From NCBI RefSeq assembly GCF_025149915.1, contig NZ_CP102278.1, positions 682,001 to 746,000 on the forward strand: 64,000 nucleotides of DNA. Direction: 5' to 3'. The number at the start of each line of letters is the position of its first letter. Position 1 is the stretch's first letter. The stretch comes from Coprococcus eutactus (lineage in GTDB: Bacteria; Bacillota; Clostridia; Lachnospirales; Lachnospiraceae). The notes beneath the pieces were generated by a model that was not told the origin of the DNA, made no database searches, and was given only the letters and a program-made list of their open reading frames with translations. The translations under genes and the position numbers were made by a program. This document shows positions 1-64,000 of this stretch, in pieces.

Positions 1-1
1 G

Positions 2-568
2 ATCATTAACATATATTTCGACACTCCTTCCCACAGACTCATCAGGGACTCCATAGAAAAGCCGGTTTACAAAGAAAAGCTCAGGCTCAGAAGCTATGGA
101 GTCCCGGATGACGATTCAGAGGTTTTTATTGAGCTCAAGAAGAAATACAAATCTGTTGTGTACAAAAGGAGGCTGGAGGTGCCTGAACAGGAGGCCATGG
201 ATTATCTGGTGGGCGGTCAGCCACTGCACGAGGATTGTCAGATAGGAAGGGAGATAGATTACTTCATGCAGGTGTACAAGGATCTGGAGCCTGCGGTGGT
301 TCTCTCATATGAGCGTGATTCTTACAAAGGCATAGACGATCCGGAACTAAGGATTACATTTGACTACGATATACTCTGGCAGAACGATGATCTTACACTG
401 CAGAAAGAGCCGTATGGGCACAAGGTCATACCTGAATATAATATGTTGATGGAGATTAAGATGGCGGGCGGATTTCCATTGTGGCTGTCACATCTGCTCA
501 CAAAATACAATGTATACAGAACATCATTTTCGAAGTATGGAGAGGCATATAAACAGATGGTTGGTTGA
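2..568 (+). CDS. VTC-domain (polyphosphate polymerase-like) protein, 5' partial
   Basis: The reading frame is already open at the window edge, so only the last 188 residues are seen and the start lies outside. The visible part begins with the YFDTP motif and a run of basic residues (KEKLRLR) typical of the VTC tunnel domain that binds the phosphate chain, followed by acidic/basic ELKKKY and an EIK motif, and ends with the PLWLSHLL..TSFSKYG..Y signature seen at the end of bacterial VTC proteins. VTC domains make polyphosphate from ATP in yeast; the bacterial members in this gene setting are of unproven function. The DUF4956 gene follows 39 bp downstream, so the two are probably cotranscribed. 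Confidence 0.85.
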   Translation: MINIYFDTPSHRLIRDSIEKPVYKEKLRLRSYGVPDDDSEVFIELKKKYKSVVYKRRLEVPEQEAMDYLVGGQPLHEDCQIGREIDYFMQVYKDLEPAVVLSYERDSYKGIDDPELRITFDYDILWQNDDLTLQKEPYGHKVIPEYNMLMEIKMAGGFPLWLSHLLTKYNVYRTSFSKYGEAYKQMVG

Positions 569-607
569 CATAAGTCAAGGGCAAACATAAGCAGGAGGAT
601 ATAGAAG

Positions 608-1288
608 ATGACAGGATTATTTAACAGTGTATTTGGTACAGCGACAACGATAACGGTGCAGGAGTTTCTAATCTGCATAGCGGTATCTCTTGCGATAGGC
701 GTATTCCTTGCAGGGGTGTACGCGTTTAGGAGTAAATATACACAGAGCTTTTTGGTGACACTGGCACTCATACCAGCAGTCGTGTGCGTGGTGATAATGA
801 TGGTAAATGGTAATGTTGGCGCTGGCGTTGCGGTGGCAGGAGCTTTTAGTCTGGTGAGATTCAGATCAGTGCCCGGCTCGGCAAAGGAGATATGCGCAAT
901 ATTTCTTGCGATGGGAGCAGGTCTTGTGACCGGAATGGGATTTATCGGATACGCGGTATTACTTGCGATAATACTTGGCGGAGCAATGTTCGCTTGCAGT
1001 CTTACGGGATTTGGCGGCGGAAGGGATGAAGAGAGAGCCCTGAAGATCACTGTGCCTGAAAATCTCGACTATACAGAGGCATTTGATGAGGTACTTGCCG
1101 ACTGTACAGACAGTTACAGACTGACAAATGTGAAAACGACCAGCATGGGAAGTCTGTTCAAGCTTACATATGTGGTAAAACTTAAGAAAGATACAAATCA
1201 GAAGGATATGATAGACAGACTCAGGGTGAGAAATGGCAACTTAGAGATCATGCTGACACAGGTGGATTCGGGGGATATAACATTATAA
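608..1288 (+). CDS. DUF4956 domain membrane protein
   Basis: A 226-residue integral membrane protein with about four hydrophobic segments in residues 12-140 and a soluble C-terminal domain of about 85 residues. The strongly conserved stretch FSLVRFRS.PG.AKEI followed by glycine-rich membrane segments (residues about 80-125) identifies the DUF4956 family. A GGAGG site lies 9 bases before the ATG. DUF4956 genes usually sit beside VTC-domain genes, as here, and are presumed to work with them at the membrane, but the biochemical role is not known. Family assignment is secure; function is not. Confidence 0.85.
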   Translation: MTGLFNSVFGTATTITVQEFLICIAVSLAIGVFLAGVYAFRSKYTQSFLVTLALIPAVVCVVIMMVNGNVGAGVAVAGAFSLVRFRSVPGSAKEICAIFLAMGAGLVTGMGFIGYAVLLAIILGGAMFACSLTGFGGGRDEERALKITVPENLDYTEAFDEVLADCTDSYRLTNVKTTSMGSLFKLTYVVKLKKDTNQKDMIDRLRVRNGNLEIMLTQVDSGDITL

Positions 1289-1378
1289 ATGATGACAAAT
1301 GTATGAGATGATGTTGATGATATAAAGCAGAGCAGAAATTTAGATCGGTTGGCAAATGCTTAGTAAGGAGATGATCGC

Positions 1379-3352
1379 ATGAGGAAGAATAAATATATGA
1401 GACATAGAGCGGGAATACGCACGTGTTTGGCGGTGGAGCTGACAGCGGCCATGTGCATGGCAATGCTTGCCGGATGTTCGACCGGCCAGAGCACAGGTTC
1501 GACTTCAGATACTGAGTTGGCAAGTGAAGTGAGCACAGCCACAGATGCTGACACAGATGCAGCGGATGCACAGAACACAAGTACAAAGACAGAGATGACT
1601 GTGGAGGAAATGCAGGCGGCTATAGATGAAGCCATGAGCAATGCGGCTATAGATATAACAGATATGTTCACGAAGCGGGATCTGGCGGGAACCTATGATG
1701 AGAGCGAGGCTGTAAAGATAACATTATCGGGAAAGACAGCCACATGTGACAGCTCAAATGTACATATAGAAGATGGTGTGGTGACGATCAAGGCGGCAGG
1801 TGTATACGTTCTGTCAGGGACACTCACAGACGGAACCGTCGTAGTGGATGCCGGTGATGATGACAAGGTGCAGCTTGTATTTGATGGCGTGTCGATCACG
1901 GCTGCAGACTATGCGGCGATATATGCAAAGAACGCAGACAAGGTATTTGTGACATTGACAGAGGGGACTGAGAACACCCTTACAGTGTCAGGCGACTATG
2001 TACAGACTGATGACAACAATGTGGACGCTGTCATATTTGCCAAATGTGATCTCACGCTGGGCGGCAGTGGAAGTCTTACGGTCAAGGATACCACCGGACA
2101 TGGAATCGTGTCCAAGGATGATCTGGTGGTAACGAGTGGAACCTATACGATAGATAGTCAGGATCACTGCCTGAACGGCAAAGATAGCGTAAGAATTGCG
2201 GATGGAACATTTACCCTCACCTGTGATGAAGATGGAATACATGCCGGAAACGACGATCAGCAGGATGGCTACATATATATAGAAGGTGGAGACATTGATA
2301 TATCGGTTGGAGACGATGCGATGCACGCGGAAGGCCTTTTGATCATAACCGGTGGAGATATAGACATTTCCAAGAGCTATGAGGGTATCGAGGGTTATAA
2401 GATACTGGTGACTGGCGGCGATATAGACGTGGTAGCCAACGATGACGGTTTCAATGCGGCAAGACCTGACAGCAACGGACAGAGCGATGGCACACAATCA
2501 ACCGAGGATGATCAGAGGCAGACGGATTCGTTCCAGAGAAGGACAAAAGACACAGAAACGAACAGACCAGAGCTTCCGGAAAAAGGAGACCGGCCGGGAG
2601 ACTCAGGCACACCTGGCGGATCTGGCATGGGCGCAGGCATGGATGCTGATTATGACGCATATATTCTAATAACTGGCGGAATCATCAATATCAATGCAGA
2701 CGGCGATGGAATAGATTCAAATGGTTATCTTGGCATCGCGGGTGGCAGCGTGTATGTACTCGGTCCTTCAAACAATGGAAATGGTGCGCTGGATTACGGA
2801 ATCTATGCGACTATCACCGGCGGTGAGATGGTGGCTGTGGGTGGTTCAGGCATGGAACAGGGATTTGGAGATGAGTCCACACAATGTTCTGCACTTGTCA
2901 ATTTTGATGAGTGGATAGATGTCGGAGAGACGATCACCCTAACTGATTCCAATGGTAATAAGCTCCTAACTTACAAGGCTGACAAGAAGTTTGACTCAGT
3001 TTTGATAAGTACTTCAGATATGAAACAGGGTGAGACATACACTTTGACTGCGGGAGATCAGACGAGCACATTTGCAATGGAGGATGTGACATACAGCGAA
3101 GGTCCTAGCAGCATGCAGGGACCAGGTGGAGACCCAGACAACGGCGGCATGCAGAGACCAGACAGCACAGACAACGGTGGCATGCAGAGACCAGACAGCA
3201 CAGGCAACGGCGGCATGCAGAGACCAGACAGCACAGGCGACGGTTCAGGCGCTGGAAATTCACAGAACTCAGATAAGAGACAGAACGGTGGGCAAGATAA
3301 CAGCACTCAGTCCACAGAAACGCTTAAAAATACAGAAAGTATAAGCATATAA
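1379..3352 (+). CDS. Cthe_2159-like carbohydrate-binding lipoprotein
   Basis: A 657-residue exported lipoprotein: basic N-terminus, hydrophobic stretch and a lipobox LAGC with the modified cysteine at residue 33. After a Ser/Thr/Asp-rich linker, residues about 110-560 carry repeating Gly/Asp-rich turns (DGIHAGND, GDDAMHAEG, GDGIDSNG) that suggest a calcium-loaded parallel beta-helix, as in Clostridium thermocellum Cthe_2159, a polygalacturonate-binding protein. The C-terminal tail is low-complexity, with three 11-residue copies of GNGGMQRPDST. AAGGAG precedes the ATG. It closes the VTC/DUF4956 cluster, and the recurring trio suggests a joint surface role. Sugar specificity cannot be read from sequence. 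Confidence 0.8.
   Translation: MRKNKYMRHRAGIRTCLAVELTAAMCMAMLAGCSTGQSTGSTSDTELASEVSTATDADTDAADAQNTSTKTEMTVEEMQAAIDEAMSNAAIDITDMFTKRDLAGTYDESEAVKITLSGKTATCDSSNVHIEDGVVTIKAAGVYVLSGTLTDGTVVVDAGDDDKVQLVFDGVSITAADYAAIYAKNADKVFVTLTEGTENTLTVSGDYVQTDDNNVDAVIFAKCDLTLGGSGSLTVKDTTGHGIVSKDDLVVTSGTYTIDSQDHCLNGKDSVRIADGTFTLTCDEDGIHAGNDDQQDGYIYIEGGDIDISVGDDAMHAEGLLIITGGDIDISKSYEGIEGYKILVTGGDIDVVANDDGFNAARPDSNGQSDGTQSTEDDQRQTDSFQRRTKDTETNRPELPEKGDRPGDSGTPGGSGMGAGMDADYDAYILITGGIININADGDGIDSNGYLGIAGGSVYVLGPSNNGNGALDYGIYATITGGEMVAVGGSGMEQGFGDESTQCSALVNFDEWIDVGETITLTDSNGNKLLTYKADKKFDSVLISTSDMKQGETYTLTAGDQTSTFAMEDVTYSEGPSSMQGPGGDPDNGGMQRPDSTDNGGMQRPDSTGNGGMQRPDSTGDGSGAGNSQNSDKRQNGGQDNSTQSTETLKNTESISI
3137..3235 (+). 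repeat. Three tandem 33-bp coding repeats
   Basis: Three consecutive 33-bp units at 3137-3169, 3170-3202 and 3203-3235 differ at only a few bases and encode GNGGMQRPDST-type repeats in the tail of the surface lipoprotein. Because the unit is a multiple of three, copy number can change without breaking the frame. The repeat lies outside the predicted beta-helix and probably forms a flexible linker. Confidence 0.9.
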
Positions 3353-3469
3353 AATAAAATTCTAGAATAAAATTCCAGACACTTTATTATCCAAAACAGT
3401 TGATTTATTTGCAAAAATGCTTAATATTATAAAGATGTGACATCTGATAAAGTCGGAAGGAGTGTACAG

Positions 3470-4000
3470 ATGAGGTTATATGTTGCGAGACATGGAGAGA
3501 CAGAATGGAATAGACTGAACAAGGTCTGTGGCAGGACGGACTCCCCTCTTACAGATACAGGACTCAGACAGGCACAGCTCCTTGCAGACAAGTTGGATGA
3601 CTGCCCTATTGATGTGATAATAGCATCTCCGCTTTCGAGAGCGCAGAAGACGGCCCAGGCGGTTGCTCAGAGAAAACATTTGCAGGTCGTTACGGACGAC
3701 AGGCTCATAGAGCAGGATTACGGTGTGTATGAGGGGGTTCCTAGAGATGATGAGGATTTCCTCAATAATAAGAGGATGTTTGCCTATAGATACCCAGGTG
3801 GAGAATCCATGATGGATATAGCCAGGAGGACGTACGATCTCATCATAGAGACGAAGAAGCGAGATCCGGATTCGTCGGTGCTGTTTGTATGCCACAATGG
3901 AATATGCCGCGTGATATGCAGTTATTTTAGGGATATGACCAACGAGGAGTATTTTGAATTTAGTCAGGACAATTGCGGATACAATGTATATGAGTTCTGA
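3470..4000 (+). CDS. Histidine phosphatase family protein
   Basis: A 176-residue enzyme of the phosphoglycerate mutase-like superfamily. The RHGETEWN motif puts the phospho-accepting histidine at residue 8; the second catalytic histidine is His142 in CHNGICR, and SPLSRAQKTA supplies the usual arginine. The ATG at 3470 is chosen over the GTG at 3437 because GGAAGGAG lies just upstream of it and the protein then begins directly with the first beta strand (MRLYVARHG). Family members hydrolyse varied phosphoesters, so the substrate is open. The stop overlaps an ATG of the next frame, and the transporter gene follows immediately, indicating one transcript. Confidence 0.85.
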   Translation: MRLYVARHGETEWNRLNKVCGRTDSPLTDTGLRQAQLLADKLDDCPIDVIIASPLSRAQKTAQAVAQRKHLQVVTDDRLIEQDYGVYEGVPRDDEDFLNNKRMFAYRYPGGESMMDIARRTYDLIIETKKRDPDSSVLFVCHNGICRVICSYFRDMTNEEYFEFSQDNCGYNVYEF

Positions 4001-4020
4001 TGGCAAGGAGTGTTAGGGAT

Positions 4021-5082
4021 ATGTTTGGATTGTTAATAGATTCATTTAAGGATGCATTGTTTGATACGGTCAAACTCATCCCGTTTCTGTTCATCACCTA
4101 CGTGATCATGGAATGGCTTGAGAGAAAGACTGCGGGCAGACAGGCAAATGTGTTGAAGAAGGCAGAAAAACTTGGACCTTTGCTTGGCGGAGTGCTGGGT
4201 ATAGTGCCACAGTGTGGATTTTCGCTCATGGCATCAAACCTGTACAGTGGGGGAGTAATAGGAGCAGGTGTGCTCATAGCAGTATTTATGTCAACATCGG
4301 ATGAGATGCTCCCGATAATGCTCTCAAATGATGCCATAAGTGCCGGAACTATAGCAAAGATTCTTGTGACAAAGGCTGTTATAGCAGTTATAACGGGCTA
4401 TATAGTGGGATTTGTGCTGGACAGGCTCAGAAAACCAGTGGAAGTGAAGAGGATAGAACACGGACACGGTCATGTACATCAGGATCAACATGGGCATATG
4501 CATGGCGAAGCTGCGGCAGAAAATACACAGTATCCCCAGAACATAGTTTACAACAATATAAAGGGTGAGAAAAACAATGGCGGACACGTGCATGATTACG
4601 TTCATGAGCACAGCCACGATCACGGACATTACGGAGAGAAAAATATACATGAGGTGTGTGAACAGGAACACTGTGACTGCGAGGGCGGCGTGCTGAGGTC
4701 GGCATTGGTACACACTGCAAAGATTGCGATATTCATATTCATTTTTACCCTGATAATAAATATAGTTATAGAGTTGGTTGGGGAGGATACCATAGCAAGG
4801 ATATTCAATGATGTGCCAGTTCTTGGTGAGGCTTCGGCTGCTCTGGTGGGACTCATACCTAACTGTGCGGCTTCAGTGATCATAACAGAGCTTTATCTTC
4901 AGGGGATACTCAGTGCCGGAGCCATGATGTCCGGACTTCTCGTGAGTGCCGGGGTGGGACTTGTTGTTTTGTTCAGAATGAACAGACACAGACCAGCTGA
5001 GAATATTAGAATAGCAGCGGTGCTCTATGCAGCGGGACTTATGTGGGGACTTCTCATAAATGCGGCAGGAATAACATTTTAA
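4021..5082 (+). CDS. Putative manganese/heavy-metal exporter (ArsP_2 type)
   Basis: An integral membrane protein of 353 residues with two similar halves of about five membrane segments each, separated by a long polar loop. Each half has a conserved GLIPNCA- or GIVPQCG-type motif within a membrane segment, as in the family named putative 10TM heavy-metal exporter or putative manganese transporter. The loop (residues about 150-220) is packed with HGH, HVH and HSHDHGH clusters and ends in EHCDCE, an obvious metal-binding segment. Start 4021 is preferred over the ATG at 4000 because AAGGAG sits 10 bases before it. The metal is not decided by sequence. Confidence 0.75.
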   Translation: MFGLLIDSFKDALFDTVKLIPFLFITYVIMEWLERKTAGRQANVLKKAEKLGPLLGGVLGIVPQCGFSLMASNLYSGGVIGAGVLIAVFMSTSDEMLPIMLSNDAISAGTIAKILVTKAVIAVITGYIVGFVLDRLRKPVEVKRIEHGHGHVHQDQHGHMHGEAAAENTQYPQNIVYNNIKGEKNNGGHVHDYVHEHSHDHGHYGEKNIHEVCEQEHCDCEGGVLRSALVHTAKIAIFIFIFTLIINIVIELVGEDTIARIFNDVPVLGEASAALVGLIPNCAASVIITELYLQGILSAGAMMSGLLVSAGVGLVVLFRMNRHRPAENIRIAAVLYAAGLMWGLLINAAGITF

Positions 5083-5100
5083 TAGTTTAGACAAGACAAC

Positions 5101-5136
5101 AAAAAGGAGATTGTGAAAATACAATCTCCTTTTGCT
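5101..5136. terminator. Bidirectional terminator hairpin
   Basis: AAAAGGAGATTGT pairs with ACAATCTCCTTTT around a short AT-rich loop, with A-tract and T-tract on the two sides. It lies between the convergent metal exporter and zinc-ribbon genes and can serve both. Confidence 0.8.
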
Positions 5137-5144
5137 TGTGTGTG

Positions 5145-5390
5145 CTATTTGATTCGTTTTTTACCGCAAACTGGACACACATCCTGACTTGTGGGCTGTC
5201 CGCATCCCCAGCATATCCATGTGTCACCTGTTTCGGTGGTGCCCTCTGAAGTCTTCTGAGTCGGTTTCATTTTGAAATTTTTGGAAACAATCTCGACATT
5301 ACCGTTTTCATCAAGAGTGGTCTGCATATCGGTTAATGTGGCATCCTCAGCAGGTTTGCTTTTTTTCTTTTTCCCAAATCCAAATCCCAT
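5145..5390 (-). CDS. Small zinc-ribbon protein
   Basis: An 81-residue protein starting MGFGFGKKKK, with a basic N-terminus, a charged middle and a C-terminal ribbon with two CxxC pairs (CWGC and CPVC) followed by GKKRIK. The four cysteines should bind one zinc. The ATG at 5390 is chosen because the longer upstream frame has no ribosome site and begins in AT-rich leader; CAGGGG precedes 5390. Such rubredoxin-like ribbons are common as small uncharacterised proteins in Clostridia. No function can be inferred. Confidence 0.65.
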   Translation of the reverse strand: MGFGFGKKKKSKPAEDATLTDMQTTLDENGNVEIVSKNFKMKPTQKTSEGTTETGDTWICWGCGQPTSQDVCPVCGKKRIK

Positions 5391-5510
5391 TTTATAACCC
5401 CTGTTTCTATAACATATATAGTTTATTTTAAAGCAATATGTACAAATAGGCAATAGGGATTTGGTAAGTTACACAATGTTTTGGTTGAAAATGTTCAATA
5501 AAATATGTGG

Positions 5511-6239
5511 CTACTGCCATGCACCGTCAAAGGTGATGACCTGGCCGTTCAGATAGTTTCCACAGCCGGCTATGCGGCATATGAACTCAGCGGCTTCCTG
5601 TGGCGTTGCCATGCGTCCTGCGGGGATCTCATCCTCCAGCATCTGACGTTCATCAGGCGAGAGATGACCGTTCATGGTCGTATCCACTGCGCCAAAGGCT
5701 ATTGCATTGACCGCTATGCCACTTGGGGCGAGCTCTTTGCCGAGAGCTTTTGAAAATGAGTTTACAGCGCCTTTGGAGGCTGAGTAGGCAACCTCACAGG
5801 AAGCTCCGCAGCATCCCCACACAGATGAGACATTTATGATATGGCCTTTGTGAGCGCGTACCATATAAGGAACAACTCTGTTGCAGCTGTTAAACACTGA
5901 GTATATGTTGGATTTCATGGTTCTGTCAAAATCTTTGATGGTCATGTCGGTGAGAAGCCCTACGTAGGATATTCCGGCGTTGTTCACCAACAGAGCTATA
6001 TCATCACCGAATGTGTCTGTGATGGTTCGTATAAAATTCTCCATGAAATCCATATCCCCGGCATCCCCGCTCATTGCCAGACAGTGACATCCCTTTGCAT
6101 CAAGTTCTTTTTTGAGAGACATGAGCTCGTCTCTGTGTCTGAAAGAAGTGATCGCGATATTGTTATATGAGTCAGCAAGCTTTAAAGCAGTGGCCCTTCC
6201 GATTCCGGTAGAAGCTCCGATTATTATTGCAGTATCCAA
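5511..6239 (-). CDS. SDR-family oxidoreductase (FabG-like)
   Basis: A 242-residue short-chain dehydrogenase. The Rossmann motif GASTGIG is at residues 8-14, NNAGIS marks the dinucleotide-binding core, and Ser/Tyr/Lys catalytic residues are in the VSSVWG and YSASKGA regions. FabG-type enzymes reduce 3-oxoacyl-ACP, but this lone copy lies outside a fatty-acid operon, so the substrate is unknown. The TTG at 6239 is chosen: it starts the protein at MDTAIIIGAS, the usual family N-terminus, and AAGGAGG lies 9-10 bases before it. Its leader consists of two structured repeats, with a good promoter placing the transcript start at the first repeat. Confidence 0.85.
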   Translation of the reverse strand: MDTAIIIGASTGIGRATALKLADSYNNIAITSFRHRDELMSLKKELDAKGCHCLAMSGDAGDMDFMENFIRTITDTFGDDIALLVNNAGISYVGLLTDMTIKDFDRTMKSNIYSVFNSCNRVVPYMVRAHKGHIINVSSVWGCCGASCEVAYSASKGAVNSFSKALGKELAPSGIAVNAIAFGAVDTTMNGHLSPDERQMLEDEIPAGRMATPQEAAEFICRIAGCGNYLNGQVITFDGAWQ

Positions 6240-6264
6240 AAAATGACACCTCCTTGCCATAAAT

Positions 6265-6350
6265 GTGGAACAGGCACATGAAAAGTCGCTACGCGAGGTG
6301 CCTGCGTGCTTCACAAGGACTCTCCCGTAAGCGGGTCCTCCTCGTGAAAA
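6265..6350 (-). repeat. Structured leader repeat, copy A
   Basis: An 86-bp unit read on the minus strand, ending 25 bases before the SDR start codon. It folds into a small hairpin (CCCG/CGGG) inside GGA..TCC and a larger one (GCAGGCAC/GTGCCTG) with an inner CGC/GCG stem; a CTTGTGAAG segment joins them. Copy B adjoins it and a third copy lies at 40695-40776. Base changes between copies keep the pairing, which argues for a conserved RNA. Confidence 0.75.
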
Positions 6351-6437
6351 GTGGAGCAGGCACATGAAAAGTCGCTGCGCGAGGTGCCTGCGTGCTTCAC
6401 AAGGACTCTCCCACAGAGTGGGTCCTCCTCGTGAAAA
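6351..6437 (-). repeat. Structured leader repeat, copy B
   Basis: An 87-bp unit, nearly identical to copy A and directly adjoining it on the upstream side of the SDR gene. Its first hairpin is CCCAC/GTGGG where copy A has CCCG/CGGG, a pairing-preserving change. A minus-strand promoter at 6440-6468 would start transcription within a few bases of this copy's 5' end, so both copies would be in the 5' leader RNA. Confidence 0.75.
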
Positions 6438-6439
6438 TT

Positions 6440-6468
6440 ATTATATCATGTGAATTACATGTTGAAAA
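6440..6468 (-). promoter_or_regulatory. Promoter of the SDR gene
   Basis: On the minus strand TTTTCA (6468-6463) and TATAAT (6445-6440) are separated by 17 bases. The expected start is near 6433, at the edge of leader repeat copy B. Its -35 box overlaps that of the divergent LytR_C promoter. Confidence 0.55.
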
Positions 6469-6490
6469 TAAAAAAGCACTTTGGTATACT
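6462..6490 (+). promoter_or_regulatory. Promoter of the LytR_C gene
   Basis: TTGAAA (6462-6467) and TATACT (6485-6490) are separated by 17 bases, about 95 bases before the LytR_C start codon. It is back to back with the SDR promoter, and the two -35 boxes share the same bases. Confidence 0.65.
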
Positions 6491-6584
6491 CTAGTTGTTT
6501 TTGTTGATAAACTGATGAGACTTAAATTGGATTTAAAGATACTGATCAAATATTGAAATGCATAAAGAATATGGAGGCTGTATA

Positions 6585-7172
6585 ATGGGTAAGAAAGTTA
6601 TGAAATTGTTTTTAGATACCATGCTCAGAGCTGCGGTTATAATACTAGCGGTTGCGATAGTGGTAATGCTGGTGCTCCTCGCAAAGACGATGAGCAAGAG
6701 TAAGAAGAACGACACTACAAGCAAGAAAGAGGTGTCAAGTATAGTTACAGAGGAGAATGATCCATCGGATCCTACATTTGGAGGAGACGGAGATGCTGCC
6801 GAAACAACAGATGCTTCGTCAGACGGCGAGGATTCGCAGGATCCTTCAGAGGATACAAGCTCATCAAGCGCAAAGAACGCAAAAATGGTAGTACTCAACG
6901 CATCAGGAGTATCAGGAGTTGCAGCTACATGGCAGACAACACTCACAGCTGATGGATACACATCGGTGGATATAGGAACATATCAGGGAGATACACAGTC
7001 TTCCACGACGGTATATACATCTGATTCATACGATGTAAGTTCACTTACAGCGATTCTCGGATCTGCTTCCACAAGTGCCAGAACTGACATAGACGATTCT
7101 ATGGCAGATGTAGATATAAGTGATGCGGATATTGTTGTTGTCATCGGTGTTGACAACGCAGCAAATAACTAG
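6585..7172 (+). CDS. LytR C-terminal domain (LytR_C) protein
   Basis: A 195-residue membrane-anchored protein: one N-terminal membrane segment (residues about 10-35), a Ser/Asp/Glu-rich linker, and a C-terminal LytR_C domain beginning KMVVLNASGVSGVA. In LCP proteins this domain follows the cell-wall glycopolymer transferase domain; here it stands alone, outside the membrane. The ATG at 6585 is chosen over 6558 because GGAGG lies 7 bases before it. The catalytic LCP domain is absent, so an enzymatic role is unlikely; a wall-associated accessory role is inferred. Confidence 0.75.
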   Translation: MGKKVMKLFLDTMLRAAVIILAVAIVVMLVLLAKTMSKSKKNDTTSKKEVSSIVTEENDPSDPTFGGDGDAAETTDASSDGEDSQDPSEDTSSSSAKNAKMVVLNASGVSGVAATWQTTLTADGYTSVDIGTYQGDTQSSTTVYTSDSYDVSSLTAILGSASTSARTDIDDSMADVDISDADIVVVIGVDNAANN

Positions 7173-7181
7173 AATATTATG

Positions 7182-7227
7182 AAGTCCTTTGTACTGATGG
7201 TAGTTCATCGGTACGAAGGATTTTTTT
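7182..7227 (+). terminator. Rho-independent terminator after LytR_C gene
   Basis: AGTCCTTTGTAC pairs imperfectly with GTACGAAGGATT across a 14-base loop, followed by seven T residues. Confidence 0.8.
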
Positions 7228-7663
7228 GACGGTAGTAAAAATACTGCATATTTTGAAATGGTAAAAATCAAATTGAAATCAACGCAGGATAAAAAAGTCG
7301 TAATTAAGACAAAATAACAAAAATTTGAAGCAGCAGTAAAAGAGAAACAATTTTTGTCAAGTATATATATGGTTAAATTGAATAGGCAAAAGTTATAAAA
7401 TATACTGAAAACCTTACTAAAAAACGGTGAAAATAGTGAGCTATTGGTGAAGGTTTCACAAAAAACAAAGTGCAAAGCCTATCAAAAAGCCTAGAAAATC
7501 GTCAAAATGTTGTAAAAAATGCGAACGTATACATTTTAGACAAAAGTTCAAAAAATTTTTTGAGCAATAATCACATAGAATGAAAAATGTGGATGATGTA
7601 GAATAACAATAGTTTTTAGGGTGAACAAAAACAAGATTATATACACTACGGAGGTAATTTCAA
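7228..7663. other. AT-rich intergenic region
   Basis: About 435 bases between a terminator and the sugar-ABC ATPase gene. It is rich in A and T runs, contains no convincing ORF, and no known riboswitch or clear promoter was recognised. It must hold the promoter of the following single gene. Confidence 0.5.
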
Positions 7664-8776
7664 ATGGCAAGTTTATCACTTAAGAACATTTACAAGGTAT
7701 ATCCTAACGGATTCAACGCAGTTAAGGACTTCAACCTTGAGATCGAAGACAAAGAGTTCATCATCTTTGTTGGACCATCAGGATGTGGTAAGTCAACAAC
7801 TCTTAGAATGATAGCAGGACTTGAGGATATCAGCTCAGGTGAGTTATGGATCGGCGACAAGCTTGTAAACGATGTAGAGCCAAAGGACAGAGATATTGCA
7901 ATGGTATTCCAGAACTACGCTCTGTATCCACATATGTCAGTATATGATAACATGGCATTCGGACTTAAGTTAAGAAAGGTACCAAAGGAGAAGATTGATA
8001 AGGCGGTACATGAGGCTGCTAAGATCCTTGATATTGAGCATCTTCTCGACAGAAAGCCAAAGGCTTTATCAGGTGGTCAGAGACAGCGAGTTGCTATGGG
8101 ACGTGCTATTGTCCGTGAGCCAAAGGTATTCCTTATGGACGAGCCTCTTTCAAACCTTGATGCAAAGCTTCGTGTTCAGATGCGTGTTGAGATTTCAAAG
8201 CTTCATCAGAGACTTCAGACAACTATCATCTACGTTACACATGACCAGACAGAGGCTATGACACTTGGTACAAGAATCGTAGTTATGAAGGATGGTATCA
8301 TCCAGCAGGTAGATACTCCTCAGAACCTCTACGACAAGCCATGTAATCTCTTCGTTGCAGGATTCATGGGTATGCCACCTATGAACTTCATCGATTGTAA
8401 GGTTGTTAAGTCAGGCGCTGACGTCCTCCTTATGTTTGGTTCACACTCAATCAAGGTTCCAGACAGCAAGGCTGAGAGACTCATCGCACTTGATGCAATT
8501 GATAAGGAAGTTGTTCTTGGTATCCGTCCAGAGGATATTCATGATGAGCAGCTCTTCATCGAGTCATCACCAGAGAGCGTAATCGATGCTAGAATCAACA
8601 TCTATGAGATGCTTGGTGCTGAGGTTTACTTATACTTCACAATCGACCAGTTCGATATCACAGCAAGAGTAAATGCTCGTACAACAGCTAGACCTGGTGA
8701 TACAGTTCAGTTCGCATTTGACTTAAGCAAGATTCATATCTTCGATAAGGAGACAGAGGAGATTCTTGTTAACTAG
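7664..8776 (+). CDS. msmK: Carbohydrate ABC transporter ATP-binding protein (MsmK/UgpC type)
   Basis: A 370-residue ATPase: Walker A GPSGCGKST (residues 37-45), Q-loop, signature LSGGQRQR, Walker B FLMDEPLSNLDA, H-loop THDQ, then a C-terminal OB/TOBE domain with the GIRPEDIHDE motif. This is the MalK/MsmK/UgpC family that energises sugar ABC importers. It is flanked by terminators and has no permease or binding-protein gene nearby, as expected for a shared ATPase serving several sugar importers in Firmicutes. GGAGG precedes the ATG. Codon choice looks more uniform than in neighbouring genes, consistent with high expression (inference). Confidence 0.9.
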   Translation: MASLSLKNIYKVYPNGFNAVKDFNLEIEDKEFIIFVGPSGCGKSTTLRMIAGLEDISSGELWIGDKLVNDVEPKDRDIAMVFQNYALYPHMSVYDNMAFGLKLRKVPKEKIDKAVHEAAKILDIEHLLDRKPKALSGGQRQRVAMGRAIVREPKVFLMDEPLSNLDAKLRVQMRVEISKLHQRLQTTIIYVTHDQTEAMTLGTRIVVMKDGIIQQVDTPQNLYDKPCNLFVAGFMGMPPMNFIDCKVVKSGADVLLMFGSHSIKVPDSKAERLIALDAIDKEVVLGIRPEDIHDEQLFIESSPESVIDARINIYEMLGAEVYLYFTIDQFDITARVNARTTARPGDTVQFAFDLSKIHIFDKETEEILVN

Positions 8777-8877
8777 TCTATAACAAGTAGAATGTACATT
8801 ACACTTCGGATATTCTGAATATTTATAAAAGTAGATATCCAGATAATCTTGAATAAGTGGTTTAATTCTTAAATATT

Positions 8878-8930
8878 AGAGAAAATGCAGAAATTATATA
8901 TAAAAAATCTGCATTTTCTCTTTTTTTTTC
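8878..8930 (+). terminator. Terminator after the sugar-ABC ATPase gene
   Basis: GAGAAAATGCAGA pairs perfectly with TCTGCATTTTCTC across an AT-rich loop, followed by nine T residues. Confidence 0.9.
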
Positions 8931-9005
8931 AACAATTTTGCTTTAAAATAAAAGCAATGGATTACGGGAACAAACCAATAAAGAGTATAAGGAGTGAAAA
9001 GAGTA

Positions 9006-10094
9006 ATGATATCAAACCAGATTCTTCAAGATACAATAGATGGATTAAAGAGCATAACAAGAACTGATCTGTGCGTACTTGACACAGAGGGCAAGGTGCT
9101 TGCGTCAACTCTTAAGGATATAGATGACTGCGAGGATTCAGTTCGTGCATTTGTGGATTCGCCTGCAGAGAGCCAGGTGGTAAGAGGATACCAGTTCTTC
9201 AAGGTGTTTGACGACAATCAGTTGGAACACATTCTTATGGCAAAGGGTGAGACTGATGACACATACATGGTAGGCAAGATCGCAGCATTCCAGATTCAGA
9301 ATCTTCTTGTTGCCTACAAGGAGAGATTTGACAAGGATAACTTTATCAAGAATCTTCTTCTTGACAATCTCCTTCTGGTTGATATCTACAACAGAGCTAA
9401 GAAACTTCACATTGACACAGATGTGAGAAGAATCGTATTTATCATCGAGACAAAGAATGAGAAGGATACGAATGCACTTGAGACAGTTCGTAATATTTTT
9501 TCAGCAAAGACAAAGGATTTCATCACAGCAGTTGACGAGAAGAATATAATCCTTGTCAAGGAAGTGAAGTCCAATGAGACTTATGAGGATATGAATAAGA
9601 TCGCTCAGGTTATCGTAGATATGCTGAACACAGAGGCCATGTCATCAGTTCATGTATCATACGGTACTATAGTTAATGAGATCAAGGAAGTATCACGTTC
9701 TTACAAGGAGGCCAAGATGGCACTTGATGTAGGAAAGATATTCTACGAGAACACAGATATCATCGCATACGGCAATCTTGGAATAGGAAGACTTATATAC
9801 CAGCTTCCGCTTCCACTCTGCAAGATGTTCATCAGAGAGATATTTGACGGCAAGAGCCCTGACGAGTTTGATGAGGAGACACTTACAACTATCAACAAGT
9901 TCTTTGAGAACAGTCTGAACGTGTCAGAGACTTCAAGACAGCTGTATATCCACAGAAATACACTTGTATATAGACTAGATAAGCTTCAGAAGAGCACAGG
10001 TCTTGACCTCAGAGTATTTGAGGATGCGATCACATTCAAGATTGCTCTCATGGTAGTAAAGTATATGAAGTACATGGAAAAGCTTGACTATTAA
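9006..10094 (+). CDS. CdaR/PucR-type transcriptional regulator
   Basis: A 362-residue regulator starting MISNQILQDTIDGL. The N-terminal half resembles the sugar-diacid recognition part of CdaR, the middle is a GGDEF-like fold, and the last 55 residues (NVSETSRQLYIHRNTLVYRLDKL) are the HTH_30 helix-turn-helix of the PucR/CdaR family. AAGGAG lies 11 bases before the ATG at 9006; the GTG at 8994 overlaps this site and is less likely. Effector and targets are unknown. It stands alone behind the sugar ATPase terminator; control of the ATPase gene is possible but only inferred from position. Confidence 0.8.
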   Translation: MISNQILQDTIDGLKSITRTDLCVLDTEGKVLASTLKDIDDCEDSVRAFVDSPAESQVVRGYQFFKVFDDNQLEHILMAKGETDDTYMVGKIAAFQIQNLLVAYKERFDKDNFIKNLLLDNLLLVDIYNRAKKLHIDTDVRRIVFIIETKNEKDTNALETVRNIFSAKTKDFITAVDEKNIILVKEVKSNETYEDMNKIAQVIVDMLNTEAMSSVHVSYGTIVNEIKEVSRSYKEAKMALDVGKIFYENTDIIAYGNLGIGRLIYQLPLPLCKMFIREIFDGKSPDEFDEETLTTINKFFENSLNVSETSRQLYIHRNTLVYRLDKLQKSTGLDLRVFEDAITFKIALMVVKYMKYMEKLDY

Positions 10095-10143
10095 AAATCG
10101 AGACACCTGAATTATATAAAATCATTTGTTTATCAAGATTAAT

Positions 10144-10190
10144 ACACAACGGCAGTCAGCATATTATATATATGAAGACTGCCGTTGTGT
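10144..10190. repeat. Perfect 14-bp inverted repeat without T-tract
   Basis: ACACAACGGCAGTC at 10144-10157 pairs perfectly with 10177-10190 across a 19-base AT-rich loop. It lies after the CdaR-like gene and probably helps end its transcript, although neither strand shows a T-run. Confidence 0.55.
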
Positions 10191-10361
10191 AATATTGGGA
10201 TGACACCCGGAATATAGCGGGGCAATATAAAGCAATATTAATTCACAAACAAAACACAACAAAAGCAGTGATTTGTAGTATAATGGTTCGTGGACAAAGT
10301 CGAGAGACATAGATTAGGTTAGCAGGTGACCTCTAGCAGGTCAGCATATAGGAGACATAAG

Positions 10362-11048
10362 ATGATAGAATTGGAGAACGTGAGCATGACATACCCTGGT
10401 GGTATAGAGGCTCTCAAGAATGTGAATATAAACATAGAAAAAGGCGAGTTCGTATTCATAGTTGGAAGCAGCGGATCAGGAAAGACAACACTGTTCAAGC
10501 TGTTGCTCAAGGAACTCGATCCTACAGCCGGAAATATAACGGTTGCCGGTTATGACTACAGCAAGATAAAGAACAAGGATATACCGAAGGTCAGAAGAAG
10601 GATAGGAGTGGTGTTCCAGAACTTCAGACTGCTTAAGGACAGGACCATATACGAGAACGTGGCATTTGCACAGAGAGTTATCCAGACTCCGGTTAGATAT
10701 ATAAGAAGACGAGTGCCGGCGATGCTTACACTGGTGGGACTTGCAGACAAATACAAGTCATATCCGAAGGAGCTTTCAGGTGGTGAGCAGCAGAGAGTAG
10801 CCATGGCGAGAGCGCTGGTAAACAATCCGGATATCATCCTTGCGGATGAGCCGACCGGAAACCTTGATCCGAAGAATTCGCTTGATATCATGAATCTCCT
10901 TGAGGATATCAACAAGAGGGGAACCACAGTTGTGGTTGTAACTCACAACAAGGATATCGTCAATGAGATGAAGAAGAGAGTTATCACGCTTAAGAAGGGC
11001 GTGATCATCAGCGATGAGAAGGAAGGAGGATATATAGATGAAGATTAG
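10362..11048 (+). CDS. ftsE: Cell division ATP-binding protein FtsE
   Basis: A 228-residue ABC ATPase: Walker A GSSGSGKTT (residues 35-43), signature LSGGEQQR, Walker B ILADEPTGNLDP and the THNKDIV H-loop, all typical of FtsE. With FtsX it forms the membrane complex that switches on peptidoglycan hydrolases during division. The ATG at 10362 follows AGGAG and gives the family-typical MIELENVSMTY start; a longer frame to 10326 lacks a ribosome site. A TATAAT box lies at 10279-10284. ftsX overlaps its end by 11 bp. Confidence 0.95.
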   Translation: MIELENVSMTYPGGIEALKNVNINIEKGEFVFIVGSSGSGKTTLFKLLLKELDPTAGNITVAGYDYSKIKNKDIPKVRRRIGVVFQNFRLLKDRTIYENVAFAQRVIQTPVRYIRRRVPAMLTLVGLADKYKSYPKELSGGEQQRVAMARALVNNPDIILADEPTGNLDPKNSLDIMNLLEDINKRGTTVVVVTHNKDIVNEMKKRVITLKKGVIISDEKEGGYIDED

Positions 11049-11946
11049 TACATTTTTCTATATCCTCAGACAGGGATTTGCGAATATAAGAAGAAATATA
11101 TTGTTCTCACTGGCATCGATAGGAACGATCATATCGTGCCTCTTCCTGTTTGGAATCATCTATGCGGTGGTTGTGAACTTCCAGTCGGGAATGCAGGAGC
11201 TTGAGAGCACGGTTACAATATCGGTATTCTTTGATGAGGATACCTCAGATGAGACGATACAGCTGATAGGTGAACAGATAAGAACACTTGATTATGTAAA
11301 TACGATGGATTTTGTATCGGCAGATCAGGCGTGGGATAACTTCGTTAAGCAGAACTATGACAATCCACAGGCTGCAAAGGATGCATTTGGAGATGATAAT
11401 CCGCTTAAGAATGCAGCGTCATACGAGGTGACGCTCAAGGATGTGTCAAAGCAGCCAGAGTTCGTTGCATTCGCACAGGGACTTTCAGGAGTTCGCAAGG
11501 TCAAGAGTTCGGATGTGACGGCTGACAGCATAACGACACTTTCGTCACTGGTAGGATATGCATCCATCGGAATAGTAGTCATACTGATGCTGGTGTCCAT
11601 CTTCCTTATAAGCAATACCATCACGATAGGAATCACGGTGCGCAAGGAAGAGATCGGGATCATGAAGCTCATAGGAGCGACAAATGTGTTCGTAAGGGCG
11701 CCGTTCATCATAGAGGGTGTCATAATAGGAGCTGTGGGATCGGCGATACCGTTGGTTCTTCTGTATTATATGTATGACAAGATACTGACATATGTGGCAG
11801 GAAGATTCCAGGTTGTAACGACACTGTTTGCATTTGTGAGCCAGAAGGAGCTGTTCAGCACGATGGTTCCGGTCGGACTTGTACTCGGTATAGGAGTCGG
11901 ACTTGTGGGAAGTATTCTGACGACAAGGAAGCATTTGAGAGTCTGA
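11038..11946 (+). CDS. ftsX: Cell division permease-like protein FtsX
   Basis: A 302-residue membrane protein with one membrane segment near residues 20-45, an extracellular domain of about 110 residues (ESTVTISVFF to LSGVRKVKSS), and three C-terminal membrane segments (about 170-300). This is the classical FtsX layout. Its ATG lies inside the last codons of ftsE behind GGAGGA, so the two are translationally coupled. The outer domain is expected to hold the hydrolase encoded by the next gene. Confidence 0.95.
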   Translation: MKISTFFYILRQGFANIRRNILFSLASIGTIISCLFLFGIIYAVVVNFQSGMQELESTVTISVFFDEDTSDETIQLIGEQIRTLDYVNTMDFVSADQAWDNFVKQNYDNPQAAKDAFGDDNPLKNAASYEVTLKDVSKQPEFVAFAQGLSGVRKVKSSDVTADSITTLSSLVGYASIGIVVILMLVSIFLISNTITIGITVRKEEIGIMKLIGATNVFVRAPFIIEGVIIGAVGSAIPLVLLYYMYDKILTYVAGRFQVVTTLFAFVSQKELFSTMVPVGLVLGIGVGLVGSILTTRKHLRV

Positions 11947-11988
11947 TACTAATTTTGTTATGTGGGGTTAACAAGGAGTAGTAGGATT

Positions 11989-13224
11989 ATGAAGAAGAAA
12001 TATGATAATTGTCGCAAAATAAAAAGATCGACATTGTTAGTGTTGGGCTGTCTGGCAATGGGGGGCGCGATGCTGCTTCAGACAGGTGACAGCACTGTCA
12101 ATGCGATGACCAAGGAAGAGGCTGAACAGCAGAAAGAGGAAGCCAAGGAGAATGAGAAGAGTGCCAAGGATATACTGAACGCCATGGAGGAACAGCAGAA
12201 TGAGCTTGTTCAGGAGGTGGCTGATCTTGATGCTCAGGCGACAGCTGTACAGACGGAGATTACAAAGAAACAGGATGAGGCGGATGAGATTGAGGCGGGC
12301 ATAAAAGATACCAAGAAACATTTGAAAGAAGCCCAGGAAGCCCAGGATAAGCAGTATGAGGCTATGAAACAAAGGATACAGTACCTTTATGAGGAAGGTG
12401 ATGAAGAAATTGTGGATGCCTTTATAACATCTGTATCATTTACAGATCTTCTAAACAAGTCGGAGTACATTGATCAGATATCGGACTATGATCAGAAGCA
12501 GCTGGCAAAATTGATAAAGAGTAAGGATGATATTGCGCAGTATGAGAAAGATCTGGAGGCGGATCTCAGACAGGTTGAGTCTATCAAGACTGACTTGGAA
12601 AATGATAACGACCAGCTTCAGGCGTTGATAGATAAAAAACAGCAGGATATAAATAAATATTCTGATGATATTGATGCCCAGAAATCTCTCATGGCGAAAT
12701 TTACCGCACAGAGGGAGGAAGCTGAGAGACGTATAGCTGAGATAGCAAGGCAGGAGATGATTCGTGCCAGGGCAAATGGCGGTGGAGTCTACACTCCGGA
12801 TGGAAAAGTTTATGACACATCAAAGTATGCGGGCAAATTTATGTGGCCGGTATCGACAGGTGGAGTTATAACAGATGAGTTCGGTTACAGAGATGCGCCG
12901 ACAGCTGGAGCGAGTACATATCATCAGGGACTTGATATCGGATGCGATTACGGAACAGATATAGTTGCAGCTGAAGCAGGAACTGTTGTCATGGCGTGCT
13001 ACAACGGTGGCGGTGGAAATATGGTCATGATAAGTCACGGTGATGGAATATGTACTGTGTATATGCACAATTCACAGTTGTGTGTTAATGTGGGAGAGAA
13101 AGTCGTTAAAGGACAGGTCATAGCAAAGGCGGGAAGCACGGGAGTTTCAACCGGTCCGCATTGCCATTTTGGTGTATCCATAGATGGCACGTATGTAAAC
13201 CCACATGATTTTCTAGGCCAGTGA
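11989..13224 (+). CDS. Murein hydrolase activator/M23 peptidase (EnvC-like)
   Basis: A 411-residue exported protein: signal sequence (residues about 10-38), a long coiled coil of Glu/Lys/Gln-rich helices (about 40-260), then an M23 metallopeptidase domain (about 280-411). The zinc ligands are visible in HQGLDIG and GPHCHFG, so unlike E. coli EnvC this copy looks catalytically active, as in Firmicutes partners of FtsEX (compare PcsB and CwlO by layout). AAGGAG precedes the ATG at 11989; the GTG at 11962 is less likely. It directly follows ftsEX, which should control it across the membrane. Confidence 0.9.
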   Translation: MKKKYDNCRKIKRSTLLVLGCLAMGGAMLLQTGDSTVNAMTKEEAEQQKEEAKENEKSAKDILNAMEEQQNELVQEVADLDAQATAVQTEITKKQDEADEIEAGIKDTKKHLKEAQEAQDKQYEAMKQRIQYLYEEGDEEIVDAFITSVSFTDLLNKSEYIDQISDYDQKQLAKLIKSKDDIAQYEKDLEADLRQVESIKTDLENDNDQLQALIDKKQQDINKYSDDIDAQKSLMAKFTAQREEAERRIAEIARQEMIRARANGGGVYTPDGKVYDTSKYAGKFMWPVSTGGVITDEFGYRDAPTAGASTYHQGLDIGCDYGTDIVAAEAGTVVMACYNGGGGNMVMISHGDGICTVYMHNSQLCVNVGEKVVKGQVIAKAGSTGVSTGPHCHFGVSIDGTYVNPHDFLGQ

Positions 13225-13252
13225 TAATAAGACCAGATTGGAGATGTAAGCG

Positions 13253-14485
13253 ATGAGAAAGACGATCAAAAAGGCGGTAGTGACGGTCGTACTTGCAAGT
13301 ACGGTGATAGGACTTACGGGTTGCGGTTCATCCGGTGTATTCAGCAGTTCACTGAATGGTGGGAAAAGTTCCAGTAAGGTCACATATGATGGTAACCTGA
13401 TAGATGCGGATGTCCTGAGTAAGACATCAAAGATCGAGACTATCATAGATAATTATTATTACAATGATGTCGACGATGATGCGGTCAAGGAGGGTATATA
13501 CAAGGGAATTATGGAATCTTTGGATGATCCATATGCTGAGTATTACACCAAAGAGGAGTATGCCAAACTGCAGGAGGATGACTCGGGAGAGTATGCAGGA
13601 ATAGGTGTCACAGTCAGCAAGGATGAGGATACCGGATATGTGAGAGCTGTCAATATTCTGGAGGGAGCACCTGCAGAAAAAGTTGACATACAACCAAATG
13701 ATGTTATCGTCAAGATCGATGATTACGATATATTGACGGATGACGATCTGGATTATCTCGTGTCACTCATAAGAGGCGAGGCCGGTACAGATGTCACACT
13801 CAAACTGTATAGAGAGAGCGACAAATCATACCATGATGTGACAATCACAAGAGAGATTGTGGAATACAGCACAGTTTCCTCATTTATGATAGATGACAAA
13901 ATAGGATATGTGAGGATCACACAGTTTATAGACAACACTGATGAGTTGTTCGAGAAAGCAGTGGAGAAACTCAAAAAAGAGGGTATGCAGGCATTGATGA
14001 TAGATGTCAGAAGTGATCCGGGCGGAATGCTTACATCGGTTGTCAGCATTTGTGATTACCTTCTGCCGGAGGGAACTATAGTTTCCATTAAGGATAAAAA
14101 CGGCAAGGTTGAAGAGGAATACAAGTCTACAGATGAGCAGTCACTGGATATGCCTATGGTTGTCCTGACAAATGAATACAGTGCCAGTGCATCAGAGATA
14201 CTGACGTCAGCACTGAAGGAATTCAAGGTGGCTACAGTTGTCGGAACAAACACCTACGGCAAGGGAATTGTTCAGAGCGTTATACCTCTTGGTGATGGTA
14301 CTGCCATTAAGCTTACCACACAGAAATATTTTACCCACGATGGAAATGACATTCATAAGAAGGGCGTTGCTCCTGATATCGAGGTCGAACTGCCGGATGA
14401 TTACACTTACAAGGATTTCCAGGGCAAGAATGACAGCCAGTACCAGAAGGGTATTGAAGTGCTTAAGGGAAAGCTTGGTAAGTAG
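13253..14485 (+). CDS. C-terminal processing peptidase, S41 family (CtpA-like)
   Basis: A 410-residue lipoprotein protease. The lipobox is LTGC (cysteine 24), a PDZ domain spans about residues 95-180 and the S41 domain about 195-385. The catalytic pair is Ser312 in SASASE and Lys337 in NTYGKG, with the usual 25-residue spacing. It follows the EnvC-like gene by 28 bp, closing the ftsEX-hydrolase-protease cluster common in Clostridia. S41 proteases often trim wall hydrolases, so a regulatory role toward the neighbouring hydrolase is plausible but inferred. Confidence 0.9.
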   Translation: MRKTIKKAVVTVVLASTVIGLTGCGSSGVFSSSLNGGKSSSKVTYDGNLIDADVLSKTSKIETIIDNYYYNDVDDDAVKEGIYKGIMESLDDPYAEYYTKEEYAKLQEDDSGEYAGIGVTVSKDEDTGYVRAVNILEGAPAEKVDIQPNDVIVKIDDYDILTDDDLDYLVSLIRGEAGTDVTLKLYRESDKSYHDVTITREIVEYSTVSSFMIDDKIGYVRITQFIDNTDELFEKAVEKLKKEGMQALMIDVRSDPGGMLTSVVSICDYLLPEGTIVSIKDKNGKVEEEYKSTDEQSLDMPMVVLTNEYSASASEILTSALKEFKVATVVGTNTYGKGIVQSVIPLGDGTAIKLTTQKYFTHDGNDIHKKGVAPDIEVELPDDYTYKDFQGKNDSQYQKGIEVLKGKLGK

Positions 14486-14795
14486 AAATGGCTTGGCTTA
14501 CAGTTTTATGCGTGAACAATAGAATTCTATAATAACCAGTTGGATGACGTCGAATGATATAAAGATGAATACAATATATCGTGCAGAAATAGGAAAAGGC
14601 GAATCATATATAAAGATGTATATAATATATCAGATAGAATGAGGAAATGCTGTGATATATATAGAATTTGCATAAATATTAAAAACAACATAATTTTTGG
14701 ACAATATGCAGCACAAAAGTGCTGCATATTGTGTTATACTAAGAAATGTTCAGAAATCTGTTATAGGTAAATAAAAGGCAACAAAGGAGATATAC
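14486..14795. other. Intergenic region before guaA with tandem repeat and hairpin
   Basis: About 310 bases. At 14550-14599 and 14600-14649 lie two imperfect copies of a 50-bp AT-rich unit containing CGAAT.ATAT.AAAGATG. At 14701-14732 a perfect 14-bp inverted repeat with AAAA loop follows, and a TATACT box starts three bases later at 14735, without a recognisable -35 box. The hairpin may end the ctpA transcript or sit on the guaA promoter. No guanine riboswitch core was recognised. Confidence 0.6.
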
Positions 14796-16337
14796 ATGGA
14801 TAAGGAACTGATTATCGTATTGGACTTTGGCGGACAGTACAACCAGCTGATCGCCAGACGTGTAAGAGAGTGTAATGTATATGCCGAAGTACATCCGTAC
14901 ACATTGCCGCTGGAGAAGATCAAAGAGATGAACCCTAAGGGAATCATCTTTACCGGCGGACCAAACAGCGTATACAAAGACGAATCACCTAGCTGCAGCA
15001 AGGAGATATTTGAACTGGGTATTCCTATTCTCGGAATATGTTACGGTTCACAGCTCATGGCGCATCTGCTGGGCGGCAAGGTCAGCACGGCCCCTGTCAG
15101 CGAGTATGGAAGAACAGAGGTAGAGGTTGACAAGACATCAAAGCTGTTTGCAGATGTGAATGACAAGACCATCTGCTGGATGAGTCACACAGACTATATT
15201 GCAGAGGTACCAGAGGGCTTCAAGAAGACAGCTTACACTCCTGTATGCCCAGTGGCAGCTATGGAGAACGCTGAGAAGAAACTGTATGCGACTCAGTTCC
15301 ACCCAGAGGTTATGCACACCGAGGAAGGTATGAAGATGCTTCGAGCATTTGTCATGGATGTATGCCAGTGTGCAGGCGACTGGAAGATGGATTCATTTGT
15401 AAAAGATACTATAGAGAGCCTGCGTGCCAAGATAGGCGATGGCAAGGTGCTGTGCGCCCTGTCAGGTGGTGTGGACTCATCAGTGGCTGCAGTTCTCCTG
15501 TCCAAAGCGATAGGCAAGCAGCTCACATGTGTGTTCGTAGACCACGGTCTTCTTCGTAAGAACGAGGGCGACGAGGTTGAGGCGGTATTTGGACCGGACG
15601 GTCCATACGACCTGAACTTCATCAGAGTGAATGCTCAGGACAGATTCTACAGCAAGCTTGCCGGAGTAACCGAGCCTGAGGCAAAGAGAAAGATAATAGG
15701 CGAGGAGTTCATCCGTGTATTCGAGGAGGAGGCCAAGAAGATTGGTGCCGTTGACTTCCTCGTACAGGGAACCATATATCCTGACGTCATCGAGTCAGGC
15801 CTTGACAAGTCGGCAGTCATCAAGTCCCACCACAATGTAGGCGGACTTCCTGACTATGTAGATTTCAAGGAGATCGTGGAGCCACTCCGTCTTCTCTTCA
15901 AGGACGAGGTCCGCAAGGCCGGCCTTGAGCTTGGAATCCCAGAGTATCTGGTATTCCGTCAGCCATTCCCAGGCCCAGGCCTTGGAATCAGAATCATCGG
16001 AGAGGTCACAGCCGAGAAGGTCAAGATCGTTCAGGATGCCGATGCCATCTACCGCGAGGAGATCGCAAAGGCAGGTCTCGACAGAAGCTTCGGTCAGTAC
16101 TTCGCAGCCCTGACCAACATGCGTTCAGTTGGCTGTATGGGAGATTTCAGAACCTACGATTACGCCGTAGCACTCCGTGCTGTAAATACAACAGACTTCA
16201 TGACAGCAGATTGTTCAGAGATACCATTTGAAGTTCTTCAGAAGGTAATGAACAGGATTATCAATGAGGTTAAGGGTGTTAATAGAGTAATGTATGATCT
16301 GACCAGTAAACCACCTGGAACGATTGAGTTTGAATAA
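14796..16337 (+). CDS. guaA: GMP synthase (glutamine-hydrolysing)
   Basis: A 513-residue enzyme that converts XMP, glutamine and ATP to GMP. The class I glutaminase domain has its nucleophile Cys82 in GICYGSQ and a His/Glu pair in QFHPE; the ATP-pyrophosphatase domain has the P-loop SGGVDS, and the protein ends with the conserved KPPGTIEFE. Full length for the family. AAAGGAG precedes the ATG. The last 12 bases including the stop codon are duplicated at 29015-29026, marking guaA as the insertion site of the following element; the coding sequence stays intact. Confidence 0.98.
16326..16337 (+). other. attL: 12-bp core at guaA 3' end
   Basis: GAGTTTGAATAA, the last four codons of guaA with its stop, is repeated exactly at 29015-29026. 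Between the two copies lie integrase, mobilisation and cargo genes, so these are read as the attachment-site direct repeats of an integrated element. The 3' end of guaA is a known insertion hotspot for genomic islands. Confidence 0.85.
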
Positions 16338-16342
16338 TGTAC

Positions 16343-16390
16343 ATGAGCCAAGAAATGCCGAATTTAAGACGTTTCTTGGCTCATTTTTGG
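16343..16390. terminator. Terminator just inside attL
   Basis: ATGAGCCAAGAAA pairs with TTTCTTGGCTCAT, followed by TTTTT. It belongs to the element and replaces the native guaA terminator, which now seems to lie beyond attR at 29033-29076. Confidence 0.8.
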
Positions 16391-16394
16391 TTGA

Positions 16395-16414
16395 GTGACA
16401 ATCAAATGACAATA
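16395..16414 (+). promoter_or_regulatory. Putative integrase arm-type site (left)
   Basis: GTGACAATCAAATGACAATA matches 28893-28912 at 18 of 20 bases in direct orientation. Each copy contains two TGACAA words. Positions just inside the two ends fit arm-type binding sites of Tn916-like integrases. Confidence 0.55.
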
Positions 16415-16424
16415 ACTTTGGAAA

Positions 16425-17273
16425 TTACTTAATATTAATGCTGATGTTAGGATTGTTTTTTAGTATGTCAAATGAAGCTTTGAGTTCATTTACAGGTAAA
16501 GGTTGTATGTGATTTCCTGTGAGTTTATCCTTATTTTCTGTTTTGAATATAACAGGATTCTTGACATCGTATCTTCTGCAAAAGTTTCCATATGTTTCTA
16601 TACCTTTAATGATTTCGGTTGCAAAATAGCTGAAAAAATCTATATATAGAGCATATATCAGACTGCTCATATTATCTACAAGAACAGGCAGATTTACAAT
16701 TTCATCCATTTGCATTATGTCATTTTTTGAATGCTTCCAATTATCAAATTGAAGTAGGTGATCTTTGGTACATATGATTTTACATCCTGTTACAACAGAA
16801 TTTTGAAATATAGTATATGGGAATTCGCAGTGAACTATGTAATTTCTAAAGTTTGACCAAAACCGATATTCTAAATGCTTGTCATAAAATGTATGACATA
16901 AAGTATTAAAAGAATCTAATGAGGTTTGCGAAGACTTTTTCCTCAAAATGCGAGTTTCCATATCTATATATGTTTTAATGGATGAAGCATAATTTAAGAC
17001 TGCTTTATTGGCAAGGGTTATAGCTCGCTCAGGAGAAATATTATGTTTGCTAAGTTCCATCATATTTGTAGAACTCATAAAATGTTTAAAACTTTCACCA
17101 TTTTCTATTACAATGTTTTTGATTTGTGTAATACTGTGATAGATGCTACATATACTAAAAGCATCATTTAATTGTGCGAGTTCTGCCTGCGAAATTTCAT
17201 TTTTTATTACGATATCAGCAGTATCTTTTTGCGAGTGGTTCGTCTCTGCTACATATAAATACAATTTAGACAT
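16425..17273 (-). CDS. Unknown protein with possible HEPN motif
   Basis: A 282-residue, mostly helical, soluble protein starting MSKLYLYVAE. I do not recognise the family with certainty. Residues near the middle read FRNYIVH, which fits the Rx4-6H motif of HEPN ribonucleases with a polar residue after the arginine, within a helical neighbourhood (LEYRFWSNFRNYIVHCEFPY). AAAGGAG precedes the ATG at 17273; the upstream TTG overlaps that site. The gene is the last of a minus-strand cassette that includes a barstar-domain protein, an inhibitor class for ribonucleases. A toxin or abortive-infection role is only inference. Confidence 0.5.
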   Translation of the reverse strand: MSKLYLYVAETNHSQKDTADIVIKNEISQAELAQLNDAFSICSIYHSITQIKNIVIENGESFKHFMSSTNMMELSKHNISPERAITLANKAVLNYASSIKTYIDMETRILRKKSSQTSLDSFNTLCHTFYDKHLEYRFWSNFRNYIVHCEFPYTIFQNSVVTGCKIICTKDHLLQFDNWKHSKNDIMQMDEIVNLPVLVDNMSSLIYALYIDFFSYFATEIIKGIETYGNFCRRYDVKNPVIFKTENKDKLTGNHIQPLPVNELKASFDILKNNPNISINIK

Positions 17274-17297
17274 GTTGGCATTCTCCTTTAGCAATTT

Positions 17298-17369
17298 TAC
17301 TCCTTCTTCGGTTTCCTTTTCCTCTTCACATAAGAGAAATCCGGAAACGTGTATAATAAGTCGCAGTAT
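17298..17369 (-). pseudogene. Remnant copy of the XRE regulator 3' end
   Basis: This stretch is a close copy of 18464-18530, which encodes the C-terminus of the XRE regulator (FSYVKRKRKPKK with its stop). It is not attached to any regulator here. It suggests that the sequence between the two copies was inserted or exchanged by recombination, or that the regulator tail was duplicated with a cargo module. Confidence 0.7.
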
Positions 17370-17374
17370 GTAAT

Positions 17375-17977
17375 TTAAAGAGCATGCTCATCATATAGTT
17401 CTAAATATTTGTTTTTGCTTTCGTGGTTCTCTATAATCGATACTATTTTATTGAAATATTTATCACCTAATGCTTGTTTGCTCTTTTCGGCATAAATCCA
17501 AACAATATGAAGAGTTTCTTCGTATTCGTGAATACCAAATCCACCCCAAAGCAAGTCATTAAAAGCATTTAGATTACGACCTATCTTGAAATCAGTTTTA
17601 TATATCAATTTCTGTTCAATTTGGTCAAAAAAGTCGTTAAGTGTATGGATATCACGTCCATCAATGAATATCCACTTTTCAGCATTGGCATCAAGGATAG
17701 GATTTGTTATTTCAGTTACTGTGAAAGTGCCTATTACTCTTGGTCCTTCATATATATCCAAACACTTGTTGAGCCATAATGAATTTACATAATACTTTGG
17801 AGAAACAAAAGTGATGGAAGCTTGTATAGATTCGTCCAATGAAATTGGATTATCAAAAATAAGGACACAACTTGTCCAATAGTCATCTTTAATTATTGTA
17901 GTAGGACGAATACCAGGGAAAATAGGAGATGTTCTGCCGGTATTTGTTAATATTCCTTTTACATCTATATTAAGCAT
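17375..17977 (-). CDS. Barstar-domain immunity-like protein
   Basis: A 200-residue protein with two parts. Residues about 1-90 form a beta-rich domain resembling the EF-Tu domain-2 fold (GRTSPIFPGIRPTT, later GTFTVTEI). Residues about 95-185 match the barstar family: IDGRDIHTLNDFFDQI, then GRNLNAFNDLLWGGFG. Barstar inhibits barnase-type ribonucleases by plugging the active site. No barnase-like gene is in the element, so this looks like an orphan immunity gene, unless the neighbouring possible HEPN protein is its partner. The ATG at 17977 lies 14 bases after the stop of the preceding gene. Confidence 0.75.
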   Translation of the reverse strand: MLNIDVKGILTNTGRTSPIFPGIRPTTIIKDDYWTSCVLIFDNPISLDESIQASITFVSPKYYVNSLWLNKCLDIYEGPRVIGTFTVTEITNPILDANAEKWIFIDGRDIHTLNDFFDQIEQKLIYKTDFKIGRNLNAFNDLLWGGFGIHEYEETLHIVWIYAEKSKQALGDKYFNKIVSIIENHESKNKYLELYDEHAL

Positions 17978-17991
17978 ATTATTTCGCCTTT

Positions 17992-18462
17992 CTATTTGTT
18001 GCACAATCCTTCCATATCGCCATATTTCAATTTTAAACCTTCAATATCTTGAATAACACTCAACAAGCAAGATTGATCAGTATCAAATTCAAATTGCAGT
18101 ATATTGTGTTTGTCTGGACGTTCTTGGAAGGCTCCGGTTACAATGGCGTGTCCACCACTTGTCATTTCAACTTTAAAGGTCAGGTCACTTTCGTACAATA
18201 AATGGTATTCCGCAGAACCAAAAAGGTTAGAATAACAAGTGTGCAGTTCCTTAGAAAAACGATAAAGAGCACCTGTGGCGGAGTATAATCGGTCATGTTC
18301 AATGTGATAACATCCAGAGTCGATAATTAATGTACAAATAATATCATAGCCACCTTCAATGCTTGTGTTATTAGGAAATCCAATAACTTCATTGAGTTCA
18401 AAACTAATTTTTTCTCCGTTATATCCGTTTAAACAAAATAAGTTAATAGTGCAACACTCCAT
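17992..18462 (-). CDS. WapI-like immunity protein (tentative)
   Basis: A 156-residue acidic protein with a pattern of strands and the order SGCYHIEHDRLYSATGALYRF, then GHAIVTGAF, then FEFDTDQSCLLSVIQDIEGL. This order resembles the WapI/DUF6228-type immunity proteins that protect against contact-dependent toxins. The match is from memory of family patterns and is uncertain. Its ATG follows directly on the stop of the XRE gene, so it is translationally coupled to it, and the barstar-domain gene comes 14 bp later. No matching toxin gene is in the window. Confidence 0.45.
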   Translation of the reverse strand: MECCTINLFCLNGYNGEKISFELNEVIGFPNNTSIEGGYDIICTLIIDSGCYHIEHDRLYSATGALYRFSKELHTCYSNLFGSAEYHLLYESDLTFKVEMTSGGHAIVTGAFQERPDKHNILQFEFDTDQSCLLSVIQDIEGLKLKYGDMEGLCNK

Positions 18463-19104
18463 TTAATCCTTCTTTGGTTTCCTTTTCCTCTTCACATAAG
18501 AGAAATCCGGGAACAGGTCTTTTAACAATTCGGCAGTTTCTTCTGCATCGTCATCCTCATTCATGTTTTGAACCAGTAGTTGGTCGTCATCATCAAGATT
18601 CAACGAAACAGTATACTCTTTATTCGGGTCTGTTGGGTTCATTGGGTACTTCACCTCTTTGAGGTAATACTCTGTTTCTGATATTTCACCATCTTCAAGT
18701 TTATCTCGTAAACGTGCCCAATACTCAACCATCTTTTGAAAGTTATCAAGGTCTTCATGTGGACGGGGACCGGAACTTGGAAGCCGTTCTTCAAATTTAA
18801 AGCATACTTCCCCATCTTTTATAGTGGGGCGTAAACCATATGCCCATTCGATGTCAAACAGTACATGAAGTGCACTGAATATGTTTGCAACATCAGGGTC
18901 AGATAATGCATAAAAGCTGACTCCGAGATTGTTTGCAATATTTAATAAAGTTGCTTCATCCGGATATCTGTTTCCAAGTTCATAGTTTCGGATAGTGGAT
19001 TCGTTTAATCCACATTTATCTGCTAATTCCTTTTGCGTCATGTCAGATGCAATTCTGAAATTTCGAATCAAATAGCCTACCCGGCTGGTGAATTTCTCGC
19101 CCAT
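18463..19104 (-). CDS. XRE-family transcriptional regulator
   Basis: A 213-residue regulator with a Cro/CI-type helix-turn-helix in residues about 10-65 (MTQKELADKCGLNESTIRNYELG) and an acidic C-terminal region ending in a basic tail (KRKRKPKKD). It faces the xis-int operon across a 369-bp region with divergent promoters and repeated operator-like dyads, the arrangement of an element master regulator. Its 3' end is duplicated at 17298-17369. It probably represses its own promoter and that of the integration genes. Confidence 0.8.
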   Translation of the reverse strand: MGEKFTSRVGYLIRNFRIASDMTQKELADKCGLNESTIRNYELGNRYPDEATLLNIANNLGVSFYALSDPDVANIFSALHVLFDIEWAYGLRPTIKDGEVCFKFEERLPSSGPRPHEDLDNFQKMVEYWARLRDKLEDGEISETEYYLKEVKYPMNPTDPNKEYTVSLNLDDDDQLLVQNMNEDDDAEETAELLKDLFPDFSYVKRKRKPKKD

Positions 19105-19199
19105 TTTAACTGCTCCTTATTCGTGGAATGAGTGTTGTAGAATGCATGAAGACACGAGGTACAAACCATGTATCTACATTAATACTTAATATGTTTTCT

Positions 19200-19324
19200 G
19201 CGAAGGCAAAAACTCGAAAAACCTTCGGTTTTCCTCGTTCGCGGGCGCGTTCTCATGGTGCTTTGCCGCTTGTTTATGCTTCGCATATCAATCGTCAAAA
19301 CTCCATGCTCACTTTTGCCTTCGC
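19200..19324 (-). repeat. Long-span inverted repeat in the XRE leader
   Basis: GCGAAGGCAAAA (19200-19211) is repeated in inverted form at 19313-19324, a perfect 12-bp stem enclosing about 100 bases that are GC-richer than their surroundings. It lies just downstream of the predicted minus-strand promoter, so it would sit at the 5' end of the XRE mRNA as a long hairpin. It may be a structured leader or the scar of a small inserted element. Confidence 0.6.
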
Positions 19325-19328
19325 GTAC

Positions 19329-19357
19329 ATTATATCATCAACAGTGCAAAAGTGAAA
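19329..19357 (-). promoter_or_regulatory. Promoter of the XRE cassette
   Basis: On the minus strand TTTCAC (19357-19352) and TATAAT (19334-19329) are 17 bases apart. The region overlaps the dyad-like CAGTGCAAAAGTGAAATG word, a candidate operator. Confidence 0.6.
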
Positions 19358-19377
19358 TGTTTTTTTGATAAAAAGTA

Positions 19378-19409
19378 TTGACAGTACATAAATGAACTGT
19401 TAATATAAT
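19378..19409 (+). promoter_or_regulatory. Promoter of the xis-int operon with operators
   Basis: TTGACA (19378-19383) is followed after 17 bases by TAATAT (19401) or after 20 by TATAAT (19404). The dyad ACAGTaCATaaATGaACTGT lies in the spacer and a second one, GTTCAGAAATGAAC, at about 19423-19436. Together with the word at 19341-19358 they make three related operator candidates for the XRE regulator. Confidence 0.65.
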
Positions 19410-19473
19410 GCACATCAAAACCGTTCAGAAATGAACTGAATAATGAAAAACGAAAGAGAGGAGGCATTAGCTT

Positions 19474-19671
19474 ATGGAGAACAAGAGATTTTTGACAGCG
19501 CAGGATGTAATGGAAATGCTGGGAGTATCACTATCGTATTCCTATAAACGGATACGACGACTGAATGCAGAACTTGAGGCGGATGGATTCGTGACAATAA
19601 AAGGACGTGTCAGTACACAGTATTTTATGAAACGAATCTACGGGCTATCTACGGATAAGGAGGTGGGATAG
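19474..19671 (+). CDS. xis: Excisionase-like HTH protein
   Basis: A 65-residue DNA-binding protein (FLTAQDVMEMLGVSLSYSYKRIRRLN) with the winged-helix pattern of small excisionase/MerR-like proteins. GAGGAGG precedes the ATG and the stop is directly followed by the integrase ATG. In Tn916-like and IME elements the gene in this position is the recombination directionality factor, which shifts the integrase toward excision. The assignment rests on size, fold pattern and position. Confidence 0.7.
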   Translation: MENKRFLTAQDVMEMLGVSLSYSYKRIRRLNAELEADGFVTIKGRVSTQYFMKRIYGLSTDKEVG

Positions 19672-20766
19672 ATGGCGGTTATCAAGAATAATAAGACTGG
19701 AATGTGGGAGGTGAGAACCTATTATAAGGATTTGACCGGAGCAAGGAAACAGAAAACCAAGAGGGGCTTTGCAAAGAAGAGCGAAGCCCTTGAATGGGAG
19801 CGGAATTTCAAACTGAAAGAGGATCAGAGTATCAGTATGAGCTTCAAAAGTTTTGTGGATATTTATCTGACGGATTTAGAGCCAAGAATAAAACGCAATA
19901 CTTTTCTGACAAAGAAGCACATTATTGAGACAAAGATTCTGCCTTATTTCGAAAAACGAAAACTGGATGATATTCGGACATCTGATGTCATCCAGTGGCA
20001 AAATGAGATTATGAAGCTGAAGAAGGATAATGGGGAGTTATTCTCACCTACTTATCTGAAAACCATTCATAATCAGCTCAGCGCCATATTAAATCATGCG
20101 GTAAATATGTATGGTCTGAAAGATAATGTGGCACGAAAAGCCGGAACTATGGGCAAGGAAGAAAATAAGGAAATGGAGTTCTGGACACAAGATGTATTTC
20201 AGGCATTTTTAGAGTGCGTGGCAGATAAACCTATTTCCTATTATGCATTTGAAATGCTTTATTGGACAGGGATTCGAGAAGGTGAGCTGCTTGCCCTGAC
20301 GCCGGCAGATTTCAATTTTGAAAAGAAAACACTCCGGATTAACAAGTCATATCAGAGACTGGAAGGCAAAGATGTGATTACACACCCCAAAACACCAAAG
20401 AGTAACAGAACAATTGTTATGCCGGATTTTCTTGCTGTAGAGATGGAGGATTTTATAAGCAGCCTTTATGGAATAAAGGATGATGACCGAATTTTCACTA
20501 TTTCAAAAAGTTATCTGCATCACGAGATGGATAGAGGTGCAAAGCTTGCAGGAGTAAAGAGAATACGGATTCATGGATTACGACACTCGCACATTTCATT
20601 GCTAATCAATTTAGGATTTTCTGCACTGGCAATAGGCGAAACAGTCGGACATGAGGCAGTAGATATCACATATCATTATGCACATTTATTTCCAACGGCG
20701 CAGACGGATATGGCAGCACAACTGGAAACGGAAAGGGAGGCGTTAGTCAATGTCAGAAAAGAATAG
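19672..20766 (+). CDS. int: Tyrosine integrase (Tn916 family)
   Basis: A 364-residue site-specific recombinase. An N-terminal AP2-like arm-binding domain (residues about 8-45, WEVRTYYKDLTGARKQKTKRG region), a SAM-like core-binding domain (about 55-150) and a catalytic domain with Arg202 (TGIREGEL), the HGLRH box (His301, Arg304) and the nucleophile Tyr336 in YHYAHL. All catalytic residues are present, so it looks active. It should cut the 12-bp core at the guaA end. The mobC gene overlaps its 3' end by 17 bp. Confidence 0.93.
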   Translation: MAVIKNNKTGMWEVRTYYKDLTGARKQKTKRGFAKKSEALEWERNFKLKEDQSISMSFKSFVDIYLTDLEPRIKRNTFLTKKHIIETKILPYFEKRKLDDIRTSDVIQWQNEIMKLKKDNGELFSPTYLKTIHNQLSAILNHAVNMYGLKDNVARKAGTMGKEENKEMEFWTQDVFQAFLECVADKPISYYAFEMLYWTGIREGELLALTPADFNFEKKTLRINKSYQRLEGKDVITHPKTPKSNRTIVMPDFLAVEMEDFISSLYGIKDDDRIFTISKSYLHHEMDRGAKLAGVKRIRIHGLRHSHISLLINLGFSALAIGETVGHEAVDITYHYAHLFPTAQTDMAAQLETEREALVNVRKE

Positions 20767-21121
20767 AGACGATAAAAACAGATGGCGGAATGTGACAATA
20801 GCATTCCGTATGTCACCGGAGGAAAACGAGGAGCTGAATAACAGAGTGAAGCTCAGCGGATTTCGTACCAAGCAGGATTATATAATCCAGAGTGTTCTTC
20901 ATCAAAAGGTGGTTGCCACAGGTAACCCGTTGATGCTGGTGCAGTTCCGGCAGAACCTGCAAAGGATTGAGCGCGAGCTTGAGAGGATAGAAAAGGCATC
21001 GGATATGGATGGGGAGTTACTTACTCCCATCCGTTCCATGCTGGAAATATTGGAAGACTTCAAGGAACAACCGAAAACATTGGCAGATATGAAGCAACTT
21101 ACAGTACAAAATGAGGAATAA
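20750..21121 (+). CDS. mobC: Mobilisation protein MobC-like
   Basis: A 123-residue protein with an N-terminal ribbon-helix-helix-like part (VTIAFRMSPEENEELNNRVKLSG) and a C-terminal helical part, the pattern of MobC/BmgB relaxosome proteins that help the relaxase open oriT. GGGAGG lies before the ATG, inside the end of int, giving coupled translation. It fits with the MobV gene downstream. Confidence 0.75.
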   Translation: MSEKNRDDKNRWRNVTIAFRMSPEENEELNNRVKLSGFRTKQDYIIQSVLHQKVVATGNPLMLVQFRQNLQRIERELERIEKASDMDGELLTPIRSMLEILEDFKEQPKTLADMKQLTVQNEE

Positions 21122-21151
21122 CAAATATTTCATAAAAAGGAAGTGACTGCT

Positions 21152-21529
21152 ATGAGCGAAGAAACATTATTTGAAAAATTAGGTGTGAAATACATAGAAA
21201 AAGAGGGCATTTTTTATCCGTTGATTACATTAGGTGAAGCGGAGAACAGTACAGATGTCGGGAAATATGGTCGCATGTGGATGGATTACATACAGAAGGA
21301 ATATCCGCAGCGATACAGAAGTCTGGTACGATTTGGAGAATTACATGACAAAGCAACCGAGGTAAATGAAGTAGCTTATGAATTGCTGGAGGATATTGAA
21401 AATGAGTGGTTGCGTGAACATAAACCAAAGCATTCGAATTCTTTTGTGGAAATATATCAGCTACGAACTCAGGCAAGAATGATAGCAGAGGAGGTAGTTC
21501 TGCATGATTTGGTGAATTGTTTTCATTAG
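21152..21529 (+). CDS. TnpV-like transposon protein
   Basis: A 125-residue protein resembling the TnpV family found in mobilisable transposons of gut Firmicutes: a short N-terminal strand region, then helices with RYRSLVRFGELHDKATEV and a C-terminal MIAEEVVLHDLV. The function of TnpV is unknown. The ATG at 21152 is chosen because AAAAGGAAG lies 9 bases before it; the GTG at 21143 overlaps that site. Confidence 0.65.
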   Translation: MSEETLFEKLGVKYIEKEGIFYPLITLGEAENSTDVGKYGRMWMDYIQKEYPQRYRSLVRFGELHDKATEVNEVAYELLEDIENEWLREHKPKHSNSFVEIYQLRTQARMIAEEVVLHDLVNCFH

Positions 21530-21837
21530 AGGATAAGTGGAGTTTTGTATCGGAGCTGTGGCTGGTAAATAATATGTCGCGTATCCGCGACTCATAAGCT
21601 CCCGAAAGGGAGCTTTATCTGGCTCGAAGAGCCGTACAGCCACTCCGGCGAGGAGCGCAAAACCCGCTTGCGGGTCTGCATTTTTGATGGCGAAGCTGTC
21701 AAAAGTGCTTTTGCGTTACTTTTGACAAAAGTAACAAAACCTTCCCAGGGAAATCTGCTGTTTCGTGCCGTATCCGGCACTCATTACAGATAAGAAGGAG
21801 GTGCCTGTATACATACCAAAAGAGGAGGATTTTCAAA
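21530..21837 (+). other. Palindrome-rich region, candidate oriT
   Basis: About 300 bases between tnpV and mob with at least five perfect short inverted repeats: GTCGCG/CGCGAC (21576-21591), GCTCCC/GGGAGC (21598-21613), GGCTC/GAGCC (21621-21633), ACCCGC/GCGGGT (21662-21675) and GTTACTTTT/AAAAGTAAC (21715-21735). GC content is clearly higher than in the flanking genes. Position directly before the relaxase gene is where oriT is found in MobV elements; the nick site itself was not identified. Confidence 0.5.
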
Positions 21838-22715
21838 ATGGAAAGAACAATTAGTTTTATGAATGGGGAAGGTTCCATCGGACACAACACAAGAAGATTT
21901 ATAGCGGACAATGTAGATGCCAGCCGTACTAAGAATAATATCACCCTTATCCACGAGGATATTAAGCAGGCTTATCATAAATTGTTTGACAAGGCACTGA
22001 AGGAATACAATGCAAAACAGAAACGTAAGGACAGGCAGATTAAAAGTTATTATGAGAAAATTTCCCGAAGCAAGCAGAAAAAATTATTTTATGAGGTTAT
22101 CGTTCAGATAGGCAATAGGGATGATACCGGAGTAGGTAGTTCTTCAGCAGAAGTTGCAACGTGGGTGCTGAAGGATTATGTGAAAAAGTTTCAACTTCGC
22201 AATCCACAGCTTTATGTGATTGGTGCCTATATTCATCTGGATGAGGAAACACCACATTTGCATCTGAGTTTTATCCCTTGGGTATCCGGATGTAAGAGAG
22301 GATTGGAGACAAAGACAAGTCTTAAGGCGGCACTTGCTACCAGAGGATTTGTAAGTGAAGGCAAAGGCAATACCGAATGGAAGCTGAGTCGGCGCAAAAA
22401 GAGGCTGACAAGTGGATGATGATATCGGACACTGCAAAATGGCAGACCGAACGGGCTCAGTTTGAACTGGAGGAGGTAGAAAGGCTAAAAAAGGAACTTC
22501 TGAGAGCGATAGATGGCGATGATTATCTGAAGGAGCAGGTGATAGAACTGAGGTATCAGAATCAGATATTGCGGGAAGAGAATCAGTGTCTGAAGGACAA
22601 GCTTGAAAAGGCACATGAGTTTATGAAACAGTTTGTGATTGGCGGGATTAATCTGCTGGAGAAGTTTATGGAGTGGATCGGAGAGAAGGTCAAGGATGTG
22701 GGGAGAGGAAGGTGA
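21838..22715 (+). pseudogene. mob: MobV-type relaxase, frameshifted
   Basis: The first frame (21838-22419) encodes the relaxase N-terminus: MERTISFMNGEGSIGHNTR, and the metal-binding HLDEETPHLHLSF motif. After EGKGNTEW, near 22376, the frame runs into a stop at 22417-22419, while the next frame continues with a coiled-coil tail (ADKWMMISDTAKWQTERAQ) to 22715. A one-base loss and probably an internal deletion explain this, since the joined product would be near 290 residues where MobV proteins usually have 400 or more. The catalytic part remains as a 193-residue fragment; activity is doubtful. Confidence 0.75.
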
Positions 22716-22804
22716 GGGGGATTTAGCGAATGCGAAAATATTATTGCAAAAACAGGATTTGAATGGTATGATTAAAAAATTATGTTCGAATTCTAGGAGG
22801 ACAC

Positions 22805-23008
22805 ATGAAGATAAGTTATAAAAGATTATGGAAATTGTTAATAGACAGAGAGATGCTAAAAAAGGATTTGGCAGAAAAGGCTGATATTAGTACGACGTCC
22901 ATTGCTAAATTGGGAAAAAATGAAAATGTGAATACAGATATTTTGTTGAAAATATGTAATGCTCTTGAGTGTGATTTACAGGATATTATGGAGTTAACGG
23001 AAGACTAG
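22805..23008 (+). CDS. Small XRE regulator of the RM operon
   Basis: A 67-residue Cro/CI-type protein (KRLWKLLIDREMLKKDLAEKADISTTSIAKL) made of a single helix-turn-helix domain. AGGAGG precedes the ATG. The methylase gene starts 15 bp after it. Small XRE proteins in front of restriction-modification genes act as controller proteins that time methylase and nuclease expression; that role is inferred here from size and position. Confidence 0.75.
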   Translation: MKISYKRLWKLLIDREMLKKDLAEKADISTTSIAKLGKNENVNTDILLKICNALECDLQDIMELTED

Positions 23009-23023
23009 ATGGAGGTTTGTTCT

Positions 23024-25216
23024 ATGGATGCTATGAGCGTTTTAGAAAATTTATACTATGTTATAAATAAGAATTTTGGTTTTTACAAAAGAAATTTTGG
23101 GCATATCTATTATTTGAGTGTTAAAGATGATGAGACAAAATTTATAGACAAGATGTTTGGAAAAGTGGAGAACAAGTTATCAGCACAAGATAAAATGCTA
23201 AACTATTCGATATCGGCTATATATACAGCGACAGCTGTATTGATTGAACTATTGAATAGAAAAGGAATAGAATATAACGAAAACCAGATTGAAAAAATAT
23301 GTGTGGGTTTTTCGAATATGAAAAATATCGAAATCTCATTCGCTGATAAAACAGAGAAAGAGTTAGATGAGATATTATTTGGATTATTGACAGATGGGAT
23401 AGATTTAGAATCCCGAAAAAAATCTGGAAGTGAAAGAACGCCGGATGAAATAATCAAATATATGCTTGATATTATAGGATATAATGAGATTGTTTCCATT
23501 AGTAAAACTATTGTTGATCCGGCATGTGGAACGGGTACATTTATAAAGCAGATAATAGATAGGTTTATAGATGGATTGTATGTAAATCAAGTTACAAACA
23601 CATATAAGGAAAAACTTTTGGAACGTAAATTAATACGAGCATATGACACAAAACCATCCAATGTATTTGTTACAAAAATAGTCATTATTTCTTCGCTAGT
23701 TAAGAAAAATTTGATATGCGAAATCAAAGATGTTTTGGATATGATAAGAAAACTGCCAGTATACTGTCAGGATTTTTTGTGTGTGGGAGATAACTCAGAT
23801 TATATTATTGGTAATCCTCCTTATATCAGGTTACAAAACATGCCTGTTGAATATAGGGATTTTATAAAAAATAATTTTGTTAGTGCTACGGGGAGATTTG
23901 ATATTTTTACTTGTTTTCTCGAAAAAAGTGATAAATTATTGAATAAAAATGGAAGGATGTGTTTGATTACAAGTAACAAGTATTTGACTGCTAATTATGG
24001 CGTGGGTATACGCGCATACTTGTCGCAAGCAGGACATGTTAGAAAATTGGTAGATTTGTATGATACTAAATTCTTCGGTGCTGCTGTTTTGCCAGCAATT
24101 ATTATGTGCGAAAATAGTAAGAGTGATAACTGTGAAGTGGATTATATCGGAATAAAAACTGCTGAGCAAGATGGACAGCGTGTGTGTTTGAATGCTAATG
24201 AGTTATTTGAGTATGTTGAAAATGAGTTGACTTGTGGTAAAAGTTTCATTCTCTATGGAAATGAAGATAAGCAGGTTTTTGAAGTGTCTCGTTCAAAGGT
24301 CAAAATACCTGCTGATGGAAAAACATGGAACTTTTCTACAAGTGATGAGAACACTATCAAAACAAAAATGGATGAACAAAAATTATGCTCTCTCGTGGAT
24401 ATATTTGATGTATGCGTAGGGATAAAGACTACTGCAGATACAATATTTGTAAAACCGATGACTCAAAATTTTATTAATGAGCATGCATTTGAGAAAATTG
24501 CGGTATATCCATTAATACAGAGTTTTAATGTGAATAAATGGAATATTTCGTGGGGTGAAAGTTCAAGGGATAGATATATATTATATCCACATAGAGAAAT
24601 AGAAGGGAATATGGTTGCTATTCCTTTGGAAGAGATACCTAAAGCAGCAGAATATCTTGAAGAATGTTCAGATGTATTAAAGAAACGATCTTATTTGGCA
24701 GAGTCTAAGAGTAGAATGTGGTATGAGTGTTGGGTTCCTCAGAAGTTATCAAAATTTCAACAAACAAAAATTGTCACGAGGGATATTGTTTCAAGCAATT
24801 CATTTGCACTAGATGAGTCGGGGAGATTATGCCAAGGTAATACGTTTTTCCTAACGAAGAAATCTTCAATTTTAATGTCGGAATACCCAGATTTAAATGA
24901 ACACCAATATTATTGTTTTTTATTAGGACTATTAAATTCCAAAGCTATGGAATTTTATCAAAAAATGATAAGCGGTTGCCTATATTCGCAGAAGTATAGG
25001 TATACTACATCGAATTTGAATAGATGGCCTATTCCAAGAATCAAAAAGGATGATGCCATAATCATAGCTAAATATGTGGATGATTTAATTGCGGGCATGT
25101 CAGGCGAATTAGAAAATGCAATAGATAAGATTGTTTATGATGCATTTGATTTATCAGAGGAAGAAATTTTAAAAATTGAAAGCTTTATAGGAAAAGGAAG
25201 AGAGGAGAATTACTAA
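23024..25216 (+). CDS. Adenine-specific DNA methyltransferase (gamma class)
   Basis: A 730-residue N6-adenine methylase. The AdoMet motif DPACGTGTF starts at Asp165 and the catalytic NPPY is at residues 264-267; motif I preceding IV marks the gamma class. The C-terminal third (CQGNTFFLTKK, then YTTSNLNRWPIP) resembles the TaqI-type target-recognition domain. GGAGG precedes the ATG at 23024, better than the upstream ATG at 23009, which overlaps the site. It should protect the host sequence cut by the endonuclease of the next gene, which starts in its stop codon. Confidence 0.88.
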   Translation: MDAMSVLENLYYVINKNFGFYKRNFGHIYYLSVKDDETKFIDKMFGKVENKLSAQDKMLNYSISAIYTATAVLIELLNRKGIEYNENQIEKICVGFSNMKNIEISFADKTEKELDEILFGLLTDGIDLESRKKSGSERTPDEIIKYMLDIIGYNEIVSISKTIVDPACGTGTFIKQIIDRFIDGLYVNQVTNTYKEKLLERKLIRAYDTKPSNVFVTKIVIISSLVKKNLICEIKDVLDMIRKLPVYCQDFLCVGDNSDYIIGNPPYIRLQNMPVEYRDFIKNNFVSATGRFDIFTCFLEKSDKLLNKNGRMCLITSNKYLTANYGVGIRAYLSQAGHVRKLVDLYDTKFFGAAVLPAIIMCENSKSDNCEVDYIGIKTAEQDGQRVCLNANELFEYVENELTCGKSFILYGNEDKQVFEVSRSKVKIPADGKTWNFSTSDENTIKTKMDEQKLCSLVDIFDVCVGIKTTADTIFVKPMTQNFINEHAFEKIAVYPLIQSFNVNKWNISWGESSRDRYILYPHREIEGNMVAIPLEEIPKAAEYLEECSDVLKKRSYLAESKSRMWYECWVPQKLSKFQQTKIVTRDIVSSNSFALDESGRLCQGNTFFLTKKSSILMSEYPDLNEHQYYCFLLGLLNSKAMEFYQKMISGCLYSQKYRYTTSNLNRWPIPRIKKDDAIIIAKYVDDLIAGMSGELENAIDKIVYDAFDLSEEEILKIESFIGKGREENY

Positions 25217-26316
25217 TGAATTATATTGAAGAGGGCAAGAAACCACCTAAATGTAAAAGTGTTATATCTACACCAGAAGAACTTGTAGAAGCATTAAGAC
25301 CGTTGATTGGTCAGGCGATACCTATGACGGGAAAATCAAGAACTGATGGATCAAATTTTAGAAAGATTGTAACCAATCATCTCTTATCAAATTATATGCC
25401 TGAGGCAGCGGATGAGTATGAAATTGTACCACCTAAACAAAAAGGAGTGCCAGCCTTCTTGCGAGAATATATAGATACATATATTGTTACAACGGGTAAT
25501 TCATATAACTTGCAAGTATGGAATAGAAATCCGAACAGTGCATCAGTGCAGGTTGATTTAAAGAATGGAGAAACTCTTTTGGCAAGCGATGTAAGATTTG
25601 TTCTCGGTAAGATAGATACAGATAATTGTATTGAATCTATAATTGTAATGACCCCAGATTATATTGAAAATAGGTTTGGAAAATTTGGTAAACCTACAGT
25701 TAAACAACAACTTATTATTTCTAATAAAAAACGTGAAGATATTATTCGCGATGGTGGTATGGTAATAGCTGATTCAAATTTGCCACAAGAACTTTTGGCT
25801 AGTGGTGACGAAATTATAAACGCTGATGTCAGTATAAAAGATGAACCTCAAAAGGTTTTGCCAATTGAGATTATAGATGAACGTATTACTGACAGTCTTA
25901 TTGGTGAAAAATTGGACATTTCCTTGTCTACAAAACAAAGAGGACAACAATTAGAGAGAATGGTAGCTTATCAATTGGGATATAGCGGTAAGCAAGATAG
26001 TCTTGAAGGTGGATATCCAGATATAAGAAATCAAATGTTGGAGGTTAAAGTACAAGATTCACCAACGATTGATCTAGGAAAGTATTCTCCGCAGTTTGAA
26101 GAACAGATAAATGATAATTTTACAACAAGAACTATTAGATATCTTATTGCATTGACTAATGCTATGGATGGTGCAATAGACGGCTTAATAATGTGTCCGG
26201 GAGAAGAATTGGGAAAAAGTTTTACTTATGTTGCAGAAAAAAGCTTTAAATGTCAACGGAGTATCCCGATGAGCTTTTTTGAAGAATTCAAAGGACAAGT
26301 AGTTTTTAATCCGTAA
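25216..26316 (+). CDS. Type II restriction endonuclease, PD-(D/E)xK
   Basis: A 366-residue protein whose C-terminal part holds a nuclease core: Gly-Tyr-Pro-Asp269 followed by Glu276-Val-Lys278, the PD...ExK metal site, with strand-helix surroundings (GYPDIRNQMLEVKVQDSP). The N-terminal 200 residues have no motif I know and may bind DNA. The ATG overlaps the methylase stop (TAATG), so translation is coupled. With the methylase it forms a complete restriction-modification pair; the recognition sequence cannot be deduced. Confidence 0.8.
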   Translation: MNYIEEGKKPPKCKSVISTPEELVEALRPLIGQAIPMTGKSRTDGSNFRKIVTNHLLSNYMPEAADEYEIVPPKQKGVPAFLREYIDTYIVTTGNSYNLQVWNRNPNSASVQVDLKNGETLLASDVRFVLGKIDTDNCIESIIVMTPDYIENRFGKFGKPTVKQQLIISNKKREDIIRDGGMVIADSNLPQELLASGDEIINADVSIKDEPQKVLPIEIIDERITDSLIGEKLDISLSTKQRGQQLERMVAYQLGYSGKQDSLEGGYPDIRNQMLEVKVQDSPTIDLGKYSPQFEEQINDNFTTRTIRYLIALTNAMDGAIDGLIMCPGEELGKSFTYVAEKSFKCQRSIPMSFFEEFKGQVVFNP

Positions 26317-26377
26317 CTTGGAGTATTCATTAATATGTCGTTATATATTTGAGGATTATGTAAAAAGGAGGACGAGT

Positions 26378-27652
26378 GTGAAAAAAATAAATGAATGTAT
26401 TGCTGAAAAATGGATGCATTATCTGGCAATAATCTTAATTTCAATTTCTGTTGTATGTGTATTGTTAGATATTGTACATATCTTTAATATAACATATTTT
26501 TATTCGCCGTATATTCTTTCTGTACCGGTCTTGCTAGCGGTAGTGTTAAAGTTGTTGTGCACACAAAGAGAAAGTCAAAAGGAAGTAAACGGATTATACT
26601 ATGCGTTAGTTTTAGCGTCTGTTGAATATCTAATGCTTGTTTTAATAGATACAATGCTTTTTCCGGCAAAGATTAAAATTGTTATTTACATGATAACCGC
26701 TCTTTATATGCTGATATACAGCAAAATTAAAGGAGCAAAGACAAGTGGGATGGAAGGTGAAGAGGATAAACAAGAGAGGAAAAAGAAAATATTTAGTTTG
26801 TATTATATAAATACTGAAAAAGTATACGAGATAGCAATGCTTTTGAATAATCGAATTGTTACTAGTGGAACAAGTGAAAATGAATCGGAATCGACGCTTG
26901 AGAAACAAACTAATATTGGTATTAATAGTAATCTGAAATATTTAGAGAGCGTAAAAGGTGAATTAGGATTGTCTCAAAATATTCAAATTCATAATGGCAT
27001 GAAAAGTAAGGTGCTTGAAAACTTTGATGTAAAGACTACTAAATCAAATATGCTTGCGAGTATTATAGCCAAAGCAAATGTGTATGAAGGAAATGAAAAT
27101 ATTAATTTAGGTGATTTGATTTTATTGAAGAATGCATCCTTAGTACTTTTGAATGCTGAAGAGTCCTATGCTGTTACTAAAATGATATTAAACGGAGCAT
27201 TTAAGGATACGAAAATTAGCAGTAATTCAGATGACATGAAAATCGAATTTGATTTATCAGCAATGATAAACTCTTTATTAAAGGATTGTGCCTATGAGTT
27301 GGGATGTATCGTTGGTGATAAGAAATTTTTATTAACAATTCCAATGACATTTGAAAATGATTTTGAGAATTCTTATAATATATATGATTTACAGGTTGGT
27401 ACTGTAACTGTTGTAGGAATTTATAGAGGAAAACGTCAGTATGAAAAAAGATTAAGTTTACAAGAAATTTTTTCGGAAAATAATGAACAGAAGAAAGTGC
27501 ATACTTATGAGAACGATGATTACCGATTACAATCCTCTGCGAAAGGTAAAGAAGAAATGTTTGATGATATAAACAATAAAGGTAAGCAATCTGGAGAATT
27601 CCAAGAGGTTATAGATGTGATTGCAGTGATTCAGGAGATTAATGCAAAATAG
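26378..27652 (+). CDS. Four-TM membrane protein, DUF6414-like cytoplasmic domain
   Basis: A 424-residue protein: four hydrophobic segments in residues about 12-118, then a soluble domain of about 300 residues starting at KKIFSLYYINTEKVYEIAMLLN and ending in a polar tail. The start of this soluble part recalls proteins of the DUF6414 type, though I am not certain. The GTG at 26378 is used because AAAGGAGG lies 6 bases before it. It follows the endonuclease gene by 61 bp, and the AAA+ ATPase gene overlaps its end by 11 bp, so the two are likely a membrane sensor/ATPase pair. Confidence 0.6.
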   Translation: MKKINECIAEKWMHYLAIILISISVVCVLLDIVHIFNITYFYSPYILSVPVLLAVVLKLLCTQRESQKEVNGLYYALVLASVEYLMLVLIDTMLFPAKIKIVIYMITALYMLIYSKIKGAKTSGMEGEEDKQERKKKIFSLYYINTEKVYEIAMLLNNRIVTSGTSENESESTLEKQTNIGINSNLKYLESVKGELGLSQNIQIHNGMKSKVLENFDVKTTKSNMLASIIAKANVYEGNENINLGDLILLKNASLVLLNAEESYAVTKMILNGAFKDTKISSNSDDMKIEFDLSAMINSLLKDCAYELGCIVGDKKFLLTIPMTFENDFENSYNIYDLQVGTVTVVGIYRGKRQYEKRLSLQEIFSENNEQKKVHTYENDDYRLQSSAKGKEEMFDDINNKGKQSGEFQEVIDVIAVIQEINAK

Positions 27653-28907
27653 AGAGATGAAAAAGAAAAAACTATTGTATTATGAAAAAGGTAAATTTGA
27701 TGAATTTGCAAAAAAGTTTCCAGAAGGGGAGAATATTGTGTACCCTATTTCCTATTTGACTAATCAAAATATTGCATTAAAGTATACAGGAATAAATGAT
27801 GTTGAGCATTTTGTTATTGATATAACCGTAATGGTAATGTCTGCTCTTGTGAGAAATGATTTGCGAATTATATATGAGGGATGGATTAATTCGTTAAATG
27901 AAGAAAACGAAGAAAATATTGATTATTGTGTGGAAAAAACCTTTTTGCATGAAGCCTGTGATGTGTTTAGCTATTATTTTGAAAGAGATGAGGAATGCGA
28001 TAAAGTGTTAGATAAGGCTGAAGAAACTCAGGAGGAGACACAAGAAGAAAAGGAAGCGTTTTCTATTATTGATTGTAATAAAGAGAAATTTGATTCTATT
28101 ATAGAACAGTTTGATTTGCAGTTATATGGGCATGAGAAGTTTAAAAAGGATTTTAAAGACCAGATAGAGGCATTTATTTTACTACATAGAATGAAAAGAA
28201 AGAAAGTTTTTTCCTTGCTGTTATGTGGTAAATCAGGAGTAGGAAAAACGGAAGTAGGAAGAATTTTACAGAGAGAGATGTACCCGGATGAACCACCGAT
28301 AAAAATTAATTTTGGGAATTATTCAGGTAAAGGTTCTTTGTGGAGTTTAATTGGTTCTCCCAAAGGATATGTTGGAAGTGAACAAGGTGGAGAGTTGACA
28401 AATAAGATTTTGCACAGTAAGTCGAAAATTATTGTAATCGACGAGTTAGATAAGGCGGATGAAGCTATATTTACATTCTTTTATGAAATGCTAGAAGATG
28501 GTCAATATACTGATTTGGACGGAAAAGTTATTGATTTGGATGGGTATATAATCGTTTTCACAGCAAATTTAAATAATACCAATTTTAAGGATATGATTCC
28601 AGAACCTTTGTTTTCTAGATTTGATATGACATATGAGTTTCAACCTTTATCTTATGCAGATAAAGTGCAATTTGTTTCGGATTTTACTGATAAACTAATA
28701 GAAGATTATACGGAACATATTGGTGTGATAGATAAAACTACTATAAAAAATCAAATAGTAGAAGAAAATTATCAGAACTATGATAATTTGAGAAGCATAA
28801 AGCGTAATGTTATGAATCGTTTTGTTGGATTAGTGGGAAAGAATAGTGCATGGAAAGAATATGTAAATAGCGAGAAAGGTGAGCAAGAGTCAGTGACAAC
28901 AAAATGA
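27642..28907 (+). CDS. Clp-like AAA+ ATPase (AAA_2)
   Basis: A 421-residue ATPase. About 140 residues of unknown N-terminal domain with an acidic EET-rich linker precede a single AAA+ module: Walker A GKSGVGKT (residues 196-203), the GSPKGYVG pore-type motif of ClpA/B second modules, Walker B VIDELDKA (Asp267, Glu268), sensor 1 TANLN, and an arginine finger region FSRFD. No Clp N-domain, M-domain or ClpP-binding loop is evident. AGGAG is 4 bases before the ATG, inside the membrane-protein gene. It ends 107 bp before attR. Likely remodels or disassembles a target protein, possibly with the membrane protein. Confidence 0.75.
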   Translation: MQNREMKKKKLLYYEKGKFDEFAKKFPEGENIVYPISYLTNQNIALKYTGINDVEHFVIDITVMVMSALVRNDLRIIYEGWINSLNEENEENIDYCVEKTFLHEACDVFSYYFERDEECDKVLDKAEETQEETQEEKEAFSIIDCNKEKFDSIIEQFDLQLYGHEKFKKDFKDQIEAFILLHRMKRKKVFSLLLCGKSGVGKTEVGRILQREMYPDEPPIKINFGNYSGKGSLWSLIGSPKGYVGSEQGGELTNKILHSKSKIIVIDELDKADEAIFTFFYEMLEDGQYTDLDGKVIDLDGYIIVFTANLNNTNFKDMIPEPLFSRFDMTYEFQPLSYADKVQFVSDFTDKLIEDYTEHIGVIDKTTIKNQIVEENYQNYDNLRSIKRNVMNRFVGLVGKNSAWKEYVNSEKGEQESVTTK

Positions 28908-28912
28908 CAATA
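28893..28912 (+). promoter_or_regulatory. Putative integrase arm-type site (right)
   Basis: Direct repeat of 16395-16414 with two mismatches; it overlaps the last codons of the AAA+ gene. A partial inverted repeat (GTAGAAATCAG / CTGGTTTCTAC) lies between it and attR. Confidence 0.55.
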
Positions 28913-29014
28913 CAATCCCTTAAGAATCCATGCAACACGTAGAAATCAGACAAAACTCCCTGGTTTCTACCAGCAAAACCAACGAAAAACACCACATAAC
29001 AACTTGGCAAAGAG

Positions 29015-29026
29015 GAGTTTGAATAA
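29015..29026 (+). other. attR: 12-bp core copy
   Basis: GAGTTTGAATAA, identical to the guaA 3' end at 16326-16337. It has no coding role here. The following bases lead directly into a terminator hairpin, as expected if the native guaA 3' flank begins after this copy. Confidence 0.85.
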
Positions 29027-29032
29027 CGGACT

Positions 29033-29076
29033 AAAATGCCGAAAGCCTGTATTTATGCGGGCTTTCGGCATTTGTT
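29033..29076 (+). terminator. Terminator beyond attR (probable native guaA terminator)
   Basis: AAATGCCGAAAGCC pairs with GGGCTTTCGGCATTT and is followed by a T-rich stretch. Placed right behind the core repeat, it would have ended the guaA transcript before the element inserted. Confidence 0.8.
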
Positions 29077-29350
29077 TTATCAAATGGCTCTAGTTTGGCT
29101 CTATTTGTGGGCGGGATAAGGGTTGCGAAAGCACTGATGGAGAAATAAAGACATAATGGTAAGAGAAAAGTGATATATGCATCTTGGAAGCACAGGAATA
29201 CTGAAAATTATAAGTTCAGCTGGAACAAAAAGTATGTTATGTACTGGAGAATTCCGGGGATCTGTGGGGAGTAATTGCGGGAAAAAAGGGAAAAGCGTAT
29301 AATGCAAGAAAATAATGTTTTCACAGTGTAAAATAGAGGAGAGAACTATC
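29077..29350 (+). other. Intergenic region after attR, with promoter
   Basis: About 270 bases without a supported gene. A promoter is visible: TTGCGG (29275-29280), 17 bases, TATAAT (29298-29303), reading into the response regulator gene. Confidence 0.6.
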
Positions 29351-30034
29351 ATGCAGAAAATACTGATTGTAGAAGATGATACAAATATCAATAATCTGCT
29401 TCAGGAAGCATTATCCAAAGCAGGCTATTCCTGTGAGCAGGCGTTTTCCGGAACTGAGGCAAAGCTGCTTTTGAATATGCAGGAGCATAGCTATGCACTG
29501 ATGTTGCTGGATTTGATGTTGCCGGGAATTACAGGAGAAGCAGTTCTGGAGGAAATACGGAAAAAGGGAAATCTTCCGGTTATTGTTTTGACTGCGAAAG
29601 ATAGCTTGGATGAAAAGGTAAAGGTTTTAACTAGTGGGGCTGATGATTATATAACGAAACCTTTTGAAATCAGAGAGGTACTGGCAAGAATTCAGGTACA
29701 GCTTCGTCATACAGAAGAAAAGGAAATAAAAGAATCTAACCTTTCGTTCAGAGAGATGGTATTGAACAAAGCTACTTTTCAGGTCAGCATTGGTGGAAAA
29801 ATACTTCCTAAGATAACAAGACAGGAGTTTGCGATTTTAGAATTACTGCTCAGAAATCCGAAGCAGGTTTTCAGTAAAGAGGACATTTTTGAATATGCGT
29901 GGGACGAACCATATATGGGTGAAACAAAAACTCTGGATGTACATATAAGCAATATTCGTAAAAAGATAAAAACAGTTACATCTGAGGAATATATTGAAAC
30001 AGTCTGGGGAATCGGTTATCGTCTTCATCTATAA
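29351..30034 (+). CDS. OmpR-family response regulator
   Basis: A 227-residue regulator: receiver domain with phospho-acceptor Asp54 in LLDLMLPG and the switch Lys in KPFE, then a winged-helix DNA-binding domain (residues about 128-225, ending TVWGIGYRL). AGGAG lies before the ATG at 29351. It heads an operon with an ABC transporter and a histidine kinase, the BceRS/BcrR-like arrangement for peptide-antibiotic response. It likely activates its own operon. Confidence 0.9.
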   Translation: MQKILIVEDDTNINNLLQEALSKAGYSCEQAFSGTEAKLLLNMQEHSYALMLLDLMLPGITGEAVLEEIRKKGNLPVIVLTAKDSLDEKVKVLTSGADDYITKPFEIREVLARIQVQLRHTEEKEIKESNLSFREMVLNKATFQVSIGGKILPKITRQEFAILELLLRNPKQVFSKEDIFEYAWDEPYMGETKTLDVHISNIRKKIKTVTSEEYIETVWGIGYRLHL

Positions 30035-30121
30035 TCTTTACTCTTTTTTTACTATTTATTTGCGTTTGATTAGGATTATTCCTTTATGATAAATGCAGAT
30101 AAGAAAAAGGAGATGAAAAAC

Positions 30122-31039
30122 TTGAGCGAAATGTTATTGGAAACAAGAAATTTGACTAAGCAATATGGACACCATAAAGCTGTGGACAGTGTCAATATGC
30201 ATATTAAAAAAGGTGCTATTTATGGTTTTATCGGTCGGAATGGAGCTGGGAAGACAACTTGTCTGAAGATGATCAGTGGACTTTCCAAGCCAACTTGTGG
30301 AGAAATCGAGATGTTCGGATACAAGGGAAAAGATTTGCAAAAAGTTCGATCACGGATAGGATGTCTGATTGAGGCACCGGGACTTTATGGAAATATGACT
30401 GCATATGAAAATCTGAATATCAAATGCAAGCTGTTTGGAATAAAGAAAAAAAGTTATATTGAAGAAATATTGAGAATTATCGGTCTGGAGAATGTGGAAA
30501 AGAAAAAAACAAAACATTTTTCACTTGGAATGAAACAGCGTTTGGGAATTGGTCTTGCTTTGGTTGGAGAACCAGATTTATTAGTTCTTGATGAGCCAAT
30601 CAATGGATTGGATCCACAGGGTATTGCAGAGATCCGGGATACGATTCAGAGACTTCAGAAAGAGAAGAATATGACAATATGCATTTCCAGTCATATTCTT
30701 GGGGAATTATCGAAGATTGCTACTGATTATGGAATTATTCATAATGGAAGTTTATTACAGGAAATTACAAGAGAAGAATTAATAAGAAGATGCAGTGAAC
30801 GGATAGAGTTGACATTGGATCATCCGAAACAGGCGATTCCGGTGCTGGATTCTATGGGATTTACCAACTATCAGGTAACAGATAAAGAGCATATTCATAT
30901 TTTTGAACGATTGAATGAAAGTGCAGCGTTGAATATGGAACTTGCAAAGTCAGGAATTCCGGTAAAAGGGATTTCCATAACCAGTGAAGAACTGGAAACT
31001 TATTTTCTGAATCTGACGGGAGGTGCGGATCATGCTTAA
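30122..31039 (+). CDS. ABC transporter ATPase, BcrA/lantibiotic-immunity type
   Basis: An ATPase of about 305 residues: MLLETRNLTKQYG start region, Walker A GRNGAGKTT, signature FSLGMKQRLGIG, Walker B LLVLDEPINGLDP and H-loop ISSHILGEL. The sequence style matches bacitracin/lantibiotic self-protection ATPases (BcrA, LanF). The start is uncertain: the TTG at 30122 has AAGGAG 9 bases upstream, the ATG at 30086 has none, and the ATG at 30131 is too far from it. The permease gene overlaps its end. Confidence 0.85.
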   Translation: MSEMLLETRNLTKQYGHHKAVDSVNMHIKKGAIYGFIGRNGAGKTTCLKMISGLSKPTCGEIEMFGYKGKDLQKVRSRIGCLIEAPGLYGNMTAYENLNIKCKLFGIKKKSYIEEILRIIGLENVEKKKTKHFSLGMKQRLGIGLALVGEPDLLVLDEPINGLDPQGIAEIRDTIQRLQKEKNMTICISSHILGELSKIATDYGIIHNGSLLQEITREELIRRCSERIELTLDHPKQAIPVLDSMGFTNYQVTDKEHIHIFERLNESAALNMELAKSGIPVKGISITSEELETYFLNLTGGADHA

Positions 31040-31877
31040 TATAATAAAAATGGATTTATACCGGATGCTTAAAACCAAAAGTATGTATGTAATCTGGATC
31101 GTACTGGCAGCAATATTATTGATTACAACATCTTTATGCAAGACGGATTATGAGCTTTTGACTGAAAAGGATGCCATGAAACAGGAGCAGGTTACTGAAC
31201 CTACTGTGGATAATATTAATGTGGGAATGATGGTAACGCTGCCTACGGAGCCGGGAGAAAAGGTGACGGTATATGATATCTTTTTTGCCAATTCCCAAGG
31301 AAAATTGTATGCACTGCTTTTGGTGATTTTTACTGTCCTGTTTTCAACAGCGGATATCAGTAGCGGATATATTAAGAATATAGGAGGTCAGGTTAGAAAT
31401 AGAGGAACTCTGATTTTTTCCAGGGCAATTGCCTTGGCTGTCTTTACGGTACTGACAATGGCAGGTGCATTCTTATTTCAGGCAGCGGCGAATGGTATTG
31501 TTTTCGGGGAATTGGAATGGGGAAATACAAAGGCAATTTTATCTTATTTTGTGACTGAACTGGCTCTTCATTATGCACTTGTGCTGATTTGTATGGCGAT
31601 TGCAATTATTTTGAAAAATAATGTAATCAGCATGGTCATTGCTGTCTGTCTTAGCATGAATGTAATGACCATTGTGTATGGGGTGATCAATAGTGCTATT
31701 CAAAAAATAGGAATTCAGAATTTCCAGATTTATAAGTATACGATAACAGGAAAATTATCACTGCTTCCTATGAATCCGAGTGGAAATGAGTGTTTGGCGG
31801 CATTTGGTGTGGCAATAGTGTTCATCGTTATGATGATATCAGTAAGCAGTGTTGTTTTTCAAAAGAGGGATATTTAA
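31032..31877 (+). CDS. ABC-2 type permease
   Basis: A 281-residue membrane protein with six hydrophobic segments, the first at residues about 15-35, followed by an outer loop of about 65 residues. The pattern is that of BcrB/LanE-G-type permeases. GGGAGG precedes the ATG at 31032 and the start overlaps the ATPase stop. Lantibiotic-immunity systems usually have two permeases, while bacitracin BcrAB has one; with a single gene this looks like the BcrAB layout, probably as a homodimer. Confidence 0.85.
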   Translation: MLNIIKMDLYRMLKTKSMYVIWIVLAAILLITTSLCKTDYELLTEKDAMKQEQVTEPTVDNINVGMMVTLPTEPGEKVTVYDIFFANSQGKLYALLLVIFTVLFSTADISSGYIKNIGGQVRNRGTLIFSRAIALAVFTVLTMAGAFLFQAAANGIVFGELEWGNTKAILSYFVTELALHYALVLICMAIAIILKNNVISMVIAVCLSMNVMTIVYGVINSAIQKIGIQNFQIYKYTITGKLSLLPMNPSGNECLAAFGVAIVFIVMMISVSSVVFQKRDI

Positions 31878-31880
31878 CGG

Positions 31881-32789
31881 ATGTATATCGTAATTGGGAT
31901 ATTAGCAGGAATTATTATCTTACAATTTATTATTATGTGGAAATACCAGCGGCAGGTGAAAGACATCTGCCGCCAATTGGCGTTTATGATGAAACATGAC
32001 AGTAACATGTTGATTAACCATGAATTTGATGTGGGTGGAATAGGAAAGCTTTCTGACAAGTTGAATGAGCTTCTGGAACTGCGAAGAAAAGAGAAGCAGC
32101 ATTATCAGGAGAAAGAAGCTCTGATTGCGGACACTTATACAAATCTTTCTCATGATATCCGCACACCACTGACATCTTTGGACGGATATTTCCAGCTAAT
32201 GGAAGAATGTGAAAATATAGAGGATCAGAAACGTTATTTAAGCATTATCCACGAAAGAATTCATAGTCTGAATGAAATGTTGGAAGAACTTTTTATGTTT
32301 ACAAAGTTAAAAAACGGATCTTACAGTTTGGAATTGACATTGTGCTGTATGAACCGGATTTTGAAAGAAACAGTTTTTTCATACTATGATGAATGGGTAA
32401 GAATGGAAATTCGGCCGGATATTCAGATTACGGAAGAACAGTTGTATATACATGGAAACAGGCAGGGACTCCGCCGTGTTATCCAGAATGTGATAAAAAA
32501 TGGGCTGGATCATGGAGAAAAGAAGATTGGCATTGTGTTGGAACGTGATCAAAATCAGGCGGTGCTTAGAATTAGCAATCAGGTTACACATCCAGAACAG
32601 ATTAATATAGATCAGGTATTTGAGCGATTTTATAAAGCAGATGTTGCCAGAAGTAAAACATCTACTGGATTGGGACTATCTATTGCAAAGGAGTTGGTTA
32701 GTCGGATGGATGGAGAGATTGAAGCAAAAATAGAAAAAAAAGAGTTTATTGTTGAAATGAACTTTCCGATTGTAACCGATGCTAAATAG
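31881..32789 (+). CDS. Sensor histidine kinase
   Basis: A 302-residue kinase with a single N-terminal membrane segment (residues 2-20), no periplasmic sensor domain, H-box SHDIRTPL with His91, N-box NVIKNGLDHG and G-box STGLGLSIAKEL. Such short kinases lacking a sensor domain rely on the cotranscribed ABC transporter to detect peptide antibiotics. The gene follows the permease by 3 bp and pairs with the response regulator at the head of the operon. Confidence 0.9.
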   Translation: MYIVIGILAGIIILQFIIMWKYQRQVKDICRQLAFMMKHDSNMLINHEFDVGGIGKLSDKLNELLELRRKEKQHYQEKEALIADTYTNLSHDIRTPLTSLDGYFQLMEECENIEDQKRYLSIIHERIHSLNEMLEELFMFTKLKNGSYSLELTLCCMNRILKETVFSYYDEWVRMEIRPDIQITEEQLYIHGNRQGLRRVIQNVIKNGLDHGEKKIGIVLERDQNQAVLRISNQVTHPEQINIDQVFERFYKADVARSKTSTGLGLSIAKELVSRMDGEIEAKIEKKEFIVEMNFPIVTDAK

Positions 32790-32858
32790 TATTTTGCGAC
32801 GTAGAGGGATAATCAATAATTTTTATTTATCCTTGCAGGAGCATTAGCTCTTATGTTA

Positions 32859-32882
32859 GGGTACTCTTTAGGGAAAGTACCC
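32859..32882 (+). repeat. Hairpin upstream of the holin-like toxin remnant
   Basis: GGGTACT and AGTACCC flank a 9-base centre, between the kinase stop and the chimeric ORF. It could be the leader hairpin of a former type I toxin mRNA; there is no T-tract. Confidence 0.45.
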
Positions 32883-32924
32883 ATGACAGGGCGTTAAGTG
32901 TCTGGGGGTGCTTGCTTAGCGCCG

Positions 32925-33377
32925 ATGACGGCTTATGAGAGCATTTCGATTTTCATTGGGATATTAGCATTGTTGATGTCCTTTGGTAGCTTGATTGTAG
33001 CGTTGCTTGCGGATGTGTTCAACAGGCTTGGATATATGGAGCGTAAAGGTAGTGGATTTGGAAAGATTATTAGTGGATATGAATTTCAAATTAATTATAG
33101 TGAGGGTAAGAGACCAACATTTCGTTCAGATAGATATCAGTTTACTGTTGTGATGCCGAATTTGAACTACAGTGTTCCTCAAGATGTCCCTCAAGACAAA
33201 CTGGATGTGAAGATTCTGAATTTGATTCGTAAAGACAATAAAATTAGTACAGAGAAGATGGCAATTGCATTGGGTGTAAGCTCTAAAACAATTAAACGTC
33301 ATATAAAAGAAATGGATAATGTATGTTATGTTGGGCGCGGATTCAGTGGATATTGGGAAATTACGGATAAAGAGTAA
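32925..33377 (+). pseudogene. Chimeric ORF: holin-like toxin N-terminus joined to ATP-binding protein C-terminus
   Basis: The first 29 residues (MTAYESISIFIGILALLMSF...) are a complete-looking small membrane peptide of the putative holin-like toxin (Hol_Tox) type. From LLADVFNRLGYMERKGSGFGKI on, the ORF is the C-terminal end of an AlbA_2/HATPase_c_4-type ATP-binding regulator, with a winged helix (KISTEKMAIALGVSSKTIKRH) at the end. Both families can have LLA or LLAD at the joint, so a deletion between short matching sequences probably fused them. Upstream parts of the ATPase gene are missing. Expression is unknown. Confidence 0.65.
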
Positions 33378-34008
33378 TATGTAACAGAAACGATAGTAGA
33401 TGGGAAGGAAATGATAAGGTGAAAAAACATATCCGTTTAGTATTTTGAATGTAAGTTGATAGATTCCAATTTGTTTCATTGGAGAAAATTAAATTTTGCC
33501 AAATCATAATGCCAGTGTACGTTAAATATGCACTGGCATTTTTGTGGACAATTTTACAGTAATGTCTATGTATGGACAAGAGCTGATAAGTGAATATTGA
33601 TTTTTAATTATACGGTTGGTAAATTATAAGCAGATGGACATCTGTACATAAATATTAAGCTGGAGACCAGCCATGAAAAGTCAACCATAAATTAGCAGAA
33701 AAATTCTTCTTAAAAAAGCGACGAAAAAATATTTTATTATTTCGAGTTATCCGAAACAATTGTTAATGTAACTGCAATTTAATTCAGTCTATAGTGTAGG
33801 ATTTAAGTGCCTCCTATGATTAAATATGGATCATAGGAGGTCATATTTTATTGCAAAAGAAACCGATATGTAGAGAACTTTACTTATATAGCGATTTTAT
33901 ATATTATTGAAAAGCGTATATGTATTTAAAAACTACCTTCATTCGACAATATTAGATATTTACAAAGCACTAGATTATCGTAAATAATTAGAATTGGAGG
34001 TGAGTAAT
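33378..34008. other. AT-rich intergenic region with two hairpins
   Basis: About 630 bases without a supported gene. A terminator is at 33509-33545 (AATGCCAGTG/CACTGGCATT plus T-run). A second perfect dyad, CCTCCTATGAT/ATCATAGGAGG, lies at 33810-33840 and is followed by an AT-rich stretch. No RNA gene or att-like repeat was recognised. The low GC and missing genes suggest degraded mobile DNA. Confidence 0.55.
33509..33545 (+). terminator. Terminator hairpin
   Basis: AATGCCAGTG pairs perfectly with CACTGGCATT over a 12-base loop and ends in TTTTT. Confidence 0.8.
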
Positions 34009-34401
34009 TTGATATTTTTTCAAGAAGAAATGTTCTATGTGGCGCAAAATCTTATTAACTTTAAAGAAACTAAAGATGATGTAAAGGCAGGGGCCGATCT
34101 GCAGTATACAAATCAACTAATTAATTGTATAAGTTTAGATCCGAAATATATTCAAAATGGATGGGATTTGAATATGCGATTGAGAATGGAATATCCAGAA
34201 ATTGATGACATTCAAAATATAATAAATAGAATGCCATCAGATAATGTTAAGATTCCGAATCCGAAAGAGATTATTGTTGAAATATTAAAAATGGATTGTT
34301 GGGGGATAGTTGCACATGTATTGATAAAGCATGGGAAGATTAAAGAAATAAAAGATATTATAAAAAATCCAGCTAAGCGACAATCCAGGACTTTGTCGTA
34401 A
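34009..34401 (+). CDS. Unknown 130-residue protein
   Basis: A soluble, probably helical protein (MIFFQEEMFYVAQNLINFKETKDD) ending in a basic tail. I do not recognise it. GGAGG lies 8 bases before a TTG at 34009; the TTG at 33994 overlaps that site. It lies 91 bp before the large helicase gene on the same strand. Small size, AT-rich codons and position next to helicase and defence-like genes would fit an accessory or immunity protein, but nothing in the sequence shows this. Confidence 0.5.
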   Translation: MIFFQEEMFYVAQNLINFKETKDDVKAGADLQYTNQLINCISLDPKYIQNGWDLNMRLRMEYPEIDDIQNIINRMPSDNVKIPNPKEIIVEILKMDCWGIVAHVLIKHGKIKEIKDIIKNPAKRQSRTLS

Positions 34402-34492
34402 TTCAGTATGAATAAATTGAAAATACTTCTGTTTATCTGTACAATAATTATAAAAAGTTATTGCACTAGTTACACCACAAGGAGCACATCGA

Positions 34493-37400
34493 ATGGAAGA
34501 CAAAAGAAAGAACGCAGTCCTGGAAATCTTAAACTACTGGAAAATCACAGAATTTCTAGGTCAGACCGACATTCCACAGGAAAGTACAGAGAACAAAAAG
34601 CTAATTAAGAATATTAAGAATGGCAAAGAGGTTAAGGCAGAGAAGATCGAGGTCTTCTTTGATTTGCCAGTTTTGTCATCTCCTGATATTGATATGGAAA
34701 TGATCCTGGAAAATGACAGGGACGGCTATGCGAAGTTTCCTTCGGTTGGTGATGAGATCCATTTTTGCCTGGGGAAGGTAGAGCGGAATACAGTAGTTGA
34801 TTATCTTGAGAAGTTTATAGAGGATAAATCCGATAATCCTGAGATAGCTTATCCGAAAAAGAGTGCGATCGCGTGGTGCTCATTCAAGACAGATACGAAA
34901 GGTGTGTATCTTAAGAACAGTTTCCAGCTGTCATCGATACTGTGGGCAGTTGCCAAGTGGGATGCGTCAAGAGCACATAATAGTCATGACTTTTCTCTCG
35001 ATACTAGCGAGTATGAAGAACTTGTTGGAGAGATCGATGAGGAACTGCAGAACCAGAATGTTGATGAGTTCATTTCAACCATATATGAAAAGATTTTTAA
35101 TGAGTATGTGAAACGCAGGTTCTTAGATGATCCTCAGGAATCGATGGGAATTGCCGAATACAACAGGTATGCGAGCGAACAGGCCAGAGATGCGGACGAG
35201 GACGCATTTGACTATGCGGATCTGGGTAAAAGCTTCTTTTTGAATGACATTATCCAGTTGTCAGAGCTAGTTCAGAACGGGAACTTTGGCGATGGGAATG
35301 AATATGAGAAGAAAGTGATCGAGTACATTCTGGCAGGGTACGAAAAGTCGAAAGGCCCAGACGATTTACCGAGAACAATCATCTCGCCGGATGCGGGAAA
35401 AAGTGAGATGAAGCGGTTATTTGATAAAGTCCTCAATGTCACAAATTCGCCAAGGGGTAAATGGCCGGCCAAATATATGCCGGCGTTGATGCAGCAGGTT
35501 GCGGTCAATATAGCGATCAGACAGGGCGGGGATGCTCCAGTTTTTTCTGTAAACGGACCTCCCGGAACGGGAAAGACTACATTGCTCAAGGAGATCGTGG
35601 CAAGCAATATCGTTGAGCGTGCCAGACTTCTCGCTGAGAACGCAGAAGATCCAGACTCTATATTCGAAATGCATTCATTTTCTCATGGACCGCTAGAGAC
35701 AAATGCAAATGCTTATTACCAGTATGCGCCTCATTATTATTCGATAAATGTTGATGAGATCAACAACTATAGTATGCTGGTCGCGTCATGTAACAATGCG
35801 GCGGTGGAAAATATCACGATAGACCTTCCGAAGGCGAGGGATATACTTGATAGTCTGGAGTCGTCTGGGGATGACGAAGAGGAGATCCGCTGCGGCCTGG
35901 ATGAGGTTCATGATTTGTTTGACATCAACAAGACCGATGATGTGGAGACTGTAACCAGATATGGCAAGGACCATGAAGAGAAGGATATTTATTTTACGCG
36001 TTATGCGGATAAACTTTTAGGCGGAGCTGACTGCTGGGGATTGATATCCGCTCCGTTTGGCAGAAAGGCAAATATCCGTAAGTATTGCAATTCGGTCCTG
36101 AAGCCATTTGTGGAGGACTATAGATCAAATTATGTCAGAGAGCAGCATAAGGCAAAATATCTGGAGGTAAGAAAAAAGTTTTTATCTCAGTACAAATTGG
36201 TTGAAAACTTACGAAAAGAATTAGGACAGATCTGTGTTCTGGCAGGTTCGGTTCCTATGGAGCTGCAGGAAAATGCACCAGAGGATTTGTCATGTGAAAT
36301 AAGTGATGTGGAAAGAAAGCGGCAGATGCTTGAGCGTCAGTTATTTGCTGAACAAAAAGAGCTGATCGAGCTTGAGGAAAGCAGACCGAAGGGATTGTTC
36401 GCAAGGCGTAAGGATACATCTGCAAGAGATATATTCATTCAGGAGAAGAAAGCGACAATATCAAAACTTAATGGAGAGATAGCTTCTTTGAACAACAGGA
36501 TATCAGGCTTGCAGAATCTTCAGGAATACCAACGGTGTATTTCAAAATACTCGCATGGGCAGATGAAGATGACCCCGGTGGACGCTGTATTTATGGAACG
36601 TTATGTATCCGAGGACGACAGGCTGTCAACAAAAGCACAGATAACCAATCCATGGTTTACCGCCCAGTACAATAGAGAGCGTGAAAAGTTATTCCTGTAT
36701 GCATGTAAGCTGCACAAGGAATTCGTCATTTCTTCAAAATGTATGCGGCATAATATCATCAACCTGATGATAGCGTGGAATGTGTTTGATGATTGTGGTG
36801 AGAGGATGAAGCTTGCAGACAGAGAAGAAGCCATGCCGTACATGCTTCAGAGCATTTTCCTGCTCACCCCTGTAATATCCACAACATTTGCTTCTGCGCA
36901 GACATTTCTGGGCGATGTGAAGAAAAGCGGAGTGCTTGGAACTCTTATCGTCGATGAGGCGGGACAGGCACAGCCGCAGATGGCAGTTGGTGCGATGTTC
37001 AGATGCAGAAAGGCGATCATAGTCGGAGATCCAAAGCAGATCGAGCCTGTGGTCACCGCAGAGACTGACATGATAAAACAGTTGCTTACAGCAGAGATAT
37101 TGGCAGGTTACAAGGATAAGAAAATCTCTGTGCAGGCTTTTGCTGACTATATAAATCCGTATGGAACTTATCTTGGAAAGGATGAGGAGAAAGAGTGGGT
37201 AGGCTGCCCACTGGTAGTCCATAGGCGCTGCATTGACCCGATGTACACAATCTCAAATGTGCTTTCATATGATGGAACTATGAAGCAGCAGACGGCAGCT
37301 CCTAAGGAGGACAGGGCAAGAACATTTATCCTGGACAAGAGCTGTTGGATAGATGTAGCAGGTGCTGAGAATTCGGGCAAGAAGGATCACTTTGTCAAGG

Positions 37401-37981
37401 CGCAGGGCGAGCTTGTTCTGAAACTACTGGAGAGAAAATTTGAACGGGATCCTATCGATATTCCGAGGCTGTTTATCATCACGCCATTTACATCGGTCAA
37501 AGAGGGAATGCTGAAGATGATAAAGAAATCGGAGTTATATGGAAAAGAGCCAAGAGTCAGGAAATGGCTTAATGCAAATAACATTGGAACAGTGCACACT
37601 TTCCAGGGCCAGGGAACGGATGAGGTTATATTCCTACTCGGATGCGACAGCAAATCTATGGGAGCAGTCAACTGGGTGAACAATAATATCGTCAATGTTG
37701 CAGCGACAAGGGCAAAATTCAGATTTTACATGATAGGCGATAAGTCGGTATGGATGTGCAAACCGGTGAGGGTTGCGAGAGAATGCACAGCAGAGATACT
37801 AACAGATAAAGAGGTTGCTGAGCTGCTTGGTGATAAGACCGAAGAGGCTAAGTCTGCACCTGCAAAGATGTCTATGATATGCCCGGAATGCGGGAAAAAG
37901 TTGGTTGAAAGATCGGGGAAATTTGGCAAATTTATAGGCTGCTCGGGCTTCCCGAAATGCCGGTTTACGCAGTCGGTATAG
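34493..37981 (+). CDS. Large SF1 (Upf1-like) helicase with topoisomerase-type zinc ribbon
   Basis: A 1162-residue protein. The N-terminal 320 residues are of unknown type. A helicase core follows: Walker A GPPGTGKTT (starting at residue 355), a long insertion with coiled coil (about 560-700), Walker B DEAGQ (Asp821, Glu822), GDPKQIEPV, TVHTFQGQGTDEV and VAATRAK near the end. The last 40 residues carry a four-cysteine ribbon (CPECGKK...CSGFPKC) like the topoisomerase I tail. This matches AAA_11/AAA_12 helicases that act on DNA or RNA. The next gene starts 172 bp later. Role unknown; DNA repair or defence are possible. Confidence 0.75.
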   Translation: MEDKRKNAVLEILNYWKITEFLGQTDIPQESTENKKLIKNIKNGKEVKAEKIEVFFDLPVLSSPDIDMEMILENDRDGYAKFPSVGDEIHFCLGKVERNTVVDYLEKFIEDKSDNPEIAYPKKSAIAWCSFKTDTKGVYLKNSFQLSSILWAVAKWDASRAHNSHDFSLDTSEYEELVGEIDEELQNQNVDEFISTIYEKIFNEYVKRRFLDDPQESMGIAEYNRYASEQARDADEDAFDYADLGKSFFLNDIIQLSELVQNGNFGDGNEYEKKVIEYILAGYEKSKGPDDLPRTIISPDAGKSEMKRLFDKVLNVTNSPRGKWPAKYMPALMQQVAVNIAIRQGGDAPVFSVNGPPGTGKTTLLKEIVASNIVERARLLAENAEDPDSIFEMHSFSHGPLETNANAYYQYAPHYYSINVDEINNYSMLVASCNNAAVENITIDLPKARDILDSLESSGDDEEEIRCGLDEVHDLFDINKTDDVETVTRYGKDHEEKDIYFTRYADKLLGGADCWGLISAPFGRKANIRKYCNSVLKPFVEDYRSNYVREQHKAKYLEVRKKFLSQYKLVENLRKELGQICVLAGSVPMELQENAPEDLSCEISDVERKRQMLERQLFAEQKELIELEESRPKGLFARRKDTSARDIFIQEKKATISKLNGEIASLNNRISGLQNLQEYQRCISKYSHGQMKMTPVDAVFMERYVSEDDRLSTKAQITNPWFTAQYNREREKLFLYACKLHKEFVISSKCMRHNIINLMIAWNVFDDCGERMKLADREEAMPYMLQSIFLLTPVISTTFASAQTFLGDVKKSGVLGTLIVDEAGQAQPQMAVGAMFRCRKAIIVGDPKQIEPVVTAETDMIKQLLTAEILAGYKDKKISVQAFADYINPYGTYLGKDEEKEWVGCPLVVHRRCIDPMYTISNVLSYDGTMKQQTAAPKEDRARTFILDKSCWIDVAGAENSGKKDHFVKAQGELVLKLLERKFERDPIDIPRLFIITPFTSVKEGMLKMIKKSELYGKEPRVRKWLNANNIGTVHTFQGQGTDEVIFLLGCDSKSMGAVNWVNNNIVNVAATRAKFRFYMIGDKSVWMCKPVRVARECTAEILTDKEVAELLGDKTEEAKSAPAKMSMICPECGKKLVERSGKFGKFIGCSGFPKCRFTQSV

Positions 37982-38153
37982 GAACAGAGCAACACCCCGT
38001 TGCTTTCCCCAATTCCCGCAATCTGTTATGATATCGACATATGAGGCGGAAGGTACAAATCCGGAGCTGGTTCTTTATAAAAAGAGGTAGTATAATGAGT
38101 TAGGTTATTTCGTCAATAATCTTTCACAATTTATATTACAGGGGGAAATACAT

Positions 38154-39830
38154 ATGATACAATGTGCCGGATGTGGCAGCAATCTGGTATATGATATAGC
38201 AAGAAAGAAAATGTACTGCAAAGCATGTGGAAATGAATACGAGCCGGAGATTGTCGACAAGGATGAGGACAGCGAGGAACGCAAGCTTATGGAGCTTACT
38301 GTATTCATTTGTCCGCAGTGCGGTGGGGAGATATACAGTACGGATGAATCAGCGACGGGATTCTGCAGTTACTGCGGGGCAGCAACTATGCTTTCCAGCC
38401 GGCTGAAAAGTGAGAGAAGACCGGATTATGTGATACCGTTTGCGGTGACGAAGGACATGTGCAAGGCATCATATGCCACAGTCATGAAGAGGGCGATATA
38501 CGCGCCGAACAGACTGAAACACAGACGAAATGTGCAGGAGTTCCGTGGAATCTACATGCCTTATTGGCTGTGTGATGTTGACCAGAAAGGTAAAACCACT
38601 GTCAGGGCGACGGACAGCTATACTTCAGGGGTTGATACAGTCAGTCATACGTATAATGTAAGATGCTTTGCGGATAATCATTACGAGAATATAACCATGG
38701 ACGCATCATCGCTGTTTCCAGATGATCTCAGCAGCAAGGTGGCACCATTTGACTCGGTGGATATGAAGCCATTTTCCATGGGATATCTGAGCGGATTCTA
38801 TGCGGATCTGCCGGATGTGGATTATAAGGTTTACAGGGATAAGATAGCGCAGGTGACAGGAGATATGGCGCATGATGTGATGATGAGGAAGATAAAGCAT
38901 CATCTATGTACATATGATGCTATCGGTGAACCTGAGGAGCCATTGTCAGAAACGATGGATATAAAGATCACTGGAGTAAAAACCGGATTGTTTCCGGTAT
39001 GGCTTTTGTCATACAAGAACGGAAAGCGTATTGCATATGCAGCGGTAAATGGCAGCACGGGCAAAGTGGCTGCGGATATACCGCTTGATATCGGCAAGTT
39101 CCTGCTGGGATGCCTGATAGGAGTGATCCCATTATACTTTTTGCTGAACTTATTTCTTACGGTGAGACCTGGCGTGCTACTGGCATTTGTATCTGCGATA
39201 GGTGCGCTTGTGACCATGGTATATTGCGATGAGATGGAGAAGATAGCAGATGTAGAGACACATGAAAATGATCTGGGATTCTTCGCAAGGCACACACTCA
39301 ATGCAAAGAAAAGTGGAGGCAAGAAGAAAAAGCTACAAACAAAAAAGCTGCAAACAAAAAAGCCACAAAAAGACACAAAAAGAAAAATAAAAAATAAGAT
39401 AACTTCATTTGTGAAGTTTTCCTGCTTTCTGGAAGTTATACAGCTGATAGTGTGCATAATAGTATTATTCTGCCTGAAGTTTGATATAAATCCATTTCTT
39501 TTTAACTGGGATATTATGGGAAAGGCCAGTTATGTTGTGGCATGTATTTCGTGTCTGGTAGCCATTTATGGGGCAGTAAAAGGCATAGTAAACGTGAGAA
39601 GAGTAAAAAGAAAAAGTGGCGTCATGGGATTATTTGTTGCATTTGCCACCATTCTGTCTGTAGCGGTCGTGTTGATAAAACCTGTTATGGACAAGTATTA
39701 TTATGGATGCGTGCTTCTGGTGTGTGCTGCAACCATTCTGACACTCATAGATCTGGTTATCAGCCACAACCGGATGTCCACAAGACCACTTCCACAGTTT
39801 GAGTATAAGGGAGGTGATCATCGTGCGTAG
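38154..39830 (+). CDS. Zinc-ribbon membrane protein
   Basis: A 558-residue protein. Three cysteine pairs occur in the first 90 residues (CAGC, CKAC, CPQC, CSYC), giving two zinc ribbons. A soluble domain of about 230 residues follows, then membrane segments at about 320-365, a Lys-rich stretch with the repeat KLQTKK, and more membrane segments at about 425-540. Similar proteins are annotated as TFIIB-type zinc ribbon or PriA-like, without a known function. The TPM gene starts within its last codons, so the two are coupled. Confidence 0.7.
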   Translation: MIQCAGCGSNLVYDIARKKMYCKACGNEYEPEIVDKDEDSEERKLMELTVFICPQCGGEIYSTDESATGFCSYCGAATMLSSRLKSERRPDYVIPFAVTKDMCKASYATVMKRAIYAPNRLKHRRNVQEFRGIYMPYWLCDVDQKGKTTVRATDSYTSGVDTVSHTYNVRCFADNHYENITMDASSLFPDDLSSKVAPFDSVDMKPFSMGYLSGFYADLPDVDYKVYRDKIAQVTGDMAHDVMMRKIKHHLCTYDAIGEPEEPLSETMDIKITGVKTGLFPVWLLSYKNGKRIAYAAVNGSTGKVAADIPLDIGKFLLGCLIGVIPLYFLLNLFLTVRPGVLLAFVSAIGALVTMVYCDEMEKIADVETHENDLGFFARHTLNAKKSGGKKKKLQTKKLQTKKPQKDTKRKIKNKITSFVKFSCFLEVIQLIVCIIVLFCLKFDINPFLFNWDIMGKASYVVACISCLVAIYGAVKGIVNVRRVKRKSGVMGLFVAFATILSVAVVLIKPVMDKYYYGCVLLVCAATILTLIDLVISHNRMSTRPLPQFEYKGGDHRA

Positions 39831-40611
39831 AGCGGTAATTACCAGAATGGTGATCACTGTAATGATCATACTGCTGTTTGGGGTTATGGGATGTAATGGT
39901 GTAGTGACTGCTCAGGCATCTGAGAAGGATCAGGATGATTCGTATAGTCACCAGCATGAAGTGGTAATCAAAGATGATGCAGATGTGCTGACTGAAAGTC
40001 AGGAGGCACAATTGACAGAGACTATGAAGGAGACTGCCCGTTATTGCAATGTATTGTGTGTGACATCGAACCTTATGTACAAATCTACAGCATACCATGC
40101 GGAATCTGCCTATAAAAGAGAATTTGGCACCCGCGATGGCGTTATGTTCTTCATTGATATGCGTAACAGACAGATATACATCTATTCGTATGGCGAACCA
40201 TACAAGATCATAACCAAGACAAATGCGTATACGATAACAGACAATGTCTATGAATATGCAAGCGAAGAGAAATATTTTGAGTGTGCAAACGAGGCATTCA
40301 AGCAGATAAATACGCTGCTGGCAGGAGAGCAGATAAGCCGTCCCATGAAGCATATCAGCAACATACTCCTTGCAATAATATTTTCTATATTGCTTAATTA
40401 TCTTCTGATGAAGAAGACTTCAAAGGTATATGACATGGGTTCAAAAAATCTGCTTACCGGTACAAAGGTTTCATATAACATGAATCATAAATATGATATG
40501 ATCAGTGAAACGAGAAGTACAAGATCTGGATCCGGCGGTCATGGCGGAATCGGCGGCGGTGGATTCGGAGGCGGAGGCATCGGCGGTGGCGGTGGAGGCC
40601 ACAGTTTCTAG
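39823..40611 (+). CDS. TPM-domain protein
   Basis: A 262-residue protein: N-terminal membrane segment or signal (residues about 5-25), a TPM domain (about 45-165, KDDADVLTESQEAQL start), one membrane segment (about 180-200) and a Gly-rich tail (GGGGFGGGGIGGGGGG). TPM domains are found in thylakoid and bacterial envelope proteins with suspected phosphatase or repair roles. The GTG at 39823 is chosen because GGGAGGTGAT precedes it; it overlaps the preceding gene by 8 bp. Confidence 0.8.
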   Translation: MRRAVITRMVITVMIILLFGVMGCNGVVTAQASEKDQDDSYSHQHEVVIKDDADVLTESQEAQLTETMKETARYCNVLCVTSNLMYKSTAYHAESAYKREFGTRDGVMFFIDMRNRQIYIYSYGEPYKIITKTNAYTITDNVYEYASEEKYFECANEAFKQINTLLAGEQISRPMKHISNILLAIIFSILLNYLLMKKTSKVYDMGSKNLLTGTKVSYNMNHKYDMISETRSTRSGSGGHGGIGGGGFGGGGIGGGGGGHSF

Positions 40612-40647
40612 TCAAAGAGAAGAAAATCTGACAAAATATAAACGATG

Positions 40648-40694
40648 AAAAATGCTGTGAAGAATTTTCGAAATTCACAGCATTTTATTTTCAT
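40648..40694 (+). terminator. Terminator after the TPM gene
   Basis: AAATGCTGTGAA pairs with TTCACAGCATTT, extended by an inner AATTT/AAATT stem, and followed by TATTTT. The structured repeat copy C starts at its end. Confidence 0.8.
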
Positions 40695-40776
40695 AAGGAG
40701 GGACCCACGTAAGTGGGAGGATTCCTTGTGAAGTACGCAGACGCCGCGCGAAGCGCCTAACATGCGTCTGCTCCTT
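40695..40776 (+). repeat. Structured leader repeat, copy C
   Basis: An 82-bp relative of the tandem copies at 6265-6437, here on the plus strand. Its hairpins are CCCAC/GTGGG and GCAGACGC/GCGTCTGC, and AAGGAG/CTCCTT close the whole unit; the linking CTTGTGAAG is unchanged. Two positions of the main stem differ from copies A and B by paired changes. It ends 17 bases before the start codon of the next ORF. Confidence 0.75.
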
Positions 40777-40793
40777 AGAATGGACTTGAGGGA

Positions 40794-41126
40794 ATGGGAC
40801 AGATAGTAGATATAAGCACTTCAGATGAAATGGATAGCGGTGTATTCAAATTTTATCTCGGGGAGCAGGGATTGACATCACTTGATATATTTGGAAATGC
40901 AAGGTCGTGGATGTCAGGTGAGGCATACCAGAGCTTTGGAGGATATAGAGAGGGCGCGGCTATCCCTCAGACTGAACATGAGCATACAGGCAGTTCAGAT
41001 ATATACTATGGCGATGAGGAGCCAAGAGTTATAAATAAGATAGTGTATTGCCACAAGGATGGAACAGAGGTTGCGACTCTCTGGGAGGAGAACCAGAATC
41101 TGCCGATCCTGAACAGTGAAAAATAG
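40794..41126 (+). CDS. Unknown 110-residue protein
   Basis: A soluble acidic protein (MGQIVDISTSDEMDSGVFKFYLG) with a few aromatic residues and no motif I recognise. The GAGGGA before the ATG is a weak and too-close ribosome site, so the start is uncertain. It directly follows structured repeat copy C, in the same relation as the SDR gene to copies A and B. No operon partner is evident; the flippase gene starts 162 bp later. Confidence 0.5.
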   Translation: MGQIVDISTSDEMDSGVFKFYLGEQGLTSLDIFGNARSWMSGEAYQSFGGYREGAAIPQTEHEHTGSSDIYYGDEEPRVINKIVYCHKDGTEVATLWEENQNLPILNSEK

Positions 41127-41288
41127 AATGTGTATGCCATACAAAACTTACATTACAAATAATTAAAGTAAAAACCACCCTTTTTTGCCATTTAATTGAA
41201 TGATCCATGATATACTAGCATTGTGCATGAAGTTCGCACTGTATTTACAGGGGAATTGCCCCGGATATGAAAAAGGATAGTAAGTTAA

Positions 41289-42314
41289 ATGGAAAATAAG
41301 AAAAAGATGATGTTCAACGTATTGTTCCTGGTCCTCATATTTGCCGGAACTGTATACGGAGTGTTTCACGGCGAGGATATAGGACAGATATCTGATATAC
41401 TTCAGACGGTGAATCCTTGGTGGCTCGTACCGGGAGTGGCATGTGTCGTGGTATTTATATGGGGAGAATCAATTATCATACACTATATGATGCGGAATCT
41501 TGGCGTGAAGGTAGACCGGGGAACCTGTTTCCTGTTCTCGTCGGTTGGATTCTTTTTCAGCTGCATCACACCCTCTGCGTCGGGGGGACAGCCGGCTCAG
41601 ATATATTATATGAAGAAAAAGAAGATACCAATCCCTGTTTCCACACAGGTGCTGCTCATAGTGACGATCACTTACAAGCTGGTGCTGGTACTTCTGGGAC
41701 TTGGAATAGCCATATTTGGACAGAGTTTTATACATACATATATAGATGATGTGCAGTGGGTATTTTACCTTGGGCTTGTACTTAACGTTGTGTGCGTGGT
41801 TGGTATGGTGCTGTTTGCGTTCCACCCATCGCTTGCGAAGGCATTTGTGGTGAATGGCGGCAGGCTTCTTGAGCGGATGAAGTTTTTAAGACACAAGAAG
41901 TCCCGTGAGGAAAAGCTTGCGGCATCAATGGAAAAGTATAACCAGACTGCGGATTACATGGTAGGACATTTCGGGATGCTGGTGGTAGTGTTCATTATAA
42001 CAGTTGTGCAAAGATTATCACTATTTGCAGCTACATGGTTTGTGTACAAGGCGTTTGGACTTTCAGGATCATCAGCATGGCTTATCATTCTCATGCAGGG
42101 AGCCATAGCAGTTGCGGTTGATATGCTGCCTCTTCCGGGTGGTATGGGAATCAGTGAAAAACTCTTTATGGAGATGTTCTTGCCGATATTTGGCAGCACA
42201 TTGCTCCTGCCGGGCATGATACTCAGCAGAGGGCTGGGATACTATACAGAACTTATGATCAGTGCAATATTTACAGTGGTGGCAAGCTTTGTGATAGGAA
42301 GGAGATCTGAATGA
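41289..42314 (+). CDS. Flippase-like protein (LPG synthase TM family)
   Basis: A 341-residue membrane protein with about eight segments and the family motifs FFSCITPSASGGQPAQ (residues about 93-108) and LPLPGGMGISE (about 276-286). This is the lysylphosphatidylglycerol synthase membrane domain (UPF0104), which flips lipids in MprF; the aminoacyl-transferase part is absent. Stand-alone members are widespread and their lipid is unknown. The next small gene overlaps its stop by 4 bp. Confidence 0.85.
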   Translation: MENKKKMMFNVLFLVLIFAGTVYGVFHGEDIGQISDILQTVNPWWLVPGVACVVVFIWGESIIIHYMMRNLGVKVDRGTCFLFSSVGFFFSCITPSASGGQPAQIYYMKKKKIPIPVSTQVLLIVTITYKLVLVLLGLGIAIFGQSFIHTYIDDVQWVFYLGLVLNVVCVVGMVLFAFHPSLAKAFVVNGGRLLERMKFLRHKKSREEKLAASMEKYNQTADYMVGHFGMLVVVFIITVVQRLSLFAATWFVYKAFGLSGSSAWLIILMQGAIAVAVDMLPLPGGMGISEKLFMEMFLPIFGSTLLLPGMILSRGLGYYTELMISAIFTVVASFVIGRRSE

Positions 42315-42604
42315 AACCGAGATCAGAGATGAGCATGGAACTATATGATATGATGCTTGACCGGGGGTATCCGGAGGAGTTCTGCGACCTCATAACAAAG
42401 AATCTGAATACCGACTTCACTGCCGGAAGGATGATAGGATACCTGTCTCACTATCAGGAGCTGCCACTTGAGGAGATTGTGGATGAGATGCTTTCCATCC
42501 TCACAGATAGAAACAGGATCATGCAGAAGAAAAAACTTGAGAGCAATAATGCCGAGTGGAACAGGTTCCTGGAAGAGGGATTTGGACTTTCGGATGATGA
42601 ATAA
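42311..42604 (+). CDS. Unknown 97-residue protein coupled to the flippase gene
   Basis: A soluble, charged, helical protein (MKPRSEMSMELYDMMLDRGYPEEF) without a recognised family. Its ATG overlaps the flippase stop (ATGA), with AAGGAG a few bases before, so it is translated with the flippase. A shared function is inferred from this coupling only. Confidence 0.65.
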   Translation: MKPRSEMSMELYDMMLDRGYPEEFCDLITKNLNTDFTAGRMIGYLSHYQELPLEEIVDEMLSILTDRNRIMQKKKLESNNAEWNRFLEEGFGLSDDE

Positions 42605-42642
42605 ACGACACATATCTGGGTGCTGAATAACAAAAAATAAGA

Positions 42643-42704
42643 AAAAGCAGTCTGCGTACATCACCAGTGTTATACATGGTGATGATCCGTCAGACTGCTT
42701 TTGT
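42643..42704. terminator. Bidirectional terminator
   Basis: AAAAGCAGTCTG pairs with CAGACTGCTTTT, enclosing an inner ATCACC/GGTGAT hairpin; A- and T-tracts flank it. It separates the convergent flippase operon and the NSS transporter gene. Confidence 0.85.
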
Positions 42705-42708
42705 CTGT

Positions 42709-44031
42709 TTAGCCTATACCTCCAAGTACGATTCCAAGGATCAAAACAAGCAGACATACAGGACAGTAGATATATTTGCAGATTGGAACAAATTTCTCTG
42801 TAAATTTTTTATCCCTGCCGGTGTTGACCTGCTCTTCAACATATTTTTTGCCACATACCCAGAAAAACATGATTCCGGCAAGTCCTGCGCCGAGCGGGCA
42901 GATGTAGATGGACAGAATATCCATCCAGTCTGACACGATACCCTGTATGCAGATGGACACGACAACTGCAATGGCACCAATGATGGCGCATGCGGGTTTT
43001 CTGCCGACGCTCAATTTTTCCTGAACAGTTGCAATCGGTGCTTCATATAGATTTATAAGTGATGACAGTCCAGCCATAAACACAGCCACAAAGAAGATGA
43101 TCGCTATGATATATCCTCCCGGCATTGATTTGAACAGACAAGGCAGGAAGATGAACAGCAGTCCGGGACCTCCCTGGTCGAGCTGAGCTCCGGCAGTCGC
43201 CATGGCAGGTATTATGACAAGCGCTGCAAGCATGGCAGCGATGGTATCGAAGAGGGCCACGCGTCCTGCAGCTTCCGGAATGTCCTCACTGTCGGGAAGG
43301 TAGGAGCCGTATATCAGAGTTCCGTTTCCAGCGACAGACAGTGAGAAGAATGCCTGTCCCAGGGCAAATATCCATGTTTTTGGATCCGCGAGAACCTTCG
43401 GTTCTATGCGGAATATGTATTTGTATCCATCTATTGCACCCGGCTGGCATGCCGCGTATATAGCCAGAATGATGAACAACACAAAGAATGCAGGCATCAG
43501 GATCTTATTTGCCTTTTCGATGCCATTCCCTACTCCAAACATGAGGATGACGATTCCTATGACGAGGGCTATGATCTGCCACATATTATTGCCAAATGCA
43601 GAGGCCATGCCGCCAAATTCAGCACTGAATCCGTCTATGTCAGCTGGAGACAGCGTGCTTCCGGTGAAAGCACCGATCATATACTTGAGTATCCATCCCA
43701 TGACTACGGTGTAACCGATCGCCATTGCAAGGGCACCGAGCACAGGTATTCCGCCGAGCAGCTCTCCAAGTTTTCGTTTCCCTTTTCGTTCCATAGCGAT
43801 TCCAAATGCGTCGATTGGTCCAGACCTTGTAGCCCGGCCAAAACTCATCTCGCCAATGACTCCGGTAAATCCTATAAGTACTACAAATATAAAATAGGGG
43901 ATGAGATAAGATCCGCCCCCGTACATGGAGACCCTTGTGGGAAACATCCAGATGTTGCCCATTCCCACGGCTGATCCGATGCAGGCAAGGATGAACCCCC
44001 ATTTGTTGTTAAAAGATTCTCTGGTTTTCAT
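42709..44031 (-). CDS. Sodium-dependent amino-acid transporter (NSS family)
   Basis: A 440-residue membrane protein. The N-terminal motif CIGSAVGMGNIWMFP contains the unwound sodium and substrate site of the LeuT fold; GEMSFGRAT follows, and about eleven membrane segments are visible. NSS proteins co-transport amino acids with sodium. It stands alone on the minus strand and has a 300-bp upstream region with a short tandem repeat. Confidence 0.9.
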   Translation of the reverse strand: MKTRESFNNKWGFILACIGSAVGMGNIWMFPTRVSMYGGGSYLIPYFIFVVLIGFTGVIGEMSFGRATRSGPIDAFGIAMERKGKRKLGELLGGIPVLGALAMAIGYTVVMGWILKYMIGAFTGSTLSPADIDGFSAEFGGMASAFGNNMWQIIALVIGIVILMFGVGNGIEKANKILMPAFFVLFIILAIYAACQPGAIDGYKYIFRIEPKVLADPKTWIFALGQAFFSLSVAGNGTLIYGSYLPDSEDIPEAAGRVALFDTIAAMLAALVIIPAMATAGAQLDQGGPGLLFIFLPCLFKSMPGGYIIAIIFFVAVFMAGLSSLINLYEAPIATVQEKLSVGRKPACAIIGAIAVVVSICIQGIVSDWMDILSIYICPLGAGLAGIMFFWVCGKKYVEEQVNTGRDKKFTEKFVPICKYIYCPVCLLVLILGIVLGGIG

Positions 44032-44338
44032 GTAATATTCCCTCCAAATATGTTTGTCCCCGCACTGCGCCAGATCTCCTTAACATTGTGAGTATCGTAC
44101 GAAAATGCGTTAACTTTATTAATATACATGAATTTGTTATGGATGTAAATTAAATTGTTTCCTGCGCATTACCCTCTTGTGCATTACCTCTTGTGCATTA
44201 CCTCTTGCGCATTACCCTTGCGCATTACCCTTGCGTATTACCAACATGCAGATTACAATATATTAGGCAAAAATGGTTGTGTATTAAAAATGAGCCTGAA
44301 TTTATTATGGATAGATGTCCGACAAGGGAGGCAGAGTT
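44032..44338. other. Intergenic region between divergent genes
   Basis: About 300 bases between the NSS transporter and the glycosylase genes. It contains the tandem repeat at 44163-44242 and AT-rich sequence expected to hold both promoters; no clear -35/-10 pair was assigned. Confidence 0.5.
44163..44242. repeat. Short tandem repeat, about six units of 13-15 bp
   Basis: Six consecutive units of the type GCGCATTACCCTT (variants GTGCATTACCTCTT and GCGTATTACC). Early units have GTG/CTCTT and later ones GCG/CCTT, as expected from stepwise duplication. It lies in the leader side of the NSS gene. Confidence 0.85.
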
Positions 44339-44905
44339 ATGGGATCACAGAACAAAAAATCACAAAAATATGAGCATATAGTACATCCATTTCCACCGCT
44401 TTATGATGATGATTCGGAGATTCTTATATTGGGAAGTCTGCCATCAGTGAAGTCCAGAGAGCAGATGTTCTTTTATGGACATCCCCAGAACAGATTCTGG
44501 AAGGTTATGAGCAGGGTGCTGGGGGAGGAACTCCCAACCACCATTGATGAGAAGAAGATTATGCTTCATGCACATCACATTGCACTCTGGGATGCTATAT
44601 ACAGCTGTGACATCATAGGGTCAAGTGACAGCAGCATAAAAAATGTAATCCCTACAGATCTTGGGAAAATAATTAGTTCATCGAAGGTGACAAAGGTCAT
44701 ATGTAATGGAAAGACATCCGGGAAGTATTTTTCAAAATACCAGCAGAAAGAACTCGATATAGAACCGGTGATACTTCCATCCACAAGTCCTGCAAATGCA
44801 GCATTTTCTGTGGATAAGCTGGTTGAGATCTGGGGGACGGCCATTCCGGATAGCTGTAAATTTCTTGAAACTTTTCAAAAGACGGGTGGTAAAAGCCCAA
44901 TATAA
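44339..44905 (+). CDS. DNA-deoxyinosine glycosylase (UDG superfamily)
   Basis: A 188-residue repair enzyme. Motifs: ILGSLPSVKSRE near the start, then FFYGHPQNRFWKVM, ALWDAI and the late PSTSPANAAFS. These fit the UDG-superfamily branch annotated as hypoxanthine/deoxyinosine glycosylase, which removes deaminated adenine. GGGAGG lies 7 bases before the ATG at 44339; the longer frame from 44315 overlaps that site. Single gene. Confidence 0.85.
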   Translation: MGSQNKKSQKYEHIVHPFPPLYDDDSEILILGSLPSVKSREQMFFYGHPQNRFWKVMSRVLGEELPTTIDEKKIMLHAHHIALWDAIYSCDIIGSSDSSIKNVIPTDLGKIISSSKVTKVICNGKTSGKYFSKYQQKELDIEPVILPSTSPANAAFSVDKLVEIWGTAIPDSCKFLETFQKTGGKSPI

Positions 44906-45097
44906 CTGCTCAAATGTAGATATAATGTAAACAGAATCTCAACATTTTCTAAAGCTTAAAAAAGAATGATGTACAATGTAGCAGAATATGTTATTATAAA
45001 GGACGCAGCCGGCTGACAGTGACAATTCAGATACAATGATACAAAAGGCTGTAGCAAGGTAATCAGAGATTAAGGTCGGATCAAAAGGAGAGAAAAA

Positions 45098-45934
45098 ATG
45101 GCACTTAGTTTTATTGAGATACTTAAAGTAGTGTTCCTTGGTATCGTTGAGGGAATCACAGAGTGGCTGCCTATCAGCAGTACAGGTCATATGCTTTTGG
45201 TGGATGAGTTTATCACGCTCGATGCCAGCGACAGGTTTAAGGATATGTTCTTTGTCATCATACAGCTTGGCGCAATACTTGCGGTAGTAACTATTTTTTG
45301 GAACAAGATGTGGCCGTTCCAGATGAAAGATAAGACGCAGTCGGTATTCAAGAAGGATACATGGAGCATGTGGTTTAAGACGGTTGTTGCCTGTATACCG
45401 GGAGCCGTAGTTACGTTATTGTTTGATGATTTTATTGAGGCTCATCTGCACACCGCAGTGGTCATATCGATAGCTCTTATATTTTATGGAGTTGCATTTA
45501 TCGTGATCGAGAACTGGAATAAGACCAGGACACCTAAGGTTGAGACGCTGAATGATATTACATACAAAACCGCTTTTTTCATAGGAATGTTCCAAGTGCT
45601 TTCGATCATCCCAGGAACTTCACGTTCAGGTGCGACCATCATAGGCGCATTGCTTTTGGGTGTATCCAGAGTGGCAGCTGCGGAATTCACATTTTTCCTG
45701 GCAGTTCCAGTCATGTTTGGCCTCAGTGCACTTAAGCTCATAAAGTTTGGACTTTCATTTACCAGTGCAGAGTTTGCTATACTTATAATAGGATGTGTAG
45801 TAGCATATCTTGTTTCTATTGTGGTGATCAAATTCCTTATGGGCTACATCAAGAAACATGATTTCAAGATATTTGGATGGTACAGAATAGTTCTTGGAGT
45901 TATAGTTCTTTTGTATTTTGCTTTCTTTGCGTAG
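45098..45934 (+). CDS. uppP: Undecaprenyl-diphosphatase
   Basis: A 278-residue membrane phosphatase that recycles undecaprenyl pyrophosphate for wall synthesis. The conserved EGITEWLPISSTGHM (residues about 17-31) and PGTSRSGATI (about 170-180) form the active site. Full length for BacA/UppP, with about eight membrane segments. AGGAG precedes the ATG. Overexpression of this family gives bacitracin tolerance, which is of interest beside the BcrAB-like operon at 30 kb, though the two are far apart. Confidence 0.95.
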   Translation: MALSFIEILKVVFLGIVEGITEWLPISSTGHMLLVDEFITLDASDRFKDMFFVIIQLGAILAVVTIFWNKMWPFQMKDKTQSVFKKDTWSMWFKTVVACIPGAVVTLLFDDFIEAHLHTAVVISIALIFYGVAFIVIENWNKTRTPKVETLNDITYKTAFFIGMFQVLSIIPGTSRSGATIIGALLLGVSRVAAAEFTFFLAVPVMFGLSALKLIKFGLSFTSAEFAILIIGCVVAYLVSIVVIKFLMGYIKKHDFKIFGWYRIVLGVIVLLYFAFFA

Positions 45935-45976
45935 AATTTTAAATGATGCGATATAAAAATTGGATAAAAATATAAC

Positions 45977-46022
45977 AAACACCCCATAATTTCATTTGTA
46001 AATGAGATTATGGGGTGTTTGT
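45977..46022. terminator. Bidirectional terminator
   Basis: AACACCCCATAAT pairs with ATTATGGGGTGTT, with an inner TCATTT/AAATGA stem and T-rich ends, between the convergent uppP and fructokinase genes. Confidence 0.85.
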
Positions 46023-46038
46023 GTGTATAGTTTCCGGT

Positions 46039-46893
46039 TTAGAACAGGTTCATAGCTCCGATGATACCCTGGTTGCCTTCAAGCTTTGCAGGTACAATAT
46101 ACGTGTCCGGATTCTTTACCTGTGGCATATCAATGTATCCGGAGAGAAGTTCGGTGTAATATTTGCGGATCATAGGAAACAGAAATTCATTGGACATGAC
46201 GCCGCCCCCAAGGACTATCCTTTCAACAGAGTAGCACATGGTATAGTTTACAAGAGCTTCTGCTATATAGTATGCTTCCAGATCCCATACAGGTGAGTCG
46301 GCGGGGATGTCTTTGCCCTTCATCCCGGTTCTTCGCTCCAGCATAGGCCCCGCAGCCAGACCTTCAGCACAATTCTGATGAAAACGGCATGAACATGGCG
46401 TGCCATCGCCATCACGTCTAGGTATGAGGATATGACCGGTTTCCGGATGCATCATGCCGTGGATGAGATGTCCGTCAGCTATCACGCCGCCACCTATACC
46501 GGTGCCTATGGTGAGATACATTCCAGAGCGAAGTCCTTTTAATGCGCCGAATAGGAATTCGCCCCATGCAGCTGCATTTACGTCTGTATCCACAACCACC
46601 AGACACTTAAGAGCCTCACTGAATGTTTTATAGAAATTGAATCCCTCCCATGCTTTCTTAGGACTCTTTAAAATGGTTCCATATGATGGGGAATTCTGGT
46701 TTACATTTGCCGGTCCGAATGTTCCTATGCCAAGTGCTGATATGTTGTGTTTCTTAAAATAGTCTATCATGACTGGAACAGATTGATCAGGCGTATCTGT
46801 TGGAATAGATATTCTGTCTATTATGTTCTTGTTTTCATCACCTATTGCGCATACCATCTTGGTACCGCCGGCTTCGAGCGCTCCGTAGTACAT
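46039..46893 (-). CDS. scrK: ROK-family fructokinase
   Basis: A 284-residue sugar kinase: EAGGTK phosphate-binding motif at residues 6-11, catalytic Asp in DTDVNAAAWGE, the GTGIGGG loop, and the zinc site H...CSC..H..C (around residues 153-172). The sequence pattern is that of ROK fructokinases, which make fructose 6-phosphate. Single gene with no sugar transporter beside it. Confidence 0.88.
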   Translation of the reverse strand: MYYGALEAGGTKMVCAIGDENKNIIDRISIPTDTPDQSVPVMIDYFKKHNISALGIGTFGPANVNQNSPSYGTILKSPKKAWEGFNFYKTFSEALKCLVVVDTDVNAAAWGEFLFGALKGLRSGMYLTIGTGIGGGVIADGHLIHGMMHPETGHILIPRRDGDGTPCSCRFHQNCAEGLAAGPMLERRTGMKGKDIPADSPVWDLEAYYIAEALVNYTMCYSVERIVLGGGVMSNEFLFPMIRKYYTELLSGYIDMPQVKNPDTYIVPAKLEGNQGIIGAMNLF

Positions 46894-47132
46894 ATTTCCT
46901 CCTCATCGCTGCAGTAAGACAGCATAAAATAATATAAAAAAGTTATATCTATTATAATATGAAGACAGATACATGTCACGCATAATGGTGCGAAAAAAAC
47001 AGTAACATGATGTACATTTTTTTGGACACTTGACAAAGTAAGATAGAGCCATATTAGGGAGTGCAGGAGCGGAATGCATTCTAAAAAACGTTTTGTAGAT
47101 GCAGTTCAAAAGAGTGAACAGGAGGCGTGATT

Positions 47133-47237
47133 ATGTTAAAAGGTTATTTCGTGTCAGATGGATATATGGGATATGTGGACGGTCAGTATCAGTTATTTGC
47201 TGATGAGAGTGATTATATAGACTATATTGAGAACTAA
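47133..47237 (+). CDS. Conserved-looking 34-residue protein
   Basis: A short ORF with a strong ribosome site (GGAGG, 7 bases before the ATG). The product starts MLKGYFVSDGYMGYVDG and is rich in Tyr, Gly and Asp. I believe similar peptides (GYMGxxxGxYxLFA pattern) occur in many Clostridia as short proteins of unknown role, but this could not be checked. It stands in the 560-bp region between fructokinase and MATE genes, on the plus strand. Confidence 0.6.
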   Translation: MLKGYFVSDGYMGYVDGQYQLFADESDYIDYIEN

Positions 47238-47273
47238 AAGGAATGTAACTTGAGTTTATTAGCTAATTAGCCG

Positions 47274-47301
47274 TTGCGCATTATTATATGTATGTTATGA
47301 T
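47274..47301 (+). promoter_or_regulatory. Promoter of the MATE gene
   Basis: TTGCGC (47274-47279), 16 bases, TATGAT (47296-47301), about 150 bases before the MATE start. Confidence 0.45.
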
Positions 47302-47453
47302 GCTGTAACGGGTTAGCAGATAAGAGGGTTATATATGCATGTATTAGAATATGTGCATTATTTGTATTGTATAAAGAAGATACTGCGAGACTATGTATGG
47401 GTGAATGATCAGAAAGAATAAGACGTAATATATGAATGTCAGAGGAGAACATA

Positions 47454-48851
47454 GTGGAGAAAGTATTGAACAGTACAGTATCAGAGAAACAATTAAATAG
47501 AAAAGAACATGTGATGGATATGACAGAAGGGAACAGTCTGAAACTTATCATGAAGTTCTCGATTCCTTTGCTCATAGGTAACCTGTTTCAGCAGGTCTAC
47601 AGTGTGGTTGATTCAGTTGTTGTCGGAAGGCATCTCGGGGCAAATGCCCTTGGAGGAGTCGGTTCGGTTGGAATGATAAGTTTCCTGTTCTTTTCTTTGT
47701 GTAGTGGGATGGCATCTGGGATAGGTGTTGTCATAGCGAAGTATTTTGGTGCAAAGCGTGATGATCTTGTGCGAAAAGCCATAGCAAATTCCATTTACGT
47801 GATATTGGGAGTTGGCTTGCTCATGAGTGTGCTGGGGGTCTGCCTTACGGGGCCGCTCATCAGGCTTATGAACACGCCTGCGGAGACAGTTCCATACGCG
47901 TATACATATATGAAGATAACCTGTGCCTTTACGGTGGCAGTAGCGGTATATAATGGAATATCTTCGATACTGCGGGCTCTTGGTGATTCGAGAACTCCGC
48001 TGATATTCCTAATGATCGCATCAGTTATAAATGCAGTGCTGGACATAATATTTGTGGTATATCTGGATATGGGAGTTGCCGGAGCTGCGTATGCAACTGT
48101 ATTCAGTCAGATTGTCTCGGGAATAGGCTCGATAATATATGCAGTGAAAACCAATTCATATTTCAAAATCAGACGAGAAGACTTTAGGGTGGATCACAGT
48201 ATATTAAAAGCAGATTTCAAGATAGGACTTCCGATGGCAGTCCAGACTTCTATGATATCCATATCGTGCTCACTTCTTCAGGCGCTTATAAATGGATATG
48301 GTCCTGCGGTCATGGCAGCTTACACTGCAACCGGAAAGGTGGAGGGGATAGTATTCCAGCCGTTTTCGTCGCTTGGGCTTGCACTTTCGACATTTGCCGG
48401 ACAGAACATTGGAGCAGGGCAATATGACAGAATAAAAAAGGCTGTATGGCAGGCGGAATGCATAACAATAGGTTTGAGCGCTGTACTCTTTGCTGCAATA
48501 CTGCTTTTCAGAGAAAACATCATTCATTTCTTCGTGACGGATCAGGAGGTTATCCGCCTTGGCGCAAAGGGCATGGTGATATCGGGCAGCATGTATGTTG
48601 CACTTGGAACTATCTATACGTTGAGAGGTGCCTTAAACGGTATGGGGGATGTGGTATTCTCCATGATAAACGGTTTCCTGGAGGTCGGCGGCAGGGTTGT
48701 GTTTGCGCTGTTCCTCATGTATGCTTTGGATATGGGATTCTGGGGAATCTGGTATACGAATATATTCACGTGGATAGTCATAGCACTGACAGCTGCGGTG
48801 AGACTGATCGTGTATCTGAAAAAGGCACAAAGAAATACTAACCAGATGTAA
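47454..48851 (+). CDS. MATE-family efflux transporter
   Basis: A 465-residue membrane protein with twelve predicted segments in two similar halves; the start of the first (IPLLIGNLFQQVYSVVDSVVVGRHLG) is typical of the DinF/NorM MATE family, which exports drugs or metabolites against sodium or protons. The GTG at 47454 is chosen because AGAGGAGA lies 5-6 bases before it; ATG codons at 47432/47436 have no such site. The LuxR-type gene follows after a terminator. Confidence 0.88.
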   Translation: MEKVLNSTVSEKQLNRKEHVMDMTEGNSLKLIMKFSIPLLIGNLFQQVYSVVDSVVVGRHLGANALGGVGSVGMISFLFFSLCSGMASGIGVVIAKYFGAKRDDLVRKAIANSIYVILGVGLLMSVLGVCLTGPLIRLMNTPAETVPYAYTYMKITCAFTVAVAVYNGISSILRALGDSRTPLIFLMIASVINAVLDIIFVVYLDMGVAGAAYATVFSQIVSGIGSIIYAVKTNSYFKIRREDFRVDHSILKADFKIGLPMAVQTSMISISCSLLQALINGYGPAVMAAYTATGKVEGIVFQPFSSLGLALSTFAGQNIGAGQYDRIKKAVWQAECITIGLSAVLFAAILLFRENIIHFFVTDQEVIRLGAKGMVISGSMYVALGTIYTLRGALNGMGDVVFSMINGFLEVGGRVVFALFLMYALDMGFWGIWYTNIFTWIVIALTAAVRLIVYLKKAQRNTNQM

Positions 48852-48875
48852 TTATAAAATAATGATGATTAATGA

Positions 48876-48914
48876 AAAAAGACCGGACATGCTTAGGTAT
48901 GACCGGTCTTTTAT
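48876..48914 (+). terminator. Terminator after the MATE gene
   Basis: AAAAGACCGG pairs with CCGGTCTTTT over a 16-base loop and continues into T-rich sequence. Confidence 0.85.
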
Positions 48915-48977
48915 ATTTTGACAAAAATCCAGTGCTATATTATTTTAGATATATAACAAATGGGAGATGCAGATCAT

Positions 48978-50414
48978 ATGTCAAATGAGATAACAGGAAA
49001 TACTGCAAAAGAGAAAAGTCTGGATAGTATACACATAAGGAGCATAGTTGTACTTGCCATGTTCAGTTTTGTATTTCTGGGGACAGAGTTTTTCTATGAC
49101 AATCGTGCTGCGGAAGTGGTGGATGCAAGGAAGGTACTTCTTTATCAGAGCGTGATATTGCTTGCAAGCGTAGTGGGGGTATTCATGTATGCCCTGATCC
49201 AGAAAAAGGCAGGAGACAATATTGTAAAAAAAGTGCTTATAGCCTCGAATTTTGTGGGGGTATTTGCACTTGCAGGGATAATGTTCGGAGATGAAAGCAT
49301 AATATTGTTGTATGGCATAGTGTTCTTCATTATCTGGGGTATGACAGGATGCTGCACATATCATGTTGTGGCTGGTGCATATACGGATAGAAAGCATCTC
49401 ACTGTGACGGTTGGCATATCATATGCTGCGGGGCTGTTTTTACAGTATATTAATTATAATGTCATAGGAAGCATGACGATACGGCTTGTGGTGTTCATAT
49501 TGGCTGTCGTGGTAATTGTGACAATATTTATGGTATATAGTGATACAGCGTACGCACCAGAGAAGATAGGGGATGCGGAGCAGAGCGCTGGCAGCAAGTC
49601 TATAGCATTTGCGTTCGTGATCGTAATATTGCTCATGACTTTCATATTTTCAGAACTTGACAATATTGTGACACTTGTACATGCAGAGGGCGGTGCGGAT
49701 ATAGGTCAGTGGCCAAGACTTTTCCTGGCGATCAGCGGTATAGCAGCGGGATTGCTGTTTGATATAAAGGATCAGAGATTTATGAACCAGATGATGTATT
49801 GTGTAACAGTGCTGTCTGTAATTGCAATGCTGGTCATAGAATTTGGGGGAGCGTTCCTCATAGGACTCATTGTATTTTATCTCGCAGCGGGATTTTTTGT
49901 TGTTTATTTCACCACAGGATTTATAAATGTCTCCTACACCATGAAATGGCAGTCATTTTGGGCGGGAGCAGGCAGGGCGATAAATAATATTGGTGCAGGT
50001 ATTGTGGGAGTTATATCATATGTGATCGTTAAAACGCCGGGGATCATGGCGATGAGCGTCACAGTTATACTGTTACTGGTTTTCATAAGTATAGCAGTGT
50101 TTGTGCTTGAGAGCCTTCAAAAGAAACAATATAGACAATATGATGAGGAAAAAGTGATGAGATCATCGAAGAGTTTAAGTGAAAGAACTGAGGTGGACTT
50201 TGAACGATTTGCAGACATGCACGGTCTCACTGGCCGTGAACGGGAGGTTTTGCAAAAACTCCTTATATCTGACGAAAGTATACAGAAGATTGCTGATGAA
50301 CTATATATATCCAGGGCATCGTTATACAGACATATATCATCCATGAATGAAAAGACAGGGACTAAGTCAAGGGTAGGTCTGATACAGTATTATTACAGTT
50401 GGCACGAGGAATGA
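48978..50414 (+). CDS. Membrane-bound LuxR-type regulator
   Basis: A 478-residue protein with about twelve membrane segments (residues about 20-390) and a C-terminal LuxR helix-turn-helix (last 65 residues, GLTGREREVLQKLL...IADELYISRASLYRHI). The membrane part looks like a transporter-type sensor. Such fusions are common in Coriobacteria and some Clostridia and are thought to sense a small molecule. GGGAGA lies 10 bases before the ATG at 48978; the ATG at 48960 overlaps it. Targets may include the flanking MATE or surface-protein gene. Confidence 0.8.
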   Translation: MSNEITGNTAKEKSLDSIHIRSIVVLAMFSFVFLGTEFFYDNRAAEVVDARKVLLYQSVILLASVVGVFMYALIQKKAGDNIVKKVLIASNFVGVFALAGIMFGDESIILLYGIVFFIIWGMTGCCTYHVVAGAYTDRKHLTVTVGISYAAGLFLQYINYNVIGSMTIRLVVFILAVVVIVTIFMVYSDTAYAPEKIGDAEQSAGSKSIAFAFVIVILLMTFIFSELDNIVTLVHAEGGADIGQWPRLFLAISGIAAGLLFDIKDQRFMNQMMYCVTVLSVIAMLVIEFGGAFLIGLIVFYLAAGFFVVYFTTGFINVSYTMKWQSFWAGAGRAINNIGAGIVGVISYVIVKTPGIMAMSVTVILLLVFISIAVFVLESLQKKQYRQYDEEKVMRSSKSLSERTEVDFERFADMHGLTGREREVLQKLLISDESIQKIADELYISRASLYRHISSMNEKTGTKSRVGLIQYYYSWHEE

Positions 50415-50523
50415 CACTATAGACGGGAAAGTGTTGGATGACTAGCCGTGTCAGGAAAATTAAAATGACATTATTGATTAAAAAAATGAGATAAAACTGT
50501 CCAAAATTGAATATGAGACATAT

Positions 50524-50533
50524 GTAACGTTAC
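50524..50533. promoter_or_regulatory. Palindromic operator-like site GTAACGTTAC
   Basis: A perfect 10-bp palindrome 120 bases before the surface-protein gene and 110 bases after the LuxR-type gene. It may bind a regulator. No partner copy was seen. Confidence 0.35.
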
Positions 50534-50653
50534 GAAAACGGCAGCAAATGACTATAATCTATGATATGAAACAGATGGGTGGAAGATGCATTTCATCTGT
50601 ATACGAGAACTATCAAACTATCCTATCAAACTATCATAGAAAGGGGAATGACT

Positions 50654-52555
50654 ATGAAACATTTCAGAAGACTAACATTTTTGCTGTCGTTTATTTTAAT
50701 TCTGACAGCGGGCGGCGTTGTGGCGATGGCTGCGAACAATGGACCGTGTGAAGATGAGGAAGAGAGCTATGCATATGTTCAGTTTTACAATTCGGAGAAA
50801 GACGACATGATATATGTGTACAGCTTCAGAACTCCACAGGAAGGAATAGCGACAAGTGCAAAGGGTGCAGTATATGACAAAAAAACAAATACGCTGACAC
50901 TCACCAATTGTAATATGCCAGACTATATGCTCAGCATGAATATGATGGGAGACAATTTCAAGATCAAACTGGTTGGTTCAAGTCACATAGGTATGTTGTG
51001 TGCCTGGGGATATGGATATGGCGGTTCGGTTGAGATTATTGGTGATGGTAAGTTATATGTCAATGAGGAACAGAAGAAGTCAGATGCCATAGTATTACAG
51101 CCGGAAGGAACAAAGTCTTACTTCAGGATAAGTGGGAATGCGGAAGTGTATGTATATGCAGGTAAAACAGATGGAAGTATTGTTATAGCAGATTATACAA
51201 CTGTTTCTGATTGCTTTGTCGTGAATGGACTCACTGGTCTGAAAAAGGAGCAGGCGTCCGAGATGAGGTATGATGAAATACAGGCGATTATTGTAGACAT
51301 GGAGAATTCACATGATTGTCACGTATATACAAAGGGCGATAATGGGAAAAAATATACAGTAGAAGATTATGTCAGAACTTACTATAACGATGATGGAAGT
51401 ATAAAGGCAGAAAATGTTAAGGGATACACGTTATATGAGCTTATGCTGATGCCTGGATATACAGACAAATATTATATGCGTGAAATTGATGCCACGGATG
51501 GTGTTTTTGATCCGGAAAAGTACGGTTATACAGATACGGAAGAAAACGTAAATGGGTATTCATACAGATCAACTATGCCGGCAAAAGTATATATTGATCA
51601 GAATACTGGCGACCGGTGTGTGTTCATGCGTGATGCAGTAGATGATAGTTATAAAGAGTTTGAAAATTTTAAGTATGATATCAAAGGTGAACTCGGAGAT
51701 GTGACGGATAAATATGGAAATGTTATGTCGTACTGTATGGTTGAAAGGTCTAAGGATAATGTGAAATTCACAGATGTTGAGTTTTATGATCCTGATTATT
51801 TATTGTCACAGGGTTATAAGATTTCAGGTGAACTGGAGTACATAAAGGGACTTTATAAAGTGTACAGCAATGCCAAGTCGGCAGTCCTCACCTCAAAGAC
51901 CCAGACTGTTTGTAAGCATACATCAAAGGTAAATAAGGTTACGAAAAAGGCGACAATGACGACCGATGGAATCATAACCACAACATGTAAATCTTGTGGC
52001 AAGAAGCTTTCAACATCAAAAATCGCCAAAGTGTCTACGGTTAAACTGAGCGCGGTGTCATGTGTATATAATGGCAAAGTCAGAACACCAGCCGTTCAGG
52101 TGAAGGATTCAGCTGGGAAGGCTCTGGTAAAGAATACAGATTACAAGGTCACTTACAGTGCGGGGAGAAAAAGTGTAGGAAAATATCTGGTAAAGGTCAC
52201 ATTTGCAGGTTCTAAATATTCTGGAAGTAAAAGGATGGCGTTTGAGATCAATCCAAAGGGAACAACGATAGTAAAGAAGGCGGCAGGAAAGAACAGTATT
52301 GCGATAAGATGGAGTGCCCAGAAGGTAGAGACCTCCGGATATCAGATACAGTGTTCGACTGATAGCCGATTCAGGAAGAGCAACAGGACTGCCACGCTGC
52401 GAAATAACGCCACGACATATTACAAGATATCAAAATGCAATACCGGCAGCGTTTACTATGTGAGGGTAAGAACATATAAAAATGTGAAGGTGAGCGGAAA
52501 AGTTGTTAAAATCTATTCAGCATGGAGCAAAGTGGTTGCGATAAAAGCAAAATAG
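50654..52555 (+). CDS. Exported surface protein with Fn3-like C-terminus
   Basis: A 633-residue secreted protein. Signal peptide MKHFRRLTFLLSF.. with cleavage near AMAANN (about residue 27). The middle part (about 30-400) is unknown and rich in Tyr, Asp and Gly. A Cys pair region (CKHTSKVNK..CKSCGKK) precedes an Ig-like domain (AVQVKDSAGKALVKNTDYKV) and a fibronectin type III-like domain (SIAIRWSAQKVETSGYQI) at the end. No LPXTG is present. AAAGGGG lies before the ATG at 50654, which gives the signal peptide; the long upstream extension is rejected. Role probably adhesion or wall association. Confidence 0.75.
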   Translation: MKHFRRLTFLLSFILILTAGGVVAMAANNGPCEDEEESYAYVQFYNSEKDDMIYVYSFRTPQEGIATSAKGAVYDKKTNTLTLTNCNMPDYMLSMNMMGDNFKIKLVGSSHIGMLCAWGYGYGGSVEIIGDGKLYVNEEQKKSDAIVLQPEGTKSYFRISGNAEVYVYAGKTDGSIVIADYTTVSDCFVVNGLTGLKKEQASEMRYDEIQAIIVDMENSHDCHVYTKGDNGKKYTVEDYVRTYYNDDGSIKAENVKGYTLYELMLMPGYTDKYYMREIDATDGVFDPEKYGYTDTEENVNGYSYRSTMPAKVYIDQNTGDRCVFMRDAVDDSYKEFENFKYDIKGELGDVTDKYGNVMSYCMVERSKDNVKFTDVEFYDPDYLLSQGYKISGELEYIKGLYKVYSNAKSAVLTSKTQTVCKHTSKVNKVTKKATMTTDGIITTTCKSCGKKLSTSKIAKVSTVKLSAVSCVYNGKVRTPAVQVKDSAGKALVKNTDYKVTYSAGRKSVGKYLVKVTFAGSKYSGSKRMAFEINPKGTTIVKKAAGKNSIAIRWSAQKVETSGYQIQCSTDSRFRKSNRTATLRNNATTYYKISKCNTGSVYYVRVRTYKNVKVSGKVVKIYSAWSKVVAIKAK

Positions 52556-52592
52556 ATGATCAAAAGTAAACGAAGACCAGAAAAATATCACA

Positions 52593-52623
52593 GCGGGCAT
52601 TTCATATGACATGGAATGTCCGC
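52593..52623 (+). terminator. Hairpin after the surface-protein gene
   Basis: GCGGGCATTTCAT and ATGGAATGTCCGC pair with two mismatches; the following T-run is weak (ATTATTTAT). Probably a terminator. Confidence 0.55.
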
Positions 52624-52715
52624 ATTATTTATATGTGGAAAAATCACCTCAAAGTATTATAATATACGGTGAATTTAGTATTGAGCTAAGAACTGTGAAT
52701 GGAGAATAATATAAT

Positions 52716-54002
52716 ATGAAGAAAATACTCGTGGCAGTGGATTCATTTAAGGGAAGCATGACTTCCATTGAGGCGGGGGAATCCATAGAAAAGGGAATAA
52801 AAATAGTACTGCCAGACAGTCAGGTCAGGGTTAGGCCTGTGGCTGACGGCGGCGAGGGTACAACAGAGGCGATTATATATGGAAGAAAAAATGTTAATGC
52901 AGAGAAGTGCACGGTGACGGGACCGCTAGGAGAGCGGCTTACGGTGAGTTATATCACATACGATGCAGATGAGGGAAAGACAGCGGTCATGGAGATGTCA
53001 GCTGCTGCGGGACTTCCGCTTGTACCGGAGGAGCAGAGAGATCCTATGCGCACAACAACTTACGGCGTCGGTGAGATGATAAGAGATGCGGTCTCAAAGG
53101 GCTGTGAGCGTTTTATCATCGGGATAGGTGGCAGTGCTACAAATGACGGCGGGATAGGAATGCTTCAGGCACTTGGCTTTTCTTGCCTTGATGCGGATGG
53201 GAGGGATGTGCCCTATGGAGCGGAGGGACTTGGAGTCCTAGAACGTATCATCAGCCCGTATAAACCGGAGAGAGGTGGAAATACTGTAGAATTTTTTAGT
53301 GTTGGTGACTCTGGCATGCATAGCGGAGACGACGTAGATGTTGCATTAAAGTTATCTTACTGCACGTTCTTAATAGCTTGTGACGTGACGAATCCACTTG
53401 TAGGTGAGCTTGGATGCAGCCGTGTATTTGCACCGCAAAAAGGTGCGGATGCGGAGTCTGTTGAGCTTATGGATGTATATATGAAGCATTATGCTGATGT
53501 AGTGGAAAGATCCGCTGAAGGAAAATCTGACAGATACACCCCAGGTTCCGGCGCGGCTGGGGGCCTCGGATATGCATTTCTCATGTTCCTCGGCGGAAAA
53601 CTAACGCCGGGAATTGATATAGTTTTGTCTGAGACAGGGCTTGAGACAGATGTAGAGTGGGCGGATACAGTCATAACAGGTGAGGGCAGGATAGATGCCC
53701 AGACCATGATGGGTAAGACCCCATCCGGAGTGGCAAAGCTTGCAAAGAAACACGGTAAATATGTGATCGCCATAGGAGGATGTCTCGGAGATGGTGCAGA
53801 GAAATGTATCAAAGAAGGCGTGTTCAATGAGTGCTATGCGGTAAACAATGTGCTTGGTATAGATGACAGTGATCCGGAGCAGGTGAGAACGGCGATGAAG
53901 CCTGAAAATGCTGTGGTGAATCTGACGACGTGTGCCGCAAAGATCACAGAACTTAAGGAACAGATGTCGGCGCGTGTGTGCAGACCTGCACGGCTTAGAT
54001 AG
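52716..54002 (+). CDS. glxK: Glycerate kinase (GlxK type)
   Basis: A 428-residue kinase of glycerate metabolism. MKKILVAVDSFKGSMTS at the start, ADGGEGT (residues about 48-54), GIGGSATNDGG and late TGEGRIDAQTMMGK are the hallmarks of the GlxK family. It is longer than the usual 370-385 residues owing to an insertion near residues 175-215 (KPERGGNTVEFFSVGDS) and a longer C-terminus. A TATAAT box lies near 52658. The remnant ORF and permease gene follow closely. Confidence 0.92.
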   Translation: MKKILVAVDSFKGSMTSIEAGESIEKGIKIVLPDSQVRVRPVADGGEGTTEAIIYGRKNVNAEKCTVTGPLGERLTVSYITYDADEGKTAVMEMSAAAGLPLVPEEQRDPMRTTTYGVGEMIRDAVSKGCERFIIGIGGSATNDGGIGMLQALGFSCLDADGRDVPYGAEGLGVLERIISPYKPERGGNTVEFFSVGDSGMHSGDDVDVALKLSYCTFLIACDVTNPLVGELGCSRVFAPQKGADAESVELMDVYMKHYADVVERSAEGKSDRYTPGSGAAGGLGYAFLMFLGGKLTPGIDIVLSETGLETDVEWADTVITGEGRIDAQTMMGKTPSGVAKLAKKHGKYVIAIGGCLGDGAEKCIKEGVFNECYAVNNVLGIDDSDPEQVRTAMKPENAVVNLTTCAAKITELKEQMSARVCRPARLR

Positions 54003-54032
54003 ATATGGTATTTTTACGAGGAGGATAAAAAG

Positions 54033-54104
54033 ATGACAAGAGAAGAATCGTGGGAATTACTCACAGAGTACAACAAGAACGAGTTCAGGACATTTAGACC
54101 ATGA
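54033..54104 (+). pseudogene. 23-codon ORF, probable remnant of an HD-domain hydrolase gene
   Basis: GAGGAGG stands before the ATG. The peptide reads MTREESWELLTEYNKNEF and stops after RTFRP. MTREE.W.LL.EYN...F is the way HD-domain hydrolases of Clostridia begin, so this seems to be the N-terminus of a deleted gene (from memory, unchecked). The stop overlaps the ATG of the permease (ATGA), so its translation may drive that of the permease as a leader. Confidence 0.55.
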
Positions 54105-55240
54105 TCCGGGGTATAAAGAAAATCGGAGAATTTGTCCGCAAAGAGACAGTGCTAAGTGTGGCACTTTTTCTGGCAGTGATATCGGCATTTGTTGTGCCTC
54201 CGGACAGAGCGTATGTGGACTACATAGATTTCAGGACACTTGCGATACTTTTCTGTCTTATGACGGTGGTTGCGGGATTTTCACAGCAGGGGATTTTTAA
54301 CATCGTAGCAAAGGGCATGATAAATCGTATGGGGTCACTCATGGCGGTGACATTTGTGCTTGCATTTATGTGTTTCTTTTTCAGCATGTTCATCACAAAT
54401 GATGTGTCGCTCATAACATTTGTACCGATGACACTTACGGTCCTTGGTATGGCAGGCGAGGAAGTACTCACCAGATGGATGGTGCCGGTGATAACCCTCC
54501 AGACTATAGCTGCGAACCTTGGAAGCATGCTGACACCTATAGGCAACCCGCAGAATCTGTATTTGTATGGACTTGCCGGAATCAGTGCAGGCAGGTTTGT
54601 ATTGCTTATGCTGCCATATACAGTGGCATCAGCAGCGCTTCTTGTGATATGGATCATAGTATGTATGAAAGGAAAAAACAGGCAGCTTGAGATCAGACTC
54701 TCGGACGGAGATGTACAGGTTGACAGGAAGCTTGTCGGAATTTACTGCATACTTTTTGTGTTGTCATTGCTCACCGTGGCGCGGATCGTCCCATACTGGG
54801 TGACATTTGCGGTAGTGCTTGTGGTTGTTCTTATATGCCAGAGAAGATTACTGCTGAAGGTAGACTATTCGCTGATATTCACATTTGTGGGATTCTTCGT
54901 ATTTATAGGAAATATGGGAAGGATCGATGGATTTAGGATATTTGTAGAGAATGTGCTTGGCGGGCATGAGATGATCACCTCTGTTATTGCCAGCCAGGTC
55001 ATAAGCAATGTTCCGGCTGCAGTATTGCTGTCAGGATTTACAGACAGTTACACAGATCTGATAATCGGCACCAATCTAGGCGGACTTGGAACTCTGATAG
55101 CGTCCATGGCAAGCCTGATCTCATTCAAATACGTGGCGAGACAGGACAAGGGCGCCAGAGGAAGATATCTGGCATACTTCACATTTGCAAATGTGCTGTT
55201 CCTGGCGGTACTAATATGCATTTGGAATATAATAAAATAA
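54101..55240 (+). CDS. SLC13/ArsB-type anion permease
   Basis: A 379-residue membrane protein with about ten segments. MFITNDVSLITFVP and TPIGNPQNLYLYG are the inverted-repeat loop motifs of the CitM/ArsB/SLC13 (ion transporter) superfamily, matched later by SNVPAAVLLSGF and GTNLGGLGTL. Substrate (dicarboxylate, arsenite or other anion) is not decided. It has no ribosome site of its own; its ATG overlaps the stop of the short ORF before it, so it likely depends on re-initiation. Confidence 0.8.
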   Translation: MIRGIKKIGEFVRKETVLSVALFLAVISAFVVPPDRAYVDYIDFRTLAILFCLMTVVAGFSQQGIFNIVAKGMINRMGSLMAVTFVLAFMCFFFSMFITNDVSLITFVPMTLTVLGMAGEEVLTRWMVPVITLQTIAANLGSMLTPIGNPQNLYLYGLAGISAGRFVLLMLPYTVASAALLVIWIIVCMKGKNRQLEIRLSDGDVQVDRKLVGIYCILFVLSLLTVARIVPYWVTFAVVLVVVLICQRRLLLKVDYSLIFTFVGFFVFIGNMGRIDGFRIFVENVLGGHEMITSVIASQVISNVPAAVLLSGFTDSYTDLIIGTNLGGLGTLIASMASLISFKYVARQDKGARGRYLAYFTFANVLFLAVLICIWNIIK

Positions 55241-55376
55241 ACGTGCCTTACGATGAATAATATTCACTGCTGTCGTACATTGTGTAAGACTATTTTAGCC
55301 AAAAAATTATTGCCCTTAGATGGCAGTAGTCATAAAATAGAAGGGTAAGTTTCTTCAAATTAAGGAGGCAGATAAT

Positions 55377-55931
55377 ATGAGTAAGAATCTTGGTGCAAAA
55401 CCTATGCTGGTGCCACAGCCGGTCATGATGATCGGAACATACGATGCCGATGGCAATGCAAATGTCATGAATGCGGCATGGGGCGGAATAGTCGGAGCAA
55501 ATGAGATCATATTTGACCTTGGAAGTCATAAGACTACCGAGAATATAAAGCTGAACAAAGCGTTCACAGTTGCCATTGCTGATGCAGAGCATGTGGCAGC
55601 CTGTGACTATGTGGGAATCGTGTCGGCAAATGACGATCCGGACAAGATGAAGAAGGCTGGTTTTACAACCAGAAAGAGCGAGTTTGTAAATGCTCCAGTC
55701 ATCAACGAGCTTTCTCTGACAATGGAGTGCAAGCTCAAGGAGATCATAGACGGGGACAAGTTCCTCGGCGAGATCGTAAATGTTGTTGCAGACGACCGTA
55801 TCCTGGGCGATGACGGCGAGATCACATATGAAGAGTTCCATCCTATCGTGTTTGACACCATCGGACATGGATATTTTGCACTCGGCGACAGGGTTGGCGA
55901 TGCTTTCTCAGAGGGTAATAAGTTGAAGTAG
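55377..55931 (+). CDS. Flavin reductase family protein
   Basis: A 184-residue FMN-binding split-barrel protein. PQPVMMIGTYDADGNANVMNAAWGG is the entry motif of the flavin reductase/flavoredoxin family, and the C-terminal GHGYFALGDRVGDAF is also typical. AAGGAGG precedes the ATG. Electron donor and partner are unknown; the closest use in anaerobes is as a flavoredoxin-like electron carrier. Single gene. Confidence 0.85.
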   Translation: MSKNLGAKPMLVPQPVMMIGTYDADGNANVMNAAWGGIVGANEIIFDLGSHKTTENIKLNKAFTVAIADAEHVAACDYVGIVSANDDPDKMKKAGFTTRKSEFVNAPVINELSLTMECKLKEIIDGDKFLGEIVNVVADDRILGDDGEITYEEFHPIVFDTIGHGYFALGDRVGDAFSEGNKLK

Positions 55932-56116
55932 ACAAGCTTGTAACTTGGGAAAATCATCAAATTGTACATTGTAACATGAAAAAATTAGCCGTTTTCGGAA
56001 GAAAAACCTTAATTTTTCAAGCAAATGTTCAATATACATATGGAAAAAGGCGAAATAATGTGATATAACAGACACATATAAAAAAGCACAAGCTAAAGTG
56101 AAAGGAAGATTTAGAT

Positions 56117-57142
56117 ATGGATAAGAAGAATATCGATTGGGCAAACCTTGGATTTGGCTATGTTCAGACAGATAAGAGATTTGTAGCAAATTATAAGGAT
56201 GGAGCATGGGATGAGGGTACACTCACAGAGGATCCTAACGTAGTATTAAACGAGTGCGCAGGTGTTCTTCAGTACGCTCAGACAGTTTTCGAGGGAATGA
56301 AGGCTTATAGAACAGAGGATGGACGTGTTGTATGTTTCCGTCCTGACCTGAACGCAAGCAGAATGGCAGACTCAGCAAGAAGACTTGAGATGCCACCTTT
56401 CCCAGAGGATAGATTTGTACAGGCAATAGTAGATACAGTAAAGGCAAACATTGATTATGTACCACCTTATGGTTCAGGTGCTACATTATATATCAGACCA
56501 TATATGTTCGGTTCAAACCCTGTTATAGGTGTAAAGCCGGCAGATGAATATCAGTTCAGAATCCTCACAACACCAGTTGGTCCTTACTTCAAGGGCGGTG
56601 CAAAGCCTATCACAATTAAGGTTTCAGATTTCGATAGAGCAGCACCTCACGGAACAGGACACATCAAGGCTGGTCTTAACTATGCAATGAGCCTTCATGC
56701 AATAGTTACAGCACACAAAGAGGGATTCGATGAGAATATGTATCTCGATGCAGCTACAAGAACAAAGGTTGAGGAGACAGGTGGAGCAAACTTCATCTTC
56801 GTTACAAAGGACGGCAAGGTAGTTACACCTAAGTCAAACAGTATCCTCCCATCGATCACAAGACGTTCACTGATGGTAGTTGCAAAGGATATCCTTGGAC
56901 TTGAGGCTGAGGAGAGAGAAGTATACTTCGATGAGGTTAAGGATTTTGCAGAGTGCGGTCTGTGCGGTACAGCAGCAGTTATCTCACCTGTAGGCAAGAT
57001 CAACGACCACGGCAAGGAGATCTGTTTCCCAAGCGGTATGGAGAAAATGGGACCAGTTATCCAGAAGCTGTATGATACTCTCACAGGAATCCAGATGGGC
57101 AGAATCGAAGGTCCAGAGGGATGGCTCAAGGTAATCGAGTAA
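56117..57142 (+). CDS. ilvE: Branched-chain amino acid aminotransferase
   Basis: A 341-residue class IV PLP enzyme that makes or degrades Leu, Ile and Val. The pattern GFGYVQTDKR..., QTVFEGMKAYRTEDG, the PLP lysine region AGLNYAMSL with the preceding HIKAG, EETGGANFIFV and the terminal ECGLCGTAAVISPVG match IlvE type II. Full length. AAAGGAAG precedes the ATG. Codon choice is uniform, as in the sugar ATPase, suggesting strong expression. Confidence 0.95.
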   Translation: MDKKNIDWANLGFGYVQTDKRFVANYKDGAWDEGTLTEDPNVVLNECAGVLQYAQTVFEGMKAYRTEDGRVVCFRPDLNASRMADSARRLEMPPFPEDRFVQAIVDTVKANIDYVPPYGSGATLYIRPYMFGSNPVIGVKPADEYQFRILTTPVGPYFKGGAKPITIKVSDFDRAAPHGTGHIKAGLNYAMSLHAIVTAHKEGFDENMYLDAATRTKVEETGGANFIFVTKDGKVVTPKSNSILPSITRRSLMVVAKDILGLEAEEREVYFDEVKDFAECGLCGTAAVISPVGKINDHGKEICFPSGMEKMGPVIQKLYDTLTGIQMGRIEGPEGWLKVIE

Positions 57143-57187
57143 TGATCGAGTAATTCGATGTGAGATAATAATTATTGAGAACATTAT

Positions 57188-57235
57188 AACCCCACGGATG
57201 TCTGATGGTAAGTCGGATGTCGGTGGGGTTTTTGT
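57188..57235 (+). terminator. Terminator after ilvE
   Basis: AACCCCACGG pairs with the later GGTGGGGTT over a GATGTC-containing loop, followed by TTTTT. Confidence 0.85.
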
Positions 57236-57422
57236 GTATCCAAGTTAGTTCAGTGTAAGAAAGATTAGCCCCATATACTAACAATTAGAATTGACTTGCA
57301 CCGACCCTGAAGAGTTATAATTGTGTAGACAATAGAAGAAACGAAAGACAAATTGCATATCGGATAGTGCATTGAAAAATAATATAATTCATAAAAACAA
57401 TTATTTTGAAGGGGTGGTTACT

Positions 57423-57629
57423 ATGATGTCATTATCAGATACAGTAAACGGTTTCTCAGGTGAGATAGCCTGGAACTGTGCGGACAGATCACTGTTCGGC
57501 GCATGCCAGCTTGAGACCGGAGATCAGGTGCAGGTCGTATCGTCTTACTTTGGCAATGTGATAATCAAAGTAAAGGGAAAAAGACTTGCTATAACAAGGG
57601 ATGCGGCGGAGCGGATAAAGCTGGCTTAG
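57423..57629 (+). CDS. FeoA-domain protein
   Basis: A 68-residue SH3-like protein. The second half (LETGDQVQVVSSYFGNVIIKVKGKRLAITRDAAERI) is the FeoA pattern. FeoA supports the ferrous iron transporter FeoB, but no feoB is beside it, so it is an orphan copy or a regulator. GAAGGGG precedes the ATG at 57423 (57426 is also possible). TTGACT and TATAAT lie at 57291 and 57316 with a long 19-base spacer. Confidence 0.75.
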   Translation: MMSLSDTVNGFSGEIAWNCADRSLFGACQLETGDQVQVVSSYFGNVIIKVKGKRLAITRDAAERIKLA

Positions 57630-57656
57630 ATTGAAAGTCAGAAGAAACGGAAAAAA

Positions 57657-57696
57657 ACGGTAGTTGCTGGAGAACAGCGGCTGCCGTTCTTTTGTC
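57657..57696 (+). terminator. Terminator after the FeoA gene
   Basis: AACGGTAG and CTGCCGTT flank an inner imperfect stem and are followed by CTTTTG. Confidence 0.65.
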
Positions 57697-57859
57697 ATAA
57701 AAATTATTAAATCTTTATAGATATTTAATTGACTAAGAATATATGCAATGATAAACTTTCAAAGATATTCAAATAAAGTAAGAATACGCTTGGAAATGTA
57801 AAGGGGAAAACAACGTCAGCTAAAGCATGGCATTTTCTCCGTCAGAAGAAAGCGTAGAT

Positions 57860-57975
57860 ATCAGATGAATGTATCCTTGCATAATGTATATTAACGTTTA
57901 CAACATAACATCACCTGTACAGGTGATGTTATGTTGTGCACATAGAAAGACTAGAGGGGGATACATTCATCTGAT
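57860..57975. repeat. Nested inverted repeats with a perfect 38-bp palindrome
   Basis: Outer arms ATCAGATGAATGTATCC (57860-57876) and its inverse (57959-57975) match over all 17 bases. Between them 57900-57937 is a perfect 38-bp palindrome (19-bp arms, no loop) centred on CACCTGTACAGGTG. The unit ends 26 bases before the ABC exporter start codon, so it lies in its leader. It may be an operator, a leader RNA fold, or a MITE-like insertion. Confidence 0.8.
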
Positions 57976-58001
57976 TAATAATTGTTCAAGGAGGAAATGA
58001 C

Positions 58002-60194
58002 ATGCAGATATTCAGAAATCTGAAGCCGTATTGGAAGTCGGTCATTATCATAGCCCTGCTTCTCGTTCTGCAGGCATACTGTGATCTGTCACTTCCGGAC
58101 TACACCTCAAAGCTCATAGATACCGGTATACAGAACTACGGTATAGAGAACTGTAGCCCAAAACAGATCCCGGAGAAAGCCTATAACGTGATAGACGGAT
58201 TTATGGATGACGATGAGAAAGCCGTATGGGAGAAATATTATAAAGACGGTTCGGATGGTTATTATTATCTGACAGAAGACGGCGAGAAACACATAGAAGA
58301 AGTGGATAGTGCCTGTATGAAGGGACTTATGATGTATTACTATCCCTATCAGATGGTGAACTCTGACGAGGACAATGCAATTAAGGCAGGACTCGATAAG
58401 ATGGGAATCACCCTTGACGAGATGCCGGAGGAGATGTGGGCGCAGATCGGTGAACAGATGAAGCCTACGGTTGACGGCATGCTCGACAGCATGGGTGAAG
58501 ACTATATGGAATCCACAGCCATAGCATGTACAAGGATATGCTACGACAGCTTTGGCTACGATTATAAGGCAGGACAGATGTCATATCTGAAGTGGGCAGC
58601 GGTGAAGATGCTTGGGATGTCACTTCTCATGGCTGCAGCTGCGGTTCTCATAGGACTTGTGGCGTCAAGGGTTGCGGCAAGCGTTGCCTGCGGACTCAGA
58701 GAGAAGGTGTTCAACAAGGTTATCGCATTTTCGGATGCTGAGATCAACAAGTTCTCAACCGCATCTCTTATAACGAGATCTACAAATGATGTCCAGCAGA
58801 TACAGATGGTTACAGTTATGATGCTCAGAATGGTTCTATATGCACCGATACTTTCTATTGGAGGAATCGTCAAGGTTGTTGAGAATGGAGCCGGAATGGG
58901 CTGGGTAATATTCATCGGTATAGCAGCAGTTGTGATTCTCATGGGAACGCTTATGGTCATCGCCATGCCAAAGTTTAAAGTTATGCAGACACTGGTGGAC
59001 AGAGTAAACCTTGTGTCAAGAGAGATACTTACAGGTATCCCGGTTATCAGGGCATTTGGCAGAGAGGAACGAGAGGAAGAGAGATTTGACGAGGCAAATA
59101 AAGACCTGACGAAGAACACATTGTTCGTCAATAGAGTCATGACATTTGCAATGCCTATACTCATGTTCATCATGTATGCCATAAGCATACTCATAGAGTG
59201 GGTGGCAGCTCACAAGATTGATGCGGGTGTCCTCCAGGTAGGATCAATGACTGCATTTATTACATACACAATGCTTATTATCATGTCGTTCCTTATGCTC
59301 AGCATGATGTCAGTCATGCTCCCTCGTGCCAGTGTGGCAGCAGACAGAATACAGGAGATCATAGATACGGATGTGACGGTTCAGGACGCAGCCGGGGCAA
59401 AGAAGCTTGAAGCACCAAGGGGTGTCGTAAAGTATGACAATGTCGCATTTGCATATCCGGGAGCAGATGAGAACGTACTTGAGAATATCTCATTTGAGGC
59501 CAAGCCTGGACAGACTACGGCGATCATAGGAAGTACCGGTTGTGGTAAGAGTACACTGGTTCAGCTCCTCCCGAGATTCTATGATGTTACGGAGGGGTCG
59601 ATAACGATAGACGGACAGGATATAAGAGACCTCACCATGGAGAGCGTGAGACAGAATATCGGTTTTGTTCCGCAGAAGGGAATTCTGTTCTCGGGAACGA
59701 TTGCGTCCAATATAAGATTCGGTGCACCAGATGCATCTGATGAAGATGTCAAGCTTGCAGCTGAGATTGCCCAGGCATCCGACTTCATAGAGGAGAAGGA
59801 GCACGGTTACGACAGTGCGGTTGCCCAGGGCGGTGGAAATGTGTCCGGTGGTCAGAAACAGCGTCTTGCTATAGCCAGGGCCATAGCGAGAAAGCCGAAG
59901 ATCCTGATATTTGACGACAGCTTTTCGGCGCTTGATTTCAAGACGGATGTGGCAGTCAGAAAGGCACTTGGCGAGCACGTAAATGACAGTACAGTATTTA
60001 TCGTTGCACAGCGAGTAAGCACCATACTCTCAGCAGATCAGATACTTGTGCTTGACGAGGGTACGATAGTCGGCAAGGGAACTCACAAGGAACTCATGCA
60101 GACCTGTGAGGAGTACAGGCAGATAGCCGAGTCGCAGCTTTCCCCATCGGAGATAGCAGCCAGTCTTGGAACTGACTCAGAAAGGCAGGTGTAG
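58002..60194 (+). CDS. ABC exporter subunit with degenerate site and large outer loop
   Basis: A 730-residue half-transporter: six membrane segments, with an unusual insertion of about 130 residues (about 45-180) between the first two, then an ATPase domain: Walker A GSTGCGKST, signature VSGGQKQR, Walker B ILIFDDSFSALD. The catalytic glutamate after Walker B is Asp, as in the degenerate half of heterodimeric exporters (BmrC/YheI, LmrC type). AAGGAGG precedes the ATG. The partner gene starts 3 bp after its stop. Probably a multidrug or lipid exporter. Confidence 0.9.
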   Translation: MQIFRNLKPYWKSVIIIALLLVLQAYCDLSLPDYTSKLIDTGIQNYGIENCSPKQIPEKAYNVIDGFMDDDEKAVWEKYYKDGSDGYYYLTEDGEKHIEEVDSACMKGLMMYYYPYQMVNSDEDNAIKAGLDKMGITLDEMPEEMWAQIGEQMKPTVDGMLDSMGEDYMESTAIACTRICYDSFGYDYKAGQMSYLKWAAVKMLGMSLLMAAAAVLIGLVASRVAASVACGLREKVFNKVIAFSDAEINKFSTASLITRSTNDVQQIQMVTVMMLRMVLYAPILSIGGIVKVVENGAGMGWVIFIGIAAVVILMGTLMVIAMPKFKVMQTLVDRVNLVSREILTGIPVIRAFGREEREEERFDEANKDLTKNTLFVNRVMTFAMPILMFIMYAISILIEWVAAHKIDAGVLQVGSMTAFITYTMLIIMSFLMLSMMSVMLPRASVAADRIQEIIDTDVTVQDAAGAKKLEAPRGVVKYDNVAFAYPGADENVLENISFEAKPGQTTAIIGSTGCGKSTLVQLLPRFYDVTEGSITIDGQDIRDLTMESVRQNIGFVPQKGILFSGTIASNIRFGAPDASDEDVKLAAEIAQASDFIEEKEHGYDSAVAQGGGNVSGGQKQRLAIARAIARKPKILIFDDSFSALDFKTDVAVRKALGEHVNDSTVFIVAQRVSTILSADQILVLDEGTIVGKGTHKELMQTCEEYRQIAESQLSPSEIAASLGTDSERQV

Positions 60195-60197
60195 GAC

Positions 60198-62042
60198 ATG
60201 GCAGAACAGAATCAGACAAATAATCAGAGAAGTTTCAGAGGCCCTAGAAGAGGCCACGGTCCTATGAGGGGCGGCGAGAAAGCCAAGGACTTCAAGGGAA
60301 CGATAGGAAAGTTATTCAGATATATAGGCAAGTACAAGGCAGCGGTTGTTGTCGTTGCTATATTTGCAATTGGAAGTACAATATTCAACGTAGTATGTCC
60401 GAAGGTACTCGGCAAGGCGACAACAGCCCTGTCCGAGGGGATCATGAACAAGATAACAGGCAACGGCGGAATTGATTTCACGTATATCGGTAAGATATTG
60501 CTGTTCTGTCTCGGTTTGTATGTGCTAAGTGTGACATTTAGCTTTGTTCAGGGCTTCATCATGACCGGTATCACCCAGAAGGTGTGCTACAGGATGAGAC
60601 GTGAGGTATCCGAGAAGATCAACAGGATGCCGATGAGCTACTTTGAGAGCAGAACCTATGGCGAGGTACTTTCAAGGATCACAAATGATATAGACACCAT
60701 GGGAAATGGTCTGAACCAGAGTATCACACAGCTCATTACATCGGTTAGTACGGTCATCGGTGTAATCGTGATGATGCTCACGATCAGCCCGCTTATGACA
60801 CTTATATCAGTGCTGATACTTCCGATAAGTATCATGCTCATGATGTTTGTCATCAAGAAATCCCAGAGATTCTTCAAGCAGCAGCAGGAATACGTGGGAC
60901 ACATAAACGGTCAGGTTGAAGAGGTGTATGGCGGACACAATGTCATAAAAGCGTTCAATAAGGAGAACGACGTTAGAAGAGAGTTCCATGAGACAAATGA
61001 GACTCTGTACAAGTCAGCATGGAAGTCACAGTTCTTCTCAGGACTGATGCAGCCTATTATGATGTTTGTCGGTAATCTGGGCTATGTGGCAGTTGCCATA
61101 TCAGGTGCGGCTCTGGCGATCAGAGGAACTATCCAGATAGGTGATATCCAGGCATTTATACAGTACGTGAAGAATCTCACACAGCCTGTTCAGCAGGTTG
61201 CCCAGGTCACAAATATGATGCAGCAGATGGCAGCAGCCGCTGAGCGAGTATTTGAACTTCTTGAAGAGAAAGAAGAGGAGCAGATAGTAGAGAATCCTGT
61301 ATCCACAGAGAGAATCAAGGGTGAAGTTACATTTGAACATGTAAAGTTTGGCTACAATCCGGATCAGATCATCATCAAGGATTTCTCAGCCCATGTAAAA
61401 CCGGGACAGCAGGTAGCCATAGTCGGACCTACCGGAGCGGGCAAGACCACCATGGTCAAGCTGCTCATGAGATTCTACGACGTGAATGGCGGTGCTATAC
61501 TTCTGGACGGACACAATATTAAGGACTTCAACAGGCGTGAGCTCAGGGATGTATTTGGCATGGTGCTTCAGGACACATGGCTGTTCAAGGGCACTATCAT
61601 GGAGAATATCAGATATGGAAGATTGAACGCTACGGATGAGGAAGTTATCGCAGCGGCAAAGGCAGCTCATGCACATAGATTTATCTCGGCACTTCCGGGT
61701 GGATACAACATGGAGCTCAATGAGGAGATAACAAATATCTCCCAGGGACAGAAACAGCTCTTAACTATCGCAAGAGCAATTCTTGCTGACAATCCGGTCC
61801 TAATCCTCGATGAGGCTACATCATCAGTCGATACGAGAACAGAACACAGGATTCAGAGAGCCATGGACAATCTGATGAAGGGCAGAACAAGCTTTGTCAT
61901 AGCCCACAGACTGTCAACCATCAAGAATGCAGACATCATCCTTGTTATGAAGGACGGTGACATCATAGAGCAGGGTAACCATGATGAGCTTATGGCGCAG
62001 AATGGATTCTATGCGGATTTGTATAACTCGCAGTGGAGTTAA
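60198..62042 (+). CDS. ABC exporter subunit with canonical site
   Basis: A 614-residue half-transporter: basic Gly/Arg-rich N-terminus, six membrane segments (about 40-320), ATPase domain with Walker A GPTGAGKTT, Walker B LILDEATSSVD with the catalytic Glu, and H-loop IAHRLS. The signature is ISQGQKQL, where the second Gly-Gly of SGGQ is SQGQ, the other mark of asymmetric exporters. With the preceding subunit it forms a heterodimer with one working and one degenerate ATP site. Confidence 0.92.
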   Translation: MAEQNQTNNQRSFRGPRRGHGPMRGGEKAKDFKGTIGKLFRYIGKYKAAVVVVAIFAIGSTIFNVVCPKVLGKATTALSEGIMNKITGNGGIDFTYIGKILLFCLGLYVLSVTFSFVQGFIMTGITQKVCYRMRREVSEKINRMPMSYFESRTYGEVLSRITNDIDTMGNGLNQSITQLITSVSTVIGVIVMMLTISPLMTLISVLILPISIMLMMFVIKKSQRFFKQQQEYVGHINGQVEEVYGGHNVIKAFNKENDVRREFHETNETLYKSAWKSQFFSGLMQPIMMFVGNLGYVAVAISGAALAIRGTIQIGDIQAFIQYVKNLTQPVQQVAQVTNMMQQMAAAAERVFELLEEKEEEQIVENPVSTERIKGEVTFEHVKFGYNPDQIIIKDFSAHVKPGQQVAIVGPTGAGKTTMVKLLMRFYDVNGGAILLDGHNIKDFNRRELRDVFGMVLQDTWLFKGTIMENIRYGRLNATDEEVIAAAKAAHAHRFISALPGGYNMELNEEITNISQGQKQLLTIARAILADNPVLILDEATSSVDTRTEHRIQRAMDNLMKGRTSFVIAHRLSTIKNADIILVMKDGDIIEQGNHDELMAQNGFYADLYNSQWS

Positions 62043-62065
62043 AGAATATTGAATAATAGGGTATG

Positions 62066-62148
62066 AAAGCCTGTATAAGCCTATATGAAATCATATTTGA
62101 CGATTGTCATTGTGGATGATTTCACATAGGGATTATGCAGGCTTTTTG
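62066..62148 (+). terminator. Terminator after the ABC exporter operon
   Basis: AAAGCCTG and CAGGCTTTTT enclose an inner long stem (CCTATATGAAATCAT with ATGATTTCACATAGG), a strong hairpin ending in five T residues. Confidence 0.85.
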
Positions 62149-62324
62149 TTATAGATTTGGCGGTTTATAGAATTTTAAGCATTGATAGTGGAGTACTCTT
62201 ATCATATTCCATAGTTTAAAACTATGGCGAGCCTCGAAATAATAGTATTTTCCATGGACAGCCTATCCTGTTAGAATATCCTCAAGTTAAGAAAACGAGA
62301 AAACACTACGGAGGATAAAGACAT
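62149..62324 (+). other. Leader of the YxjG-like gene
   Basis: About 175 bases. A perfect CCATAGTTT/AAACTATGG hairpin lies at 62209-62227, followed by a CCATGG-containing stretch. No S-box (SAM-I) or cobalamin riboswitch core was recognised, although such a leader would be expected for a methionine gene. Confidence 0.45.
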
Positions 62325-63440
62325 ATGAGCAAATTACAGACACCTTTCAGATACGATTTTGTAGGAAGCTTCCTTAGACCACAGGCACTCAAGGATGCGA
62401 AGGCAGCATACAGGGACGGAAAGATCACCAAGGAAGAGTTCGACAAAGTTGTCAATGAGGAGATTACCAAGGTTGTTGCAAAACAGAAGGAACTCGGATT
62501 CCATGCGATCACAGATGGCGAGTTCAGAAGAACATTCTGGCATCTTGACTTTATGTGGGGACTTGATGGCGTTGCCCATGAGAACACTGGAAATGGTGTG
62601 AAATTCGATGCAGAGCTTGCAGTTCTTGACGACACTTATCTTGTAGGCAAGATAAAGGCAAAGGCGCACCCATTTGTTGAATATTTTAAGTTCTTAAAGC
62701 AGTTCGAGGATGAGAATACTGTTGCAAAGTATACGATACCGGCTCCTGCACAGACATTTCAGCAGATGATAGTACCTGACAATATTGCAAACACAAGGAA
62801 GTTCTATCCTGCAAATGAGGAGCTTATCCAGGACATTGGAAAGGCTTATCAGGATGTAATTAAGCAGTTTTATGATGCAGGCTGTCGAAATCTTCAGCTT
62901 GACGATTGTACATGGGGCGCCATAGTGGGGGATGCCGCAAAGCAGAGATATAAGGCACTTGGAATATCACTTGAGGATGTCAAGAAAGAGCTGCTTGCAG
63001 TGAACAACCTTGCATTGGAGGGAAAGCCGGAGGATATGGTTATTACATCACATATCTGCAGAGGAAATTATCACTCAACATTCTTCACCAGTGGTCCTTA
63101 TGACACAGTTGCAGATTACGTATTTGCAAATGAGAATGTGGATGCGCTGTTCCTTGAGTATGATGATGAGAGATCAGGCGGATTTGCACCTCTTGCAAAG
63201 GTTTCAGAGAACAAGAAGGTCGTGCTCGGACTCATCACTACAAAGTCTCCGGTTCTTGAGGATAAGGAGAAGGTCATTGCAAGGATCCATGAGGCTGCAA
63301 AGTATGTACCACTTGACAGATTATGCCTGAGCCCTCAGTGCGGATTTGCATCATGTGAGATCGGAAACAAGCTGACAGAGGATGAGCAGTGGGCAAAGCT
63401 CAAGCTCGTTAAGAAGATAGCAGAGGAAGTCTGGTCATAA
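62325..63440 (+). CDS. MetE C-terminal-like methyltransferase (YxjG/YxjH family)
   Basis: A 371-residue cobalamin-independent methionine-synthase-type protein lacking the N-terminal MetE half. FRYDFVGSFLRP at the start is the YxjG family entry; DGEFRRTFWHLDF and LQLDDCTWG follow; zinc ligands lie in SHICRGN (His, Cys), LEYDDE (Glu) and SPQCGFAS (Cys). Family members transfer a methyl group to homocysteine or process related thiols. GGAGG precedes the ATG. Ends with a strong terminator. Confidence 0.85.
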   Translation: MSKLQTPFRYDFVGSFLRPQALKDAKAAYRDGKITKEEFDKVVNEEITKVVAKQKELGFHAITDGEFRRTFWHLDFMWGLDGVAHENTGNGVKFDAELAVLDDTYLVGKIKAKAHPFVEYFKFLKQFEDENTVAKYTIPAPAQTFQQMIVPDNIANTRKFYPANEELIQDIGKAYQDVIKQFYDAGCRNLQLDDCTWGAIVGDAAKQRYKALGISLEDVKKELLAVNNLALEGKPEDMVITSHICRGNYHSTFFTSGPYDTVADYVFANENVDALFLEYDDERSGGFAPLAKVSENKKVVLGLITTKSPVLEDKEKVIARIHEAAKYVPLDRLCLSPQCGFASCEIGNKLTEDEQWAKLKLVKKIAEEVWS

Positions 63441-63463
63441 AACAGAATATTATAGAAGTGAAG

Positions 63464-63507
63464 TGGCGGCGAACAGAAGCAAGAATCTGTTCGCCGCTTT
63501 TTTGTGT
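63464..63507 (+). terminator. Terminator after the YxjG-like gene
   Basis: GGCGGCGAACAGA pairs with TCTGTTCGCCGCT over an 8-base loop, followed by six T residues. Confidence 0.92.
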
Positions 63508-63687
63508 TATGAAATCTGTTATATACAAGCCTGATCGATATATGATACTATTAAGAAACGCGGAATCCTTGCGTGAGTTATATTCCCAGTGCTTTTGCTC
63601 GTGAGGATACTTCTTCTGAGAAAGAAGAATACTAAAGAAAATGTGTGTTAAAAAGCAGAAATATAGATATAGTTAGGAGTTAGATTC

Positions 63688-64000
63688 ATGAAAAAGATTG
63701 TAGAGATGTGGAATAGGGTGTCGCTGATCGCGAAGATATTGGTTGGAATAGTGATCGGTGCGGTGCTGGGACTTCTGGTGCCGGGGGCAACGGGAATAGG
63801 CCTGATCGGAACCATGTTCGTCAGGGCGCTCAAGGCAATTGCGCCGATACTGGTGTTTGCCCTTGTCATCAGCTCAATTGCAAATGCAGGAAAGGGAAAT
63901 GGCCAGCAGTTCCGTATGGTGACGATCATGTATATGCTCAGCACGCTATGCGCAGCGGTAGTGGCGGTGAGCGCAAGTTTTATTTTCCCTGTAACTATGA
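63688..64000 (+). CDS. Dicarboxylate/amino acid:cation symporter (SstT-like), 3' partial
   Basis: The first 104 residues of a membrane protein, cut by the window end. MWNRVSLIAKILVGIVIGAVLG and APILVFALVISSIANAGKG are the opening segments of the sodium/serine-threonine symporter SstT in the DAACS family. TTAGGAG precedes the ATG. The part seen has three membrane segments and no defect. Confidence 0.8.
   Translation, partial: MKKIVEMWNRVSLIAKILVGIVIGAVLGLLVPGATGIGLIGTMFVRALKAIAPILVFALVISSIANAGKGNGQQFRMVTIMYMLSTLCAAVVAVSASFIFPVTM

Follow-up and report, generated by a model that had tools for sequence, protein, structure and literature searches.

In glycine riboswitches, two structured units lie in tandem in a leader. 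Among interspersed repeats, the BOX elements of Streptococcus pneumoniae are small and modular (boxA-boxB-boxC) with a repeatable module, and according to the passages of PMC3049150 that treat them, they are predicted to fold on transcription, are transcribed as operon extensions and likely affect the genes co-transcribed with them. The two-hairpin repeat of Coprococcus eutactus analysed here resembles BOX, as described in those passages, in being modular, structured and intergenic, with a variable number of modules and no transposase gene of its own, and differs from it in consisting of a hairpin 1 and a hairpin 2, in forming tandem arrays of whole units, in occurring in Lachnospiraceae and in lying near base-exactly at stop codons and at tRNA and tmRNA ends; the likeness is one of description, not of sequence. 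With REP/BIME sequences, as covered in the passages of PMC2817692, it shares imperfect palindromes, an extragenic location, many copies, mosaic arrays and compensatory changes, and with the staphylococcal STAR elements (PMC3532100) of another Gram-positive group, again by description only, the arrangement as interspersed intergenic direct repeats. We consider it highly probable that the copies studied here belong to a multicopy Lachnospiraceae family of two-hairpin elements, likely non-autonomous and mobile, often placed at gene ends and predicted to be co-transcribed with their neighbours.

The copies lie in a 64,000-nucleotide stretch of the C. eutactus genome (the window), for which an earlier note had reported two adjoining minus-strand units of 86 and 87 bp and a third copy on the plus strand, an arrangement borne out by the sequence. 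Unit B (87 bp, 6351..6437, minus strand) is nearest to a promoter-like sequence and stands head-to-tail with unit A (86 bp, 6265..6350, minus strand), both defined by sequence and RNA fold, while unit C, a single copy defined also by a covariance-model match, occupies 40688..40774 on the plus strand; its start is at 40688 (TTTTCATAAGG) and not at 40695 as first given. Hairpin 1 of unit B (6395..6437, minus strand) consists of an outer stem, a GGA/AGA-type internal loop and a CCCAC/GTGGG inner stem, and hairpin 2 (6356..6391, minus strand) joins an outer stem GCAGGCAC/GTGCCTGC to an inner stem of 4 bp, with a bulge on the 3' side. Their counterparts, by sequence and RNA fold, lie at 6309..6350 and 6271..6305 in unit A (minus strand) and at 40688..40733 and 40737..40771 in unit C (plus strand). 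In all three window copies, the outer stem of hairpin 1 is long, its internal loop consists of purines and its inner stem is GC-rich; hairpin 2 pairs over 8 bp in the outer and 4 bp in the inner stem and is bulged on the 3' side.

None of 200 shuffles was as stable as the two-hairpin fold of any copy (z = -3.9, -4.1 and -6.1), and the compensatory paired differences that had been named between the copies are real in the sequence. The supposed invariant linker, CTTGTGAAG, turned out to be the 3' arm of the hairpin-1 outer stem, which pairs with TTCAYRAGGA and varies elsewhere in the C. eutactus genome (TTACGAAG, TTATGATG). The bare 9-mer CTTGTGAAG, allowing at most one mismatch, was not enriched in the window (19 found versus 16.0 expected), so that the signal is the whole unit.

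We then considered the consensus in a larger alignment. A pattern search gave 96 hits in records L065-L144, of which 79 were kept after removal of Pseudobutyrivibrio-type, Treponema-type and truncated ones; 74 of these were distinct, and 59 of them together with three C. eutactus units made up alignment A2. Across these 62 sequences, hairpin 1 comprised five covarying pairs and then AAGGA/NCCTT, with GGGA/AGGA as the internal loop and CCC/GGG as the inner stem; in 29 of 61 sequences, the last A of AAGGA had no partner. Pairing dropped between the fifth pair (89%) and the sixth (28%). Over 15 pairs, 93.9% of 929 cells were paired, compared with 80.7% in shuffled and 37-48% in slid controls, and 122 cells had changed on both sides compared with 29.0 after shuffling; among the C. 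eutactus units, 96.3% of cells were paired. Two further counts did not exceed their shuffled controls, namely the number of pairs with a change on both sides in A2 (7 versus 6.8) and that of further pair types in the own-genome units (14 versus 15.0). Covariation, whose disappearance in a larger alignment had been proposed as a refutation, thus persisted, with more paired changes.

Non-Watson-Crick paired cells were G-T in 126 and A-C in 48 cases over 156 rows, a count in which rows are related, making its binomial p nominal, and up to 10 A-C cells fall at the AAGGA/N position, where they are not truly paired. By set, the G-T to A-C ratio was 25:3 in C. eutactus, 38:9 in genome G134, 51:25 at the GTDB loci, 4:2 in G280 and 8:9 in G119. 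This excess points, in most sets but not in G119, to a strand that folds as RNA or as single-stranded DNA. The conserved internal loop with its 5-bp covarying stem suggests that an RNA or single-stranded DNA function, and not persistence alone, has been under selection, a point against the mobile-element reading.

The earlier note had known three copies and proposed a covariance model as a means of finding others. Once built, from 17 own-genome units, the model revealed many more: a DNA search of the 3.11-Mb C. eutactus genome returned 16 matches, and the model at least 51 at E<=10, at least 30 at E<1e-6 and at least 23 at E<=1e-10, with 150 of 509 candidates scored and opposite-strand echoes included among the weak matches. 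Units occur singly or in head-to-tail arrays, several of the own-genome matches being in tandem, an arrangement unlike the alternating one of REP/BIME arrays in the passages cited above. Identity within arrays was 0.937 (9 pairs) versus 0.755 between arrays (127 pairs), which indicates that arrays are homogenised. Composite arrays (L009, L039, L046 and L058) carry another hairpin module, either in place of the interior of hairpin 1 or as an insertion behind it, and a degV-like locus has an ordinary hairpin 1 in the congener G002 (L048) and the replaced form in C. eutactus (L039). A third module, made of GCGCACTGATGTGCGC and GTCATCAAGC..GCTTGACGAC-type hairpins, recurs within the composite copies L009, L046 and L058.

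The proposed search of Lachnospiraceae genomes likewise yielded matches that were widespread but patchy. A hairpin-1 core scan of GTDB contigs recovered at least 120 stretches, mostly from Lachnospiraceae with some from Treponema and single others. With the hairpin-1 core model (R2) at E<=1e-4, at least 31 of 299 Lachnospiraceae genomes, one per genus, were positive, and in eight of these 31 the matches at E<=0.001 numbered at least 142, 73, 58, 21, 18, 15, 13 and 11. At least three of 398 phylum-wide genomes had matches, all in the same family, as did at least three of 60 genomes sampled from genus to order and at least two of five in the genus itself (C. eutactus and G002). All of these are lower bounds, since at most 19, 14, 74 and 150 candidates per genome were scored in the 299-genome, 398-genome and 60-genome sets and the eight-genome counts, respectively. 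The patchy phylogeny is one support for a REP-like repeat in kind. No phage, plasmid or viral contig matched the query used.

Two other hairpin types surfaced in these records. Treponema records L080, L081, L102, L124 and L127 hold long hairpins with the same AAGGAGGGMCCC..GGGAGGATTCCTT tip, and where both flanks are covered, the outer arms differ by locus yet stay mutually complementary. Pseudobutyrivibrio records L065, L067, L069, L074, L097, L112, L114, L121, L132 and L137 hold long hairpins in which two internal loops of the GGGA/AGGA type are stacked, several of them lying, by eye, shortly before start codons; in the eight of these ten loci that were scanned, Rfam gave no match. The Pseudobutyrivibrio hairpins are possibly a separate leader RNA.

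Comparison with close relatives revealed filled and empty sites at three of the four loci tried. Between trpE and trpG there are three units in C. eutactus, one in G002 and none in G003 and G004, with no match in G001. The TrpE stop codon (..SQDIS*) falls within the ATATCATAAGG end of the repeat, and the opposite end carries TAAGGAGGA, the putative Shine-Dalgarno sequence of trpG; in C. eutactus, 246 nt separate this sequence from the trpE stop codon, and in G004, trpE and trpG overlap. The ribBA-ribH junction is filled in C. eutactus and G002, is a 37-nt spacer in G004 and holds other sequence in G001 and G003. The G003 spacer (L343) carries an unrelated insert of about 0.3 kb with inverted repeats. 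The SDR locus beside units A and B is filled in C. eutactus and empty in G001, G002 and G003, with G004 unaligned there, and the region of the third copy had no synteny in G001-G004. Insertion would be the simplest reading of these sites, with loss in relatives possible in part. Mobility of the repeat is well supported by such comparisons, from which we infer transposition itself.

No terminal inverted repeat or target duplication of the kind that marks a classical MITE was evident by eye in the units and the filled and empty sites, whose exact ends are not fixed; the AAGGAGG shared by the two sides at trpE-trpG may be a duplication or part of a unit. Exact insertion at the Shine-Dalgarno sequence with target duplication was considered and set aside, as trpE-trpG fits it and the SDR locus does not.

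At the SDR locus, the short-chain dehydrogenase gene (PF00106; 5511..6239, minus strand, TTG start) lies 3' of units A and B, with a Shine-Dalgarno-like AAGGAGG at 6245..6255 (minus strand, from sequence) and a promoter-like TTTTCAA..TATAAT just upstream of unit B (6440..6468, minus strand, from sequence comparison with relatives). The listed ATG open reading frame beginning at 6365 starts within the repeat, and the spacing of 25 bases reported between repeat and gene holds with the TTG at 6239 as start. G001-G003 have the SDR gene and a similar promoter-like sequence without the repeat, so that units A and B would be transcribed as the 5' leader of the SDR mRNA, as judged from sequence. Unit C is preceded by a terminator-like hairpin with a T tract, read from sequence, that runs into its 5' end (40649..40691, plus strand) and followed by a 110-aa open reading frame (40794..41126, plus strand) with no Pfam match at E<=0.01.

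A leader holding two tandem structured units is reminiscent of a glycine riboswitch, and a cis-regulatory RNA of this kind, whether riboswitch or protein-binding leader, that controls its downstream gene would account for the strong covariation, the excess of G-T over A-C on one strand, the promoter-like sequence just upstream at the SDR locus and the sense orientation of the downstream gene in 61 of 90 arrays (60 of 89 without repeated places). We nevertheless regard this explanation as very improbable. The neighbouring genes, which resemble trpG, ribH, nrdR, rpiB, degV and an antisense metE, have no evident common pathway (names were read by eye from translations, except for the SDR gene and a TPM domain); congeners retain the same gene without the repeat; at least 142 matches occur in one genome; and copies follow tRNA and tmRNA genes. 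The unrelated neighbours, the tRNA and tmRNA gene neighbours and the mostly antisense copies of G119 (sense upstream gene in 2 of 21 arrays) make a riboswitch leader unlikely. Unlike glycine riboswitches, the repeat has no conserved target pathway, is multicopy and likely mobile, and matched no Rfam family in the scans described next.

The Rfam scan at the gathering score, covering the window, 20 loci of relatives and 20 own or G002 loci, gave no match over the element, the only hits at these loci being tRNA, tmRNA, TPP, lysine riboswitch and drum; nor did a scan at relaxed E-value of one 401-nt own stretch and four loci. Membership of a riboswitch or other Rfam cis-regulatory family was rejected for lack of a curated match and of a consistent leader position before related genes. 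One array (L004:1786-1984) precedes a lysine riboswitch by about 70 nt and another (L011:1633-1741) follows a TPP riboswitch at about 45 nt; insertion of the repeat may modulate known riboswitch leaders.

Placement relative to genes was evaluated on 142 arrays from 128 loci, of which 112 were kept, the 30 left out having been placed inside a long open reading frame by a crude gene finder. Four of the 142 repeat others (two the same place under two names, two identical repeats elsewhere), and two places were counted on both strands. The upstream gene was sense in 46 of 88 arrays, and in 22 of these 46 (22 of 45 without repeated places) its stop codon fell between -7 and +5 nt from the first base of the hairpin-1 stem; in nine it lay exactly at -7, so that TAA or TGA of the stem itself is the stop. 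A stable RNA lay within 400 nt in 15 of the 142 arrays. Where a tRNA or tmRNA was upstream in sense orientation, the stem began 4-6 nt past the RNA in 10 of 11 cases, one of the 10 (a tRNA case, L085, E 4.6e-5) having only a weak match to the repeat, and 17 nt past it in the other; five of these sense cases, in five records including C. eutactus, are tmRNA genes. The other four arrays comprise two beside an antisense tRNA (0-1 nt) and two with a sense tRNA downstream. In G119, the start codon of the antisense gene lies 16-30 nt away in 13 of 19 cases (12 of 18 without repeated places). A location bias is present, but is directed toward stop codons and the 3' ends of stable RNAs and not toward 5' leaders only.

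Such near base-exact positions after tRNA, tmRNA and stop codons, together with the strand-specific G-T excess in C. eutactus and G134, would also be expected of a host-recruited 3'-end or intercistronic RNA element, a stabiliser or processing site selected at gene ends and mobile only formerly. We judge this explanation unlikely, though worth keeping in view, given presence in at least 31 of 299 genomes in a patchy pattern, the antisense placement without strand bias in G119 and a unit number that varies between congeners at one locus.

Considering that the repeat is palindromic, extragenic, multicopy and mosaic, as REP/BIME sequences are, we searched for Y1 (RAYT) or IS200/IS605 transposases that might move it. 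Pfam Y1_Tnp was found in 5 of 11 searched genomes, including G001 and G004, where no element match was found, and was not detected in G119, the genome richest in matches, or in G002, G205, G221, G021 and G003. C. eutactus itself has one such gene, and across its genome and the 11 others, two of eight Y1 genes had a hairpin-1 match within 0.5 kb, both outside the transposase unit, with the gene match about 125 and 460 nt away; none of the eight lay between two inverted repeat copies. The C. eutactus Y1/RAYT-like gene (genome positions about 1,045,490-1,046,800; L047:941-1080 and 2200-2250) has another repeat, GTACCGACGAGTGTCCC and TATCAGGGACGTTCCTTTTGTATCGG, on its flanks. Unlike REP/BIME in the passages of PMC2817692, the repeat has no flanked rayt gene and, by inspection, no GT(A/G)G head: its 5' flank is AT-rich and runs into the variable 5-bp stem, and GTGG occurs in some records only within that stem. 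Nor does the genome with most matches show a Y1 transposase. That these are classical REP/BIME sequences moved by such an enzyme is thus hardly credible to us, and a RAYT/IS200 origin was rejected as the general driver, Y1 not being detected in the richest genome and the own Y1 gene being bounded by GTACCGACGAGTGTCCC. The Y1_Tnp search did not identify a mobilising enzyme.

A quite doubtful but specific variant is a bacterial SINE-like element, an enzyme-less structured RNA that becomes joined to transcript 3' ends and is copied back into DNA. Spread in this way would account for several features: insertion 4-6 nt past tRNA and tmRNA ends, at stop codons and behind the T tracts of terminators; a mostly sense orientation except in G119; the G-U excess specific to one strand; and the fact that neither terminal repeats nor Y1 transposases are evident.

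Of the two readings offered by the earlier note, the REP-like structured repeat holds in kind, because of the many copies, the empty sites in relatives, the patchy phylogeny and the unrelated neighbours, and the tandem cis-acting RNA akin to glycine riboswitches does not. For the mobile two-hairpin family that we favour, a putative trans-acting enzyme would copy the unit into intergenic DNA, where copies that keep a stop codon and a Shine-Dalgarno sequence around them would survive best, and recombination or slippage would enlarge and homogenise arrays. In transcripts, the hairpins would serve as 5' leaders, spacers between cistrons or 3' trailers and may alter coupling, stability or termination in cis; we infer such an effect on expression.

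A search of the open-access literature by title and abstract opening, which cannot prove novelty, found no description of the two-hairpin repeat; the passages available from PMC3733652 held none on the searched taxa, and those from PMC10969869 were not on these bacteria. The repeats apparently form an interspersed, modular, structured family undescribed in the searchable literature, one that works like BOX or BIME and differs from them in architecture, placement and the lack of a Y1 partner. If this is true, Lachnospiraceae, a major gut family, carries a widespread interspersed repeat without a match to an Rfam model in these scans, and this repeat reshapes operon junctions, as with the 246 nt between the trpE stop codon and the Shine-Dalgarno sequence of trpG in C. 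eutactus, where the two genes overlap in G004. Its near-exact placement at the 3' ends of tRNA, tmRNA and coding genes would make the spread of transposase-less repeats testable by strain comparison.
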